Under the pieces are notes generated by a model, which was not told the DNA's origin, searched no databases, and worked only from the letters and a program-made list of their open reading frames with translations. A stretch of DNA of 64,000 nt, from assembly GCA_902798825.1 (NCBI GenBank), contig CADBYI010000011.1, forward strand, positions 62,001 to 126,000. Direction: 5' to 3'. Made by a program: the position numbers and the translations under genes. Shown here one piece after another: positions 1-64,000 of the stretch (the stretch's first letter is position 1; each line of letters begins with the position of its first letter). The stretch comes from an uncultured Eubacteriales bacterium (GTDB lineage: Bacteria; Bacillota; Clostridia; Christensenellales; CAG-138).

Positions 1-1068
1 TTCATGGAGGGCCAGGGCGGCCAGCAGGCCGCTGGAAGCGCTCTCCACATACCCCTCCACGCCGGTCATCTGCCCGGCGAAGCACAGCAGGGGGTTGGTT
101 TTCAGGGAGTAGTCCCAGTTCAAAAGCCCCGGAGAGGGCAAAAAGCTGTTGCGGTGCATGACCCCGTAGCGGACGAATTCCGCGTGCTCCAGGCCCGGGA
201 TCAGGCCGAAGACCCGCTTCTGCTCGGGAAACTTCAGATTGGTCTGGAAGCCCACCATGTTGTAGAGGCGGCCGTCCTTGTCGTCCTGGCGGAGCTGGAC
301 CACGGCAAAGGGTATTTTGCCGTCCACCTCCAGCCCCACGGGCTTCAGGGGTCCGTAGGCCAGGGTCATCTCGCCCCGCTTCGCCATGACCTCCACGGGC
401 ATGCAGCCCTCGAAGACCCGGGGAGTCTCGAAGGAATGAAGCTCCGCCGTCTGCGCCGCCACCAGGGCGTGGTAAAAGGCGAAATACTCCTCCTTCGTCA
501 TGGGGCAGTTCAGATAGTCCTCCCCCCGGCCGTATCGGGAGGCAGCGAAGACCTTTGTGAAATCCAGGCTGTCCCGGGCGACGATGGGCGCCGCCGCGTC
601 GTAAAAGTGAAGGGGCTGGCCCACCAGCTCGGATATCCGGTCATAGAGGGTGCCGGCGGTCAGGGGACCGGTGGCGATGACTGCGGGGCCGGCGGGGATG
701 TCCTCCACCTCCCCGGGAACGTAGGTCAGATTGGGCAACGCCAGGAGCTTTTCCGTCACCAGCCGGGTGAACCCCTTCCGATCCACGGCCAATGCACCGC
801 CCGCCGGGACCCGGGTCAAGTCGGCGCAGGATAGGATCAGGGAATCCAGGGTCCTCAGCTCCTCCTTCAGCAGGCCCACGGCGTTTTCCAGCCGGTCGGA
901 CCGGAGGGAGTTGGAGCAGACCAGCTCCGCAAAGCTGTCCCGCTGGTGGGCGGGGGATCGTTTTTCCGGCTTCATCTCCCGCAGGGTGACGGTATGGCCG
1001 CGCTGACAGAGCTGCCACGCACACTCCGCCCCGGCCAGGCCCGCGCCCACTACGGTGATGTTCGCCAT
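1..1068 (-). CDS. trmFO: TrmFO, folate-dependent tRNA (uracil-54-C5)-methyltransferase (3' part cut by window edge)
   Basis: TrmFO uses methylenetetrahydrofolate and FADH2 to make ribothymidine at position 54 of tRNA. Reading from ATG at 1068, the product begins [15 protein letters not shown], an FAD-binding Rossmann GxGxxG motif. It then carries the family block [10 protein letters not shown], which holds a conserved cysteine. About 356 codons are present of a family length near 440, so the C-terminus lies beyond the window. The start codon sits one base after the topA stop, as in the topA-trmFO pair of Bacillus (formerly gid), so the two are surely co-transcribed. Confidence is high from the N-terminal sequence and the synteny. 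Confidence 0.95.
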
Positions 1069-1069
1069 G

Positions 1070-3148
1070 TTACTCTTTCTCCTTCTTGCTCCGCTGAATA
1101 TACCCGCAAGCCCGGTCGGCGCAGGCGATGAAGGGGCCGTTCTGGCCCATGCGCTGGACCAGGATGCCGCCGCAGTTGGGGCACTTGCCGGGCACGGGCT
1201 TATCCCAGCTGACGAAATCGCAGTTGGGGTAATTGACGCAGCCATAGAAGGTCTTGCCCTTCTTGGTGCGGCGCTTGAGGATGTCGCCGCCGCACTTGGG
1301 GCAGGGCACGTCCAGCTTCTCCACCAGGGGCTTGGTGTTCCGGCAGGTGGGGAAGTTGGGGCAGGCCAGGAACTTGCCGAACCGGCCGGTCTTGATGACC
1401 ATCATGGCCCCGCACTTGTCGCAGGGCACGTCGGACACCGGGTCGGGCAGCTTCACCTTGTCGATGTTGGCGCCGGCGGCCGCCAGCTCCTTCTCAAAGG
1501 GGCCGTAGAAGTCGGACACCACCTGCTGCCAGGGGACCTCCCCCTCCTCCACCTTGTCCAGCTTCTCCTCCATGCCGGCGGTGAAGGCCACGTCCACGAT
1601 GCCCTTGAAATTCTCCTTCATGAGCCGGGTCACCACGAATCCCAGCTCCGTGGGCTGCAGGGTCTTCTTCTCCCGCAGCACATAGCCCCGATCCACGATG
1701 GTGGAGATGGTGGGGGCATAGGTGGAGGGACGGCCGATGCCCTTCTCCTCCAGGGTCTTCACCAGCGTGGCCTCGGTGTATCGGGCGGGGGGCTGGGTGA
1801 ATTTCTGCTCGGGGGTGATGGTCTGAGGCGTGAAGCTGTCCCCCTGTCGAATGGGCGGCAGCTGGACCTCCTTCTCCCCCTGATCGTCCCGGCCCTCGGT
1901 GTAGACCACGGTGAAGCCGGCGAACAGGGTCCTGACCCCGGCGGAGCGGAAGGTGACCCCGTTCACGTCGAAGGTGGCGGTGGTGGTCTCCAAAACGGCT
2001 TCGCTCATCTGGCTGGAAAGGAAGCGCTCATAGATGAGCTTGTACAGCTTATACTGGTCAGAGGTCAGGCTCCCCTTCAGCTCCTTGGGCCCGTTCTTCA
2101 AATCCGTGGGCCGGATGGCCTCGTGGGCGTCCTGGGCGTTGCTGCGGCCCCGATACACGTTGGGCTGGGCGGGGACGAAGGCCTGGCCGTAGTTTTCCTC
2201 GATGAACCCCAGCGCCGCCTCCTGGGCCTCCTTGCTGATGCGGACGGAGTCGGTACGGATATAGGAGATGAGGCCCACGGGCCCCTTCTTGCCGATGTCC
2301 ACGCCCTCATAGAGCTGCTGGGCCACCTGCATGGTCCGCTTGGCGGTGAAGTTCAGCTTCCTGGACGCCTCCTGCTGCAGGCTGGACGTGGTGAAGGGCG
2401 GCGCCGCGTGGCGCTTCTTTTCGCCGGTCTTCACGTCCGCCGTCAAAAAGGGCTTCCCCTCGATTTGCCCAAGGACCTGGTTGGTCTCCGCCTCGGTATG
2501 GAGCTCCTTCAAATCGCCCCAGTTGACGAACTTCGCCTCGAAGGGCTTCTTGCCCTGGAGCCGGGCGGTGATGGTCCAATACTCCTTGGGGACGAATTCG
2601 TTGATCTCCTCCTCCCTGTCGCAGATGATCCGGGTGGCCACGGACTGGACCCGCCCCGCGGACAGGCCCTTGCGGACCTTGACCCACAGGATGGGGCTGA
2701 TCTTATAGCCCACCAGCCGGTCCAGGACCCGCCGCGCCTGCTGGGCGTCCACCAAATCCATGTTGATGGGCCGGGCCTTCTTGAAGGAGCCCTTCACGGC
2801 GGCGGCGGTGATCTCGTTGAACTCGATCCGACACTTGCTCTTTTCGTCCAGCTTCAAAACCTCCGCCAGATGCCAGGAGATGGCCTCCCCCTCCCGATCA
2901 GGGTCGGTGGCCAGATACACCTTGTCGGCCTTCTTCGCCTCCTTGCGGATGGTTTCCAGCACGTCCTTGCGGCCCCGAAGGGCAATATACTTGGGCTCGA
3001 AGCCGTTGTCCACGTCCACGCCCAGCTGGGATTTGGGCAGGTCCCGGATATGGCCCTGGCTGGCCACCACCTTGAACTTGCTTCCCAAAAACTTTTCAAT
3101 GGTCTTCGCCTTGGCGGGCGACTCCACGATCACCAATGATTCGGCCAT
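1070..3148 (-). CDS. topA: DNA topoisomerase I
   Basis: Type IA topoisomerase that relaxes negative supercoils by passing one strand through a transient 5'-phosphotyrosine break. The 692-residue product has an N-terminal TOPRIM domain with Glu9 ([11 protein letters not shown]) and Asp82/Asp84 ([10 protein letters not shown]). The catalytic Tyr296 lies in SYIRTDS. Three C-terminal four-cysteine zinc ribbons follow (CDKC...CPNFPTC, CPKC...CVNYPNC, CPNC...CADRAC). Length and architecture are normal for Firmicutes. It lies 15 nt after dprA and one base before trmFO, so it belongs to the comM-dprA-topA-trmFO run. Confidence 0.98.
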
Positions 3149-3163
3149 GGTATCATCCTTCTT

Positions 3164-4291
3164 TTAATACACGATATTGGTTTGCAGGGGGTCCAACCCG
3201 TAGACGCTCCCCGGCAGTTGCTTTATTATTCCCGAAAAAGTCAGTCCTGTCAAGGTGGGAATGAGCTGGTCCACCCCGATCGAAACCTGCTCCAGCAGCT
3301 CGTCCTCGTTTTTTTCGCCGGTGGAGAGAGCCTTCACGATCTGCTGCTCCACCGGGTCCAGGTCCTTGAAGGCCACGGTTTGGGTCTCCTCCTCATACCC
3401 GCCCTCACCGAATTCGGAAAGGATGTCGGATACGGAGACCACCAGTTTCGCCTCCCCCCGGCGGATCATGCCGTTGGTGCCCGTGCTCATCAAATCCGTG
3501 ATCCGGCCCGGCACGGCGAAGACCTCCCGCCCCTGCTCCAAGGCCAGCCGCGCCGTGATGGACGCACCGCTTCGTTCCCCCGCCTCCACCACCAGCACTC
3601 CAAGGGAGAGGCCGCTGATGATCCGGTTGCGGAAGGGGAAGTTCTGGGCCATGGGCGGCGTCTTGGGCAGAAACTCCGTGACGAGGCAGCCCCGCTCGGC
3701 GATGGCGCCATACAGCTTTTCGTTGCCCTTCGGATAGACCACGTCGATGCCGCAGCCCAGCACCGCCATGGTGGGGTCCTGAGCCCCCTCCACGGACAGG
3801 GCGCCGAGAGCCGCGTACCCGTCGATGCCAGTGGCCAGGCCCGATACCACCGTGGCCCCGGCCTTCACCAGCTCCCGACCGAAGGTCTTCGCCACCTCCT
3901 TGCCGTAGTCCGTGCAGCGGCGGGTGCCCACGATAGCCAGGGGCAGCTGGATATCCTCGTTCAATGTGCCCTTGTAAAAGAGCACCGTGGGGGGATCGTG
4001 GATCTCCTTGAGCAGCGCCGGATACCGATAGCTGGACGAGGTGACCACGTTCACGTCGTTTTTGTCCAGCCAGCGGATGTATCGATCCATAAAGCCGTCG
4101 GCCGCGGCGTCCCTGAGCCGCTTGAGGCTCTCCTCGGACAGCATGGACAGCCGCTCCAGGCGGCCCTTTTGCACGTCCTCGAAGGCCTCCTCCAGATAAT
4201 AGTATTCCTCCCGCACCGCGTTGAACTGCGTATAGCGGGTGCCCGTGGCGTAGTGGAGCCAGAGCTCCAGCCGATCCGATGGGTCGATCAT
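3164..4291 (-). CDS. dprA: DNA-processing protein DprA
   Basis: DprA/Smf binds incoming single-stranded DNA during natural transformation and loads RecA. The 375-residue protein has the extended Rossmann fold with VGTR (121-124), SGLATGID (150-157), FPFRNRIISGLS (218-229) and SGASITA (241-247). A C-terminal winged-helix segment (about 310-365) follows. Its start overlaps the comM stop by 4 nt, so translation is probably coupled. Both dprA and comM are competence-linked, but the genes are also kept by many bacteria never shown to be competent. The assignment is firm; whether this organism takes up DNA is not shown here. Confidence 0.96.
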   Translation of the reverse strand: MIDPSDRLELWLHYATGTRYTQFNAVREEYYYLEEAFEDVQKGRLERLSMLSEESLKRLRDAAADGFMDRYIRWLDKNDVNVVTSSSYRYPALLKEIHDPPTVLFYKGTLNEDIQLPLAIVGTRRCTDYGKEVAKTFGRELVKAGATVVSGLATGIDGYAALGALSVEGAQDPTMAVLGCGIDVVYPKGNEKLYGAIAERGCLVTEFLPKTPPMAQNFPFRNRIISGLSLGVLVVEAGERSGASITARLALEQGREVFAVPGRITDLMSTGTNGMIRRGEAKLVVSVSDILSEFGEGGYEEETQTVAFKDLDPVEQQIVKALSTGEKNEDELLEQVSIGVDQLIPTLTGLTFSGIIKQLPGSVYGLDPLQTNIVY

Positions 4292-5811
4292 AGCTCGTTT
4301 TCCCCCAGTATGGACAGTCTGCGATAGCGGATGGCCTCCGCCAGATGCTTTTCCTGTATCCGGTCCGACCCGTCCAGATCCGCTATGGTCCGGGCCACCT
4401 TCCGAAGCCGCTGATAGGCCCGGGCGGACAGGTCCATGCGCCGGAAGGCCTTTTCCATCAGGGCCTGGCAGCCCCCGTCCAGGGGACAGAAGGCCTCGAT
4501 CTCCTGGATGGTCATGCGGGCGTTGGTGCGGGTGCTGTCGTTTGAAAAGCGCTCCATCTGCCGCTGCCGGGCGGCCGTGACCCGCTTTCGAATGCTTTGG
4601 GAGGGTTCCCCCGCGGCCTTGCCGGACAGGTCCTCGAAGGGCACGTCGTTCATCTCGATGAACAGGTCGATGCGGTCGAGAAGGGGCCCCGAGATGCGCC
4701 TGGCGTAGCGCTGAATCTGGCTGGGGGTGCAGGTGCAGGCCCGGGTCCGCGAGCCCCGATTCCCGCAGGGACAGGGGTTCATGGCCGCCACCAGCATGAA
4801 GGAGGCGGGATAGGTGCAGCTTGTGCGCGCTCGGGACACGGTGACGACCCCGTCCTCCAGGGGCTGCCGCAGGCTCTCCAGCACGTCCCGATGGAACTCC
4901 GGGAACTCATCCAGGAACAGGACCCCCATGTGGGCCAGGCTGATCTCCCCTGGCTGGGCGTTGGACCCGCCGCCGGTGATGGCCGCCGCCGAGGCCCCGT
5001 GATGGGGGGATCGGAAGGGCCGGGTGGCCACCAGTCCCCGATAGCCCGCCACGGAATGGATCTTGGTCACCTCCATGCACTCCGCCAGCGTCATGGGCGG
5101 CAGGATGGAGGGCAGGGCCCGGGCCAGCATGGTCTTGCCGGAGCCGGGGGTGCCGGACAGGAGGAGGTTGTGGCCGCCCGCCGCGGCGATCTCCGCGGCC
5201 CGCTTGGCGGTGGCCTGGCCCTTGATGTCCCCAAAGTCCCAGGGGTAGGTCATCTCCTCCGGCACAAAGACGGTGGGCGGCTGGGGCTTCATGTCCCCCT
5301 CGCCCCGCAAAAAGCTCACCAGCTGCCGCAGGTTTTCCACGGGGAATATCCTGACCCCGTCCACGCAGGCGGCCTCGGCGGCGTTGTCCCGGGGCACGAA
5401 GAACACGCTCTCCCCCGCCTCCCGGGCGCTGATGACCATGGGCAGGACCCCGTTCACCGGCCGCACGTCGCCGTTGAGGGCCAGCTCCCCCAAATACACC
5501 GCCCGCACGAGGGGCGCCTGCTTCAGGTTCCCCTGGGCGGACAGCAACGCCAGGGCGATGGGCAGATCGTAGATGCTGCCCTCCTTGCGCACGTCCGCAG
5601 GGGCCAGGCTCACCGTCACGTGCAGATCCCCGGGGAAGTCGAAGCCCGCGTTCTTCATGGCGGAGCGGACCCGCTCCTTGGACTCCTTCACCGCGGCGTC
5701 GGGCAGGCCCACCGTCTCATAGGCGTGGATGCCGCCGGAGATATAGGCCTCCACCTTCACGGGGAAGCCGTTGAGGCCGGTGAGGCCGAAGCTGTTCACC
5801 TGGGAAAGCAT
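4288..5811 (-). CDS. comM: YifB/ComM family Mg-chelatase-like AAA+ ATPase
   Basis: ComM is a hexameric helicase that extends branch migration during integration of transformed DNA. The 507-residue product has an N-terminal ChlI-like Lon-protease-fold domain (about 20-140). The AAA+ module follows, with Walker A GTPGSGKT (220-227) and Walker B VLFLDEFPEF (about 297-306). A C-terminal Mg-chelatase domain contains the usual cysteine-rich loop CPCGNRGSRTRACTCTP. ATG at 5811 follows the ribosome site AAGGAGGCGCT. It lies 12 nt downstream of the mannosyltransferase gene and overlaps dprA. Confidence 0.95.
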   Translation of the reverse strand: MLSQVNSFGLTGLNGFPVKVEAYISGGIHAYETVGLPDAAVKESKERVRSAMKNAGFDFPGDLHVTVSLAPADVRKEGSIYDLPIALALLSAQGNLKQAPLVRAVYLGELALNGDVRPVNGVLPMVISAREAGESVFFVPRDNAAEAACVDGVRIFPVENLRQLVSFLRGEGDMKPQPPTVFVPEEMTYPWDFGDIKGQATAKRAAEIAAAGGHNLLLSGTPGSGKTMLARALPSILPPMTLAECMEVTKIHSVAGYRGLVATRPFRSPHHGASAAAITGGGSNAQPGEISLAHMGVLFLDEFPEFHRDVLESLRQPLEDGVVTVSRARTSCTYPASFMLVAAMNPCPCGNRGSRTRACTCTPSQIQRYARRISGPLLDRIDLFIEMNDVPFEDLSGKAAGEPSQSIRKRVTAARQRQMERFSNDSTRTNARMTIQEIEAFCPLDGGCQALMEKAFRRMDLSARAYQRLRKVARTIADLDGSDRIQEKHLAEAIRYRRLSILGENEL

Positions 5812-5823
5812 AGCGCCTCCTTA

Positions 5824-7605
5824 TCAAACCCAACCGTAATAGAGTACCGACGCCGGCAGCACGTTTTCCAGGAACCCGGCGTAGCCGAAGCCCGTGGGCA
5901 GGCCGGAGATGGCGGGATAGAGCAGGATGAAATACACCACCGCCAGGGAGAGCCAGGCCCACTTGATCCAATATATCTTTCGATTCTCCTGCTCCAGCAG
6001 GAAGAGGAGGTACACCGTGGACAGCAGCAAAAAGGGCACCGTGGCGAAGAAGTGGTACAAAAATACGCACCGGGTCACCAGCACCCAGGGGCCGTAGTTG
6101 GCGGCTACGCCCACGAAGAGGATGGGATGGACCGGATTCTTCTTCACCTTTCCCAGCACCCATTCGAGGAACAGGCACACCGCGCCAACGGCGCTGATCC
6201 ACCAGACGGCGGGGTTGCCGGTGCTGGCGATGTTGGAGATTCTTTCCCCGTCGCCGGACACATAGAACCAGACGCTCTTGAAGGTGAAGGGCCACTGGTA
6301 CCAGGTGCTCTGGCACATATGGGTGGCGGTGAGGCCGCTGTGGTAGTTGTACATATCCTTCTGGTTCTTGATCAGGGTATCCCACATATCCCTAAGGCCG
6401 TAGCTCTGCCGAAGGGAGGCCTCGTACCGGTAGTAGGGGAAGTAGGACAAAAAGTAGATGACCCCCGGCACCAGCAGGAACCAGAGGCAGCACCAGCCCG
6501 CCGTGGTCCAAAGCCGCTTCCAGAACAGGCTTCGCCGCGCCGCCGCCCCCTTGTCGTGGCCCTTATAGGCCTCGGACAGGGCCGTGAGCAGATGATAGAA
6601 CAGCACCACCGCCAGGCCCGCGCCGGCATAGCAGCCGATCCACTTGCTGGCGCAGCCCAGGCCAAAGGCCACGCCCGACAGGGCCAGGGGCCGGAGCTTG
6701 TCCTTCAGCGGCGCTGTGAAGTAGTCCTGCCGCACGTATTCATACATGAAGAAGAACATGAGCAGGATGAAGAACACCCCATACACGTCGATGGTGGCGA
6801 TGCGGGTCTGGGTGAAGTGCATACAGTCGAAGGCCCACAAGCCCGCCGTGACGAAGGCGAAGTCCGTGCGCTTGAAGATGCGCTTGGAAAACACGTACAT
6901 GAGCGGCACCATGGCCACGCCGAACAGCGTCCCCATGATCCGCCAGCCGAAGGGCTTCATGCCGAAGAGCAGGATGCCCAGGGCGATGATGAGCTTCCCC
7001 AGGGGCGGGTGGGTCCACTCGTAGACGGACAGGTTGTGGATGTTCTCATAGGCCGTGCGGGCGTGGTAGATCTCGTCGAAGATCATGCCGTTGAAGTAGC
7101 TGGGCGCCTCGGGCACCGTGTTCTGCTCGTCCACCAGGGCGAGGGCGTCCCCTTCGCTGACGGTCACGGGCAGCAGCTCCCCGCCGGAGAAGAAGGCGAT
7201 CTCGTTCACGGCCACGGCCCGGTCCTCCACCTGCACCGTAAGATACCGGGTGGTGAAGGCCAGGTTCGCCTCATGCCACTTGAACATGTCCCCCTGGTCC
7301 TGGGTGTACTCGTCCTCCTCGCCGTCGTCCGTCACGAAGCGCAGCGTGCCCTGGGCGATGTTGCTGTTGACCCACACCCGATCCACGGCCACCGTTTGGC
7401 CGAAATCCAGGGTGAAGCTGTCCCCCGTCTCCCCCCGATAGACCGAAGTGGGGAAGCTGAGCGTGCCCAGATTCAGCAGGGCGATGAGGGCGTAGACCAA
7501 GGTCAGGGCCGCCAGCAAAAGCTTGTCCAGCTTCAGCAGCCGCTCGCTCTGGCCCTTCTCAAAGAGGCTCAATATCTCGTATTTGGGAGAGGCGTTTTCC
7601 TTCAT
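5824..7605 (-). CDS. PMT-family (GT39) protein O-mannosyltransferase with an extracytoplasmic beta-sandwich insert
   Basis: Polytopic GT-C glycosyltransferase of 593 residues expected to move a sugar from a polyprenyl-phosphate donor to protein on the outer face of the membrane. After the first membrane segment (about 28-50) there is an inserted region (about 57-150) with FTLDFGQTVAVDRVWVN and VNEIAFFSG. This resembles an F5/8 type C (discoidin-like) domain. The loop-1 catalytic Asp-Glu pair of the family (D177-E178 in IFDEIYHARTAYE) follows, then WTHPPLGK and many hydrophobic helices. The start overlaps the preceding gene by 4 nt. The donor sugar and acceptor cannot be read from sequence. 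Confidence 0.85.
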   Translation of the reverse strand: MKENASPKYEILSLFEKGQSERLLKLDKLLLAALTLVYALIALLNLGTLSFPTSVYRGETGDSFTLDFGQTVAVDRVWVNSNIAQGTLRFVTDDGEEDEYTQDQGDMFKWHEANLAFTTRYLTVQVEDRAVAVNEIAFFSGGELLPVTVSEGDALALVDEQNTVPEAPSYFNGMIFDEIYHARTAYENIHNLSVYEWTHPPLGKLIIALGILLFGMKPFGWRIMGTLFGVAMVPLMYVFSKRIFKRTDFAFVTAGLWAFDCMHFTQTRIATIDVYGVFFILLMFFFMYEYVRQDYFTAPLKDKLRPLALSGVAFGLGCASKWIGCYAGAGLAVVLFYHLLTALSEAYKGHDKGAAARRSLFWKRLWTTAGWCCLWFLLVPGVIYFLSYFPYYRYEASLRQSYGLRDMWDTLIKNQKDMYNYHSGLTATHMCQSTWYQWPFTFKSVWFYVSGDGERISNIASTGNPAVWWISAVGAVCLFLEWVLGKVKKNPVHPILFVGVAANYGPWVLVTRCVFLYHFFATVPFLLLSTVYLLFLLEQENRKIYWIKWAWLSLAVVYFILLYPAISGLPTGFGYAGFLENVLPASVLYYGWV

Positions 7606-9743
7606 TTCCGCAGGCCCTCCTCGATAAAGTCATAGAGTCTGGAGGGTGAGGCGTCCTCCTCCCGGCGCAGGACGAGGCCCAGCTTCCCCTTGAGGTCGTG
7701 GAGCATATCCACCACCACGTATCCGAAGTACAGGCACACCAGCACCTCCGCCCCGGCCCAGAACCGGAGCACCGTGTTGTGCTCCCGGCCGCCGCGGACC
7801 ACGTCCATGGCGCCGTTGCTGACCACGTACTGGGCCATCATCTCGTTGAGGAAGGTGGTCACAGTGAACAAAAGCGCCACCAGCAGCAGCCGTTTGTCCT
7901 TATAGTGGGCATAGGCGAAGAGGAGCATGACCAGGATGGGCACCACATACCGCTCGTGCATATAGTGGCCGAAGGTGAAGATGAGCGCCATGGTCAGCGA
8001 CGCCGCCAGGAACAGAAAGCCCCTGTCCCCTGCCAATGTGGCGCCCAGGCGCTTCTCGGCCTGATACCGGCGCAGGACGGTCAAAAAGCCGCAGAGGATG
8101 GCCAAGCAGATGGCCACGGTGCCGAACTGCTTGTAGGTCAGCAGGCCCGGCAGGATATACTCCCCCGCCCGCTTCCAGTTGGCGCCGCAGAAGGCGAAGT
8201 AATTGTAGGCCTCCACGGTGGCGTAGTCGTAGTGGGCGGAGGCGGTCATGAACCGATCCACGAACCAGAAAAGCCCCTGGTCCCCCTTGAAGGGCAGGGA
8301 GATGAGCAGGATCACCGCCACAGCCGCCAGGGCCGAAAGGACCGTGTCCCGCACATCGTCCCAGGCTTCCTTTTCCCCCCAGCGGACGAGGAACAGGTGG
8401 GCCACGGCGTACATGGGCCCGAACATCAGCGCCTGCCACTTGGTCATGACGGCCAGGCCGAAGACGGCCCCGGAGAGGATCCGGTTTCTGTCCACCGTCC
8501 CCGGCTTTCGATCGAGGAGCAGCAAAAAGCTCACCACCAGCCACACTGTCAGGATGGAGTCGATCTGGCCCCAGGCCCCCGTGAGGAACAGCAGCGCCGG
8601 GTTCAAAAACACCAGCCCGCCCAGGATCAGTGCGCCGGAGTTGTTGATCCCCTGCCGCCGGGCAAAGTTCATGAGGAGCAGGGCCAAACAAAGGTCCGCC
8701 GCAATGGCCGGAAGCATATAGAGGAAGATGCCGAAGACGGCCCCCGTATCCACCGAGAACAGGTTCAGCAGGGCCGAATAGCCGCCCAGGAACAGCATAT
8801 AGCCCGGGGGATAGTCGTACCAGTCGTGGCCGGCGGCCCAATAGAACTGCCGGGTGCCGTTGCGGGCCACGTCCTGGCCCCAGCCGATGAAGCAGCCCAT
8901 GTCGCTGTCGTGGCCCCGATAGAGGGCGCAGAGGATGAGCCTGAGCAGCAACCCCACCACCACGACGAAGGCGAACCCGCTCCAGTAGGTCCTGTCGGGC
9001 AGGGTCTTGCCCGTGAGAAGCCGCCGGTTCCGATAGACGCCGAAGATCAGCAGGATGCCCGAAAGCACCGCCGCCCAGACGATGACGGCAAAGAAGGACT
9101 TGTAGTGCTCCTCGTCCCGAAAGGCGTCGTCCTCATCCTCGTCGTCGGAGCCGCCCCAGGCCTCCAGGACCTGATAGCGCCCCTCGTCCGCCGCGCCGGA
9201 GCGGAGGGACACGTCCTTGAAGCGGACCGTGCCGCTGCTGGCCTCGCTATAGCCACCCAGGCGCAGGGCCAGGACCACCTCGGTCTGGCCGGGCTTGGTC
9301 TCAAAATACAGGTTGGTTTCGGTGAAATCGTTGTCCCCGTACAGGCTGTCGGAGTAGACGCAGCTCTTGTCCAGGCTGTAGTTGTCGATGGACAGGGAGG
9401 CGCCACGGCCCTCCTCCACGCCCTCGGTGGAGATTTGGGCGGAGAACACGTAGCGGGCGCTTTCCTCCACGGTGATCTTTTTGCAGAGGCGAAGATCGTC
9501 CGCTATATGGGAGCTAAGGGTGAGGACGCCGGCCCCGTCCCCGAAGGCCTCATAGGCGTTTTCGTAGGAGCTCACGTACCAGCCGTCGGGTAGATCCCCC
9601 GCCTCGCTGGTCAAATCGAAGGCCGCGGAGACGGCCGCCCCGGCGCCCGCTGTGCCCCGGGTCTTTTTGAAATAGAACCCCGCCACCACCAGCACGGCCA
9701 TAGCCAGCACCGCCACGATGGCGCTCAACGTCTTCTTCTGCAC
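7602..9743 (-). CDS. GT-C membrane glycosyltransferase-like protein with an extracytoplasmic beta-sandwich domain
   Basis: A 713-residue protein starting at GTG 9743 behind GGAGGATAGATC. One N-terminal membrane helix (about 5-27) is followed by an outside region (about 35-195) rich in beta-strand patterns, like a carbohydrate-binding module. About ten hydrophobic helices then carry GT-C features: an acidic motif GHDSDMGCFIGWGQ in the first loop, the YDYPPGYMLFLGG motif, and WGQIDSILTVW. The 4-nt overlap with the PMT gene suggests a pair acting on the same glycan or glycoprotein. Similar proteins are annotated as mannosyltransferase-related or hypothetical. Its substrate is unknown. Confidence 0.7.
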   Translation of the reverse strand: MQKKTLSAIVAVLAMAVLVVAGFYFKKTRGTAGAGAAVSAAFDLTSEAGDLPDGWYVSSYENAYEAFGDGAGVLTLSSHIADDLRLCKKITVEESARYVFSAQISTEGVEEGRGASLSIDNYSLDKSCVYSDSLYGDNDFTETNLYFETKPGQTEVVLALRLGGYSEASSGTVRFKDVSLRSGAADEGRYQVLEAWGGSDDEDEDDAFRDEEHYKSFFAVIVWAAVLSGILLIFGVYRNRRLLTGKTLPDRTYWSGFAFVVVVGLLLRLILCALYRGHDSDMGCFIGWGQDVARNGTRQFYWAAGHDWYDYPPGYMLFLGGYSALLNLFSVDTGAVFGIFLYMLPAIAADLCLALLLMNFARRQGINNSGALILGGLVFLNPALLFLTGAWGQIDSILTVWLVVSFLLLLDRKPGTVDRNRILSGAVFGLAVMTKWQALMFGPMYAVAHLFLVRWGEKEAWDDVRDTVLSALAAVAVILLISLPFKGDQGLFWFVDRFMTASAHYDYATVEAYNYFAFCGANWKRAGEYILPGLLTYKQFGTVAICLAILCGFLTVLRRYQAEKRLGATLAGDRGFLFLAASLTMALIFTFGHYMHERYVVPILVMLLFAYAHYKDKRLLLVALLFTVTTFLNEMMAQYVVSNGAMDVVRGGREHNTVLRFWAGAEVLVCLYFGYVVVDMLHDLKGKLGLVLRREEDASPSRLYDFIEEGLRK

Positions 9744-9787
9744 GATCTATCCTCCGATCCCATGAAGGGATATACTTTCTCTTTTAT

Positions 9788-9817
9788 ATGATAGCACAGG
9801 GGACCGGCGGAATGCAA
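9788..9817 (-). promoter_or_regulatory. Promoter for the two GT-C glycosyltransferase genes
   Basis: On the minus strand a TTGCAT -35 (9812-9817) and TATCAT -10 (9788-9793) are spaced by 18 nt. They lie about 45 nt upstream of the GTG start, so the glycosyltransferase pair and the downstream comM-trmFO genes can be transcribed separately from yraN-rnhB. Confidence 0.6.
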
Positions 9818-9852
9818 TCCATTGTCAAAAAGGGTTCACAATGTCCGGATAA

Positions 9853-9861
9853 TCGACAAAA
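9853..9861 (-). promoter_or_regulatory. Candidate Spo0A binding site (0A box)
   Basis: The minus strand reads TTTTGTCGA, close to the known 0A-box consensus TTTGTCGAA. It lies about 35 nt upstream of the glycosyltransferase promoter -35 box, in the gap after yraN. One short match in this position is only suggestive. Confidence 0.3.
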
Positions 9862-9873
9862 TCTGATGCTTGT

Positions 9874-10215
9874 CTAAAAGGCGCCGGGCAGGTGGACGAT
9901 GCGCAGCGGCCGTGTGTAGACCTCCACCACGTCGAAGCGGGTGTGGGCATCCGGTTCCCGGTGAGCTTTGAGATACCCCTGGGCGGCCCGGGTGAGAAAG
10001 AGCTGTTTCTTTGAAGTGACGGCGTCCCGGGGCAGGCCGAAGTCCGTGCGGGAACGGGTCTTGACCTCCACAAAGGCCAGGACGCCCGAGCGCCGCTCCC
10101 GGGCCACGATGTCGATCTCGTAGCGGCCGCAGCGCCAGTTCCGATCCAATATGCGATAGCCGTGTAAGAAGAGGTAGCCGGCGGCCAGCCGTTCCCCCCA
10201 CAAGCCCGTGTTCAT
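9874..10215 (-). CDS. yraN: YraN family (UPF0102) nuclease-fold protein
   Basis: Small 113-residue protein of the YraN family, which has a restriction-endonuclease-like fold; its cellular role is not settled. The fold's acidic pattern is visible in RYEIDIVARE followed by LAFVEVKTRS (the D...ExK signature). N-terminal GLWGERLAAGYL matches the conserved G-x-x-GE-x-x-A motif. The start overlaps the rnhB stop by 4 nt. yraN beside rnhB is a common arrangement in Clostridia and Bacilli. Confidence 0.9.
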   Translation of the reverse strand: MNTGLWGERLAAGYLFLHGYRILDRNWRCGRYEIDIVARERRSGVLAFVEVKTRSRTDFGLPRDAVTSKKQLFLTRAAQGYLKAHREPDAHTRFDVVEVYTRPLRIVHLPGAF

Positions 10216-10841
10216 GGGACGAAGTGGCCGATGAAGCTGCGGCGGTGGATGGGACAGGGGCCGTATTCTTTCAAAGCGGCGATGTGCTCCGCCGTGCCGT
10301 AGCCCTTGTTACGGGCAAAGCCGTACTGGGGATAGAGGGCGTCCTGCTCGATCATGTACCGGTCCCGGGCCACCTTGGCCAGGATGGACGCGGCGCCGAT
10401 GGAGTAGCTAAGGGCGTCGCCATGGATCAGCGGATGCTGCCGGGCGGGGATGGCAAGGCCCCGGAGGGCGTCGATGAGCACGTCGGTGACGGGGATGCCG
10501 ATTTGGGCGAAGGCCTCCGCAAAGCCCCGTTTGGTGGCCTCCAGGATGTTGATCTCGTCGATGACCTCCGGCCCCACCCAGGCGGTGGCGCAGGCGAGGG
10601 CGCTGGATAGTATCTGCTCGTAGAGCATGTCCCGGCGCTTCTCCGACAGCTTCTTGGAGTCGTTGACATAGGGCAGCAGGGGTTCCGGGGGCATGACCAC
10701 GCAGCCCACCACCACGGGCCCGGCCAAGGGGCCCCGGCCCACCTCATCCATGCCGGCCAGGACAAGGCCCTGGTCCCAGTAGGTACGGTCTATTTCAGTC
10801 AGTTTTTGAAGACGTTGGATTTCTTTCTCTGTGATTTTCAT
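10212..10841 (-). CDS. rnhB: Ribonuclease HII
   Basis: RNase HII removes ribonucleotides and RNA primers from DNA-RNA hybrids. Active-site residues D32-E33 appear in AGMDEVGRGPLAGPV, followed by VNDSKKLS and later ILIDALRG-like and SIGAASILAKVARD blocks. ATG at 10841 gives 209 residues, normal for the family. The frame stays open upstream to a TTG at 10940, but the extra 33 residues are low-complexity and overlap a repeat hairpin. Neither start has a convincing Shine-Dalgarno, so the exact start is uncertain. The gene follows ylqF, as in Bacillus. Confidence 0.92.
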   Translation of the reverse strand: MKITEKEIQRLQKLTEIDRTYWDQGLVLAGMDEVGRGPLAGPVVVGCVVMPPEPLLPYVNDSKKLSEKRRDMLYEQILSSALACATAWVGPEVIDEINILEATKRGFAEAFAQIGIPVTDVLIDALRGLAIPARQHPLIHGDALSYSIGAASILAKVARDRYMIEQDALYPQYGFARNKGYGTAEHIAALKEYGPCPIHRRSFIGHFVP

Positions 10842-10907
10842 GACGGGAAGGGAAAAAGCTATCGTCCCTGCTCTGTTTTCTCTTCTTGATTTCTCTTTTT
10901 GCGCGAC

Positions 10908-10951
10908 TTTTTCTCTTTCTCCAAAGAGAAAAAGCCGCAAAAGAAAGCCTA
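10908..10951 (-). repeat. A/U-rich hairpin element abutting the ylqF stop (copy a)
   Basis: A perfect 11-bp inverted repeat (10908-10918 with 10923-10933, loop CTCC) is followed by the words CCGCAAAAGAAAGC, ending exactly at the ylqF stop codon. A related sequence abuts the stop of the SpoU methyltransferase gene near 46520-46560, and a structurally similar hairpin lies near the pcp stop (34687-34714). There is no uridine tract after the stem on the minus strand, so it is not a standard terminator. A dispersed 3'-end element is the better description. Confidence 0.6.
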
Positions 10952-11797
10952 ATCTATCGGCACCGTATCCAGCGTGACCCGGGCGATCCTGCCGCCCCGG
11001 AACTCGTCGAGGACGATGCGGGCCGCCCGCTCCGTGTCCAAAATGCCGCCGGACAGGAGAAAGCCTCGGCTCCTGGCCACCGCCTCCAGCAGCTCGCCTT
11101 CGGGGGTGTCGGCGGTAATCCTCTTATACCGCTCCATGAGCGCCTGGGGCACCAGCTCCCGAAGCCGGACGAGGAGCCTTTGGGCCAGCTCCTCCCCATC
11201 CAGGATATCGTCGTTGATGGACCCCAGAAACGCCAGGGACAGGGCCTTGTCCTGGTCCTCCAGCTTGGGCCACAGGAGGCCGGGGCTATCCATAAGCTCC
11301 AGATAGGCGTCGACCTTCACCCACTGCTTCGACCGGGTGACGCCGGGGGTGTCGCCGGTCTTCGCCCGATTCTCCCCCGCGACCCGGTTGATGAAGGTGG
11401 ATTTGCCCACGTTGGGGATGCCCACCACCATGACCCGGACGGTCTTTTTGACCCCCTTCTCCTCCATGCGCTTCACCTTGTCGGCCACGGCCCGCTCCAT
11501 GAGGGACACGGCCTGCTTCTTCCCGGCAGCGCCGGTGGAGACGATGGGGGCGGCCAAAAAGCCCTTTCCTTTATAATACTCCACGAACCGACGGGTCATA
11601 TTTTCGTCCGCCAGGTCCGCCTTGTTCAGGAGGATCAGCCGGGCCTTGCCGGAAAAGAGGGCGTCGAAATCCGGGTTCCGGGACGCTTCCGGCGCCCGGG
11701 CGTCCACGATCTCGGCCACCGCGTCCACCAGCTTCAAGTTTTCCTGGAGCATGCGCTTGGCTTTGGCCATGTGCCCCGGGTACCATTGGATGAGCAT
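10949..11797 (-). CDS. ylqF: Ribosome biogenesis GTPase YlqF (RbgA)
   Basis: Circularly permuted GTPase needed for late assembly of the 50S subunit. The 282-residue protein shows the permuted order: G4 NKAD (58-61) comes first, then G1 GIPNVGKST (about 125-133), then G3 DTPGVTR. The N-terminal QWYPGHMAKAKR motif is typical of the subfamily. ATG at 11797 is preceded by AAAGGATAGGAA. It sits downstream of rplS with an intrinsic terminator between them, so read-through or a weak internal promoter must supply its mRNA. Confidence 0.96.
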   Translation of the reverse strand: MLIQWYPGHMAKAKRMLQENLKLVDAVAEIVDARAPEASRNPDFDALFSGKARLILLNKADLADENMTRRFVEYYKGKGFLAAPIVSTGAAGKKQAVSLMERAVADKVKRMEEKGVKKTVRVMVVGIPNVGKSTFINRVAGENRAKTGDTPGVTRSKQWVKVDAYLELMDSPGLLWPKLEDQDKALSLAFLGSINDDILDGEELAQRLLVRLRELVPQALMERYKRITADTPEGELLEAVARSRGFLLSGGILDTERAARIVLDEFRGGRIARVTLDTVPID

Positions 11798-11818
11798 TTC
11801 CTATCCTTTCCGAAAATC

Positions 11819-11846
11819 AAAAAAGCCCCGTCTCGGCGGGGCTTGG
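11819..11846 (-). terminator. Intrinsic terminator after rplS
   Basis: On the minus strand an 8-bp stem AAGCCCCG / CGGGGCTT with a 6-nt loop (stem 11823-11844) is followed directly by TTTTGATTTT. It lies 5 nt past the rplS stop and 22 nt before ylqF. Confidence 0.85.
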
Positions 11847-11851
11847 TTCCT

Positions 11852-12205
11852 TTACTTGGTGACGATGCGCTCGCGGATCTTGGCAGCCTTGCCGGAACGC
11901 TCCCGGAGGTAGTACAGCTTCGCGCGGCGGACGACGCCGTGACGGACCACCTCGATGCGGCCGATGCGGGGGCTGTGATAGGGGAAGGTACGCTCCACAC
12001 CCACGCCGTAGGAGATACGGCGGACGGTGAAGGACTTGCGGATGCCGCCGCCCTCCATCTTGATGACGATGCCTTCGAAGTTCTGAAGGCGCTCATGGGT
12101 GCCTTCCACGACCTTCACGTACACCCGGACCTGATCGCCGATTTCCAGCTCAGGCAGATCGGTGCGCAGCTGTTCCTTTTCCAATTCCTTGATGATGTCG
12201 GACAT
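11852..12205 (-). CDS. rplS: 50S ribosomal protein L19
   Basis: L19 sits at the 30S-50S interface. The chosen start is ATG 12205 ([12 protein letters not shown]), preceded by GAGGAGAAAATCAAA, which gives the normal 117 residues. A longer in-frame start at 12250 would add 15 residues not typical of L19. The sequence has the expected [25 protein letters not shown] and [16 protein letters not shown] blocks. It is the last ribosomal gene of the rpsP-trmD run, has its own promoter inside the trmD-rplS gap, and ends at a terminator. Confidence 0.97.
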
Positions 12206-12297
12206 TTTGATTTTCTCCTCTCGTTCTATGTGAGCGATACGGGCGTTCATGACCGCAAAAAGCAGGACAGTGGACCGTCCATTGCCGCAACAGACGT

Positions 12298-12326
12298 ATT
12301 ATACCACGGGCAATAGGGGATTGCAA
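12298..12326 (-). promoter_or_regulatory. Internal rplS promoter
   Basis: Minus strand TTGCAA (12321-12326), 17-nt spacer, consensus TATAAT (12298-12303). It lies immediately after the trmD stop. The roughly 85-nt transcribed leader contains a GGAC...GTCC dyad (about 12265-12280). L19 autoregulatory leaders are known in Firmicutes, but I cannot confirm the fold. Confidence 0.8.
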
Positions 12327-12329
12327 GCC

Positions 12330-13031
12330 CTATTTTCCCTTGTTTTCGTAGTATTTTCCGTAGGTGCCCAAGAGCTCCGGCCGATTCTCCCGGGTCTTGA
12401 TCAGCGCCTGCTCATGCCGCCACGCCTCGATGTTCGCCGCGTGGCCGGACAGAAGCACCTCCGGCACGTCCTGCCCCCGGAAGGAGGCGGGCCGGGTGTA
12501 CTGGGGGTACTCTAAGAGCCCCTTGGAAAAGCTCTCCTCCTCCGCGCTCTCGCCCTTGCCCAGGACGCCGGGCACGAAGCGGCTGACGCAATCGGTCAGC
12601 ACCATGGCGGGCAGCTCCCCGCCGGTGAGGATATAGTCGCCGATGGATACCTCATCGTCCATGAGGGCCATGACCCGCTCGTCCACCCCCTCGTAGTGGC
12701 CGCAAAGGAGCAGCAGCCGGGGGCATTTTGCAAAGGCTCTGGCCCGTTCCGTGGTCAGAAGCTTCCCCCGGGGGGTCAGCAGCACGCGGTATGCCTCATG
12801 GTCCGGGTCCACCGCCTCCACGGCGTCGAAGATGGGCTGGGCCATCATGACCAGGCCCGCCCCGCCGCCAAAGGGATAGTCGTCAGCCTTGCTGTGCCTG
12901 TTGTCGGACCAGTCCCGGATGTTGTGGATTTGGATGGACAAAAGCCCGTTCTCCTGGGCCCGGCCCAGCATGGATTCCGAAAAGGGCCCGGCGAACATCT
13001 CCGGGAACAGGGTCAAAACGTCAATCCGCAA
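12330..13031 (-). CDS. trmD: tRNA (guanine-37-N1)-methyltransferase TrmD
   Basis: SPOUT-class enzyme that uses SAM to methylate G37 next to the anticodon, preventing +1 frameshifts. The 233-residue product shows the trefoil-knot SAM site [13 protein letters not shown] and the [20 protein letters not shown] loop, with the N-terminal [13 protein letters not shown] typical of TrmD. Its start overlaps the rimM stop by 11 nt, the classical rimM-trmD coupling. Confidence 0.98.
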
Positions 13032-13536
13032 AGAGACCCACCTCCCGCAAAACCTCCGCCTTGAGGACCATCTCTCCTCCGTTTACGTCCACCCGCTCGA
13101 TGACCTTTTTCAGCGCGGGGACCATGAGCCTGCCGCCGTCGACCACGTACACGTCGTTGGCGCCGGTGGACAGCACGTCGGTAACTTTGCCGTAGGCCGT
13201 GCCCTCGGTGTCCGTTACCTTCAACCCGATCAGGTCCGCGATGAAGTAGGTGTATGCCGGCAGCCGGGCGGCGTGGGCCCGGTCCACGCAGAGGAACCCG
13301 CCCCGAAGGGTTTGGGCGTCCTCCACCGTTTCATAGCCCGCCAGATGCACCACCACCGCGTCCGGACGGCAGGAAAGCACAGAAAGCTGCACGGGGGCAT
13401 AGCTACCGTGCAGCTCCAGATACGCTTCCTGCATACCCTTGAACCGGTTCACGTCGTCGGTCAGAGGGTCCAGTTTCACGGCCCCCTTGAGGCCGTGGGG
13501 CCGGGCGATGAACCCGACACGCAGGTATTCCGTCAC
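13021..13536 (-). CDS. rimM: Ribosome maturation factor RimM
   Basis: Assembly factor for the 30S head that binds S19. The 171-residue protein has an N-terminal RimM beta-barrel with [18 protein letters not shown] and a C-terminal PRC-barrel ([20 protein letters not shown]...[12 protein letters not shown]). Its start overlaps the khpA stop by 4 nt and its end overlaps trmD. Confidence 0.96.
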
Positions 13537-13760
13537 AGAATGTCCACCACGTACTTCTTCTCGGCGTCCACGGAGGCCGCCTTGACGATGGTGCGGATGG
13601 CCTTGGCGATGCGGCCCTGCTTGCCGATGACCTTGCCCACGTCGGAGGGGTCCACGGAAAGCTCGATGACAAAGGCGTCGTCCTCTTCCCGCATCTCCAC
13701 CTTCACGGCGTCAGGCTGGTCCACCAGGCTCCTGGCGATAAACAGTACCAGCTGGTCCAT
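13533..13760 (-). CDS. khpA: KH-domain RNA-binding protein KhpA (YlqC)
   Basis: Single KH-domain protein of 75 residues. In Gram-positives KhpA pairs with KhpB/Jag and affects cell elongation and small-RNA biology. The RNA-binding loop is seen as VGKVIGKQGRIAKAIRTIVKA (GxxG = GKQG). It lies 3 nt after rpsP, the conserved rpsP-khpA-rimM order. Confidence 0.95.
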   Translation of the reverse strand: MDQLVLFIARSLVDQPDAVKVEMREEDDAFVIELSVDPSDVGKVIGKQGRIAKAIRTIVKAASVDAEKKYVVDIL

Positions 13761-13763
13761 GGC

Positions 13764-14006
13764 TTACTCGATGGCGCCGGACTTCTTCAGCAAGGCGCGG
13801 ACGGTGTCGGTGGGCTGGGCGCCGTTCTTCATCCAGGCGGCGGCCTTCTCGTTGTCGACCTTCAGCTCCGCGGGATCGGTGCCGGGGTTGTAATAGCCCA
13901 GCTCCTCCACGAAGGCGCCGTTGCGGGGCGCGCGGGAGTCGGCCACGATGATACGGTAGAAGGGGGCTTTCTTGGCGCCCATACGGCGCAGTCTGATCTT
14001 CAGCAT
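13764..14006 (-). CDS. rpsP: 30S ribosomal protein S16
   Basis: S16 helps assemble the 30S body. The 80-residue product starts [25 protein letters not shown], diagnostic of the family, and continues with [10 protein letters not shown] 66-nt gap separates it from ffh; no internal terminator was seen there. Confidence 0.98.
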
Positions 14007-14072
14007 TGTTTGTTTTCTCCTTGTTTTTTCTTTAGTATGTATGAAAAACGGTGTTGTCCGATTTTTCCCAGG

Positions 14073-15407
14073 TCAGAATCCGAAGGGGAAGCCGCCCCGG
14101 CCCGCCCGCTTCAAAAACTTCTTGTTGGTCATCTGCTTCATGAGCTGGCGGGACTGGTTGAACTGGTTCATGAGCCGGTTCACCTCCTGGACGCTGGTGC
14201 CGCTGCCCTTGGCGATGCGCTTTCTGCGGCTGGCGTTCAAGAGGTCCGGGTTGGACCGCTCGGCCTTGGTCATGGACTGGATGATGGCCTTTGTCCGGGC
14301 CAGGGCCTTCTCGTCCACCTGCAGGTTCCCCAGCTTGGAGGCCCCGGGGATCATCTTGAGCATATCCTCCATGGAGCCCATGTTCTGCATCTGCTCCATC
14401 TGGTCCAGAAAGTCGTTGAGATCGAAGGACGCGGTCCGCATCTTCTTCTCCATCTCAGCGGCCTTCTTCTCGTCGAAGGCCTGCTGGGCCTTCTCGATGA
14501 GGGTCAGCACGTCGCCCATGCCCAAAATGCGGGAGGCCATCCTATCCGGATGGAAGGGCTCGATGTCCGTCAGCTTCTCGCCGGTGCCCGCGAACTTGAT
14601 GGGCTTGCCGGTGACCGCCTTCACGGACAGGGCCGCGCCGCCGCGGGTGTCGCCGTCCAGCTTGGTCAGGATCACGCCGGTGAGGGGCACCGCCTCATGG
14701 AAGGCCTTGGCCGCGTTCACCGCGTCCTGACCGGTCATGGCGTCGATGACCAAAAGGACCTCGGCGGGGTCCAGCCGATCCCGGAGCTTTTTGAGCTCGC
14801 CCATCATGTCCTCGTCCACATGGAGGCGGCCAGCGGTGTCCACGATGAGCACGTCGTAAAAGTTGCGCCGGGCGTACTCCACGGCCTCGGTGGCGATCTT
14901 CACCGGGTCGATCTGGCCCTTTTCGAAGACGGGCACGCCCACCTTCTCCCCCACCACCTTCAACTGGTCGATGGCGGCGGGCCGGTACACGTCGCAGGCG
15001 CACAGCAGGGGATTCTTGCCGTATTGCTTCTTGAGGAGCAGGGCCAGCTTCCCGCACATGGTGGTCTTGCCCGCGCCCTGGAGGCCGGCCATCAGAAAGA
15101 TGGCGGGCTTGGTGGAGCCGAAGTCCAGCCGGGCGTTGGTGGCGCCCATGAGGGACGTCATCTCCTCGTTGACGATCTTGATGATCTGCTGGCCCGGGGT
15201 CAGGCTTTCCAGCACGTCCGCGCCCACGGCCCGGTCGGTGACCCGCTTGACGAAGTCCTTCACCACCAGGAAGTTCACATCCGCCTCCAACAGGACCAGG
15301 CGGATCTCCCGCATGGCGTCCTTCACGTCCTTTTCGGACAGACGGCCCCGGCCCGTCAGCTTTTTGAAGATGTTTTGAAGACCGCCTGAAATACCCTCAA
15401 AGGCCAT
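14073..15407 (-). CDS. ffh: Signal recognition particle protein Ffh
   Basis: SRP54 homologue that binds signal sequences and the SRP RNA and docks with FtsY. The 444-residue protein has the N domain, then the G domain with P-loop GLQGAGKTT (about 107), DVYRPAA, DTAGR and TKLDGD motifs. The methionine-rich M domain follows, with the RNA-binding stretch INASRRKRIAKGSG-like and a Met-rich tail. ylxM lies just upstream, its usual partner. Confidence 0.98.
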   Translation of the reverse strand: MAFEGISGGLQNIFKKLTGRGRLSEKDVKDAMREIRLVLLEADVNFLVVKDFVKRVTDRAVGADVLESLTPGQQIIKIVNEEMTSLMGATNARLDFGSTKPAIFLMAGLQGAGKTTMCGKLALLLKKQYGKNPLLCACDVYRPAAIDQLKVVGEKVGVPVFEKGQIDPVKIATEAVEYARRNFYDVLIVDTAGRLHVDEDMMGELKKLRDRLDPAEVLLVIDAMTGQDAVNAAKAFHEAVPLTGVILTKLDGDTRGGAALSVKAVTGKPIKFAGTGEKLTDIEPFHPDRMASRILGMGDVLTLIEKAQQAFDEKKAAEMEKKMRTASFDLNDFLDQMEQMQNMGSMEDMLKMIPGASKLGNLQVDEKALARTKAIIQSMTKAERSNPDLLNASRRKRIAKGSGTSVQEVNRLMNQFNQSRQLMKQMTNKKFLKRAGRGGFPFGF

Positions 15408-15457
15408 AGGCTTTCCCTTTCTTTACTGTCGGTCGTGTGAAAACGCTGTTTTTCAAA

Positions 15458-15802
15458 CTACTCTTCCCAAACGCTTTCCACCGTGTCCAGGCCCTGCTGC
15501 AGCAGTTCCTTCTCCCGGTCGCTTACGTGGCTCTCCTTCACCAGCAGGCGCATGGCGGCCATGAGCTTCTCCTGGCGGTTGAACTTCTCCACCAGATGCA
15601 GGGTCTTTTCATATGCCCTCAGCTGCTCTTCGGCCCGCTTGAGGCTGTCCCGGACCCCCTGACGGGAGATGCCCTCCCGCTCGGCGATCTCGGACAGGGA
15701 GCAGTTTTCGTTGGCGTACTGGGCCATGATCTGCCGCTGCTTCTCGGTGAGAAGCAGGCCGTACCAGTCCAAAAGCTCGCCCAGCTCGATCAGCTTATCC
15801 AT
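15458..15802 (-). CDS. ylxM: YlxM family SRP-associated helix-turn-helix protein
   Basis: The 114-residue protein resembles a sigma-70 region 4 helix-turn-helix (YANENCSLSEIAEREGISRQGVRDSLKRAEEQL). In streptococci YlxM is linked to SRP function. ATG at 15802 uses GAGGTG as ribosome site, and that GAGG comes from the end of a dispersed repeat that lies directly upstream. First gene of the ylxM-ffh-rpsP transcription unit. Confidence 0.93.
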   Translation of the reverse strand: MDKLIELGELLDWYGLLLTEKQRQIMAQYANENCSLSEIAEREGISRQGVRDSLKRAEEQLRAYEKTLHLVEKFNRQEKLMAAMRLLVKESHVSDREKELLQQGLDTVESVWEE

Positions 15803-15806
15803 AACA

Positions 15807-15850
15807 CCTCATCCACCGCAAGCGGTCCCCCTTCCCCTCAAGGGGAAGGC
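15807..15850 (-). repeat. Dispersed REP-like element, copy 1
   Basis: A 44-nt unit with two palindromes, CCGCAAGCGG and CTTCCCC-TCAA-GGGGAAG, ending in GGATGAGG when read on the minus strand. Nearly identical copies lie at 47346-47389 and 52197-52239. Here it forms the ylxM 5' untranslated region. Confidence 0.8.
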
Positions 15851-15863
15851 TTTTCTGCCAAAA

Positions 15864-15891
15864 GGCTGTAAAGTATTTTTACTTTACAGCC
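15864..15891 (-). promoter_or_regulatory. Perfect dyad at the ylxM-ffh transcription start
   Basis: A 12-bp perfect inverted repeat (15864-15875 with 15880-15891, loop TTTT; arm GGCTGTAAAGTA) begins 5 nt after the -10 box. It would either be a stable 5' hairpin in the mRNA or an operator overlapping +1. Confidence 0.6.
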
Positions 15892-15896
15892 TGAAC

Positions 15897-15925
15897 AGTA
15901 TACCCTATGGTATTGTAATTGTCAA
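15897..15925 (-). promoter_or_regulatory. ylxM-ffh operon promoter
   Basis: Minus strand consensus TTGACA (15920-15925), 17-nt spacer, TATACT (15897-15902). It sits in the gap between the scpB end and ylxM. Confidence 0.85.
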
Positions 15926-15932
15926 TACATTT

Positions 15933-16454
15933 TTACACGGTCTCGAACAGCTCCTGGGGAAGCTGGGGCAGCTCGTCCAGGCTGGAAAGGTTGAACTTGT
16001 GGAGGAAGGTGTCCGTGGTCACCAGCAGCATGGGGCGGCCGGGCACGTCCTTCCGGCCGGAGACGGCGATGAGGCCCAGCTTCAGCAGCCGTTCCACCGC
16101 GTACTCGCAGCGGACGCCCCGGACCTCCTCGATCTCGCCCCGGGTCACGGGCTGGCGATAGGCCACGATGGCCAACGTTTCCAGGACGGAATTACTCAGG
16201 CTCCGCTGCTGGGTGGGGTTCAGCACCGCTTCCACCGCCTCGGCGTTCTCCGCCGCCGTGGTGAGCTGGGCCGTGTCCGCCGTGGTGAAGAGCCGAAGGC
16301 CCCGATCCTCCGCCTCATAGGACAGGGAGAGCTCAAAGAGCTTTTGCTTCAGCTCCCCGTCGGTGAGCTCCAGCCCCCGGCAGAGCTCGCTCAAAAGCAC
16401 CGGCTCCCCGGCCACGAACAGAATGCTTTCTATCTTCGACGTTATCCGATCCAT
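15933..16454 (-). CDS. scpB: Segregation and condensation protein ScpB
   Basis: Winged-helix kite subunit that bridges ScpA in the SMC condensin. The 173-residue product starts MDRITSKIESILFVAGEPV and contains ETLAIVAYRQPVTRGEIEEVRGV, the diagnostic ScpB block. It follows scpA after 37 nt that hold a strong dyad. Confidence 0.95.
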   Translation of the reverse strand: MDRITSKIESILFVAGEPVLLSELCRGLELTDGELKQKLFELSLSYEAEDRGLRLFTTADTAQLTTAAENAEAVEAVLNPTQQRSLSNSVLETLAIVAYRQPVTRGEIEEVRGVRCEYAVERLLKLGLIAVSGRKDVPGRPMLLVTTDTFLHKFNLSSLDELPQLPQELFETV

Positions 16455-16478
16455 AAACTATAATCCCATTCCTTTTAT

Positions 16479-16508
16479 AATCGTTTGAAAACTATTTTTC
16501 AAACGATT
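16479..16508 (-). repeat. Perfect 13-bp dyad spanning the scpA stop
   Basis: Arms 16479-16491 and 16496-16508 (AATCGTTTGAAAA) with loop CTAT. One arm encodes the last ScpA codons and the loop contains the TAG stop. There is no uridine tract, so it may slow decay or tune scpB translation rather than end transcription. Confidence 0.5.
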
Positions 16509-17289
16509 CGCCGTTGGGCAGCGCCTCCTCCTCGTCCATATACACCGTGTCCTCCCCATCCTCTCGCAGCGCCCGCATATGGATGCGGATGGGGGCGAAG
16601 GTGTCCCCCTGGGTGATGTGCACCTCGCCGCGGGCCATCATCTCCAGCACCGCCATGAAGGTGACCACCACCTCCATGCGGCTGGGGCGCTCGCTGAGCA
16701 GCTCCCGAAAGGACAGATGGGCGTTCTCCATCAGCTTTTTGCGGATCAGGCCGGACCGCTCCCGGACGGTATAGGTGTCCTGGCGGACCCGGTGCTCCCG
16801 GGCGGTCTCCTCCGGCTCCCGGGCCCCGGCCAGGGCCTGGAGAAAGGCCTTGAGCAGCCCCTCGGTGGTGGCGTCGTTCAAATCCGCCTCCTCCTTGGGG
16901 GGCGGCAGCTCCTCGGGGAGCCGGGCGAAGCGGAGCCGGGCCTGGTCATAGAGGGCGCTCAGCTCCTCCCCGGCGGCCTTGTAAATCTTGTACTCCTTCA
17001 ACCGGCGGATAAAGGCCTCCTCCGGGTCCTCCTCCTCGTCCTCCTCCAGGGGCGCGGGCCGGGGCAGCAGATGACGGGACTTGAGATACACCAGCTGGGC
17101 CGCCACAGTGAGAAAGTCGCTGGCCGCGTCCAGCTCGTCCTCGGTCAGCTCCTCCATGTACCGCAGATACTCCGCCGTGATCTCGGATACGAAGATATCC
17201 TCGATGTTCACCTCCGCCTTTTCGATCAGGTGCAGAAGCAGATCGAGGGGACCGTCGAAGTCCTGGATGTGTACCCGATACCCGTCCAT
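16492..17289 (-). CDS. scpA: Segregation and condensation protein ScpA
   Basis: Kleisin subunit of bacterial condensin that links SMC heads. The start at ATG 17289 gives MDGYRVHIQDFDGPLDLLLHLIEKAEVNI, the standard ScpA N-terminus, and 265 residues. An upstream in-frame start would overlap the protease gene. AAQLVYLKSRHLLP and the C-terminal winged helix (RMEVVVTFMAVLEMMARGEV) are present. Its ATG comes 2 nt after the stop of the M50 protease gene, so the two are coupled. Confidence 0.95.
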   Translation of the reverse strand: MDGYRVHIQDFDGPLDLLLHLIEKAEVNIEDIFVSEITAEYLRYMEELTEDELDAASDFLTVAAQLVYLKSRHLLPRPAPLEEDEEEDPEEAFIRRLKEYKIYKAAGEELSALYDQARLRFARLPEELPPPKEEADLNDATTEGLLKAFLQALAGAREPEETAREHRVRQDTYTVRERSGLIRKKLMENAHLSFRELLSERPSRMEVVVTFMAVLEMMARGEVHITQGDTFAPIRIHMRALREDGEDTVYMDEEEALPNGESFEK

Positions 17290-17291
17290 CT

Positions 17292-17936
17292 CTATGCCAC
17301 CAGGAGCTTGCTGATGATGCCGAACACCAGGTTCTGGGCCCAGGAGATGGGATAATCCAATATTCCCAGCCACAGCAGAGCCAGCAGGATATAGCGGCCG
17401 TACTTATGCAGGAAGGCCCAGACCTTGTAGGGCACCCGGCGGGCCAGCAGGGTTTGGGCCACATGGCTGCCGTCCAGGGGCGGAATGGGGATCAGGTTGA
17501 AGATGATGAGGGTGGTGTTGATGCCGATCAGGTTCAGGAAGATATAATAGAAGGCCTCATTGAAGAACAGCATATTGTTCCAGCGCACCAGCACGATGAA
17601 CAGGGCGGAGAAGAACACCACCTGCAGAAAGTTCATGGTCACCCCGGCCAGGGAAACGATGATGTCGTCCCGCTTGTAGTTCTTGAAGTTCCGGGGGTTC
17701 ACGGGCACGGGCTTGGCCCAGCCGAAGCCCAGGAAAAGAAGGCACAATGTGCCCAGTATGTCGAAATGGTCGAAGGGATTCAGGCTCATGCGGCCCAGGT
17801 TCCGGGCCGTGGGATCGCCGCAGCGAAAGGCCGCATAGGCATGGCCCCATTCGTGGAGGGTCAGGCCCAGGAGCAGCGCGGGCAGCATATATAGGAGCTG
17901 CAGGGGGTTTTGAATGAAATACTGGATCCTACTCAT
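17292..17936 (-). CDS. Site-2 protease (M50) family membrane metalloprotease
   Basis: Intramembrane zinc protease-like protein of 214 residues. HEWGH (28-32) supplies two zinc ligands and the catalytic Glu, and the late NLIPIPPLDGSH motif supplies the Asp ligand. Several hydrophobic segments flank both. The start at ATG 17936 lies only 6 nt after a -10 box with no Shine-Dalgarno, predicting a leaderless mRNA. This short class commonly sits just upstream of scpA in Clostridia; its substrate is not known. Confidence 0.88.
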   Translation of the reverse strand: MSRIQYFIQNPLQLLYMLPALLLGLTLHEWGHAYAAFRCGDPTARNLGRMSLNPFDHFDILGTLCLLFLGFGWAKPVPVNPRNFKNYKRDDIIVSLAGVTMNFLQVVFFSALFIVLVRWNNMLFFNEAFYYIFLNLIGINTTLIIFNLIPIPPLDGSHVAQTLLARRVPYKVWAFLHKYGRYILLALLWLGILDYPISWAQNLVFGIISKLLVA

Positions 17937-17942
17937 GGGGGT

Positions 17943-17971
17943 AGTATACCGTATGGCCCCCTTTTTTTCAA
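17943..17971 (-). promoter_or_regulatory. Leaderless promoter for M50 protease-scpAB
   Basis: TTGAAA (17966-17971), 17-nt spacer, TATACT (17943-17948), then 6 nt and ATG at 17936. The expected start of transcription coincides with the ATG. Confidence 0.75.
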
Positions 17972-17976
17972 GTCCT

Positions 17977-19119
17977 TTAGCTTCCCGCCCGCAGATACGA
18001 CGCCGCCACCCGCCGCAAAAGATCCGGCAGGGCATGGGAGGCAACGTCCGCCGCCGGGTACAGGGGGACGGAAAAGACCTCCTCCCCGCCCAATGTGAAC
18101 ACGGCGCTGCCCACGGTCTCCCCTGCCGAGAGGGGCGCCGTCAAGGGTTCCTCCACATCCAGCCGCCGCTCCACCTGCCCCGCCTGCCTGTTGAGCAGGA
18201 GCGAGGCGTCCTCATGGGCCACCAGGTCCACCCCGTCCCGGTCCCCGCCCTGCACGGGCCAGTCGGCTGCCACGGACTCCCCGGCCCCCGTGAGACGCAC
18301 GGGCTGGAAGGTGGCAAAGGCGTAGTCGAACAGGGCCCCGGCGGCGGCGAAGCGGTTTTCGCTGGATTTGGCGCCGATGACGGCCACCACGTAGACCGCC
18401 TCCTGGCGCTTCACGGCGAAGACGCCGGAATAGCCCTCCTCCTTCTGGGAGCCGGTCATGAGGCCGAAGCAGCCGGAGTAGCTGCGGATCATCCGATTGG
18501 CGTTCACCAGCTCCGTCTCACGGCCCCCGGAATGGACGATATGCTCCAAATACTGGCCGGACCAGCGGCAGAAGTGCTGGCTCTTCGCCGCCGCGGCGCC
18601 GATGGCGCACAGGTCCGCCGCAGAGAAGGCGGTGCCCGTGCCCAAACAGTCGGTGAGGGTCCGCTCCACGCCCAGCTCCTTCAGGGTCACCTGGATGTTG
18701 TTGACGAACACGCTCTCGGACCCGAAGGCGTTCTCCCCCAATGTCACGATGGCGTCCCCGGCGGAGATCATGACGGCGGCCTTCAGCAGCTCCCCTGCCT
18801 CGATCCTCTCCCCCGCTTCCAGAAAGGCCGTGGGCCCGGAGATGGAGGCGGCGTGGGGGGACACCTGCATGCCGGTGCTCTCCGAGATGAGCCCGCTGTC
18901 AAAGGCCCGGCACAGCGTCAGCACGGCGGGGAGCTTTCGCAGCCCCGCCACGGCCATGGGCTCCTTTCCCTTCTTCTCCAACAGGGGCTCCGCCCGCCCG
19001 GGCAGGGACAGGCAATAGGCGGGCACGTCGGCGGCGACCACTTCCTCATTTTCCCCCCAGGTCCCTAAAGGCACCATCAGAATGAACACGGTCAACAGCA
19101 CACAAAAAACACGGCGCAC
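17977..19119 (-). CDS. dacF: DacF-like S11 penicillin-binding protein lacking all three catalytic motifs
   Basis: Related by fold pattern and position to sporulation D-alanyl-D-alanine carboxypeptidases (peptidase S11). GTG 19119 fits the ribosome site GGAGGG and yields a signal peptide (MRRVFCVLLTVFILM) and 380 residues. Alignment landmarks such as SGPTAFLEAGERIEAGELL and ELVNANRMIRSYSGCFG are clear. Yet SxxK is GLRK (59-62), SxN is SAG (119-121) and KTG is MTG (221-223), so Ser, Asn and Lys are all replaced. The frame is intact, arguing for a non-enzymatic cell-wall or spore role. deoB-dacF order matches Bacillus. Confidence 0.82.
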   Translation of the reverse strand: MRRVFCVLLTVFILMVPLGTWGENEEVVAADVPAYCLSLPGRAEPLLEKKGKEPMAVAGLRKLPAVLTLCRAFDSGLISESTGMQVSPHAASISGPTAFLEAGERIEAGELLKAAVMISAGDAIVTLGENAFGSESVFVNNIQVTLKELGVERTLTDCLGTGTAFSAADLCAIGAAAAKSQHFCRWSGQYLEHIVHSGGRETELVNANRMIRSYSGCFGLMTGSQKEEGYSGVFAVKRQEAVYVVAVIGAKSSENRFAAAGALFDYAFATFQPVRLTGAGESVAADWPVQGGDRDGVDLVAHEDASLLLNRQAGQVERRLDVEEPLTAPLSAGETVGSAVFTLGGEEVFSVPLYPAADVASHALPDLLRRVAASYLRAGS

Positions 19120-19154
19120 AGGCTTTCCCTCCAAACCTCTTTTGGGATAAGCCT

Positions 19155-19331
19155 ATGCGCCGAAGCTTCGCTTCAGTCCATCGAAAACCGTCGTTTTCGA
19201 TGGACTGGGCCGCTGCGGCGGGGGTGCTCCGCCTTCGCTTCGCTTCCAGGGCCCGCCTATGACCCATACGGGTCACCGGGCGGCGAGCCCTGCAAAGAGT
19301 GAGATTCACCGCACATGTCGCTGAATCTCAC
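19155..19331 (-). other. Multi-hairpin intergenic region between deoB and dacF
   Basis: No credible gene is seen here. Read on the minus strand there are at least five successive hairpins: a 10-bp stem (19299-19308 with 19322-19331); TGACCC-GTAT-GGGTCA nested inside GCCGCC/GGCGG and CAGGG/CCCTG arms (about 19245-19294); GGCGG/CCGCC; a perfect 13-bp stem (19175-19187 with 19194-19206); and GAAGC-GAA-GCTTC. It could be a structured RNA leader of dacF, a composite repeat, or both. Confidence 0.5.
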
Positions 19332-19393
19332 ATATTTCAGCCGGTCATTCTTCCTTTGTTTTTAGCGTGCGCGCGGCTACACCGCGCTATGCT

Positions 19394-20563
19394 TTACTTC
19401 ACGATGTCCTTCAGGAAGGACTCGCCCGCGTGCCAGGGGGCGCCGGTGAGATAGTCATAGATGGTGGCGGCGATGTCCGCAAAGCTGCGGCGGACGCCCA
19501 AATCCACGCCGCCCTTCACCGGCCTGCCCGCCACCAGCAGGGGGATGTGCTCCCGGGTGTGATCCGTGCCGTGATGGGTGGGGTCGCAGCCGTGGTCGGC
19601 GGTGATGAAGAGGATGTCCTCGTCCTTCATGAGGCCAAGGATGTCGGGCAGCTGCTCGTCGAACCGTTCAAGAGCCCTGGCGTACCCCTCCACGTCCCGG
19701 CGATGGCCGTAGAGCATATCGAAATCCACCAGGTTGGTGAAGATGAAGCTGCCGGTGCCCTCCCGGATGAACCGCTCCGTGGCCGCCACGCCGGTCTCGT
19801 TGTTCTTGGTGTGGTCCACCACGTCGATGCCCCGATGGCAGAAGATGTCCTCGATCTTGCCCACGGCCACCACAGGGAGGCCCTGTTCATGGAGACCGTC
19901 CAGGATGGTGTCCTCAAAGGGCGGGATGGCGTAGTCCTTCCGGTTCTCCGTGCGGACGTAGTGGCCGTCCTTCCTGGTGAAGGGGCGGGCGATGACCCGG
20001 CCCACCAGATACTCGCCCTGGAGCATCTCCCGGGCGATCTCGCAGATGCGGTAGAGCTCCTCCAGGGGGATGACCTCCTCCGAGGCCGCCACCTGGAACA
20101 CGCTGTCCGCGGAGGTGTAAACGATGGGTTTGCCGGTCCTCACATGCTCGTCGCCCAGCCGCTCGATGATCTCGGTGCCGCTGGCCACCTCGTTGCCCAG
20201 GGTGCTCCGGCCGATCTTCGCCTCGAACTCGTCCATGAGGGCACGGGGAAAGCCGTTGGGGAAGGTCTTGAAGGCCGTCTTTTGGATGAGGCCCGCCATC
20301 TCCCAATGGCCGCAGGTGGTGTCCTTGGCGTGGGTCACCTCCCTGCACTTGCCGAAGGCGCCCTCCACGGGGCCTTCCCACCTGGGCAGGGGGCTGCCCT
20401 CGATATGGCCGATGCCCAGTTTACGCATGTTGGGGATGTGCAGGGGGCGCCGCTCCTCGATATGCCCCAGGGTGTTGGCCCCCACGTCATCGAACTCGAC
20501 GGCGTCGGGGAGCTCGCCGATGCCTACGCTGTCCAAAACGATCAAAATGGCTCTCTTGCTCAT
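19394..20563 (-). CDS. deoB: Phosphopentomutase DeoB
   Basis: Interconverts (deoxy)ribose 1- and 5-phosphates in nucleoside salvage. The start ATG 20563 has GGGAG upstream and gives MSKRAILIVLDSVGIGELPDA and 389 residues, the family length. Alkaline-phosphatase-superfamily metal motifs are present: DSVGIG at the N-terminus, and TADHGCDPTHHGTDHTRE near the C-terminus. In Bacillus, drm (deoB) also precedes dacF. Confidence 0.97.
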   Translation of the reverse strand: MSKRAILIVLDSVGIGELPDAVEFDDVGANTLGHIEERRPLHIPNMRKLGIGHIEGSPLPRWEGPVEGAFGKCREVTHAKDTTCGHWEMAGLIQKTAFKTFPNGFPRALMDEFEAKIGRSTLGNEVASGTEIIERLGDEHVRTGKPIVYTSADSVFQVAASEEVIPLEELYRICEIAREMLQGEYLVGRVIARPFTRKDGHYVRTENRKDYAIPPFEDTILDGLHEQGLPVVAVGKIEDIFCHRGIDVVDHTKNNETGVAATERFIREGTGSFIFTNLVDFDMLYGHRRDVEGYARALERFDEQLPDILGLMKDEDILFITADHGCDPTHHGTDHTREHIPLLVAGRPVKGGVDLGVRRSFADIAATIYDYLTGAPWHAGESFLKDIVK

Positions 20564-20591
20564 ATATATCGCTCCCGATTCAGATTTGTCA

Positions 20592-21392
20592 TCAGTATAC
20601 CAGATCCCGGACCGTTTGACAACCGTCCGCCGCTTGCTCCCGCGCATTGATCCGGCGCAGTTCCCGCAAAAAGGCGTCCTGGCCCCGATCGTAGGGCAGG
20701 AGCGTCTTCACGTGCTCATAGACGGCGAAGAGGAACTCCCCGTTGGTGGGCATGCCCTGCTTGTCCTGGGCGCTGTAGCCGAAGTATTGGCGCTGGACGG
20801 CCTTGCCCGCCAGCCGCCAGCAGCTCTCCACCCCGTGGCGCATGGCCCTATCCACCATGACCGGCGAGGAGTTGTGGCGCTGGGACAGGGTGGGATAGAG
20901 CTGCTGCATCAGCTTGATCCGGGAGGGATAGGCCATCTCGGACAGCAGGCCCACGCCGTCGGAAAAGTACCGAAAGGCCAGCAGGTGTCTTGGCACGTTC
21001 AAAGCGTCCAGCGAGCACTGGGCCTGGAGGGTGAACCAGCCCCGGCGGCCGCCCTCCCGATCCTCCTCGCCGAGAAGAAGCCCCACCCGCCGCAGCACCA
21101 GCTCCAGCACCAGGGGCTTATAGAACACGAAAACCGCCTGTGAGACCGCTTCCCCGCAGAGGATCTCCTCCCGTTCCGCCAGCAAGAACAAGGGCACCCC
21201 CAACGCTTGACACCTGTCCGCCAGGGCCCGGCCCGCGCCGAACAGGAGCCCGTCCTCCGCCAGCAGAAAACCCGTCCCCGCCTCCACTCTATCCGAAACC
21301 GCCACGCCCCGGGCCGACAGATAGGCTTCCGCCCGCTGCTGATCGGCGGGCCTTAGCAGCAAACAGGCCCTTCGTTCCCCCTGCTCCTTCAT
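20592..21392 (-). CDS. Spo0A-like paralogue with degenerate receiver domain
   Basis: The 266-residue protein has a clear Spo0A C-terminal DNA-binding domain (about residues 130-235). NVPRHLLAFRYFSDG, LYPTLSQRHNSS, VDRAMRHGVESCW and MPTNGEFLFAVYEHVK align with the Spo0A positions. The N-terminal 120 residues keep a receiver-like outline and the KP pair (FYKPLV), but I cannot find a properly placed phospho-acceptor Asp or acidic pocket. Its ATG overlaps the spo0A stop by 4 nt, so both are made from one mRNA. I infer a phosphorylation-independent partner or antagonist of Spo0A. Confidence 0.8.
   Translation of the reverse strand: MKEQGERRACLLLRPADQQRAEAYLSARGVAVSDRVEAGTGFLLAEDGLLFGAGRALADRCQALGVPLFLLAEREEILCGEAVSQAVFVFYKPLVLELVLRRVGLLLGEEDREGGRRGWFTLQAQCSLDALNVPRHLLAFRYFSDGVGLLSEMAYPSRIKLMQQLYPTLSQRHNSSPVMVDRAMRHGVESCWRLAGKAVQRQYFGYSAQDKQGMPTNGEFLFAVYEHVKTLLPYDRGQDAFLRELRRINAREQAADGCQTVRDLVY
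20594..20622 (-). promoter_or_regulatory. deoB promoter
   Basis: TTGTCA (20617-20622), 17-nt spacer, TATACT (20594-20599) on the minus strand. It lies inside the last codons of the upstream spo0A-like gene. Confidence 0.7.
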
Positions 21393-22180
21393 GCCCGACG
21401 CGCCTCCTCCCTAAGGTACAAGCCCCCGTCATAGGGGCTGGTCAGGCGCATCCGCACCCGGTCCGCCACCATGTAGATGAAGGCGGAGTTGGAGGGCGTG
21501 TCCCGGTGGGCCTCCACGGTGTAGCCGAAGAAGGTTTGGATGGTGTTGATGTCTGCCCGCATCCAGGCGCACTCGATGGCGTGGCGCATGGCATGCTCGG
21601 CCATGGACACGGAGGTGCCGCAGAGCCGGGCGGTGGCGGGATAGATGTCCTTCATAACGGAGAGCCGGGCGGGATGGTCCACACAGTTCACCAGCTTGAT
21701 GGCCTCCCGCAGCAGGTGGTAACCCTGCAGATGGGGTGGCACGCCCAGGGAAAAGAGGGTGCGGGTCACCAGATACTCCACATACCCGAGATCGGGCCGG
21801 ACTGCCGGCGATTCGCCCCGGGTCAGGGCATAGAGCTGGCTGGCGGTCTTCCTGGGGTCCAGGGGCTTCAAAAAGCAGTAGGCGATCTCGTCCCCCATGC
21901 GCTCCAGCACGGAGCTGGTCCCCTCCCCCGCCATGACGAAGAGCTGGGGCCGCCTTAAAAGCGGCAGCGAGCAGATCGCCTCCAGGATCTCCAGCCCGTC
22001 GATGCCCGGCAGCTCCAGGTCGATGAGCAGCACGTCGGTGCGCTCCTCCATATACCGCTCCAAAAGCTCCCTGCCGTCCCGCAAAACGGGCAATACGTGA
22101 AACTGTTTCCCCCGAATCAGCATGGTCTGCAGACTCTCTGCCGTTCCCATGTCCGCGCTGACGATACGAAGTGTCTTCAT
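21389..22180 (-). CDS. spo0A: Sporulation master response regulator Spo0A
   Basis: Response regulator that commits the cell to sporulation when phosphorylated. The 263-residue protein has a receiver with Asp10, phospho-acceptor Asp54 (LLIDLELPG) and Lys105 (FLKP). The usual Thr/Ser switch position appears to be Ala84. The C-terminal domain matches Spo0A closely: GVPPHLQGYHLLREAI, DIYPATARLCGTS, AEHAMRHAIECAW, FFGYTVEAHRDTPSNSAFI. ATG 22180 is preceded by GGGAGGTCAC. It lies downstream of spoIVB, the arrangement conserved in endospore formers. Confidence 0.96.
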   Translation of the reverse strand: MKTLRIVSADMGTAESLQTMLIRGKQFHVLPVLRDGRELLERYMEERTDVLLIDLELPGIDGLEILEAICSLPLLRRPQLFVMAGEGTSSVLERMGDEIAYCFLKPLDPRKTASQLYALTRGESPAVRPDLGYVEYLVTRTLFSLGVPPHLQGYHLLREAIKLVNCVDHPARLSVMKDIYPATARLCGTSVSMAEHAMRHAIECAWMRADINTIQTFFGYTVEAHRDTPSNSAFIYMVADRVRMRLTSPYDGGLYLREEARRA

Positions 22181-22252
22181 GTGACCTCCCTGCTTATAAT
22201 GTGTTTTGATTTGAATAAATATGAAACCGACTTGTTTCCCGGTTCGTTTCGT

Positions 22253-22298
22253 ATTTTACCCGAAATTCCGCTTTATTTCAAGCCGGGAACCGACAAAA
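22253..22298 (-). promoter_or_regulatory. spo0A promoter with adjacent 0A-box-like site
   Basis: TTGAAA (22276-22281), 17-nt spacer, TAAAAT (22253-22258) on the minus strand. TTTTGTCG (22291-22298) resembles an 0A box 9 nt upstream of the -35. An imperfect dyad GTTCCCGG...CCGGGAAAC flanks the promoter. Autoregulation by Spo0A is known in Bacillus; here it is inferred. Confidence 0.6.
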
Positions 22299-22369
22299 AT
22301 AGCGCAAATTGTATGAATAATTAATGAATATCACACAATTCTGCATTTTTGCATCCCATTCGCTTTTTT

Positions 22370-23551
22370 CTAAAACAGCTTCTCCAGCATCCATTGGGCA
22401 TAGACGCAGTAGCCCCTTTTGGGCTCGTTGACGAACACATGGGTCACCACCCCCACCAGGCGGCCGTTCTGGACCAGGGGACTGCCGGACATGCCGGGAA
22501 CGATGCCGCCGGTGAGGGCGATAAGGTCCGGGTCCGTCACCTCCACCATCATGCCCTGGACTCCGGGGGCGCTCTGGACCTTCAGGCGGATGATCCGGCA
22601 ATCATACCCCCGCCAGCTGCCGTCCGCCGCGGAATAGAGGGTGGCGTCCCCGGTCTGGACCTGGGCCGCCGCAGCCAGGGGCACCCGGCTCCCCCAGGGA
22701 TCGTCGCCGCCCAGCCAGGGGCCCGCCACCCCGTAGTCCCCGTTGATGTCGATGCGGCCCACGGCGTCCGCCGCCCGAGTGGAGAAGGTACCCATCAGCT
22801 CCCCCACCTGGCCCGCATCCGCCCGGACCAGATCGGTGATGGCCGCGGGGGAAACGTACCCCCGATCGGTGAGTAGGGTGAAGCCCGTGTCCACGTCCGC
22901 CACGCCGTGGCCCAGGGCGCAGAACCGATCCCCCTTGCAAAAGGACAGGGTACCGATGCCGGAGGTGCTTTCCCGGACCCAGGCCCCCAGCTTCCTATGG
23001 CCCGTGGTCCCCTCCGGAACGGGCCGCAGGGACAGGGCCAGGGTGTCGCCCTTGCGGCGGACCGTCAGCTCCACCTGCTCCTTCCCCTGCAGCAGGGACA
23101 TAAGGCCCTGGGCGCCGACGACCTCCTGTCCGTCCACCGCCAGGATGGAATCCCCCTTTTTCAGCCCCCCGGCGGCGGCCGGCGACAGGGGCCCGCTTTC
23201 CGTCTCCACCGTGGTCAGGCCCACCACCTGGACCCCCTTGGTGTAGAGAACGATGCCCACGGCCTGTCCCCCCAGCCGCACGGTGGGAAGGGTGCTCACC
23301 TCCCGAACGGTCCTGAGGGGCAGAAGGCCCAGGAGGGCATAGGTCCGCTCCCGGGTCATGAGGCGCTCGTCTTCGCTGCTTCGGACGGGACGGGCCCGGG
23401 TCCGGACGAGGGGCCCCGCCTCCGCCGCCATCGTTCCCGGCTCCATGGCCTCCGGCAGAGCCCGAAGAGTCGCCATGGCCGGGGAAAAATACCAGAAAAA
23501 CAGCAGGGCGATGAGCCCCGCCGCTATCCTTTTTCTCGTCCCTTCCTTCAT
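22370..23551 (-). CDS. spoIVB: SpoIVB serine peptidase
   Basis: Forespore-secreted protease that starts pro-sigma-K activation by cutting SpoIVFA. The 393-residue product has an N-terminal membrane anchor (about 9-27), a PDZ domain (about 95-175, GGLKKGDSILAVDGQEV) and a peptidase domain. His215 (ALGHGVAD), Asp342 and Ser357 (GMSGSP) match the Bacillus triad by spacing. No Shine-Dalgarno precedes ATG 23551; instead a sigma-G-like promoter lies 5 nt upstream. Confidence 0.95.
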   Translation of the reverse strand: MKEGTRKRIAAGLIALLFFWYFSPAMATLRALPEAMEPGTMAAEAGPLVRTRARPVRSSEDERLMTRERTYALLGLLPLRTVREVSTLPTVRLGGQAVGIVLYTKGVQVVGLTTVETESGPLSPAAAGGLKKGDSILAVDGQEVVGAQGLMSLLQGKEQVELTVRRKGDTLALSLRPVPEGTTGHRKLGAWVRESTSGIGTLSFCKGDRFCALGHGVADVDTGFTLLTDRGYVSPAAITDLVRADAGQVGELMGTFSTRAADAVGRIDINGDYGVAGPWLGGDDPWGSRVPLAAAAQVQTGDATLYSAADGSWRGYDCRIIRLKVQSAPGVQGMMVEVTDPDLIALTGGIVPGMSGSPLVQNGRLVGVVTHVFVNEPKRGYCVYAQWMLEKLF

Positions 23552-23556
23552 GGGCG

Positions 23557-23586
23557 TAGGGTGCCCCGGCGCCGCCGGACCTATGC
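23557..23586 (-). promoter_or_regulatory. Sigma-G-like promoter of spoIVB
   Basis: Minus strand GCATA (23582-23586), 18-nt spacer, CACCCTA (23557-23563), compared with the Bacillus sigma-G pattern GMATA-N18-CATnnTA (one mismatch in the -10). ATG follows after 5 nt, so the transcript would be leaderless or nearly so. Bacillus spoIVB is also sigma-G dependent. Confidence 0.5.
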
Positions 23587-23588
23587 GT

Positions 23589-24416
23589 TCAGGGCCGTTT
23601 CTTCACCTGCTGGATGCCGTTGTTGTCGATGGAGGTCTCTCCGGAGAGCAGCAGCTCGCTGACGGTGACGAAGCGGAAGCCCTTCTGCTGGGCGGTCTCG
23701 ATGAGGACCGGCAGGTAGGTTTCGATCTTATAGCCGTTGTTGTGGCAGAGGATGATGTCGCCGCTTTGGAGCTTTTTGAGCACCCCGTCCAGAATGGTCT
23801 GGGCGCTCCTGTCCGCCTTCCAGTCCACGGTATCCCGGGACCACTGGATCACCTCATACCCCGCCTCGTGGGCCGCCCGGATGACCGTGTCGTTGTACTC
23901 CCCGAAGGGGGGCCGGAAGAGGGTGCTGCGCTTCCCCGTCAGCTCCTCCAGCATGTCGTCCAGGTCGGAAAGCTCCTTCTGGATGGCGATGGCGTCCATG
24001 CGGGCCATGTGGGGATGGGTCAGGCTGTGGTTGCCGATCTCGTGGCCGCGCTTGGATATCTCCTTCACGAAGTCCGGGTACTGCTTGACCCAGATGCCGC
24101 AGAGGAAAAAGGTGGCCTTTACATTATATTTGTCCAGGGTGTCCAGGATGAAGGGGGTTTTGTCCGCGTCCCAGGCGGCGTCGATGGTCAGGGCGATCCG
24201 ATCGTCCTCCCGGCCCACGCCGTAGACGGGCAGCTGCCTATCCTTCATGGGCAGCACGTTCAGCTCATAGTTCTCCACCTGGGCCATGACGGAGGCGGTC
24301 TCCGTCGCCCGGGGCCGGTCCCGGAGCCACAGCCACAGAAACACCCCTCCCGCCAGCAGCGCTACGCACAGAAGGGCGATGAGCAGATTCTTCTTTGTCA
24401 GCACGATGATCGGCAT
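23589..24416 (-). CDS. Membrane-anchored polysaccharide deacetylase (CE4)
   Basis: NodB-homology deacetylase of 275 residues from ATG 24416, preceded by GGGGAGGTGCAAC. A signal anchor (about 10-31) puts the catalytic domain outside. The catalytic motif is ALTIDAAWD (Asp79) in place of TFDDG, then HSLTH (zinc His130 and His134), LFRPPFGEYN, DTVDWK and LCHNN. The D-x-A-W form of motif 1 resembles sporulation deacetylases of the PdaB/YlxY type. With spoIVB 37 nt downstream, a role in spore peptidoglycan is plausible but inferred. Confidence 0.88.
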   Translation of the reverse strand: MPIIVLTKKNLLIALLCVALLAGGVFLWLWLRDRPRATETASVMAQVENYELNVLPMKDRQLPVYGVGREDDRIALTIDAAWDADKTPFILDTLDKYNVKATFFLCGIWVKQYPDFVKEISKRGHEIGNHSLTHPHMARMDAIAIQKELSDLDDMLEELTGKRSTLFRPPFGEYNDTVIRAAHEAGYEVIQWSRDTVDWKADRSAQTILDGVLKKLQSGDIILCHNNGYKIETYLPVLIETAQQKGFRFVTVSELLLSGETSIDNNGIQQVKKRP

Positions 24417-24534
24417 GTTGCACCTCCCCGAAGTCATGGTACAACCTATGACCGGACGGCGCGGCATATGCCCGGGAAGCAAAAGAGACGCCGGTAAAGA
24501 GCAAGCGGCCCAGCGCAGCAGCGTCCCCCCGCCG

Positions 24535-24890
24535 GTCATCCCGACCGAGGGAGCGTTGCGACCGTTCGCAGATCCCTCGACAGGCTCGGGATGACCGAGA
24601 TTGTCGGTATGACGATTTTAAGTGGCGTCCCTCCCCCTTGGTCATCCCGACCGAGGGAGCATTGCGACCGAGTGGAGGGATCTGGGAACCCAGTTTGCAT
24701 GAACGAGTTGCTTTTGCACGGTAGAAGCTTCTCCGTTCACAGATCCCTCGACAGGCTCGGGATGACCGAGATTTTCGGTATGACGATTTTAGGTGGCGTC
24801 CCTCCCCCTTGGTCATCCCGACCGAGCAAAGCGAGTGGAGGGATCTGGGAGCGGTGTTTGTCCTAACGGGTTGCTTTTGCGCTAGGCGCT
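24535..24890. repeat. Tandem copies of a palindromic repeat, period about 171 nt
   Basis: GTCATCCCGACCGAG starts units at 24535, 24641 and 24812. The right arm GACAGGCTCGGGATGAC ends at 24595 and 24766. A stretch of about 59 nt is almost identical at 24596-24655 and 24767-24826, 171 nt apart. The third unit lacks the right arm. Ends are mutually inverted (GTCATCCCGA / TCGGGATGAC), as in small non-autonomous elements. Confidence 0.8.
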
Positions 24891-24903
24891 TACAGCAAGC
24901 AAA

Positions 24904-24936
24904 GGGAGCGGCGAAACCGCCGCTCCCCTGTGTCGT
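24904..24936 (-). terminator. Terminator after the CHAP/InlB-repeat gene
   Basis: A perfect 10-bp GC-rich stem (24904-24913 with 24918-24927, loop AAAC on the plus strand). On the minus strand it is followed by TTTGCTTGCTG, a weak uridine tail. It is 34 nt past the stop. Confidence 0.65.
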
Positions 24937-24961
24937 CCCGTTGTTCGATTGAGTTATGCGC

Positions 24962-27643
24962 TTATCCTGCCGGTTTTACCATCTTCACCGTGGCAGCCTT
25001 GGACAGTTTCGTGCCGCCCCTGCCGCTGACCTGGCAGGCGAACTGATATCCCGCCATGCCCGCCTGCACGTCCACCATGTAGCTGGTGCCCGTGGCACCC
25101 TGGATGGGTCGCCAGGCAGAACGGGAGTTGGGCCGCATAAGCCATTGATATCTGTCCGCACCCTGGGCCGTGATGGTCAGCATCACCTTTGCCCCGGGCA
25201 CGCTGACTTTGTTCCACTTGGGCTGCTTACGTATCTTCAGCTGCTCATAGACGTAGAGCTCATAGATATCCGTGTAGGTGATGCCCGAACGGCTGATCAC
25301 CCGGCACCGATACTGGAACCCGTCCATCGCTTTGAGGGCCTTCACGGTGAGCTTCTGTTTTGTGCCCTTCCTTCCCAGAGATTGCCAGGGGGCAAATCTG
25401 TCGGCCCGCACATACCACTGATATTTGGCCTTCTTCACCTTGGGCGCCAGGAGCTTCACGCTCTTCTTGGCCCGGACCTTTTTAATGGTGGCAGGCTCCG
25501 GTGTGGGGGTCGGCGCTGGGGTAGGTTTGGGGGTGGGGTTGGCTGTGGGCTTGGGGGTAGCCGCAGGCGCTTGGGTAGCCGTAGGCGCCTGTGTCGCCGC
25601 GGGCGCTTGGGTGGCTGTAGGCGCCTGGGTCGGTAGCGGCGCCGTCTGCCGCGTTTCACGGCTCAGCTCCTCGTTGCAGGCGGTGCAATACACCACCTCG
25701 TCATAGCTGCCCCCTGCCGTGGTGGTGGCGGGCACCTCATTCTCCCTGACCGCCTGGCCAGGGGTGTGGGTGTGGTTCTTGGTCCAGTGCGCATAGAGGG
25801 TGTGCGCCACGGTGGCAGTGACGCGGGTGGTGGTGGTGACCAGCGTGCCGCCGTCCTTGGCCGTGTACCAACCGTCAAAGGTCAAGTCGGTTCGCGTAGC
25901 CTCGGGCAGGGCTCCATAGGTTTCGCCGCCGATCACGGACTTGGACGCCGTGGCACACTTGCCGCCATTGGGATCAAAGGTGACCTGGAAGGGCTTCACA
26001 GAGCTCTTATACCGGTATACCGTCCGGGTCTCCTCCTTCCGGGTGTCGCCGGTCGAATAGCGGGTCATGGTCCAGTCGGACCAATCGGACCAGGTTGCAA
26101 CGGGGTCGGAGCCGGTGTATTCCGTGTAAGTCTGGCGGTAGACCGGGATACGCCACCACCAATAGCTTTCTGCACAGGCTCCCCCATTATCTAGCCGATA
26201 AACGCTCGAATCACCCGAATACGGCGTTCCTTCTTCTGTGCTGAAGAACCCGTGGAAGGCGACATAGGGAGATTCATAATGGTCTTCGATCAATCTGTTT
26301 GTCGGTCCGTTTGTGATCTCGTTCCGGCACCAGTGCCAATAGATATACCCATTGGCGGCGGTCGTGGCCTCCACCTTCTTGTTGCCGGAAACGCCCACCG
26401 TCTTGGGGGTCTTGTTGTACTTGCTGTACAGGCTGTGGGAGGTGTTGAAACCGGAGGGCCAGCTCTGCACATAGTCGATGGTGCCGCTGCCGGTCTTGGT
26501 CCAGCCGCCGGTGATGGTCTTTTCGGCATAGCGGTATTGAGTGGCAGTTTCTATCTGATCCTCATAGATCGTATCCGGCTTCTTTGTGCTCCAGCCCTCC
26601 AAATCCTCCTTCTGCCACAGAGCATAGAGGGTCACATTTCCGCCGGGGGTGTAGCTACCCGTCTTGCCGGAGGAAGCGGTGCTGCTGGTGCCCCACCCTT
26701 TGAAGGTGTATCCGTACCGCGTAGGGGTGGGCAGCGTCACGGAAGCGGTGGAGGTGCTGCTGTTCCATTGGGCGAACAGCGTCACGTTGGCGTCGGCGGC
26801 GTAGCTGGCGCCGGCGGCATAGGCGGTGCCGGTGCCGTCCTTCTTCGTATTCCAATTCTTGAAGGTATATTTGGTCGTCCGGGCGGCGGTCAGGGAGGCG
26901 GTGCTCACATTGCCGCCGTTGGCGTTCAAAGTGACCTTGTAACTGCCGGCAGAAGCGCTGCTGCGGGTGGGCTTGGTGCCGGACAGGGTCAGGGCCTTAC
27001 CTGCAGTCTTTGTTTGGTTGCCCGGCGCGCCGGTGCCACCGTTGGCGTCGTAGGAAATAGTGTAGGTGTCTACCGACTGCTTGAAATAGTTGAATCGAAT
27101 AAAATGTTCGGCATAATAAGAAGCTGTACTTCCCCACCTAACGCCATAATTAACAGTGGGTTTAACTCCACCAGACATTTCAATAATATCAGCAGAGGTG
27201 CTTCCATATACCACTAAAACAATTCCTACGTGGCCATAACCATATCCTGCGCTGTCGGTTTCGCTCACAAACAGATCGCCGGGTTTGGGAACAGTTGAAG
27301 AAGTCCTTGGTATAATTGTCCAGTTGTCATTCCCCTCCAGATAGTTATCATAAGACTTTGCCATTGTTGTTGTGTAAGGATTTTTAAGACACCATGGATC
27401 ACTATAATCTCCATTAGTCCTCAACCAAAGATAATTGATATATGCAGTCGCTAAATCCGTGCACCACAATCCGTTTCCATCAATATCACAGCTGGACTCG
27501 GCTCGGTTTTGTTGATCACGTGCCCAACTTACTGCGTCGCTCTGCGTAATGCCATCTGCCGCTAATGAAAACTCTGGCACCACCGCTACCAGCATCACCA
27601 GGCACAGCAGCGCTGCTAAACTCCTTCTCCATCCCTTGCCCAT
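24962..27643 (-). CDS. Large secreted CHAP-domain protein with InlB B-repeats
   Basis: The product has 893 residues from ATG 27643 behind GGGAGGAATTCGG. A signal peptide (1-29) is followed by a CHAP-type amidase/peptidase domain (about 35-185) with Cys61 (WCTD) and His138 (GHVG). Listeria-Bacteroides (InlB B) repeats come next: ISYDANGGTGAP, VTLNANGGNVS ending LFAQW, LYALW, and a later VTFDPNGGK ending LYAHW. A Pro-Thr-Ala linker of TQAPAA units precedes Ig-like segments with YQWYV and YQWLM. It probably binds and cuts peptidoglycan outside the cell. Codons 1-185 are much richer in A+T than the rest. Confidence 0.85.
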   Translation of the reverse strand: MGKGWRRSLAALLCLVMLVAVVPEFSLAADGITQSDAVSWARDQQNRAESSCDIDGNGLWCTDLATAYINYLWLRTNGDYSDPWCLKNPYTTTMAKSYDNYLEGNDNWTIIPRTSSTVPKPGDLFVSETDSAGYGYGHVGIVLVVYGSTSADIIEMSGGVKPTVNYGVRWGSTASYYAEHFIRFNYFKQSVDTYTISYDANGGTGAPGNQTKTAGKALTLSGTKPTRSSASAGSYKVTLNANGGNVSTASLTAARTTKYTFKNWNTKKDGTGTAYAAGASYAADANVTLFAQWNSSTSTASVTLPTPTRYGYTFKGWGTSSTASSGKTGSYTPGGNVTLYALWQKEDLEGWSTKKPDTIYEDQIETATQYRYAEKTITGGWTKTGSGTIDYVQSWPSGFNTSHSLYSKYNKTPKTVGVSGNKKVEATTAANGYIYWHWCRNEITNGPTNRLIEDHYESPYVAFHGFFSTEEGTPYSGDSSVYRLDNGGACAESYWWWRIPVYRQTYTEYTGSDPVATWSDWSDWTMTRYSTGDTRKEETRTVYRYKSSVKPFQVTFDPNGGKCATASKSVIGGETYGALPEATRTDLTFDGWYTAKDGGTLVTTTTRVTATVAHTLYAHWTKNHTHTPGQAVRENEVPATTTAGGSYDEVVYCTACNEELSRETRQTAPLPTQAPTATQAPAATQAPTATQAPAATPKPTANPTPKPTPAPTPTPEPATIKKVRAKKSVKLLAPKVKKAKYQWYVRADRFAPWQSLGRKGTKQKLTVKALKAMDGFQYRCRVISRSGITYTDIYELYVYEQLKIRKQPKWNKVSVPGAKVMLTITAQGADRYQWLMRPNSRSAWRPIQGATGTSYMVDVQAGMAGYQFACQVSGRGGTKLSKAATVKMVKPAG

Positions 27644-27674
27644 CCGAATTCCTCCCATGCTTCTTGTTTTTATC

Positions 27675-27703
27675 AGTATAACATGCCTTTTTGTATATAT
27701 CAA
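27675..27703 (-). promoter_or_regulatory. Promoter of the CHAP/InlB-repeat gene
   Basis: TTGATA (27698-27703), 17-nt spacer, TATACT (27675-27680) on the minus strand, about 25 nt upstream of the ribosome site. Confidence 0.75.
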
Positions 27704-27735
27704 TCTTGATTTGACGGTTATATATAGGCTCGCAT

Positions 27736-27912
27736 ATGCTGTTTCATGCGATAATCCAGACAGGCGAAGACGGCATCCTCCCATTCGACAACAGGCAGCC
27801 CTATGGCGAGCCGGGCTATGCCATGGCCGCCGCACTGCATATCGGACCCATACGCCGTTTGGTTCGGATGGACGAGAATACGATAGCGGCCGGGAAATTC
27901 CCGGCCGCTTAG
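27736..27912 (+). CDS. Possible 58-codon ORF or gene remnant
   Basis: An open frame from ATG 27736 to TAG 27912 would encode a 58-residue peptide containing LPFDNRQPYGEPGYAMAAAL and ending KFPAA. It has no visible ribosome site, and its last codons form a perfect 23-nt palindrome. The composition looks protein-like and I do not recognise it. It may be a fragment of a lost gene or a chance frame. Confidence 0.2.
   Translation: MLFHAIIQTGEDGILPFDNRQPYGEPGYAMAAALHIGPIRRLVRMDENTIAAGKFPAA
27886..27908. terminator. GC-rich palindrome between divergent-looking units
   Basis: An 11-bp perfect stem with one central base (27886-27896 and 27898-27908, arm GCGGCCGGGAA). It lies about 30 nt past the stop of the minus-strand Thr-Pro-repeat gene and probably ends that transcript, although the following TATCGTATTC is a poor uridine tract. 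Confidence 0.5.
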
Positions 27913-27938
27913 CGTATAAGGATATCATAAGCACACCC

Positions 27939-29216
27939 TCACGCCCCGTATTCCACTGTCTTCACGTCCGTGCGGAGGGTGTCGGGGTAGTGGATCAGGC
28001 GGCGCGTGATGGTGATTTCCACGGTGCCCGCCTCCGGCAGGGAGGCCGGCCGGGGGACCACCAGGGCGTAGGCATAGCGGGTGCCCTGGGAATAGGCGAC
28101 CTCGGTCCGCTCCAGATGGGCGCCCTCGCCGGAGATCATCTGGCCGTCGGCCAGGATCGTGACGGCCACGTCCCCGGGGCCAAGGGTCAGGCCCTGGCCG
28201 TAGGCCACGTTCAACGCCCCGTAGGGAGAGGGATCGATGCGGATGACGAAGGCGTCGGGATAGGTGGTCTCCTCCATAAAGTAGCTCAGGAAGTCCTCCG
28301 AGGGGTCCTTGAGATCGTAGCGGCCGCTGATCCACAGCTCATCGGCAGGCTCCGCCCGCTCGGTGAAGGTCTCCTCCGCCCCGTCGCTGCCGGTAACGGT
28401 ATAGGTCACCTCCAGGATCGGGTCGGGCTCGTAGCCCTGGCGCAGCAGGTCCACGTGGCTTTGCACATATTCCTCGGTAAACAGGTCGTAATCCAGGCGC
28501 TCGAACCGGCCCTGGGCGATCTCCTCCGCCGTCAGGGCGTGCTCCCAGAGAAGCTCTCCGCCGTGCCCCGGGTCCACCAGACGGACCGTGACGGCGGACA
28601 TCCGCGCCTGCCCCTCCAGCTCCACCGCCATATGATAGACCTCACTGGTCCGATAGAAGACCAGATGGGCGGCGGGGACGATCACCGGCTCCGGCGTGGG
28701 CGTGGCCGTGGGCTCCGGCGTGGGGGTCGGCGTCGGCGTCGGTGTGGGCGTAGGCGTCGGAGTAGGCGTAGGTTTCGGCGTGGGCGTAGGCGTTGGCGTC
28801 GGTGTGGGCGTAGGCGTTGGCGTCGGTGTTGGAGTAGGCGTAGGCGTCGGTGTGGGCGTCGGCATTGGCGTAGGCGTTGGCGTCGGTGTTGGAGTAGGCG
28901 TAGGTGTAGGTGTGGGGGTTGGCGTGGCCGTAGGCGTGGGCTCGGCGGTGGCAACGGCCGCCACCGCCAGGGGCGTGGGCGTGGGCTCAGGGACCGTCGT
29001 TTTCGCCTGGGGGAGGCCCAAAAGGCCCGCCACGGTCGCCAGACCCAGCGAGGCCATGACGCCCAGGAGGCGGCGCATCAGGGACTTTTTCTTCGCGACG
29101 GGCGCGCTCACCCGCCCGCTGCCGAATTCGGGCGGCGGCGGGGTGATGGGCTCCTGGACCGGCGAAAATTCCTCCGGGGGCCGACTATACTCCCTGTCGT
29201 TCCGGGCATCTCCCAT
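27939..29216 (-). CDS. Membrane-anchored protein with a long Thr-Pro repeat; function unknown
   Basis: Product of 425 residues. A charged cytoplasmic N-terminus (1-47) is followed by one membrane helix (about 49-68, [19 protein letters not shown]). About 95 residues of almost pure Thr-Pro dipeptides with scattered Ala, Met and Lys follow. The 255-residue outside domain (from about [16 protein letters not shown]) is predicted rich in beta-strands; I do not recognise it. The linker should span the cell wall. ATG 29216 lies 6 nt after the MscS stop without a clear ribosome site, so translation is probably coupled. Confidence 0.7.
28685..28985 (-). repeat. Low-complexity Thr-Pro coding repeat
   Basis: About 300 nt of a 6-nt period (ACNCCN on the minus strand) inside the preceding gene. 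Codon choice in the third base varies, which suggests selection on the protein or old slippage. The plus strand reads as a false poly Gly-Val frame. Confidence 0.85.
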
Positions 29217-29222
29217 AGGCGA

Positions 29223-30056
29223 TCACTTGCTGTGCACGTCCACCTGGGGGAAGGGGCACTCCACCCCCAGCTTACGGAAGCCCAGCCACAGGTCCCGGTT
29301 CAGGGTGCGGGCGCCGGAGTAGATGTCCTTTTCCGCCACCTCCACCACGAACCGCAGCACCACGGAGGATTCCGCCAGCTGCTGGACCCCCAGATACCGG
29401 GGGGCGGAGAGCATCACGTCCTTGCGCCGCTCTAAGATATCGTCCATGAGCTGGGGCAGCTTTTCCTCCAGGGCCTCCAGGTCCGTCTCATAGGGGATGG
29501 CGATGTCGCTGACCGCCCGGGACACGTTGTCGGAGCGGTTCAGGATGTTCTTCATTTCGGAGTTGTTGATGATCTTGATGTTTTCACCGGTGTCCATGAT
29601 GGAGGTGGTGCGGATGCCGATATCCTTCACCACGCCGCGGAAGCCGTTGACCTCCACGATGTCCCCCACGTTGTACTGGTTCTCAAAGATCAAAAAGATG
29701 CCGGTGACCACGTCGGCCACCAAGCTTTCCGCCCCAAAGCCCACGATGAGGGCCACTACCCCTACGCTGGCCACGATGGCGTTCACGTTGACCCCCAGGA
29801 TGGACAGGCCCCAGCAGAGGATCACCAGGGCCGCCACATAATGGAGCAGGCTGGACAGCAGGGAAATCAGGGTCATGGCCTGGCGCTCCTTGGGCTTGAA
29901 CAGGCCTAGCAGCATGCGCAGCAGCTGGGCGGCGAAGAGGACCATGGCGGCCATGGCCAGCGCCTGGATGACGGGATGGGCGAAGAGGAAACGATCCACC
30001 AGAGCAAAGACGACGAAGGCAACCAGATAGGTGAGCAGGGGTTTCACGTTCTTCAT
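29223..30056 (-). CDS. MscS-family mechanosensitive ion channel
   Basis: Small-conductance channel that releases solutes on osmotic downshock. The 277-residue protein has three to four N-terminal membrane helices and the pore-lining TM3 region (VIVASVGVVALIVGFGAESLVADVVTGIFL-like, about 105-135). The beta domain follows (NQYNVGDIVEVNGFRGVVKDIGIRTT), then a C-terminal alpha/beta vestibule. ATG 30056 follows AAAAGGAGATGCCCC. It precedes the Thr-Pro-repeat gene by 6 nt. Confidence 0.94.
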   Translation of the reverse strand: MKNVKPLLTYLVAFVVFALVDRFLFAHPVIQALAMAAMVLFAAQLLRMLLGLFKPKERQAMTLISLLSSLLHYVAALVILCWGLSILGVNVNAIVASVGVVALIVGFGAESLVADVVTGIFLIFENQYNVGDIVEVNGFRGVVKDIGIRTTSIMDTGENIKIINNSEMKNILNRSDNVSRAVSDIAIPYETDLEALEEKLPQLMDDILERRKDVMLSAPRYLGVQQLAESSVVLRFVVEVAEKDIYSGARTLNRDLWLGFRKLGVECPFPQVDVHSK

Positions 30057-30078
30057 GGGGCATCTCCTTTTGTTGTAT

Positions 30079-31299
30079 TCAGTTTGCGTAGGCTTTCACC
30101 AGGTTTAAAGCCACCTGGACGCACTGGTCCATCTCCTCCACGCACACGTGCTCGAAGGGGCCGTGGCAGGCATAGTCCCCGGTGCCCAGGTTGGGACAGG
30201 GCAGGCCCATGAAGGACAGGGTGGCCCCGTCGGTGCCGCCCCGGATGGGCTGGATCAGGGGCTCCACACCGGCGTCCCGGCAGGCGGCCACGGCGTTTTC
30301 GATCAGATGATAGTTGTCCGGGCGGATCTTCTCCACCATGTTCCGGTACTGGTCCCGAATGGTGAGCTCCACGGTGCCGGGGCCGTACTTTTCGTTTAGG
30401 AAGGCGGCGGCCTGCCGCAGCGTGGCCTTGCGGCTGTCGAACCGGGCCGCGCTGTGGTCCCGCACGATGTAGGAAAGGGTGGCCTTCTCCACGGTCCCGC
30501 CCATGTCGGTGAGATGGAAGAAGCCCTCATACCCCTCCGTGTGCTCGGGCCGCTCAGCGCCGGGCAGAAGGGCGTTCAGCTCCATGGCCACCTGAAGGGC
30601 GTTGATCATGACGCCCTTGGCGGAGCCGGGATGGACGTTCCGGCCGTGAACGGTGCATTTGGCGGCGCAGGCGTTGAAGTTTTCGAACTCGATCTCCCCC
30701 GCCTTGCCTCCGTCCAGGGTGTAGCCGAAGTCGCAGCCGAAGCCCTTGACGTCGAAGCCGTCGGGGCCGTGGCCGATCTCCTCGTCGGGGGTGAAGGCCA
30801 CGCCGATACGTCCGTGGGGGATATCCCCCTTTTGGAGTATCTCCACCAGGGTCATGATCTCCGCCACGCCCGCCTTGTCGTCGCCGCCCAGAACGGTGGT
30901 GCCGTCGGTGGTGATGAGGGTCTTGCCCTTTAGGTTCAGGAGGCTGGGAAAGTCCCTGGGGGACAGGACCCGCCCCGAATCGCCCAGGGGCAGATCGCCC
31001 CCGTCGTAATCATACACCAGGGTGGGCTGCACGTTCTCGCCGCAGAAGTCGGGGATGGTGTCCATATGGGCGATAAAGCCCAGCCTGGGCTTGTCCTCAT
31101 AGCCCTTCGTGGCGGGCAGGGAGCCGTAAACATAGCAGCTGTCGGTCACCCGGGCGTCCTTTACGCCCAGGTCAAGGAGCTCCTGCACCAGGAGCCGGGC
31201 CAGGTCGAACTGGCGCTCTGTGGAGGGGTTCCTGACGAAATCCTCGCTGCTGGCGGTGTGAATCCTGGCATAGGTGATGAAGCGTTCGTAGGCGCGCAT
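30079..31299 (-). CDS. pepT: Peptidase T (tripeptide aminopeptidase)
   Basis: M20B dizinc aminopeptidase that removes the N-terminal residue from tripeptides in the cytoplasm. The 406-residue product has zinc motifs GFIAHMDTIPD, LGGDDKAGVAEI and FTPDEEIGHG, and a C-terminal RGGTDGATLSFMG. ATG 31299 follows AAGGAGGACCCCCC. It lies 12 nt after the M3 peptidase gene, a peptide-degradation pair. Confidence 0.96.
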   Translation of the reverse strand: MRAYERFITYARIHTASSEDFVRNPSTERQFDLARLLVQELLDLGVKDARVTDSCYVYGSLPATKGYEDKPRLGFIAHMDTIPDFCGENVQPTLVYDYDGGDLPLGDSGRVLSPRDFPSLLNLKGKTLITTDGTTVLGGDDKAGVAEIMTLVEILQKGDIPHGRIGVAFTPDEEIGHGPDGFDVKGFGCDFGYTLDGGKAGEIEFENFNACAAKCTVHGRNVHPGSAKGVMINALQVAMELNALLPGAERPEHTEGYEGFFHLTDMGGTVEKATLSYIVRDHSAARFDSRKATLRQAAAFLNEKYGPGTVELTIRDQYRNMVEKIRPDNYHLIENAVAACRDAGVEPLIQPIRGGTDGATLSFMGLPCPNLGTGDYACHGPFEHVCVEEMDQCVQVALNLVKAYAN

Positions 31300-31311
31300 G
31301 GGGGGTCCTCC

Positions 31312-32975
31312 TTATTTGATCTTGGTCATGTCGCAGCCGTCCAGCCATTTGACCGCCGCTTCGCAGGCGGCCCTGAGGCCCTCGGGCTCGAAGGGATCGT
31401 CCAAACCGGCGGAGATGACCAGCTCCCGATAGGTCCGAGTGCCCGCCAGCTTCACCAGGTCATAATATCTCGCCCAGGCCTTTTCCCGATCCTGCTGCAT
31501 GAGGGCCCAGAGCTGCAGGGCCACGGACTGGGCCAGGCAGTAATCGATATAGTAGAAGGGGGACTCATAGATGTGGCTCTGGCGCTGCCAGGCCTTCCCC
31601 TCCCCCCAGAAGGGCATGTCGCCCAACCGTATCCAGGGCATGTATATCTTCGTCAGCTCCGCCCACTTTTCGTGGCGCTCATCGGGGGTCAGGTCCGGAT
31701 TCTCATAGATGATATGCTGGAAGTGGTCCACCATGGTGCCGTAGGGCAAAAAGGTGATGGCACCCGCCAGATGGGAATAGCGGTATTTGTCCGCGTCCTC
31801 GCCGAAGAAGTCCTCCGCCCAGGGCCAGGCGAAGAACTCCATGCTCATGGAGTGGATCTCCGCGCTCTCCATGGTGGGGTTCTGCAGCTCCCGGGGGAAG
31901 ACGTTGCGGGCCGTGTAATAGGCAAAGGCGTGGCCGCCCTCATGGGTCAGCACCTCCACGTCCCCCTGGGTGCCGTTGAAGTTGGCGAAGATGAAGGGGG
32001 CCCTGTAGTCGGGCAGATCGTTGCAGTAGCCGCCGCCCTCCTTGCCCTTGCGGGCGAGGACGTCCATGAGCTCGTTTTTGAACATGAAGTCGATGAACTC
32101 CGCGGTCTCGGGGGAAAGCTCATGGTAGAACTTTTTGCCGGCGGCCAAAATATGAACATGGGGGCCGTGTCGGCATAGCTCAGGGGATAGGGCACGTTCA
32201 GGCGCTTGGCCTGCTCCCGATAGAGCCGATCCGCCACGGGCACCACGTATTCGATGATGGCCTTGCGAAACTTCTTTACATCCGCTTCGGTGTAGCAATT
32301 GCGCTCCATGCGATCGTACCCCAGGGGCACATAGGTCTCATAGCCCAGCTCCCGGCCCATCTTCGTGCGCAGGGCGGTGAGCTTGTCATAGATGCCATCG
32401 AGCTCCTGCTGATGCTCGGAATAGAAGTCCGCCTGGGCCAGCCAGGCCTTTTTGCGCATGGCCGAATCCGTGCTCTCCTTATAGGCTCCCACCTGGGCCA
32501 GATTCAGCACCTGCCCCTCGAAGGGGATCTGGGCGGAGGCCAGCAGCTTTCCGTAGGCGGTGGTGAGCTTGTTCTCCTCCTGCATATAGGGAATGAGCTT
32601 GGGGTCGAAGGAGCGGAGCCGAATGCCGATGTTGGTAAAGAGCAGCGTCCCATACTTTCGTTCAAAGTCCGGCCGGAAGGGGGACGCATACAGGGCCCCG
32701 TAGACCCACTGGCGGATCTCCTCCAGCTGGGGAAGGATCTCGTTGAGGCAGTCCACCTCCTGGGAATAGTATTCGTCCTCCGTGTCCACGGAATGACGGA
32801 TGAAGCACAGGTTCACCGCCGTGTCCACGCTGAAAAAGACCTTCTCCAGGGCGTCGAAGGCCCGGTCCGCTTCCTCGAAGCTTTGGGCGCTTTTCAGCTC
32901 CTCCACGTGCTCTGCGATCATCTCTCCCAGAAACTCCAGATCCGGGCGAACATAGGGCATATCCGAAAACAGCAT
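31312..32975 (-). pseudogene. M3-family oligoendopeptidase interrupted by a single frameshift
   Basis: Two overlapping frames make one M3 metallopeptidase. The upstream frame runs from ATG 32975 (MLFSDMPYVRPDLEFLG) to about NVPYPLSYADTAPMFIF. The downstream frame resumes at AAGKKFYHELSPETAEF and holds the zinc motif VEVLTHEGGHAFAYY. The break is at an oligo-T run on the coding strand (32147-32150). One extra T there would restore a 554-residue protein of normal length. Either a recent 1-nt deletion or a sequence error is likely; the rest looks under selection. The ribosome site is GGAGGAGGCCT. Confidence 0.85.
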
Positions 32976-33009
32976 AGGCCTCCTCCTTTATATCGGGATA
33001 GTTACAGTT

Positions 33010-33038
33010 AGTATACACCCATATCTAAATAAACACAA
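33010..33038 (-). promoter_or_regulatory. M3 peptidase-pepT promoter
   Basis: TTGTGT (33033-33038), 17-nt spacer, TATACT (33010-33015) on the minus strand. Its -35 lies 4 nt from the -35 of the divergent DUF1846 promoter. Confidence 0.7.
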
Positions 33039-33042
33039 GTTC

Positions 33043-33071
33043 TTGAAAAAAGCGGGGGCTTTGTATATAAT
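33043..33071 (+). promoter_or_regulatory. DUF1846 gene promoter
   Basis: TTGAAA (33043-33048), 17-nt spacer, consensus TATAAT (33066-33071), followed by a roughly 22-nt leader with GGGGAGG. Confidence 0.85.
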
Positions 33072-33099
33072 GTGCTGTATATTTGGGGAGGTATGGTAC

Positions 33100-34584
33100 A
33101 TGCAGCGCATCGGTTTTAGCCACGACCAATATGTGAAACTTCAATCCGAGCATATCCGCCAGCGGATCGACTCCTTCGGCGGCAAGCTCTATCTGGAATT
33201 CGGCGGCAAGCTCTTCGACGACTATCACGCGTCCCGGGTCCTGCCCGGCTTTCAGCCCGACAGCAAGATGCAGATGCTCCGGTCCCTCAGCGACCAGGTG
33301 GAGATCATCATCGTCATCAACGCCTCGGACATCGAAAAAAACAAGGTCCGCAGCGACCTTGGCATCACCTACGACCAGGACGTGCTGCGGCTCATCGACA
33401 TCTTCCGGGATTTCGGCCTGTACGTGGGGAGCGTGGTCATCACCCGCTACGCCCGGCAGCGGGCCGCGGTGAACTTCTCCAACCGTCTGGAGGCCCTGGG
33501 CGTCAAGTGCTATCACCATTACTCCATCCCCGGCTATCCCGCCGACGCCCAGCTGATCATGAGCGACCAGGGCTGCGGCAAGAACGACTATGTGGAGACC
33601 ACCCGTCCGCTGGTGGTGGTCACCGCCCCCGGCCCCGGCAGCGGCAAGATGGCCACCTGCATCTCCCAGCTCTATCACGAGAATCTGCGGGGCGTGAAGG
33701 CGGGCTACGCCAAGTTCGAGACCTTCCCCATCTGGAACCTGCCTTTGAACCACCCGGTGAATCTGGCCTACGAAGCCGCCACCACGGACCTTTCCGACGT
33801 GAACATGGTGGACCCCTTCCATCTGGAGGCCTACGGCAAGATCGCCGTGAACTACAACCGGGACATCGAAATCTTCCCCGTTTTGAACGCCATGTTCGAA
33901 CAGATCTACGGCGAGTCCCCCTATAAGTCCCCCACGGACATGGGCGTGAACATGGTGGGCTTCTGCATCAGCGACGACGAGGCTGTCCGCTTCGCCGCCC
34001 AGCAGGAGATCATCCGCCGGTTCTTCGCCGCCCAGATGAGCAAGAAGCAGGGCTTCACCACCGACGACGAGGTGGACAAGCTCCGCATCCTCATGAAGCA
34101 GGCGGGTCTGCATCCGGAGGATCGGCCCCCCGTGGCGCCGGCGCTGCAGCGGGCCCAGGAGACCAACGGCCCTGCCGCCGCCATCGAGCTGCCCGACGGC
34201 CGGATCGTCACGGGCAAGTCCACGCCGCTGCTGGGCGCGGCGTCGGCTATGCTGCTGAACGCCCTCAAGGAGCTGGCTGGCATCCGCCACGACATGAAGC
34301 TCATCTCCCCCGTGATCATCGAGCCCATCCAGCATCTGAAGGTGGACCATCTGGGAGGCCACAACCCGCGGCTCCACACGGACGAATCGCTCCTCGCCCT
34401 CTCCATCTGCGCCGCCACCAACCCTACGGCGGAGCTGGCCATGGAGCATCTAAGCGATCTGCAGGGGTGCGAGATGCACTCCACCGTGATCCTGGCGGAG
34501 GTGGATTTGAACCTGCTCAGGAAGCTGGGCATCCACGTGACCTGCGAGCCCGTGTATCAGACGAAGAAGCTGTATCACAAATAA
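33100..34584 (+). CDS. DUF1846 family protein
   Basis: A 494-residue member of a family widespread in Firmicutes; I know no firm biochemical role. ATG 33100 follows GGGGAGGTATGGTAC, so an upstream in-frame start at 33043, which lies on the promoter, is rejected. The N-terminus IGFSHDQYVKLQSEHIRQRI is typical. A P-loop-like TAPGPGSGKMAT (about 191-202) suggests nucleotide binding. Length matches the family. It is monocistronic with its own promoter and a strong terminator. Confidence 0.9.
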   Translation: MQRIGFSHDQYVKLQSEHIRQRIDSFGGKLYLEFGGKLFDDYHASRVLPGFQPDSKMQMLRSLSDQVEIIIVINASDIEKNKVRSDLGITYDQDVLRLIDIFRDFGLYVGSVVITRYARQRAAVNFSNRLEALGVKCYHHYSIPGYPADAQLIMSDQGCGKNDYVETTRPLVVVTAPGPGSGKMATCISQLYHENLRGVKAGYAKFETFPIWNLPLNHPVNLAYEAATTDLSDVNMVDPFHLEAYGKIAVNYNRDIEIFPVLNAMFEQIYGESPYKSPTDMGVNMVGFCISDDEAVRFAAQQEIIRRFFAAQMSKKQGFTTDDEVDKLRILMKQAGLHPEDRPPVAPALQRAQETNGPAAAIELPDGRIVTGKSTPLLGAASAMLLNALKELAGIRHDMKLISPVIIEPIQHLKVDHLGGHNPRLHTDESLLALSICAATNPTAELAMEHLSDLQGCEMHSTVILAEVDLNLLRKLGIHVTCEPVYQTKKLYHK

Positions 34585-34637
34585 GGCCGCTTTCCTTTTC
34601 AAGAAAAAGCGGTACAAATAAACAAGCAAAGAAGATA

Positions 34638-34690
34638 AAATGGGAGGTGCATCAAAGCATCTCCCATTTCTTAAAAGTTCTTTTTGGTTC
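34638..34690 (+). terminator. Terminator of the DUF1846 gene
   Basis: A 13-bp stem with one G-T pair (34638-34650 with 34657-34669, loop ATCAAA) is followed by CTTAAAAGTTCTTTTT. Confidence 0.75.
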
Positions 34691-34714
34691 CTTTTTCTTA
34701 CAAGAAAAAGGAAC
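34687..34714. repeat. A/U-rich hairpin element near the pcp stop (copy c)
   Basis: A 13-bp perfect stem (34687-34699 with 34702-34714, arm GTTCCTTTTTCTT, loop AC). It resembles the hairpins next to the ylqF and SpoU methyltransferase genes in composition and in its place after a minus-strand stop codon, but is more divergent. Confidence 0.5.
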
Positions 34715-34738
34715 GCAGGCTTTCAATCCTTCCTCTTA

Positions 34739-35329
34739 TCAAATCGCCTCGATGGCGGCCTGCAGCGCCAGTACAATCTGCTCCAGGGACAGCGTGGGCA
34801 CATCGAGGCCCATCTCCGGCGTGGCGGGCACGTGGATAAAGGCGGCGGGGATGGGATCGTCGGTTTGCTCCAGACGGTAAAGAGCCGAATAGAGCAGGGC
34901 GTTGCACACGAACCGGCCCGCGCTGTCGGAGAGCCGGGCGGGAACACCGGCAGCCAAAATAGCCTCGGTCATGTCCTCCACGGGCAGGGTGGAAAAGAGC
35001 GCCTCCGGCCCGCCGGGAACCAGGGGCTCGTTCTGGGGCTGATACCCCTCGTTATCGGGGATACGGGCATTTTTCTCGTTGACCCCCTGTCGCTCCGGGG
35101 TCACCATGCCCCGGCTGGCGGCCACGCCCACCATCAGCAACGCGTCCGGCTCATGGGCGTCCAGCGCCTCAAAAAGGGCAGCCGGCGCGCCACGAAAGGT
35201 AACGGGCAGCTCCTGCTTCACAAGCTCCCAGTCCCCCACCCTGTCCGGCAGGGCCCGGACCGCCTGCCAGGAGGGGTTCACTTTGTCCCCGCCGAAGGGG
35301 GCAAACCCGGTGATCAGCAGCCGCTTCAT
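34739..35329 (-). CDS. pcp: Pyroglutamyl-peptidase I
   Basis: C15 cysteine peptidase that removes N-terminal pyroglutamate. From ATG 35329 the product has 196 residues beginning MKRLLITGFAPFGGDKVNPSW. Triad residues are Glu79 (TPERQGVN), Cys142 (GRFVCNALLY) and His166 (FIHVP). The longer upstream frame is rejected because it overlaps the aminotransferase gene. The start overlaps that gene's stop by 4 nt. Confidence 0.95.
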   Translation of the reverse strand: MKRLLITGFAPFGGDKVNPSWQAVRALPDRVGDWELVKQELPVTFRGAPAALFEALDAHEPDALLMVGVAASRGMVTPERQGVNEKNARIPDNEGYQPQNEPLVPGGPEALFSTLPVEDMTEAILAAGVPARLSDSAGRFVCNALLYSALYRLEQTDDPIPAAFIHVPATPEMGLDVPTLSLEQIVLALQAAIEAI

Positions 35330-36501
35330 TTGCGTACCCTCTCTGCCACCGCTTTCAGCTTCTCCAGGGCCTTTTGTACCACCCGGGCGGGGCAGGCCAG
35401 ATTCAGCCGTTCGAAGCCGGCCCCCTCTTGCCCAAAGATATACCCCTCGTCGAAGAACAGCTCGCCCTCGACCATGGCCTTCTCCAGGGCGTCCTTGTCG
35501 AGGCCCAGCCCCCGGCAGTCCAGCCACATCAGGTAGGTGCCCATGAGCTCGAAGGGCCTGATCTCGGGGATGTGCTCCGCCAGATAGGTTTCCACCAGGC
35601 GCTTGTTCTCCCCCAGCACCGTCCGCAGGGCGTCCAGCCAGGGGGCCCCGTGGGTGTAGGCCAGGCGGCAGCTCTCATAGCCCAGGGCCGTCAGGGTTGG
35701 ATAATGGCCCTCCTTCTTCAGCTTCTCTCGCAGCCCCTCGTCCGCCACAAACAAATTGGAGCACTGCATGCCCGCCAGGTTGAAGGTCTTGCTGGGGGCG
35801 GTGCAGATCACGGCGTTCTTCACATACCGTTCGGGCAGGGTGCCCAGGGAAACGAAGGTATACCCGGGCAGGATCAAATCCCCATGTATCTCGTCCGCTA
35901 CCATGACCACGTTGTTTTTCAGGCAGATTTCGGACAGCCGCAGCAGCTCTTCCCTTCTCCAGATCCGGCCCACGGGGTTATGGGGGCTGCAGAGCAGGAA
36001 CAGCTTGGTCCTTTGCTCAGCGCACAGCTTTTCGAACCGGTCGAAGTCGATATCGTAGGTCCGCCCCCTCTCGATCAGGGGGCAGAAGAGGGCCTCCCTG
36101 CCCTGCTCCTGGGCGGAGAAGCGGAAGGGATGATAGACCGGGCTCAGCATCAGCACCCCGTCCCCGGGGTCCGTCAGGGTCTTCACCAGCTCATAGAGGG
36201 CGGGCACGATGCCAGGGCTGGTGATGAACCAATCCTTCTCGGGCCTGAACCCGTGGCGGCGCTCCATCCAGCCCTGGACCGCGGCATAATAGGCCTCCGT
36301 GGGGCCGGTGTAGCCCAGCACGTTGTGGTCGAGGTATGCCTTGAGCCCCTCCACCACCTCCGGCGGGTTCAGAAACTCCATGTCCGCCACGCTCAGGGGC
36401 ACGGCGTCCCGGGCCACGTCCGGCTTCTTATGCTTCATCTCCTCATACTTGAAGGCGCCGGCGTTCCAGCGATCGGGCAGGGTGGTAAAATCGTAGACCA
36501 T
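35326..36501 (-). CDS. patB: MalY/PatB family PLP-dependent C-S lyase or aminotransferase
   Basis: Fold-type I PLP enzyme of 391 residues, probably cystathionine beta-lyase-like. The PLP lysine lies in APSKTFNLAGMQ. SPGIVPALYELVKTLTDPGD and LLCSPHNPVGRIW are the subfamily landmarks. ATG 36501 follows ATCAGGAGGACGCAT. Its promoter overlaps back-to-back with that of pepF. PatB-type enzymes cleave cystathionine or cysteine conjugates; the substrate here is not readable. Confidence 0.9.
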   Translation of the reverse strand: MVYDFTTLPDRWNAGAFKYEEMKHKKPDVARDAVPLSVADMEFLNPPEVVEGLKAYLDHNVLGYTGPTEAYYAAVQGWMERRHGFRPEKDWFITSPGIVPALYELVKTLTDPGDGVLMLSPVYHPFRFSAQEQGREALFCPLIERGRTYDIDFDRFEKLCAEQRTKLFLLCSPHNPVGRIWRREELLRLSEICLKNNVVMVADEIHGDLILPGYTFVSLGTLPERYVKNAVICTAPSKTFNLAGMQCSNLFVADEGLREKLKKEGHYPTLTALGYESCRLAYTHGAPWLDALRTVLGENKRLVETYLAEHIPEIRPFELMGTYLMWLDCRGLGLDKDALEKAMVEGELFFDEGYIFGQEGAGFERLNLACPARVVQKALEKLKAVAERVRK

Positions 36502-36531
36502 ATGCGTCCTCCTGATGGTTCGTTACAAATA

Positions 36532-36560
36532 AGTATACACGAAATACGGCCGCTTGCCAA
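36532..36560 (-). promoter_or_regulatory. patB-pcp promoter
   Basis: TTGGCA (36555-36560), 17-nt spacer, TATACT (36532-36537) on the minus strand. Confidence 0.75.
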
Positions 36561-36568
36561 GGGTGGCC

Positions 36569-36597
36569 TTGTATTCCCGAGCCAAACGCGATATACT
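36569..36597 (+). promoter_or_regulatory. pepF promoter
   Basis: TTGTAT (36569-36574), 17-nt spacer, TATACT (36592-36597). The -35 boxes of this and the patB promoter are 8 nt apart, so a regulator bound here would affect both. Confidence 0.7.
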
Positions 36598-36629
36598 TCC
36601 GGTAACGATCGACGAAAGGATGACAAACC

Positions 36630-38399
36630 ATGAAGCGCAAGGATATGGACCCCAAGTTTCAGTGGGATTTCTCCCACATCTATCCCGACAAGGCGGCCTG
36701 GGAGGCGGCCATGGCCCGGGCCGAGGCGGCCGTGGCGGGCCTCGCCGCCCTGCCCGGCACGCTGAAAGCCAGCAAGGAAGGCCTGAAGAGGGGCCTGGAC
36801 GCGGCATACGACGCCATGGAAAAGATCGAGCTGCCGTATATTTACGCCAACCTCCACAAGAATGCCGACGGCAGCGAGCCGGAGCACCAGACCATGGACG
36901 CCCGGGCCATGACGCTGATGGTGAAGGGCATGTCCATGCTGGCCTTTTTGAACCCGGAGATTTTGTCCATCCCCGAAAAGGACCTCAACGCCTGGATGGC
37001 CCAGGAGGACATGGCCGTCTATCGGCACATCGTTTCCGACATCACCCGGGGCCGGGCCCACATCTTGGACGAGGAGCGGGAAAAGATGCTGGCCATGCTG
37101 GGGGAGGCGGCCCAGACGCCCTCCAACGCCTATTCCATGCTCACCAACGTGAACATGAAGCTGCCCCTGGTCCACGACGAGAAGGGGAACGAGATCCAGC
37201 TGACCCAGGGCAACTTCGGCGTGTTTCGGGAGAGCCGGGAGCGGAAGGTCAGGGAGGAGGCGTTCCGGGCCATGTTCGGCGCCTATCGCCAGTTCGGGGA
37301 CACCTTCGCGGCCCTCTACGGCGGCGCGGTGAAGATGGACAACTACAAAGCCGCGGTCCGGGGCTACGGCTCTGCCTGCGAGGCGGCCCTGAGCGAGGGC
37401 AACGTGCCCGTCAGCGTCTATGACAGCCTCATCGAGGCGGTCCATGAGAGCCTGCCCGCCATGAGGAAGTATCTGAAGCTCCGGCAGCGGGTGCTGAATC
37501 TTGAGAAGATCGACGTCTTCGACCTGTATGCGCCCATGGTGGAGGACGTGGACTATCCCGTGCCCTTTGCGGAGGTGAAGGAACTGGTGAAGGGGGCCAC
37601 GAAGCCCCTGGGCGAGGAGTATGGTCAGCTTCTCGATCGGGCCTTTTCGGAGAACTGGATGGACGTGTACGAAAACGAGGGCAAGCGCAGCGGCGCCTTC
37701 TCCATGGGCGTGTTCGGCGTGCACCCCTACGTGCTCCTCAACTATACCGACACGTTGGACGACGCCTTCACCGTGGCCCACGAGCTGGGTCACTCCATGC
37801 ACTCCTTCTTCTCCGACCGGACCCAACCCTATCCCCTCCACGACTATCGGATCATGGTGGCGGAGGTGGCCTCCACGGTGAACGAGGTGCTGCTCACCAA
37901 GTATCTGTTGAAGACGGAAACGGACCCCAAGCGCCGGGCCTACGTGCTGAACCACTTTTTGGAGGGCTTCCGCACCACCCTGTTCCGCCAGACCCTGTTC
38001 GCGGAGTTCGAGCGCAAGGCCCACGAGCTGGACGCCGCCGGCACGCCCCTGACCGCCGCCACGCTGAACCGGGTCTATCACGATCTGGTGGCCCTCTACT
38101 ATGACGGGGCGGGCATCGATCCCGACATCGACCCGGAGTGGAGCTATATCCCCCATTTCTATCGGAACTTCTACGTGTACCAGTACGCCACGGGCTTCTC
38201 CTCCGCCGTGGCCATCGCCGACCATATTCTGACCACCGACGACGCCTCGGGGTATCTGAAGTTCCTCACCACCGGCGGCAGCGACTATCCGTTGAACGAG
38301 CTGAAGATCGCCGGGGTGGACCTGACCCGTCCCGACACGGTGAAGAACGCGCTGAAGGTGTTCTCCGACACCGTGGACGAGCTGGGTAAGCTCCTGTAA
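36630..38399 (+). CDS. pepF: Oligoendopeptidase F
   Basis: M3B zinc metallopeptidase that cuts oligopeptides of about 7-17 residues. The 589-residue product starts MKRKDMDPKFQWDFSHIYPD, has the family block GVFGVHPYVLLNYTDTLDDA, the zinc motif VAHELGHSMHS and the downstream Glu in VAEVASTVNE. Ribosome site AAAGGATGACAAACC precedes ATG 36630. It is intact, unlike the M3 relative at 31312-32975. Confidence 0.96.
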   Translation: MKRKDMDPKFQWDFSHIYPDKAAWEAAMARAEAAVAGLAALPGTLKASKEGLKRGLDAAYDAMEKIELPYIYANLHKNADGSEPEHQTMDARAMTLMVKGMSMLAFLNPEILSIPEKDLNAWMAQEDMAVYRHIVSDITRGRAHILDEEREKMLAMLGEAAQTPSNAYSMLTNVNMKLPLVHDEKGNEIQLTQGNFGVFRESRERKVREEAFRAMFGAYRQFGDTFAALYGGAVKMDNYKAAVRGYGSACEAALSEGNVPVSVYDSLIEAVHESLPAMRKYLKLRQRVLNLEKIDVFDLYAPMVEDVDYPVPFAEVKELVKGATKPLGEEYGQLLDRAFSENWMDVYENEGKRSGAFSMGVFGVHPYVLLNYTDTLDDAFTVAHELGHSMHSFFSDRTQPYPLHDYRIMVAEVASTVNEVLLTKYLLKTETDPKRRAYVLNHFLEGFRTTLFRQTLFAEFERKAHELDAAGTPLTAATLNRVYHDLVALYYDGAGIDPDIDPEWSYIPHFYRNFYVYQYATGFSSAVAIADHILTTDDASGYLKFLTTGGSDYPLNELKIAGVDLTRPDTVKNALKVFSDTVDELGKLL

Positions 38400-38408
38400 A
38401 GCGAACTG

Positions 38409-38442
38409 AAAAGGAGCGGATCGCCCGATCCGTTCCTTTTTT
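38409..38442. terminator. Bidirectional terminator between pepF and tspO
   Basis: A 15-bp stem with one G-T pair (38409-38423 with 38426-38440) carries A-rich and T-rich ends, so it can stop both convergent transcripts. The tspO stop codon directly abuts it. Confidence 0.85.
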
Positions 38443-38914
38443 ATCCGTTCAGTTGGTAGGTCGTCAGATTGAGATAGAAGGCGAAGCACAGCCACAGGAC
38501 GTAGGGGACCTGGAGCCAGGCGGCGGTGCGGCTGACGGGCCGATAGCGGACCACCGTGCCCACGGCGAAAGCCAGCATCATAAGCAGCACCACCAATGCG
38601 GCGAGCCGCAGCCCCAGGGCGAAGAACAGCACCGGCCACAGAAAGTTCAGCAGCAGCGTCCCCCCGTACAGCAGGTGCTGGTCCTTGATCCCCCGGGGCG
38701 TGGCCACGTAGATCAGGGCCGCGGATACGCCCATGAGGATGTACAGAAGGGACCAGACCAGGGAGAACACCACCGGCGGCGGGGTCAGGGGCGACTGGCG
38801 CAGGCTCTGAAAGGCCCGCATCCCGTCCAGGGACACCACCGTGGCCAAGCCCCCCGTCAGCAGGGAGAGCAGGATAAAGATGACATAGGGCCAGAAGGAT
38901 CGTTTTTGTTCCAT
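38441..38914 (-). CDS. tspO: TspO/MBR family tryptophan-rich sensory protein
   Basis: Five-helix membrane protein of 157 residues that binds tetrapyrroles and other ligands. PLTPPPVVFSLVWSLLYILMG and the final VPYVLWLCFAFYLNLTTYQLN are family signatures. No Shine-Dalgarno precedes ATG 38914. A TAGAAT -10-like box (38921-38926) lies 6 nt upstream, again suggesting a leaderless mRNA, though its -35 is poor. Role in this organism is unknown. Confidence 0.93.
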   Translation of the reverse strand: MEQKRSFWPYVIFILLSLLTGGLATVVSLDGMRAFQSLRQSPLTPPPVVFSLVWSLLYILMGVSAALIYVATPRGIKDQHLLYGGTLLLNFLWPVLFFALGLRLAALVVLLMMLAFAVGTVVRYRPVSRTAAWLQVPYVLWLCFAFYLNLTTYQLNG

Positions 38915-38952
38915 GGCCCTATTCTATGCGACCGGCGAAAGAAATATACCCC

Positions 38953-39336
38953 CTACCGCTGCGGAAAGAAGGTTCGATAGGCGTCGAAGCCCGTGTGGAC
39001 GCTCCGCCCCTCGTCATAGCTTAGCAGCCCGTGAAAGGGGATCAGGGACCGGGCGGGGCTCGCCCCCGCTGCCCGCAGGGCCAGATACTCCTCCAGCGTC
39101 TCTCGCTGTCCCGCGATCAGTATCCACTGGAACCGTTCCGCCGCCGGCAGGTCCTCGTTTTTCTCGTGGTAATGGACCAGCCCGTGGCGTTCCACGATCT
39201 CCTCCGCCGCCGGACCGAAGGCCGCGTATTCCGCCTCCGTCAGCGGCGGCGACAGGGCCAGCCGCTTGCAGCCGCCCGCCACGCATTCTGAGAAGGCCGT
39301 CACCATCCCCAAGACGAAGGATCGTTTGTCCAGCAT
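38953..39336 (-). CDS. Conserved protein of unknown function
   Basis: From ATG 39336, preceded by GGGAGCAAAGGAT, the product has 127 residues. It begins MLDKRSFVLGMVTAFSECV and contains AGGCKRLALSPPLTEAEY and LLSYDEGRSVHTGFDAYR. I recall similar short proteins in other Clostridia but know no function. It is soluble and has no membrane segment. It has a good promoter divergent from the next gene. Confidence 0.75.
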   Translation of the reverse strand: MLDKRSFVLGMVTAFSECVAGGCKRLALSPPLTEAEYAAFGPAAEEIVERHGLVHYHEKNEDLPAAERFQWILIAGQRETLEEYLALRAAGASPARSLIPFHGLLSYDEGRSVHTGFDAYRTFFPQR

Positions 39337-39365
39337 ATCCTTTGCTCCCTTCCTCGGATGGGTAT

Positions 39366-39395
39366 AGTATGCCCGATTTTTGTCCCCCCTGTCAA
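39366..39395 (-). promoter_or_regulatory. Promoter of the 38953-39336 gene
   Basis: Consensus TTGACA (39390-39395), 18-nt spacer, CATACT (39366-39371) on the minus strand. Confidence 0.65.
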
Positions 39396-39405
39396 CCGCC
39401 CTTTC

Positions 39406-39434
39406 TTGACGGTGACCCGGCCCCATGCTATAGT
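39406..39434 (+). promoter_or_regulatory. Leaderless promoter for 39441-40458 genes
   Basis: TTGACG (39406-39411), 17-nt spacer, TATAGT (39429-39434), then 6 nt and the ATG at 39441 with no Shine-Dalgarno. Confidence 0.75.
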
Positions 39435-39440
39435 GAATCT

Positions 39441-39905
39441 ATGAAACGCTGGCAAAAGGTTGTCTACGGACTGTGGCAGTGGACCTGGGGTCTGCCCCAA
39501 AGTCTGCTGGGTCTGATCTTGACCATCCAATACCGTCGCTGCCCCCATCGGTGGGTGGGCGGCGCCCTGGCGACCCTCCACGACGGCGCCTGGGGCGGGG
39601 TGTCCTTGGGCATGTTTATCTTCGTGCCCGGGGGTCTGCAGCCCCAGCGGGAGGCGGCCCTGCTGTCCCACGAATACGGCCACACCTTCCAGTCCGCCCT
39701 GCTGGGGCCCCTGTATCTGCTGGCGGTGGGCGTCCCCTCGTTCCTGTGGGCCAACCTGCCCCGGAGCCAGCGCATGCGATCCCAGCGGCACGTTCCCTAT
39801 GAATCCCGGTATCCGGAGAACTGGGCGGAGGCCCTGGGCCGGAAGCACTTCCCTCGGGTCCATCCTCCCCTTCCTTCCACTACAGCAAAGGAGGCTGAAG
39901 CATGA
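39441..39905 (+). CDS. Small membrane protein with SHEYGH metalloprotease-like motif
   Basis: Product of 154 residues beginning MKRWQKVVYGLWQWTWGLPQSLL. It has two or three hydrophobic segments and LLSHEYGHTFQSALLGPLYLL, an HExxH zinc-binding pattern next to a membrane helix. The C-terminus has SRYPENWAEALGRKHFP. I do not know a characterised relative; it may be an integral membrane peptidase or an inactive binding protein. The ATG is placed at the predicted transcription start. Confidence 0.7.
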   Translation: MKRWQKVVYGLWQWTWGLPQSLLGLILTIQYRRCPHRWVGGALATLHDGAWGGVSLGMFIFVPGGLQPQREAALLSHEYGHTFQSALLGPLYLLAVGVPSFLWANLPRSQRMRSQRHVPYESRYPENWAEALGRKHFPRVHPPLPSTTAKEAEA

Positions 39906-40186
39906 TCACCATTCTGAACCGCAAGGAGCTGATGACGGACAGCTCCCCGGAGGAGCTGGCACGGGTGAAGGAAGCCCTGAAGGCGGAGGACATAGAGTTT
40001 GAGGTGAGGACCCTTCGCAGTCGGGGCACCATCGGCAATTCTATGGACGCCGCCTCCTATGCCCGGGCCAATTTGGCCTTTAGCCGGGACCGGCAGATCA
40101 TATCCTTCGTCTATCGGCTATATGTGCGCCGATGCGACTATGATCGGGCCTGGGCGGCGGCCTATCAGGAGGATGGGAGCAAGTGA
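39902..40186 (+). CDS. Small protein of unknown function, DUF2007-like
   Basis: Product of 94 residues that overlaps the previous stop by 4 nt. MITILNRKELMTDSSPEELARVKEALKAEDIEFEVRT resembles small proteins annotated as DUF2007 signal-transducing or hypothetical. RLYVRRCDYDRAWAA ends it. No catalytic motif is visible. Part of a tightly overlapping three-gene run with the HEYGH protein and the DUF1294 gene. Confidence 0.6.
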   Translation: MITILNRKELMTDSSPEELARVKEALKAEDIEFEVRTLRSRGTIGNSMDAASYARANLAFSRDRQIISFVYRLYVRRCDYDRAWAAAYQEDGSK

Positions 40187-40458
40187 AGTCGATCCTGCTG
40201 CTTCTCATCGCCGTCAATCTGGTTTCCTTCGCCCTCTACGGCCTGGACAAGGTAAAGGCCAAGCGGGGCCTGTGGCGTATCCGGGAGTCCACGCTCCTGC
40301 TGGTGGCCGCCCTGGGCGGATCCTTGGGCGCGCTGATGGGCATGGAGCTGTTTCGCCACAAGACGAAGCATTGGAAGTTCAAAATCCTGATCCCCCTGTT
40401 CCTCTTGCTGCATATGGCCCTGGGCGTATACGTTGTCAGGGCCGGGCTGCTGTCCTGA
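40183..40458 (+). CDS. DUF1294 membrane protein
   Basis: Product of 91 residues starting at GTG 40183, overlapping the upstream stop (GTGA) and preceded by GGGAGCAA. It contains LYGLDKVKAKRGLWRIRESTLL and GGSLGALMGMELFRHKTKHWKFKI, the DUF1294 signature, with three membrane helices. The function of the family is unknown. Confidence 0.88.
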   Translation: MKSILLLLIAVNLVSFALYGLDKVKAKRGLWRIRESTLLLVAALGGSLGALMGMELFRHKTKHWKFKILIPLFLLLHMALGVYVVRAGLLS

Positions 40459-40519
40459 AGGCGGACGGCCTGAAGGCATTCATTCCTTTTTCATCATCCC
40501 ATTTTCCGGAGGAGGCCCC

Positions 40520-42378
<1,859 letters not shown>

Positions 42379-42382
<4 letters not shown>

Positions 42383-42407
42383 CAAACAGTTCAATTATTT
42401 GTACAAT
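42379..42407 (+). promoter_or_regulatory. gntP-glycerate kinase promoter
   Basis: Consensus TTGACA (42379-42384) overlapping the amylosucrase stop, 17-nt spacer, TACAAT (42402-42407). A TTGTACAA-type half-palindrome overlaps the -10 region and might be an operator. Confidence 0.8.
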
Positions 42408-42452
42408 CAGGCCGTGCTCAGCGGCACAGAAAAGTAAGGAGGCATTTCATTC

Positions 42453-43811
42453 ATGACTGGCATAGCATTGATCATCGCTTTCGTCGTGGCCATCGTGGCT
42501 ATGATCCTGCTGATCTCCAAGCTGAAGGTCCATCCCTTCCTGGCGATCATGGGCATCTCTCTCGTTCTCGCCATCCTGGCGGGCATCCCCCTCGCTCAGA
42601 TCCCCGGCGTCATCGGCGCGGGCTTCTCGGGCACCTTCTCCTCCATCGGCATCGTCATCATCCTGGGCGCCTTCATCGGCGCGGTGCTGGAGAAGACCGG
42701 CGCGGCGCTGAAGCTGGCCGACATGGTCATCTCCCTGGTGGGTGAAAAGCACCCGGAGCTGGCCATCGAGCTCATGGGCTGGGTGGTCTCCATCCCCGTG
42801 TTCTGCGACTCCGGCTTCGTCATTCTGAACCCCATCCGCAAGGCTCTCGTGAAGCGCACCGGCACCTCCAGCGTGGCCATGACCGTGTGCCTTTCCTGCG
42901 GCCTGTACATCGCCCACGTGTTCATTCCCCCCACGCCGGGCCCCATCGCCGCGGCCCAGACCCTTGGCGTTGGCGAATCGCTGCTGCTGGTCATCGGCAT
43001 GGGCGTCCTCTGCTCCATCCTGCCCCTGATCGCCGGCCTTATCTACGCCCGGATCATCGGCAAAAAGGTCAAGAGCGCCGACGAGATCACCGACAACGGC
43101 GAAGTGGTCAAAACCTATGAGGAGCTCAAGGCCGAGTTCGGCAAGCTTCCCGGCGGCTTCAACGCCATCGCGCCCCTGATCGTGCCCATCCTGCTCATGG
43201 CCCTGTCCTCCGTGTCCGCCATGGCCAAGTGGGAAGGCGTCGTCGCCACCCTCTGCACCTTCCTGGGCACCCCCATCATGGCTCTGGCCGTGGGCGCCAT
43301 CCTGGCCATCATCCAGCTGTTTACCGCCGGCAAGAAGGCCGACTTCTACGCCCTGACCAACGACACGCTGAAGACCGTTGGTCCCATCCTGTTCGTCACC
43401 GCGGCGGGCGGCGTCCTGGGCAAGGTCATCTCCTCCTCCGACATGGTGAACTTCATCACGGAGCACGCCAATGTCCTGGAGACCATGGGCATCTTCTTCC
43501 CCTTCCTGCTGGCCGCCATCCTCAAGAGCGCCCAGGGTTCCTCCACGGTGGCCATCACCACCACGGCGGGCATCGTGGCGCCTTTGTTGGGCATCCTGGG
43601 CTTCACTACGCCGGTGGAGATCTCGTTGGTGGTCATGGCCATCGGCGCCGGCGCCATGACCGTGTCCCACGCCAACGACTCCTACTTCTGGGTGGTCACC
43701 AACTTCGGCGACATGACCCCCGAGCAGGGCTACAAGACCCAGACCCTCATGACGCTGGTCATCGGCCTTGCGTCCATGGTGGAGATCTTTGTGCTGAATC
43801 TGATCTTCTGA
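42453..43811 (+). CDS. GntP-family permease (gluconate/glycerate type)
   Basis: Proton symporter of sugar acids with 452 residues and about 12-14 hydrophobic segments. Family features include IPVFCDSGFVILNPIRKAL, HVFIPPTPGPIAAAQ and AQGSSTVAITTTAGI. Ribosome site AAGGAGGCATTTCATTC. Its pairing with a glycerate kinase 62 nt downstream suggests D-glycerate as a substrate, although gluconate cannot be ruled out. Confidence 0.93.
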   Translation: MTGIALIIAFVVAIVAMILLISKLKVHPFLAIMGISLVLAILAGIPLAQIPGVIGAGFSGTFSSIGIVIILGAFIGAVLEKTGAALKLADMVISLVGEKHPELAIELMGWVVSIPVFCDSGFVILNPIRKALVKRTGTSSVAMTVCLSCGLYIAHVFIPPTPGPIAAAQTLGVGESLLLVIGMGVLCSILPLIAGLIYARIIGKKVKSADEITDNGEVVKTYEELKAEFGKLPGGFNAIAPLIVPILLMALSSVSAMAKWEGVVATLCTFLGTPIMALAVGAILAIIQLFTAGKKADFYALTNDTLKTVGPILFVTAAGGVLGKVISSSDMVNFITEHANVLETMGIFFPFLLAAILKSAQGSSTVAITTTAGIVAPLLGILGFTTPVEISLVVMAIGAGAMTVSHANDSYFWVVTNFGDMTPEQGYKTQTLMTLVIGLASMVEIFVLNLIF

Positions 43812-43822
43812 GAACTCTGTCC

Positions 43823-43856
43823 AGCGCGCTTTGCCCCCGGCACGGCGCGCTTTTGT
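43823..43856 (+). terminator. Weak terminator-like hairpin between gntP and glycerate kinase
   Basis: A 7-bp stem AGCGCGC / GCGCGCT (43823-43829 with 43845-43851) with a 15-nt loop is followed by TTTTGT. It may reduce rather than stop transcription into the kinase gene. Confidence 0.4.
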
Positions 43857-43873
43857 ATGTATAGGAGAAAGAT

Positions 43874-45109
43874 ATGGATACACTTTTGCGTTCCCATGCC
43901 GATTTGATCGTGAAGGAGGCCATCGCCGCCGTGCAGCCCGACGCCGCCGTAGCGCGGGCCCTGCGGGAGATGCGCTTTTCCGGCCGGGTGCTGCTGGTGG
44001 CGGCGGGCAAAGCCGCCTGGCAGATGGCCAAGGCCGCGTCCGACGTTTTGGGCAGCCGCATCGAGAAGGGCGTGGTGGTGACCAAATACGACCACGTCAT
44101 GGGCCCCATCGCCAACTTCGACTGCTTCGAGGCGGGACACCCCGTCCCCGACGAAAACTCCTTCCGGGGCACCCAGGCGGCCATCGACCTGGTCAGCGAC
44201 CTGGCGCCGGAGGACACGGTGCTCTTCCTCCTGTCCGGCGGCGGCAGCGCCCTGTTCGAAAAGCCCCTGGTGGCGCCGGCGGAGCTGCAGAGCATCACCA
44301 GTCAGCTCCTGGGCTGCGGGGCGGACATCACCGAGATCAACACCATCCGCAAGCGCCTGTCCCAGGTGAAGGGAGGCCGGTTCGCGGAGCTTGTCTGGCC
44401 CGCCCGGGTGGAGGCCGTGATCCTGTCCGACATTTTGGGGGACCCCCTGGACATGATCGCCTCCGGCCCCGCCTGCCCCGATTCCTCCACGGCGGAGGAC
44501 GCCCAGCGGATCGCCAAAAAGTATGATTTGAAGATGAGCGACGAGGCCCGCCGTCTCCTGACCGTGGAGACCCCCAAGGCCCTTGTCAACGTGCGCTCCC
44601 AGATCAACGGGAGCGTGCGGGAACTGTGCGCCGCGGCGGCCAGGACCTGTGAGGCCCTGGGCTATACCCCCGTCCTGCTGACGGACCAGCTCTGCTGCCA
44701 GGCCAGGGAGGCGGGCAGCTTTATGGCCTCCATCCTCAAGACCCATCAAACCGACGGCACCTCCCTGGCCTTCATCGCCGGCGGCGAGACCGTGGTGAAG
44801 CTCATCGGCACGGGCCTGGGCGGCCGGAACCAGGAGCTGGCCCTGTCCGCGGCGGCGGGCATCGCGGGCATGCCAGGCGCGGCGGTCTTCTCCGTGGGGA
44901 GCGACGGCACCGACGGCCCCACGGACGCGGCGGGGGGCTACGTTGACGGGGACACGGCGGCGGAGCTCACGGCCCAGAATGTGGTCATCGACGACGTGCT
45001 TCAGAATAACGACGCCTACCACGCCCTCGGGAAGGTGGGCGGCCTCATCCTGACCGGCCCCACGGGCACCAACGTAAACGACGTGGCCGTGGCCCTGCTG
45101 CGGCGGTGA
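43874..45109 (+). CDS. Glycerate 2-kinase (DUF4147/MOFRL family)
   Basis: Phosphorylates D-glycerate to 2-phosphoglycerate. The 411-residue product has the N-terminal DUF4147 domain (VAAGKAAWQMAKAA, FEAGHPVPDENS, LLSGGGSALFEKP) and the C-terminal MOFRL domain (GLGGRNQELALSAA, SVGSDGTDGPTDAAG). ATG 43874 follows AGGAGAAAGAT. With the upstream permease it forms a glycerate uptake and use unit. Confidence 0.94.
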   Translation: MDTLLRSHADLIVKEAIAAVQPDAAVARALREMRFSGRVLLVAAGKAAWQMAKAASDVLGSRIEKGVVVTKYDHVMGPIANFDCFEAGHPVPDENSFRGTQAAIDLVSDLAPEDTVLFLLSGGGSALFEKPLVAPAELQSITSQLLGCGADITEINTIRKRLSQVKGGRFAELVWPARVEAVILSDILGDPLDMIASGPACPDSSTAEDAQRIAKKYDLKMSDEARRLLTVETPKALVNVRSQINGSVRELCAAAARTCEALGYTPVLLTDQLCCQAREAGSFMASILKTHQTDGTSLAFIAGGETVVKLIGTGLGGRNQELALSAAAGIAGMPGAAVFSVGSDGTDGPTDAAGGYVDGDTAAELTAQNVVIDDVLQNNDAYHALGKVGGLILTGPTGTNVNDVAVALLRR

Positions 45110-45133
45110 AGCAGCGGTAAAAGATCGACCAGC

Positions 45134-45170
45134 GGCGGAGGGACGCCATCGCCCCTCCGCCCCTTCTTTG
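45134..45170 (+). terminator. Terminator after glycerate kinase
   Basis: Stem GGCGGAGGG / CCCTCCGCC with one long loop (45134-45161), followed by CCTTCTTT. Confidence 0.65.
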
Positions 45171-45204
45171 CCGCAAAAAAGAGGGAAAAACCCGCAAAAA
45201 AGCC

Positions 45205-45233
45205 TTGACAGGGGCGGGCCGAGTGACTATAAT
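45205..45233 (+). promoter_or_regulatory. infC-rpmI-rplT promoter
   Basis: Consensus TTGACA (45205-45210), 17-nt spacer, consensus TATAAT (45228-45233), the strongest promoter in the window. Confidence 0.9.
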
Positions 45234-45239
45234 ATCAAT

Positions 45240-45357
45240 GCTTAAGCAGAGGCGCCCGCCTCTCACCTGCCGATCCAATGAGATCAGGCACGGTATGATG
45301 GGATTGATTCGTGGTGGGCGCGTTTGCGTCCGCTATTTTTTTAGGAGGTGTCGAACC
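45240..45357 (+). promoter_or_regulatory. infC leader RNA with attenuator (L20-type)
   Basis: The leader of about 118 nt has hairpins at 45249-45262 (GAGGCG/CGCCTC) and 45268-45290 (TGCCGATC/GATC-A-GGCA). An intrinsic terminator follows at 45313-45342, with seven U just before the Shine-Dalgarno. Firmicute infC-rpmI-rplT leaders are known to be terminated when L20 binds; I infer the same logic here from position and layout. Confidence 0.65.
45313..45342 (+). terminator. Attenuator terminator upstream of infC
   Basis: Stem TGGGCGC / GCGTCCG (with G-T pairs) and loop GTTT, followed by GCTA and seven T (45336-45342). The AGGAGG ribosome site begins at the next base. Confidence 0.7.
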
Positions 45358-45867
45358 ATCGCTACCCAAGAACTGCCTATCAACGAGGAGATTCGGGATC
45401 CGGAAGTCCGCCTGATCGACGAAAACGGCGTCCAGCTGGGCATCATGGATGTCCGGGCTGCCCAGCGCCTGGCCGACGAGCGGGAGCTGGATCTGGTCAA
45501 GCTCTCCAACGCCAATCCCCCCACCTGCAAGCTCATGGACTACAGCAAGCACCGCTATGACATGATGAAGCGGGAAAAGGAGCAGCGGAAGAACCAGAAG
45601 ATCATCGAGATCAAGGAGATCCGCCTCTCCGCCACCATCGATCAGCATGACATGGAGGTCAAGGCCAAGGCCTGCTCCCGGTTCCTGCAGGACGGCAACA
45701 AGGTGAAGGTGAGCATCCGGTTCCGGGGCCGCCAGATCACCCGGGGCGACATCGGCGAGGAGGTCATGACCACCTTCTTCAACATGGTCTCCGACAAGGC
45801 CACCCAGGAGAGGGCGCCCAAGCAAGAGGGCAGGAATATGTACATGGTGCTGGCACCGAAGAATTAA
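45358..45867 (+). CDS. infC: Translation initiation factor IF-3, predicted ATC start
   Basis: IF-3 prevents subunit joining and checks the initiator codon. AGGAGGTGTCGAACC is followed by ATC GCT ACC CAA GAA, and the coding frame then reads ELPINEEIRDPEVRLIDENG, the usual IF-3 start, for 169 residues. No ATG, GTG or TTG lies at a sensible distance from the ribosome site; an upstream in-frame start at 45205 would lie on the promoter. Rare AUU/AUC starts in infC are known and allow IF-3 to repress itself. SIRFRGRQITRGDIGEEVM marks the C-terminal domain. Confidence 0.93.
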   Translation: MATQELPINEEIRDPEVRLIDENGVQLGIMDVRAAQRLADERELDLVKLSNANPPTCKLMDYSKHRYDMMKREKEQRKNQKIIEIKEIRLSATIDQHDMEVKAKACSRFLQDGNKVKVSIRFRGRQITRGDIGEEVMTTFFNMVSDKATQERAPKQEGRNMYMVLAPKN

Positions 45868-45888
45868 AATCTCACAGGAGGAAAGAAC

Positions 45889-46086
45889 ATGCCAAAGATC
45901 AAGACCCATCGCGGCGCTGCTAAGCGTTTTGACGTGACCAAGTCCGGCAAAATCAAGCGCGGCAAGGCTTACAAGAGCCACATCCTCACCAAGAAGACCA
46001 CCAAGAGGCTGCGCGGCCTGCGCCAGACCGGCTATATCGCCGAGGAAGAGCAGAAGAAGATCCGCGAGCTGATTCCCTATAAGTAA
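45889..46086 (+). CDS. rpmI: 50S ribosomal protein L35
   Basis: Basic 65-residue protein beginning [20 protein letters not shown], unmistakable L35. ATG follows CACAGGAGGAAAGAAC, 21 nt after infC. Confidence 0.98.
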
Positions 46087-46099
46087 GGAGATGTGAACC

Positions 46100-46459
46100 A
46101 TGGCAAGAATTAAGAGAAGCGTCAATTCCATCAAGAAGCGCCGCAAGGTCCTGCGGCTGGCCAAGGGCTACTTCGGCGCCAAGTCCAAGCAGTATAGGGC
46201 AGCCTCCCAGCAGGTGATGAAGTCCATGGCCTACGCCTTCGTGGGCCGCAAGAACAAGAAGCGTGAGTATCGCCGCCTCTGGATCGCCCGTATCAACGCT
46301 GGCGCCCGCCTCTGCGGCACCAACTACTCCAACCTGATCAACGGCCTCAAGCTGGCCGGTGTCGAGGTGAATCGGAAGGTCCTGGCTGACCTGGCCGTCA
46401 CTGACATGACCGCCTTCAAGGCCCTGGTGGACACCGCCCTGGCCGCCAAGAAGGCATAA
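46100..46459 (+). CDS. rplT: 50S ribosomal protein L20
   Basis: L20, 119 residues, needed for early 50S assembly and, in Firmicutes, repressor of this operon. [26 protein letters not shown] and [20 protein letters not shown] are diagnostic. Ribosome site AAGGAGATGTGAACC. Last gene before a perfect terminator. Confidence 0.98.
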
Positions 46460-46475
46460 ACAAAACGAAACAGAG

Positions 46476-46510
46476 AAGAGCTTCCCGCGGGAAGCTCTTT
46501 TTCTTTCTTG
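46476..46510 (+). terminator. Terminator of infC-rpmI-rplT
   Basis: A perfect 24-nt palindrome (46476-46499, arms AAGAGCTTCCCG) followed by TTTTTCTTTC. Confidence 0.9.
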
Positions 46511-46560
46511 ATTTCGCTTTTTTCCGTTTTTCCAAAGAGAGAAAGCGGCAAAGAAAAGCA
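46503..46560 (-). repeat. A/U-rich element abutting the SpoU methyltransferase stop (copy b)
   Basis: Shares CTTGATTTC, CCAAAGAGA and GCGGCAAAGAAAAGC words in the same order with copy a at 10885-10951, and like it ends directly at the stop codon of a minus-strand gene. The central inverted repeat is less perfect here. Confidence 0.55.
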
Positions 46561-47298
46561 TTACCTCATCAGCTCATACAGCAGGATCGCCCCGAAGACG
46601 GCGGCGTTCAGGGACTCGGCCCGGCCCGGCATGGGCAGGCGATAGGCATAGCATAGGGCGGCGGCTTCGTCCGTGACGCCGTTCCCCTCGTTCCCCACCA
46701 GCAGGGCCATTTGGGAGGATTTGGGGGGCAGGGTCTCGCTCCCTTTCAGATGGCCGCAGAGGCAGGTATAGCCCTGATCCCGGAGGGTGCGGAGGGCGGC
46801 GGGAATGTCCGTCACATACACGGGCAGATGATAGACCGAACCCATGGAGGCCCGCAGGGTCTTGGGAGAAAAGGGATCGGCGGAATGGGGGGACAGGATC
46901 ACGCAGGATGCGCCCAGGGCGTCCGCGGTGCGGATGAGGGTGCCCACGTTCCCCGGATCCTGCACGTCCTCCAGCAGCAGCACCGTGCCCGAAAAGGCAT
47001 AGGGCAGGGCCGAATCGGGGGTCTTCGCCACGGCGCAGAGGCTTTGGGGCGTGCCGGCGGTGGAGAGGGCGTCCATGACGCCGTCGGTGACCCAAAGGGC
47101 CTCGCAGGGGAAGTCCACCGGCCCGGCGTATCCCTCCCGCACAAAGACGGTCTCCAGCTCCACCCCAGAGGACAGAGCCTCCCGGACCAGCTTGTCCCCC
47201 TCGACGAAGTGGCAGCCGGTCTGCTTCCGATATTTGCTTTCCCGCAGGGACCGGGCCCTCTGGACGCGGGGATTGGTGCGGCTGGTGATCCGATCCAT
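46561..47298 (-). CDS. TrmH/SpoU family RNA 2'-O-methyltransferase (YsgA-like)
   Basis: SPOUT-class methyltransferase of 245 residues with an N-terminal substrate-binding domain (about 1-85). The knot motifs are VLLLEDVQDPGNVGTLIRTADALGA (NxGxxxR), LLVGNEGNGV and MPGRAESLNAAVFGAILLYE. ATG 47298 has GGAAGAGG upstream; an in-frame ATG at 47316 is possible but lacks a site. It faces rplT convergently; in Bacillus, ysgA follows rplT on the same strand. The target nucleotide is unknown. Confidence 0.9.
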   Translation of the reverse strand: MDRITSRTNPRVQRARSLRESKYRKQTGCHFVEGDKLVREALSSGVELETVFVREGYAGPVDFPCEALWVTDGVMDALSTAGTPQSLCAVAKTPDSALPYAFSGTVLLLEDVQDPGNVGTLIRTADALGASCVILSPHSADPFSPKTLRASMGSVYHLPVYVTDIPAALRTLRDQGYTCLCGHLKGSETLPPKSSQMALLVGNEGNGVTDEAAALCYAYRLPMPGRAESLNAAVFGAILLYELMR

Positions 47299-47345
47299 AA
47301 CCTCTTCCTTTCTCATAGGGCGCTGCCCATGCTGCGTTTATGCCC

Positions 47346-47389
47346 CCTCATCCACCGCAAGCGGTCCCCCTTCCCCCCAGGGGGAAGGC
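47346..47389 (-). repeat. Dispersed REP-like element, copy 2
   Basis: A 44-nt copy differing from copy 1 mainly in the loop of the second palindrome. It lies between the SpoU methyltransferase and rpmB. Confidence 0.8.
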
Positions 47390-47404
47390 GTATTTTGGGG
47401 GGTA

Positions 47405-47429
47405 TGAAAAAAGCCACCCGGAAGGTGGC
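47405..47429 (-). terminator. Terminator of rpmB
   Basis: Minus strand stem GCCACC-TTCC(G)-GGTGGC (47413-47429) followed by six T (47407-47412). Confidence 0.85.
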
Positions 47430-47445
47430 GTGTGGTGTCAGTCGC

Positions 47446-47637
47446 TCAGACGCTGCGGACGATCTTGCCGGAACGGAGGCAACGCGTGCAAACGTTCATG
47501 ATCTGAGTCTTCCCATCGACGATCACATGGACGCGCTGCACATTGGGAGCCCAGCTGCGCTTGCTCTTGCGATTGGAATGGCTGACATTGTTTCCGGACA
47601 TCTTGCCCTTATTGCAGACTTCACAGAACTTACCCAT
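47446..47637 (-). CDS. rpmB: 50S ribosomal protein L28, zinc-type
   Basis: Product of 63 residues with two CxxC pairs (Cys5, Cys8, Cys50, Cys53), so the zinc-binding form of L28. MSGNNVSHSNRKSKRSWAPN is the family core. ATG 47637 follows GGAGGTGGACTTGA. Monocistronic, with its own promoter and terminator. Zinc-type L28 suggests no need for a zinc-free copy here, unless one is elsewhere. Confidence 0.97.
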   Translation of the reverse strand: MGKFCEVCNKGKMSGNNVSHSNRKSKRSWAPNVQRVHVIVDGKTQIMNVCTRCLRSGKIVRSV

Positions 47638-47673
47638 TCAAGTCCACCTCCTTTGCAAAAATCGAACGGAGCT

Positions 47674-47702
47674 ATATTACCATAGGCATTCGGCAAATGC
47701 AA
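47674..47702 (-). promoter_or_regulatory. rpmB promoter
   Basis: TTGCAT (47697-47702), 17-nt spacer, TAATAT (47674-47679) on the minus strand. Confidence 0.7.
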
Positions 47703-47709
47703 GCTTTTT

Positions 47710-48171
47710 TTAGACCAAATCCAAAAAATTGTTTTGCCGCAGGGCCTCATAGAGGACGATGGCCACCGAATTCGACAAATTCAGCGACCGCTGGCTCTCG
47801 CCCATGGGGATGCGGATGGCGGTGTCGGCGTTTTTCGCCAGCAGTTCCTTGGGCAGACCCGCGGTCTCCTTGCCGAAGACCAGGAAATCCCCGTCCAAAA
47901 AGGCGGTGTCCGTATAGCGGTTCCTGGCGTGGGTGGAGGCGTAGAAGAACCGGGCGGCGGGGTACAGGGCCTGCAGCTCCTCCAGGCTGTCGAAATAGCT
48001 GATGTCCAGGGTGTGCCAATAGTCCAGGCCCGCCCGCTTGAGATGCCTGTCGTCCACGGAGAAGCCCAAGGGCCGGATGAGATGCAACGCCGACCCGGTC
48101 ACCGAGCAGGTCCGGGCCACGTTCCCCGTGTTCTGGGGGATCTCCGGCTCCACCATGACGATATGAAACAT
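47710..48171 (-). CDS. trmL: tRNA (cytidine/uridine-34-2'-O)-methyltransferase TrmL
   Basis: Minimal SPOUT methyltransferase of 153 residues that modifies the wobble base of leucine tRNAs. MFHIVMVEPEIPQNTGNVARTC, LVFGKETAGLP and IPMGESQRSLNLSNSVAIVLYE are the three knot motifs. ATG 48171 follows CGGGAGGGAGAGAAAAAT. Confidence 0.96.
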   Translation of the reverse strand: MFHIVMVEPEIPQNTGNVARTCSVTGSALHLIRPLGFSVDDRHLKRAGLDYWHTLDISYFDSLEELQALYPAARFFYASTHARNRYTDTAFLDGDFLVFGKETAGLPKELLAKNADTAIRIPMGESQRSLNLSNSVAIVLYEALRQNNFLDLV

Positions 48172-48234
48172 ATTTTTCTCTCCCTCCCGATGGTCCGTTT
48201 CCGTAAAATTTTAGCATATTTTTTGTGACAGCGG

Positions 48235-48263
48235 TTGAACAATCTGTGAATTGACGCTATAAT
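48235..48263 (+). promoter_or_regulatory. Leaderless promoter of the VanW gene
   Basis: TTGAAC (48235-48240), 17-nt spacer, consensus TATAAT (48258-48263), then 6 nt and ATG at 48270, with no Shine-Dalgarno. Confidence 0.8.
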
Positions 48264-48269
48264 GCCCAT

Positions 48270-50009
48270 ATGTATACGCGTGAGAGTGGCTCCCATAGGG
48301 AGACATCAAAAAATACAAATACGAAGCGCACCGCCGCCGGCAGCGCCCGAACCTCCGCCGCCGCCCAGGACCTCACCCCGGAGGAGTTGGCCGCGCGCCG
48401 GGCCGCCGCCCGGAAGCGGGCCGCTGCCCGGAAAAAGGCGAAGCAGCGCAAGCGGCAGCGGCGCATCTTCCTGACGGCTGCGGGCATGTTCCTGGCCGCC
48501 GTCGTGCTGTTGGTGTGGGCCGTGGTCCGGCTGGTGACGGGCAAGCGCACCAGCACGGTTGTGGACGCCACCCCCACCGCCTCCACCGCCTCTGCCGACC
48601 CCACCGGCGGCAGCTCCGGCGACCCCGCCCCCGCCTCCGGCACCCTGCCCAAAGGCGTGAGTGTCAACGGGGTACAGGTGGGCGAAATGACCGTTCAAAA
48701 TGCCAGAGCCCTGTTGGAGCAGAGCCTGGAGGGGGCCCTTGACAGCGTGGCCATTACCCTGAACAACCAGTATTTCAACACCACCCTGACCCGCCAGGAT
48801 ATCGGGGCCTATTTCGATCTGGACGCCGCCCTTGCGGAGGCGGACGCTGCCCAACGCGGCGCCGAGATCAACGTCCCCATGCGCTTTGATCAGGACCGGC
48901 TGATGCAGGCCCTTTCCGCCCTCAACGACAAGGTCCCGGGCCACGCCACCAACGCGGCCCTGTCCATCGCCTACGACAGCTACGAGGTGGCCAAGACCAC
49001 CTATCAGAAACCCAAGTTCGTCTATACCGACGGCGCCAATGGCATGCAGCTGGATACGGCGGCGGTCACGGCCCAGGTGGAGAGCGCCCTGAACAGCGGC
49101 ACCTATCAGCTGTCCTTCTCCCCCAGCGTCACCGTGTCCGAGCCGGCGGTGACCGTGGACACCCTGAAGAAGGCCACCACCAAGCTGTCCTCCTTCTCCA
49201 CCGTCTACTACTTCACCGGCTCCAAATCCACCAAGCCGGAGGTGGTGGAAAACCGCCAGGGCCGGGACGCCAACATCAGCAAGGGCATCGGCCTCATGAA
49301 CGTGATCTCCCTCAAGCCCGGGGAAAGCTTCAGCTTCAACAAGAAGACCGGGGATCGGTCCGAGAAGAACGGCTGGGCCATGGCCAACGCCATCTACGAC
49401 CAGGGCTATACCAAGGAGCCCGGCGGCGGCATCTGCCAGGTGAGCACCACCATGTACAACGCCCTGCTGCTGGCGGGGGTGGAGATCACCTCCCACCGGC
49501 CCCACACCATCCCTTCGGATTATGTGGATCTGGGGTTCGACGCCACGGTGGACTACGGCCACATCGATTTTCGGTTCAAGAACAACAAGCAGAGCACCCT
49601 GTACCTGTTCGTCTACATCACCAAAAACAAGGACAGCTCCCGGAAGAAGGAGATCCATGTGGACGTGTACGGCATGGAGGAGCCCGGCGTCAAGTACTCC
49701 ACCCGGTATGAGATCGTGTCCGAGGACAAGGCCGTCAACCCGGAGATCAAGTACGACAAGAAGCAGTATCCGGATTATCAGGTGAAGACCCGCAACGCCC
49801 ACGACGGGTACGTGGTGAACACCTATGTGGACAGGTCCGTGAACAACGGGCCGGCCCAGACCGTCTACTCCTACACCGCCACCTATAAGAAGATCGAGGA
49901 GCAGTGGGTCTACGGCACCAAGCCCACGCCCACCCCCGGCCCCACCAAGACGCCCAAGCCCACCAGGACCCCCAAGACCACGCCCACGGCGGAGTCCTAT
50001 GAGCCCTGA
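48270..50009 (+). CDS. VanW family membrane-anchored protein
   Basis: Product of 579 residues. A basic Ala/Arg/Lys-rich cytoplasmic tail (1-65) and one membrane helix (about 66-89) are followed by a Thr/Ala/Ser linker. Then come a peptidoglycan-binding-like region (about 120-235) and the VanW domain (about 325-455: GLMNVISLKPGESFSFN, EPGGGICQVSTTMYNALLLAG, DYGHIDFRFKN). The C-terminal tail is Pro-Thr-Lys-rich. VanW occurs beside some vancomycin resistance clusters but is common in ordinary Clostridia; its activity is not settled. No van genes are near. Confidence 0.9.
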   Translation: MYTRESGSHRETSKNTNTKRTAAGSARTSAAAQDLTPEELAARRAAARKRAAARKKAKQRKRQRRIFLTAAGMFLAAVVLLVWAVVRLVTGKRTSTVVDATPTASTASADPTGGSSGDPAPASGTLPKGVSVNGVQVGEMTVQNARALLEQSLEGALDSVAITLNNQYFNTTLTRQDIGAYFDLDAALAEADAAQRGAEINVPMRFDQDRLMQALSALNDKVPGHATNAALSIAYDSYEVAKTTYQKPKFVYTDGANGMQLDTAAVTAQVESALNSGTYQLSFSPSVTVSEPAVTVDTLKKATTKLSSFSTVYYFTGSKSTKPEVVENRQGRDANISKGIGLMNVISLKPGESFSFNKKTGDRSEKNGWAMANAIYDQGYTKEPGGGICQVSTTMYNALLLAGVEITSHRPHTIPSDYVDLGFDATVDYGHIDFRFKNNKQSTLYLFVYITKNKDSSRKKEIHVDVYGMEEPGVKYSTRYEIVSEDKAVNPEIKYDKKQYPDYQVKTRNAHDGYVVNTYVDRSVNNGPAQTVYSYTATYKKIEEQWVYGTKPTPTPGPTKTPKPTRTPKTTPTAESYEP

Positions 50010-50020
50010 TGGCACCCTTT

Positions 50021-50045
50021 CGGACCGTTTCGGCGGTCCGTTTTT
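50021..50045 (+). terminator. Terminator of the VanW gene
   Basis: Stem CGGACCG / CGGTCCG (50021-50027 with 50034-50040) followed by TTTTTC. Confidence 0.85.
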
Positions 50046-50074
50046 CATTCCAGGACACAAAAAAGGAGCGAGAT

Positions 50075-50869
50075 ATGATCTACGGTTTCATCGGCCTCGG
50101 GAACATGGCCTCGGCCATATTGCGGGGCATGGTCCGATCCGGCCGCTTCCCCCAGGGGACGCTGCGGGGCTACAATCGGACCAGGGAAAAGGCCCTGGCC
50201 CTGGAAAAGGAGCTGGGCCTCGTGCTGTGCCAAAGCGAGCGGGAGACCGCCGAACAGGCGGACGCGGTGGTTTTGTGCGTGAAGCCCCAGATGCTGGACG
50301 GGGTGCTGGAGAAAATCGCCCCCGCCGTGAGCGCGGACAAGCTCATTTTGACCATCGCCGCCGGCAAGGAGACCGGCTGGTATGAGGAGCGGCTGGGGCC
50401 GGTGCCCGTGATCCGCGTCATGCCCAACATCAACGCCCGGGTGGGCAAATCCGTCAGCGCCATATGCGCCGGCCCATATGCCCGGCCGGAGCATCTCTCT
50501 GTGGCTCGGGATATGTTCAGCACCGTGGGCACGGTCTACGACGTGGAGGAGCGGCTCTTCTCCGCCTTCTCCGCCATCGGCGGCGCCTCCGGGGCCTTCG
50601 TCCATCTGTATATCGACGCTTTGGCCTCCGCCGGGGTCCAGGCGGGCATCCCCCGGCCCCTGAGCCAGGAGATCGCCTGCCGGGTGGTGGAGGGAAGCGC
50701 CCTGCTCACGGCCCAGAGCCCGGAACACCCCATCGCCCTCATGGACCAGGTCTGCTCCCCCGGGGGCACCACCATCGAGGGGGTCCACACCCTGAAGCGG
50801 CTGGGCTTCGAGACCGCCGTCCAGCAGGCCGTCCGGGCCGTCATTGAGAAGGATAAGAAGCTGAAATAA
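50075..50869 (+). CDS. proC: Pyrroline-5-carboxylate reductase
   Basis: Last step of proline synthesis, reducing pyrroline-5-carboxylate with NAD(P)H. The 264-residue product has the N-terminal GFIGLGNMASAI dinucleotide motif. The C-terminal signature reads LMDQVCSPGGTTIEGVHTL. ATG 50075 follows AAAGGAGCGAGAT. It is 65 nt past the VanW gene with a terminator between, so a promoter near 50045 is expected but not clear. Confidence 0.96.
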   Translation: MIYGFIGLGNMASAILRGMVRSGRFPQGTLRGYNRTREKALALEKELGLVLCQSERETAEQADAVVLCVKPQMLDGVLEKIAPAVSADKLILTIAAGKETGWYEERLGPVPVIRVMPNINARVGKSVSAICAGPYARPEHLSVARDMFSTVGTVYDVEERLFSAFSAIGGASGAFVHLYIDALASAGVQAGIPRPLSQEIACRVVEGSALLTAQSPEHPIALMDQVCSPGGTTIEGVHTLKRLGFETAVQQAVRAVIEKDKKLK

Positions 50870-50885
50870 AAATGCACCTATGCGA

Positions 50886-50911
50886 AAAGAGGGCCTGTAT
50901 GGCCCTCTTTC
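50886..50911 (+). terminator. Terminator of proC
   Basis: A perfect 10-bp stem AAAGAGGGCC / GGCCCTCTTT with loop TGTAT (50886-50910). A further dyad AAAATGGTAC / GTACCATTTT follows at about 50922-50960. Confidence 0.75.
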
Positions 50912-51019
50912 GTAGCCTTGCAAAATGGTACCATTCAAAAAGTACCATTTTCAAGGGGAAAAGCCTCTTCTCAAAGAGGAAAAGTACCAAAAAAGTACAA
51001 TCGAATATTGGAAAGTTGC

Positions 51020-51052
51020 AAAAAGAAAGAGGAACAGTCTCTCGACCGTTCC
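51020..51052 (-). terminator. Terminator of the rubrerythrin gene
   Basis: Minus strand stem GGAACGGTC-GAGA-GACTGTTCC with one G-T pair (51031-51052), followed by TCTTTCTTTTT. Confidence 0.75.
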
Positions 51053-51082
51053 CCTCGAAAAATCCCTAAGTTTGGGCTTTTC

Positions 51083-51628
51083 TTATTTCCCGAAGTAACG
51101 TTTGAGCAGGCCAGCAAAAGCTTTACCATGTCTGGCCTCATCGCGGGCCATTTCATGGACGGTGTCGTGGATGGCGTCCAGGCCCAGCTCCTTGGCGCGC
51201 TTGGCCAGGGCAGTCTTGCCGGCGGTGGCGCCGTTCTCGGCCTCCACCCGCATCTTCAGGTTCTTCTCGGTGGAATCGGTGAGGACCTCGCCCAGCAGCT
51301 CCGCGAACTTGGCGGCGTGCTCGGCCTCCTCCAGGCCAGCCTTCACCCAATATTCGCCGATCTCGGGGTAGCCCTCCCGATAGGCGACCCGGGCCATGGC
51401 CAGGTACATGCCCACTTCGGTGCACTCACCGGTGAAATTCTTGCGCAGACCCTCGATGATATCCTCGGGCGCGCCCTGGGCCACGCCCACCACATGCTCG
51501 GCGGCCCAGGTCATTTCCCCGGCCTGCTCGATGAACTTGGAAGCGGGGGCCTTGCAGATGGGGCACTGCTCGGGGGCCTTCTCGCCTTCATAGACGTAAC
51601 CGCAGATGCTGCATACGAACTTTGCCAT
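51083..51628 (-). CDS. Reverse rubrerythrin-type NADH peroxidase component
   Basis: Rubredoxin domain first (Cys6, Cys9, Cys22, Cys25 in [10 protein letters not shown] and CPICKAP), then a ferritin-like diiron domain with [31 protein letters not shown] and [13 protein letters not shown]. This domain order is that of the reverse rubrerythrins, which reduce H2O2 and O2 in clostridia. The start is ATG 51628 behind AGGAGGATTATGT, for 181 residues. It has its own promoter and terminator. Confidence 0.94.
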
Positions 51629-51695
51629 ACATAATCCTCCTGATAGAGTTTTTGGGGATTTTCCCCGCCAATCCAGCCGGGTACTCATCCTTTAC

Positions 51696-51725
51696 ATTCT
51701 AAGGTCTCCGCCGCCCTTCTGTCAA
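51696..51725 (-). promoter_or_regulatory. Rubrerythrin promoter
   Basis: Consensus TTGACA (51720-51725), 18-nt spacer, TAGAAT (51696-51701) on the minus strand. I saw no clear PerR box. Confidence 0.75.
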
Positions 51726-51749
51726 CACCCGGCGGTAGATTTTTGGCGC

Positions 51750-52166
51750 CTACCCCTCCACCGTCAGCTCTGCAATGGTGTCGAGGTCGATCCGCAAGCC
51801 GTCGGTGAGGATCAGGACCCGATTCGCCTCGTCCAGGCGGCGCAGGCGGCCCGTCACCGTTTCATAGCGGCCGCCGGCTTTCCTTTCGTCGGGGACGAAG
51901 CGGACGACGGACACCGCCGGCTGCTCCCCCATCCGCTGCCGCAGAAGGGACAGCTGCTCATCCAGGGCCACGAGGGCGTCCTCCCCCAGGGACCGGGCCT
52001 CCTCCGTCAGCCGGGCCGCCTCCGCGATCTCCCCCTCGAAGCCCGTCAGGGCCGCAAAGGGCAAAAACTGGGCCGCCCGCTTGGCCATGGGCATGGGCGG
52101 GTGCTTCTTCGACAGGGGCCGCTGCAGATGAATGATGTCGTCGTAGTTCGTACTATCCATACACAT
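51750..52166 (-). CDS. YolD-like protein
   Basis: Product of 138 residues with PMPMAKRAAQFLPFAALTGFEGEI, the conserved N-terminal block of clostridial YolD-like proteins, and a C-terminal beta region. YolD genes normally sit beside Y-family DNA polymerases (UvrX/YqjW type), and one is encoded just upstream. The exact function of YolD is unknown. Two ATG codons (52166 and 52160) are possible starts; neither has a strong ribosome site. Confidence 0.75.
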   Translation of the reverse strand: MCMDSTNYDDIIHLQRPLSKKHPPMPMAKRAAQFLPFAALTGFEGEIAEAARLTEEARSLGEDALVALDEQLSLLRQRMGEQPAVSVVRFVPDERKAGGRYETVTGRLRRLDEANRVLILTDGLRIDLDTIAELTVEG

Positions 52167-52196
52167 TGCTCATATTGTCTTTCGAGTGCTCCAACC

Positions 52197-52239
52197 CCTC
52201 ATCCGCCGCATACGGTCCCCCTCCCCCCAGGGGGAAGGC
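52197..52239 (-). repeat. Dispersed REP-like element, copy 3
   Basis: A 43-nt copy with CCGCATACGG in place of CCGCAAGCGG. It lies between the flavoprotein and YolD-like genes. Confidence 0.75.
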
Positions 52240-52262
52240 AAAAAGGTCCTTGATCGTTTATG

Positions 52263-52883
52263 TCAGCGGATGAAGTTGGTCCGGTTGCCCCGCTCCGTCT
52301 CAGGCAGGGGGACGCCGGCCTGCCGCCCGGCCTCCAGGCACTTGAGCAGATACGCCATGTTCCGGGCCAGATTCCGCATGGTTTGCAGGCCCTCTGCGTC
52401 CTCCGCCGCCTCGCCGGGGGCTGTGCCGTGGACCAGGTTCCAATAGGTGGCCCCCACCACGGGCATGCGGGAGATGCCGAAATACTTGTTGAGCACGTCG
52501 AAGGAGGCCGAGGTGCCGCCCCGGCGGGCCACGGCCACCGCCGCCCCGGGCTTGAAGGCGAAGGCGTCGCTGGAGCTGTAGAAGGCCCGATCCAGGAAGC
52601 TCAAAATGCGGCCGCTGGGATGGGCATAGTAGACCGGGGTGCCGAAGACGAAGCCGTCGGCCGCCCGGGCCTTGGCCACGAAGTCGTTGATCCCGTCGTC
52701 CGCGAAGACGCAGCCCGTTTCGGTGCACCGGTTGCAGCCGATGCAATCCCGAAGGGGCTTGTTCCCCACGTTCACGATCTCATAGCCGATCCCCTCTTTT
52801 TTCAGCTGTTCGCCGATCTCCTTCAGGGCGATGAAGGTGTTGCCCGAGGGCCGGGCGCTGCCGTTGAGCATCAGTACTTTCAT
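52263..52883 (-). CDS. Iron-sulfur flavoprotein / NADPH-dependent FMN reductase family
   Basis: Flavodoxin-fold protein of 206 residues. The FMN phosphate loop is LNGSARPSGNT (6-16). The compact cysteine motif CIGCNRCTETGC (Cys47, 50, 53, 58; Cx2Cx2Cx4C) matches iron-sulfur flavoproteins (Isf) that bind a 4Fe-4S cluster. FGTPVYYAHPSGRI is the second flavin loop. ATG 52883 follows AGGAGGTATTCT. It lies between the polymerase and YolD genes, which suggests co-transcription but not a shared role. Probable use is redox or detoxification in an anaerobe. Confidence 0.88.
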   Translation of the reverse strand: MKVLMLNGSARPSGNTFIALKEIGEQLKKEGIGYEIVNVGNKPLRDCIGCNRCTETGCVFADDGINDFVAKARAADGFVFGTPVYYAHPSGRILSFLDRAFYSSSDAFAFKPGAAVAVARRGGTSASFDVLNKYFGISRMPVVGATYWNLVHGTAPGEAAEDAEGLQTMRNLARNMAYLLKCLEAGRQAGVPLPETERGNRTNFIR

Positions 52884-52932
52884 AGAATACCTCCTGTATA
52901 TATGCTGTATATTTGTATGTTTATTCGCGTTC

Positions 52933-54429
52933 TCAGGCCTTGTGGCCGCCGATCTGATCGTTGCGGTCCCGGGTGGTGGCCTCCTCCTTCAGGTCCATGC
53001 CCTTCAGGATGGCGTTGCCGCCATACTTCTTTCGAATGTCCAGCACCGCCTGCTGGGCCCGGTGCTCCCGTTGGAGCTTGGCCTCCCGGGCCTGTCGGGC
53101 CTGCTCCTCCGCCTCGGGGTCGCAAAATAGGTCCAGCTGCTCGCTGCGCCCCCCCACCGGGTCCGCCCCCGCTTCCTCCAGCCGCCCGGCCACCACCTGG
53201 ATGCGCCGCACGGTCAAGAAGGGGTCCACCACCTGATCGAAGATGTCCCCGATGGCCGCCACGATTGCCTTCGTGGAGGCCGTGGGCTCCCGAAAGCGAT
53301 ATCCGCCGTGGGCGGGCTTTGGCGTGGGGCGGCCGTAATAATCCACCACGATCTCGCCCCCATAGGGCCGGGGCCGGGTCAGGTTCGTCACGTCATAGCC
53401 CACCCCCAGGCCCACCTCCCCCGCCAGCAGGCCCTTGTTGACCAGGTCCAGCGAAAGGTTCTCCGCCATCTCCCGGGCCACCAGCCGGGCCTCCAAAAAG
53501 GGATAGGGCCGCATGAGGACCTGGCCGCTGCCCACGCTCTTGTTCTCCGGGGTATAGGCCTTGATGGCCCCCAGGGTGCAGGGCTCCTGGCCCCAGGCAT
53601 GGTCGATGAGCAGCTCCGCGTTGACGCCGAAGACCCTGTAGAGGGTGTCCTCGGCGGTGAGGGACATGCGGGCCAGATCCCCCATGGTGTACACGCCCCG
53701 GCTCTCCAGCCGCCGGGCCGTGCCCCGGCCCACCCGCCAGAAGTCGGTGATGGGCCGATGGTCCCACAGCTCGGTCCGATAGCTCTGCTCCGTCAGCTCC
53801 GCCACCCGGGCCCCGTGCTCGTTGGGCTCGGCGTGCTTGGCCACGATGTCCATGGCCACCTTGGCCAAATATAGGTTGGTGCCGATGCCCGCCGTGGCGG
53901 TGATGCCGGTCTCCTGCAGCACCTCCCCCATCATCCGCTCCGTCAGCGCCCGGGGGGTGAGACCATAGGTTTTGAGGTAGGGGGTCAGGTCCAAAAACAC
54001 CTCGTCGATGGAGTAGACCTGGATATCCTCCGGCGCGATGTAGCGAAGGTAGACCTGGTATATTCTGGCGCTGTAGGCCATGTACTTGCGCATCTGAGGC
54101 GGGGCCGTGATAAACTCCGCCGCCAGCGCCAGATCCGTCTCAAGCTCATGGGCGAAGGTGGAGCTCCCCGCCAGCTTCCGCCGGGGGGCCGACATGGTCC
54201 GAAGGGCGTTCACCTTGCGCATGCTCTCCTCCACCTCGAAGAGCCGGGGCCGACCGGGGATGCCGTAGGCCTTCAGGGCCGGGGACACGGCGAGACATAT
54301 GGTCTTCTCCGTCCGGCTCCGATCCGCCACCACCAACAGGGTGTCCAGGGGGTCCAGCCCCCGCTCCACGCACTCCACGGAGGCGTAGAAGGACTTTAGA
54401 TCGATGGCCGCATACCAGCGCTCCTGCAT
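52933..54429 (-). CDS. Y-family DNA polymerase (UmuC/UvrX type)
   Basis: Translesion polymerase of 498 residues. Catalytic acidic residues lie in AAIDLKSFYASVEC (Asp10) and YSIDEVFLDL. Helix-hairpin-helix and little-finger regions follow (FWRVGRGTARRLESRGVYTMGDLAR). The start is ATG 54429 behind AAAGGAGGCGCGGGT. It resembles the Firmicute UvrX/YqjW branch, usually DNA-damage induced and paired with YolD. I saw no convincing LexA (DinR) box upstream. The C-terminus carries a charged tail (EEQARQAREAKLQREHRAQQ). Confidence 0.92.
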   Translation of the reverse strand: MQERWYAAIDLKSFYASVECVERGLDPLDTLLVVADRSRTEKTICLAVSPALKAYGIPGRPRLFEVEESMRKVNALRTMSAPRRKLAGSSTFAHELETDLALAAEFITAPPQMRKYMAYSARIYQVYLRYIAPEDIQVYSIDEVFLDLTPYLKTYGLTPRALTERMMGEVLQETGITATAGIGTNLYLAKVAMDIVAKHAEPNEHGARVAELTEQSYRTELWDHRPITDFWRVGRGTARRLESRGVYTMGDLARMSLTAEDTLYRVFGVNAELLIDHAWGQEPCTLGAIKAYTPENKSVGSGQVLMRPYPFLEARLVAREMAENLSLDLVNKGLLAGEVGLGVGYDVTNLTRPRPYGGEIVVDYYGRPTPKPAHGGYRFREPTASTKAIVAAIGDIFDQVVDPFLTVRRIQVVAGRLEEAGADPVGGRSEQLDLFCDPEAEEQARQAREAKLQREHRAQQAVLDIRKKYGGNAILKGMDLKEEATTRDRNDQIGGHKA

Positions 54430-54454
54430 ACCCGCGCCTCCTTTCCTTGCCCAT

Positions 54455-54484
54455 AGCATACCACAGAAGCGCCTGCGGGTACAA
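54455..54484 (-). promoter_or_regulatory. Promoter of the Y-family polymerase gene
   Basis: TTGTAC (54479-54484), 18-nt spacer, TATGCT (54455-54460) on the minus strand. Confidence 0.55.
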
Positions 54485-54532
54485 CGAAAAAAACCTGTAA
54501 ACAGTCCCTATGACGGGACATACGTCCGGTTG

Positions 54533-54579
54533 AAAAAAACAGGGCCGTCGGGAAACCGAAACGGTTCCCAGCGGCCCTT
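54533..54579 (-). terminator. Terminator of codBA
   Basis: Minus strand long stem AGGGCCG..GGGAA(A)CC with its complement across 54541-54579, followed by GTTTTTTTC. It separates codA from the polymerase promoter. Confidence 0.8.
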
Positions 54580-54623
54580 GGCATCCTTCGATCATGCAAG
54601 CGATCGCCCGGCGAACGAAAACG

Positions 54624-55859
54624 TCAGATCAGCACCTCCCGGCGGGCGGGCTGGGTGCGGGCGACGGCCTTGCCCTTGCGGACGGAAAGGGTCACGGAGG
54701 CGTTGTTGGAGAGGGCTTCATAGTAGTCCTCGGCGTCCATGACCACGAAGCTGGCGGGGCGGCCCACCTCGATGCCGTATCCATCCCCCAGGTGCAGGAC
54801 CCGGGCCGCCTTGGTGGTGACGAAGCGATAGCTGTTCAGAATGTCCTCCCGGCCCATCATCTGGGTCACATGGAGGCCCAGGTACACCGTGTCCCGCATG
54901 GCGCCGCAGCCCATGGGATACCAGGGGTCAAAGAGGTCGTCGTTGCCGAAGGCCACGTTGATGCCCGCCTCCGTGAGCTCCTTCACCCGGGTCACGCCCC
55001 GGCGCTTGGGATAGGTGTCCGCCCGGCCCTCCAGATGGGTGTTCACCAGGGGGTTGGACACGAAGTTGATCTCGCTCATTTTCAGCAGCCGCATGAGCTT
55101 GAGCACATAGGCGTTGGAATAGGAATGCATGGCGCAGGTGTGGGAGGCGGTGACCCTGTCCTTTAAGCCCAGCTCCAGCGCCCGGGTGGCCAGGGTTTCC
55201 AGGCCGCGGGACTGGTCGTCGTCCGTCTCGTCGCAGTGCACGTCCATGAGAAGATCGTTCCTGGCCGCCAGCTGGCAGGCGAAGTTCAAGGATTCCACGG
55301 CATACTCCCGGGTGAACTCGAAGTGGGGGATGGCGCCCACGGCGTCCACGCCCAGCTTCACGGCCTCCTCCATGAGCTCCTTGCCGTGGGGGAAGCTCAA
55401 TATCCCCTCCTGGGGGAAGGCCACCACCTGGATGTCGGCGAGGCCGCGCAGCTCCTCCCGCACCTCCAAAATGGCCTTGAGGGCCACCAGGCTGGGGTCG
55501 GTCACGTCCACGTGGGTGCGGATGAACTGGACGCCGTTGGAGGCGTAGAGCCGGACCGCCCGGCGCACCCGGTCCTTCACGTCCGCGGCGCTCAGCTTGT
55601 CCTTGCGCTTGGCCCAGCACTCGATGCCCTCGAAGAGGGTGCCGGACATGTTCCACACCGGGTCCCCCGCCGTCAGCGTGGCGTCCAGGTGCACGTGGGG
55701 CTCCACGAAGGGCGGCAGCACCAGCTTGCCGTGAAGGTCCGTGACCTCCTCCCCGGGCAGGAGGGAGAGCTTCGGCTCCATGGCGGCAAAGCGGCCGTCC
55801 TCCACCCGGATGTCCGTCGTTTCGGCGGCGTTTTCGATGCGCGCGTTGGTATACAGCAT
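54624..55859 (-). CDS. codA: Cytosine deaminase
   Basis: Amidohydrolase-superfamily enzyme that converts cytosine to uracil and ammonia. The start is ATG 55859 behind AAAGGAGATCGTC, for 411 residues. Metal and catalytic residues are His55/His57 (EPHVHLDATL), the HCDE motif (LLMDVHCDETDDDQ), TASHTCAM and FGNDDLFDPW. It follows codB by 62 nt containing a perfect hairpin. Together they take up and deaminate cytosine for pyrimidine salvage. Confidence 0.95.
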   Translation of the reverse strand: MLYTNARIENAAETTDIRVEDGRFAAMEPKLSLLPGEEVTDLHGKLVLPPFVEPHVHLDATLTAGDPVWNMSGTLFEGIECWAKRKDKLSAADVKDRVRRAVRLYASNGVQFIRTHVDVTDPSLVALKAILEVREELRGLADIQVVAFPQEGILSFPHGKELMEEAVKLGVDAVGAIPHFEFTREYAVESLNFACQLAARNDLLMDVHCDETDDDQSRGLETLATRALELGLKDRVTASHTCAMHSYSNAYVLKLMRLLKMSEINFVSNPLVNTHLEGRADTYPKRRGVTRVKELTEAGINVAFGNDDLFDPWYPMGCGAMRDTVYLGLHVTQMMGREDILNSYRFVTTKAARVLHLGDGYGIEVGRPASFVVMDAEDYYEALSNNASVTLSVRKGKAVARTQPARREVLI

Positions 55860-55888
55860 GACGATCTCCTTTCTCTTTGCAAGCGGAA

Positions 55889-55911
55889 GGCCAGGCCCTT
55901 GGGGCCTGGCC
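55889..55911 (-). other. Perfect hairpin between codB and codA
   Basis: A 10-bp stem GGCCAGGCCC / GGGCCTGGCC with a 3-nt loop. It is not followed by uridines on the minus strand, so it may protect codB mRNA or lower codA expression rather than terminate. Confidence 0.55.
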
Positions 55912-55921
55912 GAAGACGGGA

Positions 55922-57151
55922 TTATTTCCTGATGATCTTGGTGAAGACCAGGTAGCAGACGCAGGCCACCGCCATGGCGTTGACGGAGGCGATGCCCCAC
56001 TTCACAAAGTTGCCCACCAGGGCCCCGGCCACAACGCCCAGGATGGCGCCCCAGTTGACGGCGTCCAGCTTCGCTTCGCCCCTATACCTGTCCCGGTTCG
56101 TACAATAGTCCAGGATGATGATGGCGCCGATGGGCGGCAGGGTGGCGTTGAGGAAGTTGAGCCAGCCGATGAAGTTGTTGTACAGCCAGATGGCCGCCAC
56201 GGTGCCGATGATGCCGCTCACGATGACCATGGGGCGCTTGCGCACGCCGGTGATGTTGGAAAGGCCCAATCCGCCGGTGTAGAGGGCGTTGTCGTTGGTG
56301 GTCCAGATGTTGGCGCCAAGGACGATGAGGGCGGGCACGGTGAGGCCCTGAGCGATCATCACATAGAAGATGTCGTCCATCTCGGTGAAGGCGCCGCCCA
56401 CCGCGCCGAAGGCGAACATAAGGGTGTTGCCGATGAAGAAGGCGATGACGGTGGTGATGACGGCGATCCTATTGGTCTTGGAGAAGCGGGTGAAGTTGGG
56501 GGTGGCGGTGCCGCCGGAGACGAAGGAGCCGATGACCAGCCCCACGCCGGAGAACAGGGTGAGGGACCCGGCGTTCTGGGCGAAGATGGCCGCAAGGCCG
56601 CCGCCCTGCCGGGTGGCCGTCACCATGGAATAGATGCCCAGGATGGCGATGAGGGGAACGGAGATGTAGCTGATGATCTCCATGCCCCGGATGCCGAAGT
56701 AGGCGGAGGCGGTCATGCACACGCCGGCCAGGACCACCAGCAGGATGGGGCTCACATGGAGGACCTCCGCGGCGGGGATGGCGAACATGGCCACGCCCAC
56801 GCCGAACCAGCCGATCTGGGTCAGGGCGATCATAGCTGAGGGCAGATAGGAACCGAAGCGGCCGAAGGACCGGCGGGCCAGCAGATCGAAGGACAGGCCC
56901 GATTCGCTGCCGATGAAGCCCAGGGCCCCGGTGTAGGCCGCCAGGATCAGGCCGCCGATGAGCACGGCCCACACGAAGCCGCCCAGGTCCAAGCCGTTGC
57001 CCAGCTTGGCGCCCACGGACATGCTGGCGGAGAAGAAGGTGAAGCCCAGCATGATGAAGAACATGGGCAGAAAGCCCTTCCGGGCCTTCTTCGGCACGGG
57101 TTCAAAGGAGTAGTCGACGTCGGCGTGCTGCTGTTTCTGTTCGTTTGACAT
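55922..57151 (-). CDS. codB: Cytosine permease
   Basis: NCS1-family transporter of 409 residues with about 12 membrane helices from ATG 57151 (ribosome site TTTGGAGGACAACATCC). The N-terminus MSNEQKQQHADVDYSFEPVP and GFTFFSASMSVGAKLGNGL match CodB; TTNDNALYTGGLGLSNITG is a conserved late motif. First gene of codBA, downstream of a PyrR-type attenuator. Confidence 0.94.
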   Translation of the reverse strand: MSNEQKQQHADVDYSFEPVPKKARKGFLPMFFIMLGFTFFSASMSVGAKLGNGLDLGGFVWAVLIGGLILAAYTGALGFIGSESGLSFDLLARRSFGRFGSYLPSAMIALTQIGWFGVGVAMFAIPAAEVLHVSPILLVVLAGVCMTASAYFGIRGMEIISYISVPLIAILGIYSMVTATRQGGGLAAIFAQNAGSLTLFSGVGLVIGSFVSGGTATPNFTRFSKTNRIAVITTVIAFFIGNTLMFAFGAVGGAFTEMDDIFYVMIAQGLTVPALIVLGANIWTTNDNALYTGGLGLSNITGVRKRPMVIVSGIIGTVAAIWLYNNFIGWLNFLNATLPPIGAIIILDYCTNRDRYRGEAKLDAVNWGAILGVVAGALVGNFVKWGIASVNAMAVACVCYLVFTKIIRK

Positions 57152-57330
57152 GGATGTTGTCCTCCAAATTTCCGCCCTGTCGGGGCATATTTTGGCTTGA
57201 CATGGGGACATCCGCAAAAAAGCGGCTCCCCCATCCAAGGAGAGCCGCAAAAAACCTATTTTCACGTGTTGACGCCCGCGGGCGCCGCTGTCCTTGGAGG
57301 CCTCACTGGACCTGCCTTAAAGCACTGGGG
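57151..57330 (-). promoter_or_regulatory. codB leader with PyrR-type binding loop and attenuator
   Basis: The 57299-57312 segment reads GGUCCAGUGAGGCC in RNA, matching the known PyrR binding loop (consensus ARUCCNGNGAGGYU) with a paired A-U to G-C change at the ends. An intrinsic terminator follows at 57216-57248. In Bacillus, UMP-bound PyrR stabilises this loop and so promotes termination. I infer that pyrimidine excess shuts off cytosine uptake here. Confidence 0.75.
57216..57248 (-). terminator. Attenuator terminator upstream of codB
   Basis: Minus strand stem GCGGCTCTCC / GGGGAGCCGC with one U-G pair and a loop of about 7 nt, followed by six T. Confidence 0.8.
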
Positions 57331-57332
57331 GT

Positions 57333-57361
57333 ATTATAGCGGCCTCTAACCGAACTGTCAA
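57333..57361 (-). promoter_or_regulatory. codBA promoter
   Basis: Consensus TTGACA (57356-57361), 17-nt spacer, consensus TATAAT (57333-57338) on the minus strand. Confidence 0.9.
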
Positions 57362-57443
57362 ATACTATATTTAAATGGCCCGCCAACCGACACGCTATGC
57401 CTTTTTACGCATCCAAAGCCCGACAGGCCCGGTGAAACGGGGT

Positions 57444-58046
57444 TCAGGAAAGGGCTCCGGTGATGGCGCTTAGCAGCTCGTCGTATGCCGTGAAGGCCGG
57501 CAGCTGGGGGTAATCCTGCCGTATTTTCTCGGTGGTGCGGAAGAGGAAGCCTGCCTTGCTGGCCAGGAGCATGTCGAGGTCGTTGTAGCTGTCCCCCACG
57601 GCAATGGTCTCAAAGCCCACGCCCTGCAGGGCCCGGACCGTGGTGAGCTTGGAGTCCCTGCACCGCATACGGATATCCAAAAGCTCCCCGTCAGGCGAGA
57701 TCACAAGGGAGTTGCAGAAGATGGTGGGCCGGCCCAGCTTGACGAGGAGGGGCTTTGCGAACTCCTCGAAGGTGTCGCTCAGGATCACCGTCTGGGCCCG
57801 ATCCCGCAGGGCGTCCAGAAAGGCCCGGGCCCCGGGGAGGGGGTCGATTTTGTCGATGACGGCCTGGATCTCCGGCAGGCCCAGGCCGTGGTCCCGCAAT
57901 ATCCCCATGCGCCAGTGCATGAGCTTGTGATAGTCCGGCTCGTCCCGGGTGGTGCGTTTGAGCTCCGGGATGCCGCTGACCCGGCTGAATTCGATCCATA
58001 TCTCCGGCGTCAGCACGCCCTCCATGTCAAGGCAAACTAAATTCAT
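57444..58046 (-). CDS. thrH: ThrH-type bifunctional phosphoserine phosphatase / homoserine phosphotransferase
   Basis: HAD-superfamily enzyme of 200 residues. VCLDMEGVLTPEIWIEFSR (nucleophile Asp7), LKRTTRDEPDYHKLMHWRM, VILSDTFEEFAKPL and AVGDSYNDLDML match Pseudomonas ThrH closely. ThrH moves phosphate from phosphoserine to homoserine and can replace homoserine kinase. It lies 1 nt after thrC, and hom is divergent from thrC. No thrB is seen here. The context strongly supports a threonine role. Confidence 0.92.
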   Translation of the reverse strand: MNLVCLDMEGVLTPEIWIEFSRVSGIPELKRTTRDEPDYHKLMHWRMGILRDHGLGLPEIQAVIDKIDPLPGARAFLDALRDRAQTVILSDTFEEFAKPLLVKLGRPTIFCNSLVISPDGELLDIRMRCRDSKLTTVRALQGVGFETIAVGDSYNDLDMLLASKAGFLFRTTEKIRQDYPQLPAFTAYDELLSAITGALS

Positions 58047-58047
58047 C

Positions 58048-59535
58048 TCACCATATCTCCTTGCCGGCTTTGTCTAAAACGTAACTAAGCATCTTTTCCG
58101 GTTCGATCACGTCCCCATGGCGCGCGGGCCGATCCTTGAGACCCCTGAGATTCTTCGGCAGGGGCACCCCCGTGATCCTCTCGATCTGGGCCATGGCCGA
58201 ATATTCGTCGGCCCCCGGGGCCTGGCCCAGGGCTTCCAGCACCGCCGCCGGGAACTTATAGGGGGAGGCCGTGGACAGGATCACCACGGACCCATGGCTT
58301 GGGCAGGCGGCCTTGTACTGCTGGGCCACGTGGTAGGCCACCGCCGTGTGGGTGTCCATGAGATACCCCTCCTCCCGCCAGACCCGACCGATGGCGGCCT
58401 TGGTGCCGGCGTCGTCGCAGCAGCCCGCAAAGAACAGTTCGTCCAGCTTCGCCTTCAGATGCGCGGGTACGGTATAGGCCCCCGTCTCGGCCAGGGAGGC
58501 CATGAGCCCCTTCACCAGCTTCGCGTCCCCGGAGAGCAAAAACAGCAGCCGCTCCAGGTTGCTGGACACCAATATGTCCATGGAGGGGGAGACCGTCCTG
58601 TAGAAGGGCCGGTTCCGATCGTAGACGCCGGTGGCGAAGAAGTCGGTCAGAATGTTGTTGGCGTTGGAGGCGCAGATGAGCTTCCCCACGGGCAGGCCCA
58701 GCTCCTTGGCGAAGTAGCCGGCCAGGATGTCCCCGAAGTTTCCCGTGGGCACCACGAAGTCCACCAGATCCCCCACGGCGATCCGGCCCTCCCTGACAAG
58801 GTCAGCATAGGCCTTGAAATAATACACCACCTGGGGGGCCAGGCGGCCGATGTTGATGGAGTTGGCGGAGGACAGCCTGACGCCCTTTCCCGCCAGGAGC
58901 CCCTCCCGCTCCACGGCTGCGAAGATGGCTTTGACGCCGGTCTGGGCGTCGTCGAAGTTCCCCCGGACCGCGCACACGCCCACGTTGTCCCCCTCCTGGG
59001 TGACCATCTGGGCCTGCTGCACGGGGCTGACGCCCCCATAGGGATAGAAGACCAGTATCCGGGTGCCGGGGACGTTGGCAAAGCCCTCCATGGCGGCCTT
59101 GCCCGTGTCGCCGCTGGTGGCGGTCAGAATGAGTATCTCATCGCTCACGCCGCATTTTTCCCGGGCGGCGGTCATGAGCAGGGGCAGCATGGACAGCGCC
59201 ACGTCCTTGAAGGCGCTGGTGGGGCCCCGAAAGAGCTCCAATACGGTGTCCTCCCCCACCCGGACCGTGGGGGTCAGATCCTCGGTCTCGAACTTGCCCT
59301 CATAGGCCCGCCGGACCAGCTCCCCCATCTCCGCCTCCGAGAAGGAAGGGAGCAGGGCCGCCAGAATCCGGGTGGCCATGTCCCGGGTGGAGATGGGCAA
59401 AAGGGCCCGCCAGTCCAGGGAAATGCCGGAGAAAGATGCGGGGCTGTAGAGGCCGCCGTCCCCCGCCATGCCGTCCAAAATGGCCTGGGCGCTGGACACA
59501 GTCAGCCCGTCGTTTCGTGTGCTTTGGTAGATCAT
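58048..59535 (-). CDS. thrC: Threonine synthase
   Basis: PLP enzyme that converts phosphohomoserine to threonine. The 495-residue product is of the long class. Lys110 (GPTSAFKDVALSML) binds PLP, ATSGDTGKAAMEGFA and VVPTGNFGDILAG bind its phosphate. ATG 59535 follows AAGGAGCGAT. Expressed with thrH from a promoter facing hom. Confidence 0.97.
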   Translation of the reverse strand: MIYQSTRNDGLTVSSAQAILDGMAGDGGLYSPASFSGISLDWRALLPISTRDMATRILAALLPSFSEAEMGELVRRAYEGKFETEDLTPTVRVGEDTVLELFRGPTSAFKDVALSMLPLLMTAAREKCGVSDEILILTATSGDTGKAAMEGFANVPGTRILVFYPYGGVSPVQQAQMVTQEGDNVGVCAVRGNFDDAQTGVKAIFAAVEREGLLAGKGVRLSSANSINIGRLAPQVVYYFKAYADLVREGRIAVGDLVDFVVPTGNFGDILAGYFAKELGLPVGKLICASNANNILTDFFATGVYDRNRPFYRTVSPSMDILVSSNLERLLFLLSGDAKLVKGLMASLAETGAYTVPAHLKAKLDELFFAGCCDDAGTKAAIGRVWREEGYLMDTHTAVAYHVAQQYKAACPSHGSVVILSTASPYKFPAAVLEALGQAPGADEYSAMAQIERITGVPLPKNLRGLKDRPARHGDVIEPEKMLSYVLDKAGKEIW

Positions 59536-59577
59536 ATCGCTCCTTGGGCAAAAAAGCCTTGCGTTTCGTTGTCATAT

Positions 59578-59606
59578 ATGATATATTGTCTTCTGTAGAA
59601 AGTCAA
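59578..59606 (-). promoter_or_regulatory. thrC-thrH promoter
   Basis: TTGACT (59601-59606), 17-nt spacer, TATCAT (59578-59583) on the minus strand. No T-box or long leader fits in the roughly 40 nt before thrC. Confidence 0.75.
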
Positions 59607-59661
59607 GTGTTTTTCTATTACGGACTATCCGGAGAAAAACACAGGAAGAGGAAGCGAAAGT

Positions 59662-60768
59662 ATGCAGATCGGATTGCTGGGCTACGGGACCGTGGGCAAG
59701 GGGTTCTACGCCCTGGCGGCGGAGCAGCCGTCGCTAACGGTGAAGACCCTTCTGACCCGCCGTCCCCGGGGCCTTGCCTGCCGGGAGACGGGGGACTTTG
59801 CCGATATCGCACGGGACCCGGATATCGACGTGGTGGTGGAGCTCATCGGCGGCATCCACCCGGCCTATGAATACATCTCGGCCGCCCTGCGGGCCAAAAA
59901 GCACGTGGTCACCGCCAACAAGGCGGTGGTCTGTGCCTACTATCGGGAGCTGGTGGAGCTGGCCTTCCAAAACGGCGTGTGCCTTCGGTGCACGGCGGCG
60001 GCGGGGGGCGGCATCCCCTGGCTAAGCTCCCTGGGCCGGGTGGCCCGGATGGATCGGATCACCGCCGTGGAGGGCATCCTCAACGGCACCACCAACTATA
60101 TCCTTTCGGAGATGACGGCCCGGAACGCCCCCTATCCGGAGCTGCTCAAACAGGCCCAGCAGCTGGGCTACGCCGAGGCGGACCCCACCGACGACGTGGA
60201 GGGCTACGACGCCCGGCGCAAGCTGGTGCTGTCCGCGGACCTGGCCTTCTCCGCCTTGCTGCAGGAGGGGGACATCCCCTGCGTGGGCATCTCCCGCATG
60301 ACCGTGGCGGACATCGCCTGGGCCCGGGAGCGGGGCCTGGTTTGGAAGCTGAACGCCCGGGCCGAGCGCCGGGGCGACGCCGTCAGCGCCTTCGTCTGCC
60401 CCACCCTCTTCCCCGCCTCCACTCCGGAGGGGCAGACCAACGGCAGCGCCAACCGCATCTCCCTCTATGCGGAGCGCATCGGCAAGCAAAGCTTTTCCGG
60501 CGCGGGGGCTGGGGGCTGGCCCACGGCGTCCAACGTGCTGGCGGATTGCCTGTCCATCGCCGGCGGGGCCGCGCCCTTCTACAGCGACCGGCCCGTGGAG
60601 CCCCTGGCCGTGGACAACCGGGAGGGGGAACGGACCTGGCTGTTTCGCAGCTACGGCCGATACGCCATCCGGCAGGAGACCGCAGCCGAGGCCTTCGAGG
60701 CGTATGGGGCCGTGTCGGAAAGCGACCCCACATCCCTACTGGCGTATCTGCCCTATGGCATGCTATGA
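59662..60768 (+). CDS. hom: Homoserine dehydrogenase without ACT domain
   Basis: Reduces aspartate semialdehyde to homoserine. The 368-residue product has the dinucleotide motif LLGYGTVGKGF, VVTANKAVV, VEGILNGTTNYIL and the catalytic stretch EADPTDDVEGYDARRKLVL. Most Firmicute Hom proteins are longer and end in a regulatory ACT domain, which is absent. The next gene encodes a separate ACT protein. Ribosome site GAGGAAGCGAAAGT. Confidence 0.95.
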   Translation: MQIGLLGYGTVGKGFYALAAEQPSLTVKTLLTRRPRGLACRETGDFADIARDPDIDVVVELIGGIHPAYEYISAALRAKKHVVTANKAVVCAYYRELVELAFQNGVCLRCTAAAGGGIPWLSSLGRVARMDRITAVEGILNGTTNYILSEMTARNAPYPELLKQAQQLGYAEADPTDDVEGYDARRKLVLSADLAFSALLQEGDIPCVGISRMTVADIAWARERGLVWKLNARAERRGDAVSAFVCPTLFPASTPEGQTNGSANRISLYAERIGKQSFSGAGAGGWPTASNVLADCLSIAGGAAPFYSDRPVEPLAVDNREGERTWLFRSYGRYAIRQETAAEAFEAYGAVSESDPTSLLAYLPYGML

Positions 60769-60797
60769 TTCTGTAAGTCTGTAAGGAGGAAAGAAGA

Positions 60798-61238
60798 ATG
60801 AATTCCAGTTCCCACTATTATCTGGTGGCGGCGGAGGTGCTGCCGGAAATCTTTTTGAAGGTGGCCGAGGCCAACCGCCTCCTGCGGGCCGGAGAGGTCA
60901 CCACGGCGGGGGACGCCGCCAAGGCCGTGGGCATCAGCCGCAGCGCCTATTATAAGTACCGGGACGCCATCCAGCCCTTCACGGACATGACCACCGGCCA
61001 TATCATCACCTTCTACGCCCTGTTGAAGAACCAGTCCGGGGTGCTGTCCCAGGTGCTGTCCGTGTTCGCCCGGTCCGGGGCCAACATTCTGACCATCAAC
61101 CAGAGCATCCCCACCGACGGCTGCGCCGCCGTGACCATCGCCGCCGAGACCTCGGGCATGAGCTGCTCCCTGGAGTCCCTGCTCTCCGCCGCCACCGCCC
61201 TGGACGGGGCGGTGCGCTTTGAGATTCTGGCCGGCTGA
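60798..61238 (+). CDS. PheB-like ACT-domain protein (UPF0735)
   Basis: Product of 146 residues. The N-terminal half has a helix-turn-helix-like VTTAGDAAKAVGISRSAYYKYRDAI, and the C-terminal half is an ACT domain (ITFYALLKNQSGVLSQVLSVFARSGANILTINQ in two parts). Family members often lie beside hom or pheA. I infer that it senses an amino acid and regulates the split Hom or its genes. ATG 60798 follows AAGGAGGAAAGAAGA, 29 nt after hom. Confidence 0.88.
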   Translation: MNSSSHYYLVAAEVLPEIFLKVAEANRLLRAGEVTTAGDAAKAVGISRSAYYKYRDAIQPFTDMTTGHIITFYALLKNQSGVLSQVLSVFARSGANILTINQSIPTDGCAAVTIAAETSGMSCSLESLLSAATALDGAVRFEILAG

Positions 61239-61243
61239 TCGGG

Positions 61244-62191
61244 TCAGTTCACCAGGTTTTGGGGCTGTCCCGCCAGGCAGGCGCGAATGTTCTCCCCCGT
61301 CACGTCCACGATCCGCTGCCGCCCCTCCACGGTGGCCCAGGCGGAATGGCCCGTGAGATAGCAGTTGGGGGCTTTGAGCAGGGGGTTGTGGATGTCGATG
61401 GGCTCCCGGCTCACCACGTCCGCCCCGTAGCCCCCCAGCTTTCCGGAGGCCAGGGCCGCGGCCACGTCCTCTTCCTCCACCAGCGAACCCCGGGCCGTGT
61501 TGATGAGCAGGGCCCCGTCCTTCATTTTGGCGATGGTCTCGGCGTTCATGAATCGGACGTTCTCCTCGGTGGCGGGACAGTGGAGGCTCACCACGTCCGA
61601 CGCCGCCAGCAATTTTTCCAGGGAGGTCTGGGTGCCGGGGAAGTCCGGGTGCCGGCGCCGGGAATACCCCAGCACCTCCATGCCGAAGGCCTTGGCCACG
61701 GCGGCCACCCGGGACCCGATGGCCCCGCAGCCCACGATGCCCAGCGTCCGCCCCTCCAGAGCCAGGGGCGTCCTCTCCCACCAGCAGAACTCGGGGCAGG
61801 CGGTCCAGGCCCCCTGGCGGATGCGGCCGGTGGTCAGGGCGGTCCGGCGGGTCATTTCCAGGAGAAAGGCGAACACGCTTTCCGTGACGGACCCGGTGGC
61901 GTAGCCGGGCACGTTGCACACGGGGATGCCCAGGGCCCGGGCGGCCTTCGTGTCCACCACGTCGTAGCCCGTGGCCAGGACGCCGATCATCTTCAGGGAG
62001 GAGGCCCCCTTCAGGGCCTCGGCGGTGAGCCGGACCTTGTTGGTCAGCACCACGTCCGCCCCCCTCAACCGCTGGGGCACCAGAACGGGATCGGTCCGAT
62101 CATAGAGGGACAACGTCCCCAAGGCCCGCCAGGGGGCCAGCTCCAGCTCCTCCACCTTCAGGGTCTTTGCGTCCAGGACCACGATCTGCAT
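61244..62191 (-). CDS. D-isomer-specific 2-hydroxyacid dehydrogenase
   Basis: NAD-dependent dehydrogenase of 315 residues from ATG 62191 behind AAAGGGAGAATTGGT. Motifs: GIVGCGAIGSRVA for NAD, catalytic Arg (NTARGSLVEEEDV), Glu (VVSREPIDIHNPL) and His (YLTGHSAWATVEGR). The H-S-A-W ending resembles glycerate/hydroxypyruvate reductases rather than phosphoglycerate dehydrogenase. It is convergent with the ACT gene, only 5 nt apart. Confidence 0.9.
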   Translation of the reverse strand: MQIVVLDAKTLKVEELELAPWRALGTLSLYDRTDPVLVPQRLRGADVVLTNKVRLTAEALKGASSLKMIGVLATGYDVVDTKAARALGIPVCNVPGYATGSVTESVFAFLLEMTRRTALTTGRIRQGAWTACPEFCWWERTPLALEGRTLGIVGCGAIGSRVAAVAKAFGMEVLGYSRRRHPDFPGTQTSLEKLLAASDVVSLHCPATEENVRFMNAETIAKMKDGALLINTARGSLVEEEDVAAALASGKLGGYGADVVSREPIDIHNPLLKAPNCYLTGHSAWATVEGRQRIVDVTGENIRACLAGQPQNLVN

Positions 62192-62227
62192 ACCAATTCT
62201 CCCTTTTTTTCGCACTTTTTCAGCCTC

Positions 62228-62256
62228 ATTGTAGTCCCTCGGCTGGGGGGCGTCAA
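62228..62256 (-). promoter_or_regulatory. 2-hydroxyacid dehydrogenase promoter
   Basis: TTGACG (62251-62256), 17-nt spacer, TACAAT (62228-62233) on the minus strand. Confidence 0.75.
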
Positions 62257-62288
62257 ATGAACTTTCCTTGAACGCTCCCCCCGCTTCG

Positions 62289-62317
62289 TTGCCAAAATGA
62301 GGGGAACATGATAGTAT
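62289..62317 (+). promoter_or_regulatory. trkA-trkH promoter
   Basis: TTGCCA (62289-62294), 17-nt spacer, TAGTAT (62312-62317). Confidence 0.65.
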
Positions 62318-62349
62318 ATAAGATAAATATTTTCATTGGGGGCATCGCT

Positions 62350-63726
62350 ATGTTTATCATCGTGGTCGGTCAGGGCAAGGTGGGCACCACCCTTTCCTCC
62401 CAGCTGTGCGCGGAGGGCCATGACATCGTCATCATCGATCGGGAGGCCGATGTGCTCAAAAAGCTTCAGGAGACGCTGGACGTGGCCACCCTCTGCGGCA
62501 ACGGCGCCGCCGGCTCCGTGCTGGAGGAGGCGGGCGCGGCCCGGGCGGATCTGCTCATCGCCTGCACCGACAGCGACGAGGTGAACCTGTTAAGCTGCAT
62601 GGTGGCCCGAAAGCTGGGCACCAAGAACACCATCGCCCGGGTCCGGAACCCGGAGTACGACAGCGACCTTCGGCTGCTGAAGGACGAGTTTCACATCTCC
62701 CTGTCCATCAATCCGGAGCTCACCTGCGCGAGAGAGATCTTCCGCATCCTCCGCTTCCCCGCCTTTTTGAAGCGGGAGACCTTCCTGCGGGACAAGGCGG
62801 AGCTGGTGGAGCTGAAGGTGGCCCCGGGCAGCGAGCTGGACGGGCTCAAGCTCATGGATCTAAGGCGGCTCACCGACGAGAAGGCCCTGATCTGCGCCGT
62901 GGAGCGGCAGGGCCAGGTGACCATCCCCGACGGCACCTTCGTCCTCCAGGGGAACGACAGGATCTCCCTCACCGCCGAGGCCTCGGGCCTGGTCCGGTTC
63001 ATGAACGATCTGAAGCTTCCGGCCCCCAGCATCCGCAAGGTCATGATGGTGGGCGGCAGCCGCATCGCCATCCACGTGGCCCGGATGCTGATCAAGAACA
63101 AGGGCCGGGTCACCATCATCGAGAACGATGCCGAAAAGTGCCGCCTGCTGACGGAGCTTCTCCCGGAGGCCACCATCATCAGCGGGAACGGGTCACTGCA
63201 GGAGGTGCTTTTGGCCGAGGGCGTGAAGGACACGGACGCCGTGCTGGCTCTGACGGGCTTCGACGAGGAGAATCTGACCATCTCCATGTTCGCCAACTAT
63301 CTGAAGGTGCCCAAGACCGTCACCAAGATCGACCGGACCGAGTATCTGGAGGTCTATTCCAACGCCGGTATCGACACCATCGTGTCCCCGAAGCTCCTCA
63401 CCGCCAACGAGATCGTCCGCTACGTTCGGGCCATGGGCAGCCGATCCGGCCAGTCCATGCTGGCCCTGAGCCGGTTCATGGACGGCAAGGTGGAGGCCAT
63501 GGAGTTCATCGTACCCGCCGGGGCCAACTACTGCGACATCCCCTTCAAGGCCCTCCAGGCCCGGAAGCGGAAGAACACCCTGGTGGCCGCCATCGCCCGG
63601 AACCGGCAGCTCATCATCCCCAGCGGCAACGACTGCCTGCTGCCCGAGGATCGGGTGGTCATCGTGGCCCCCAGGGACGTGACCATATCGGAACTTAAGG
63701 ACGTGTTTCCCGGAGGCAACGTATGA
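62350..63726 (+). CDS. trkA: Trk potassium transporter regulatory subunit TrkA
   Basis: Cytoplasmic gating subunit of 458 residues with two RCK repeats, each an NAD-binding N-domain (IIVVGQGKVGTTLSSQL near 3-19 and MMVGGSRIAIHVARML near 236-251) and a C-domain. ATG 62350 follows GGGGGCATCGCT. Its stop overlaps the trkH start by 4 nt, so subunits are made together. Confidence 0.96.
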   Translation: MFIIVVGQGKVGTTLSSQLCAEGHDIVIIDREADVLKKLQETLDVATLCGNGAAGSVLEEAGAARADLLIACTDSDEVNLLSCMVARKLGTKNTIARVRNPEYDSDLRLLKDEFHISLSINPELTCAREIFRILRFPAFLKRETFLRDKAELVELKVAPGSELDGLKLMDLRRLTDEKALICAVERQGQVTIPDGTFVLQGNDRISLTAEASGLVRFMNDLKLPAPSIRKVMMVGGSRIAIHVARMLIKNKGRVTIIENDAEKCRLLTELLPEATIISGNGSLQEVLLAEGVKDTDAVLALTGFDEENLTISMFANYLKVPKTVTKIDRTEYLEVYSNAGIDTIVSPKLLTANEIVRYVRAMGSRSGQSMLALSRFMDGKVEAMEFIVPAGANYCDIPFKALQARKRKNTLVAAIARNRQLIIPSGNDCLLPEDRVVIVAPRDVTISELKDVFPGGNV

Positions 63727-64000
63727 ACGGCCGGGCCGTCAGATACTTCATCGGCCATATTCTGCGCTGGGAAGCCATATTGATGCTCCCCGCCCTCGTC
63801 ATCTCCATGATGGATCGATCCTGGGGGGCGGTGAACGGGTTCCTGATCACCATGCTCCTGCTGCTGGTCACGTCCTCGTTGCTGCTGTTCATCGGGCAGA
63901 AGGGGGACCACAGCATCCAGGCCCGGGAGGGGTTTTTGATCGTGGGGCTAAGCTGGGTCCTTCTGTCCCTCTTCGGCGCCCTGCCCTTCACCCTTTCCGG
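63723..64000 (+). CDS. trkH: TrkH-family potassium channel subunit (N-terminal part, cut by window edge)
   Basis: The frame from ATG 63723 reads MNGRAVRYFIGHILRWEAIL and continues through hydrophobic helices to LLSLFGALPFTLS at the window end. This matches the start of TrkH, whose first M1-P-M2 unit begins here (EGFLIVGLSWVLLSLFGALPF). About 92 of roughly 480 residues are present. Confidence 0.92.
   Translation, partial: MNGRAVRYFIGHILRWEAILMLPALVISMMDRSWGAVNGFLITMLLLLVTSSLLLFIGQKGDHSIQAREGFLIVGLSWVLLSLFGALPFTLS

Follow-up and report, generated by a model that had tools for sequence, protein, structure and literature searches.

Spo0A is usually regarded as a conserved switch operated by phosphorylation. 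In the window, the whole stretch of 64,000 nucleotides analysed here, the position directly behind spoIVB, where spo0A is usually found, is held by a tandem of two overlapping Spo0A-type genes, here called A and B, which raises the question of whether either is the Spo0A of this genome and what the pair might do. The reading we prefer, at a probability of roughly 0.5, is that the two proteins work jointly as a DNA-binding regulator of the Spo0A type, largely independent of phosphorylation, alongside a canonical Spo0A.

Two Spo0A-type genes between spoIVB and deoB

The gene order on the minus strand is spoIVB, A, B and deoB, with the following features in window coordinates:

22370–23551, minus strand: spoIVB, the upstream neighbour, marking the ancestral spo0A locus (PF05580 match at G000:C11:84385-84996)
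22313–22330, minus strand: two TATTCAT repeats, 11 nt apart, a speculative operator, recognisable across most of the genus
22253–22281, minus strand: promoter-like TTGAAA-17-TAAAAT upstream of A (consensus match only)
22185–22190, minus strand: GGGAGG ribosome-binding site of A
21389–22180, minus strand: gene A, a Spo0A paralogue of 263 aa (PF08769; PF00072, 41.6 bits)
21815–22180, minus strand: receiver domain of A, residues 1–122 (Asp10, Asp54 and Lys105 kept)
21446–21775, minus strand: Spo0A_C (DNA-binding) domain of A, residues 136–245 (PF08769)
21389–21392, minus strand: ATGA, overlap of the A stop and B start codons
20592–21392, minus strand: gene B, a Spo0A paralogue of 266 aa (PF08769, alignment)
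21075–21392, minus strand: receiver remnant of B, residues 1–106 (without alpha2; Glu46 at the phospho-Asp column; Lys92 kept)
20697–21011, minus strand: Spo0A_C domain of B, residues 128–232 (PF08769)
19394–20563, minus strand: deoB (phosphopentomutase), the downstream neighbour (start set at an internal ATG, MSKRAIL)

The earlier note, made from the sequence alone, had described two overlapping Spo0A-type genes behind spoIVB, the second retaining its DNA-binding domain, and both points hold: A and B each contain a Spo0A_C domain (PF08769, cut-off 25 bits) at 99.4 bits (E=1.4e-28) and 66.9 bits (E=1.7e-18), respectively. Chance can be excluded as an origin of this arrangement, since the pair is conserved across eight further genomes from the genus, as well as in three more of the family's genera. 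In AlphaFold models built on shallow alignments (14 sequences for A, 11 for B) the Spo0A_C fold of both proteins superposes on 1lq1/1fc3 chains with TM scores of 0.82–0.88. Neither protein reaches the TIGR02875 equivalog cut-off of 200 bits (A 145.7 bits, B 56.1 bits), and the complete phosphorylation site (acidic pair, Asp, Thr/Ser and Lys) is absent from both.

The same note took the first gene to be canonical, a claim which does not survive the TIGR02875 score of A, its incomplete acidic pair and the residue at its Thr/Ser column, where the window species has Ala and some relatives have Thr. The A receiver retains Asp54 and Lys105 together with a single acidic residue, Asp10, the acidic pair being reduced to at most one residue, and the shallow-alignment model of A contains a complete receiver (TM 0.83–0.86 to solved Spo0A receivers). 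Phosphorylation of A would still be possible given these three residues, so A could have stayed a phosphorylated regulator with B as its non-phosphorylated modulator, a reading with which the Thr of some species and the full receiver fold agree. We consider it decidedly unlikely in view of the reduced acidic pair, the Ala of the window species and the A receivers of genus g22, which are degenerate throughout.

The domain search gave no Response_reg (Pfam receiver) match in B, which has no acidic pair and carries Glu46 at the Asp56 (phospho-Asp) column, where every aligned genome from the window genus has Glu and some other genera have Asp. The predicted N-terminus of B is receiver-like but without alpha2, and matches isolated receivers weakly (TM up to ~0.63, E > 0.001, from a shallow alignment). 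The claim that the second receiver lacks a phospho-acceptor pocket is thus upheld, and structure prediction, proposed as a check, restored no such site in B, as the model read with the alignment shows. B appears to be of the pseudoreceiver type, with a predicted receiver-like fold and no phospho-acceptor site. In g22 the linked B has lost its receiver and is an effector-only protein of ~160 aa, and tree branch lengths show its effector domain evolving at a slower pace than the effector domain of A. Of Arg211, Glu213 and Arg214, which we take to be the recognition-helix residues of weight in Spo0A (1LQ1), the Arg214 column is His in nearly all A-type proteins, and Arg is kept there by B in the window genus.

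The canonical Spo0A is encoded elsewhere

A third Spo0A_C gene of the genome, on contig C4, scores 269.8 bits against TIGR02875, and all five residues of its receiver phosphorylation site (DD/D/S/K) are intact. The C4 gene is the canonical Spo0A of this genome; A and B, at the ancestral spoIVB-spo0A-deoB locus, are paralogues, and the identification of A as canonical Spo0A is ruled out by its TIGR02875 score together with this intact third gene.

Outside this order, the genomes of the class that were sampled show an intact phosphorylation site wherever a full-length Spo0A was readable behind spoIVB in the DNA retrieved. Within the order, most genomes encode both an unlinked Spo0A, whose helix signature is close to SKVERAIRHAIEVAW, and a spoIVB-linked copy, and the linked copies range from nearly intact (e.g. 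G103 and G123) to effector-only (G146 and G140). The number of Spo0A_C proteins is expanded in some genomes, with nine matches in G136, eight in G166 and six in G289.

A separate observation concerns the unlinked, otherwise ‘canonical’ Spo0A proteins of the family outside the window genus. The Asp56 column is Glu in 15 of 24 of these (L036-L038, L040, L042-L046, L049-L051 and L054-L056), and the second acidic residue of the same 15 proteins is Gly or Ser, so phosphorylation may no longer control even the master regulator there.

Spo0A_C copies apart, the 3' end of spoIVB is duplicated in some genomes as stretches of 115–167 nt, mostly 92–95% identical, which flank 2–6 kb of inserted DNA:

L274: 554–685 and 6178–6309
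L275: 1055–1169 and 4575–4689
L276: 464–630, 4688–4854 and 7133–7299

The L274 insert holds, by eye, glycyl-radical-enzyme-like genes, and no integrase was seen in it; spoIVB looks like a recurrent insertion site. Elsewhere in the window (27939–29216) one ORF contains a long linker of Pro-Thr repeats and may encode a surface or secreted protein.

Phylogeny and origin of the pair

The unlinked Spo0A copies of the order form a single clade (support 100/100), which includes one long-branched extra copy of G026, and the duplication into linked and unlinked copies is therefore old. The tree points to a spoIVB-linked copy that is old and order-wide, and in most genera examined of the window's family it lies between spoIVB and deoB. 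Among the linked copies A and B are sister clades, B being monophyletic (100/98) and A less firmly so (90/89), with rows drawn from genera g1, g10, g22 and g26. The deep branching order is uncertain because the alignments are short (117–121 columns) and several branches long. Phylogeny, suggested in the earlier note as a means of seeing whether the duplication is lineage-wide, indicates that it is: the B clade spans four genera, and the duplication into A and B appears to predate the split of at least four genera of the family. Horizontal origin of the pair is unsupported, as A and B fall among the spoIVB-linked copies and synteny is kept.

Co-retention, fusions and selection

A and B are jointly present in 29 genomes (in g22 genomes G058, G064, G073 and G076 the pair was read from adjacent matches only), and a lone copy occurs only in G065 (B) and G067 (A), both incomplete. 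Two genomes (G055 and G072) gave weak A/B matches, and seven further genomes of A/B genera have neither gene. Overlapping stop and start codons are found in all eight relatives from the genus (ATGA in seven, GTGA in one) and the overlap is kept in 7/7 g22 pairs examined. This conservation makes it probable that A and B are co-translated, in line with the translational coupling proposed earlier. In G074 and G075, both from metagenome assemblies, A and B are fused in a single reading frame, and as these genomes are not sisters in the tree, two fusion events are likely.

Joint presence, gene overlap and two likely independent fusions argue against A and B having sub- or neofunctionalised into independent regulators, each with a regulon of its own and no complex between them. 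Differing recognition helices, differing evolutionary rates and five genomes (G021, G022, G061, G068 and G070) in which both genes are kept though far apart or on different contigs would suit such an arrangement, which we regard as rather unlikely. The unlinked genes also count against joint action of A and B, our preferred reading, as does the part of the phosphorylation site that A keeps.

The frames of A and B are intact, free of stops, in nine genomes of the genus. Median dN/dS among these is 0.20 for A, 0.35 for B and 0.05 for canonical Spo0A, and within B it is 0.45 for the receiver and 0.22 for the effector. In eight receiver comparisons, which share ancestry and are not independent, the observed dN/dS lies under at least 98% of neutral simulations. 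That A and B are decaying duplicates without function, as the long branches and a B receiver under relaxed selection might suggest, is scarcely credible given a B clade across four genera, the open frames, dN/dS below neutral and the slow-evolving B effector domain of g22. A paralogue unique to this genome and showing decay, named earlier as grounds for refutation, is not what was found, and tree, intact frames and selection rule out a pseudogene or recent duplicate.

Control of A and relation to sporulation

The -35 and -10 elements of A and the TATTCAT repeats are recognisable in most of the window genus. No TGTCGAA, the 0A-box core, was found upstream of A in the window genus, ruling out 0A-box control of A there through a consensus core. 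Five A genes elsewhere in the family do have the core upstream, against a chance expectation of ~0.8 in 24 such regions by a simple 7-mer count, the genomes being related.

SpoIVA was matched in 10 of 12 genomes of the window genus, one match being a fragment, and in A/B-bearing genomes of other genera, G021 excepted. No SpoIVA match was obtained in five g24 genomes; where the surroundings were read, deoB lies after the linked copy, which has no spoIVB next to it, and canonical Spo0A was not found in the four that were searched again. A separate effector-only Spo0A_C protein of 123–133 aa (L269-L272) is also kept in g24 genomes without a SpoIVA match. In genus g56 SpoIVA is unmatched in 5/5 genomes and PF05580 in four, and two Spo0A-type genes are kept. 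The persistence of linked or Spo0A-type copies without detectable SpoIVA suggests that the linked lineage has a role apart from sporulation.

These data bear on the possibility that A, B or both brake sporulation, by pairing with canonical Spo0A or by filling 0A boxes unphosphorylated and so competing for them. The retained Spo0A_C domains, the Arg that B proteins of the window genus keep at the Arg214 column and SpoIVA in most A/B-bearing genera are compatible with it, and the five upstream cores in other genera would fit feedback. The mostly His residue of A-type proteins at that column, the missing core in the window genus and the survival of the linked lineage without detectable SpoIVA weigh against a brake, which we hold to be a live but rather unlikely rival.

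Putative function of A and B

In the scheme we favour, joint regulation by A and B, an old duplication would have left a conserved canonical Spo0A elsewhere and the spoIVB-linked copy free to diverge, the latter then giving rise to A and B by a further duplication within part of one family. Expression of the overlapping genes from a vegetative-type promoter would probably yield both proteins together, and these would most likely form one heteromeric Spo0A-type regulator largely off the phosphorylation switch, their receivers serving as dimerisation or scaffold domains, with that of linked B lost in g22. The isolated effector domain of Spo0A binds its targets without phosphorylation (PMC3485338). 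Complex formation, DNA binding, phosphate independence and targets are what we infer for A and B; since their recognition helices differ, the sites read by such a complex probably either differ from the classical 0A box or do no more than overlap with it. A stricter form of the model, to which we give somewhat less than an even chance, is an obligate, phosphorylation-free heterodimer of two Spo0A-derived pseudo-response regulators at the ancestral spo0A locus, which would recognise a mixed DNA site and provide a second, constitutive arm beside canonical Spo0A.

Comparison with known systems

The presence of spo0A serves as a first marker of sporulation potential (e.g. PMC11536998). The genes at the textbook spo0A position in these uncultured gut Clostridia are not canonical spo0A, a warning against annotation by position or by effector domain alone. 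Stepwise receiver loss, readable across living genera, provides a natural series for a two-component regulator possibly turning phosphate-independent.

No described system combining the traits of A and B was found in the open-access literature, subscription papers lying mostly outside the search, and the earlier note likewise knew of none. Canonical Spo0A (TIGR02875; B. subtilis and contig C4) shares with A and B its domain order, the Spo0A_C fold and the position behind spoIVB, whereas A and B score below the TIGR02875 cut-off, have an incomplete (A) or lost (B) phosphorylation site, stand in tandem and are not the canonical copy of their genome. Clostridium thermocellum likewise has a second Spo0A gene beside its primary one, Clo1313_0637, with a reported 49% identity to B. 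subtilis Spo0A; neither tandem arrangement nor receiver loss is described for it (PMC4890492). A phage-borne truncated Spo0A resembles the linked B of g22 in having an effector domain without a receiver; it is viral, whereas linked B is chromosomal, lies at the ancestral locus and stems from stepwise receiver loss (PMC10294663). CmrR and CmrT of Clostridioides difficile form a pair of co-regulated response regulators, of which one is probably a pseudoreceiver, and the published data suggest that they heterodimerise; unlike A and B, they belong to the OmpR family, are not Spo0A-derived and include a typical receiver, that of CmrR (PMC12548384). Second Spo0A homologues, receiver-less phage Spo0A and pseudoreceiver pairs are thus each known separately.
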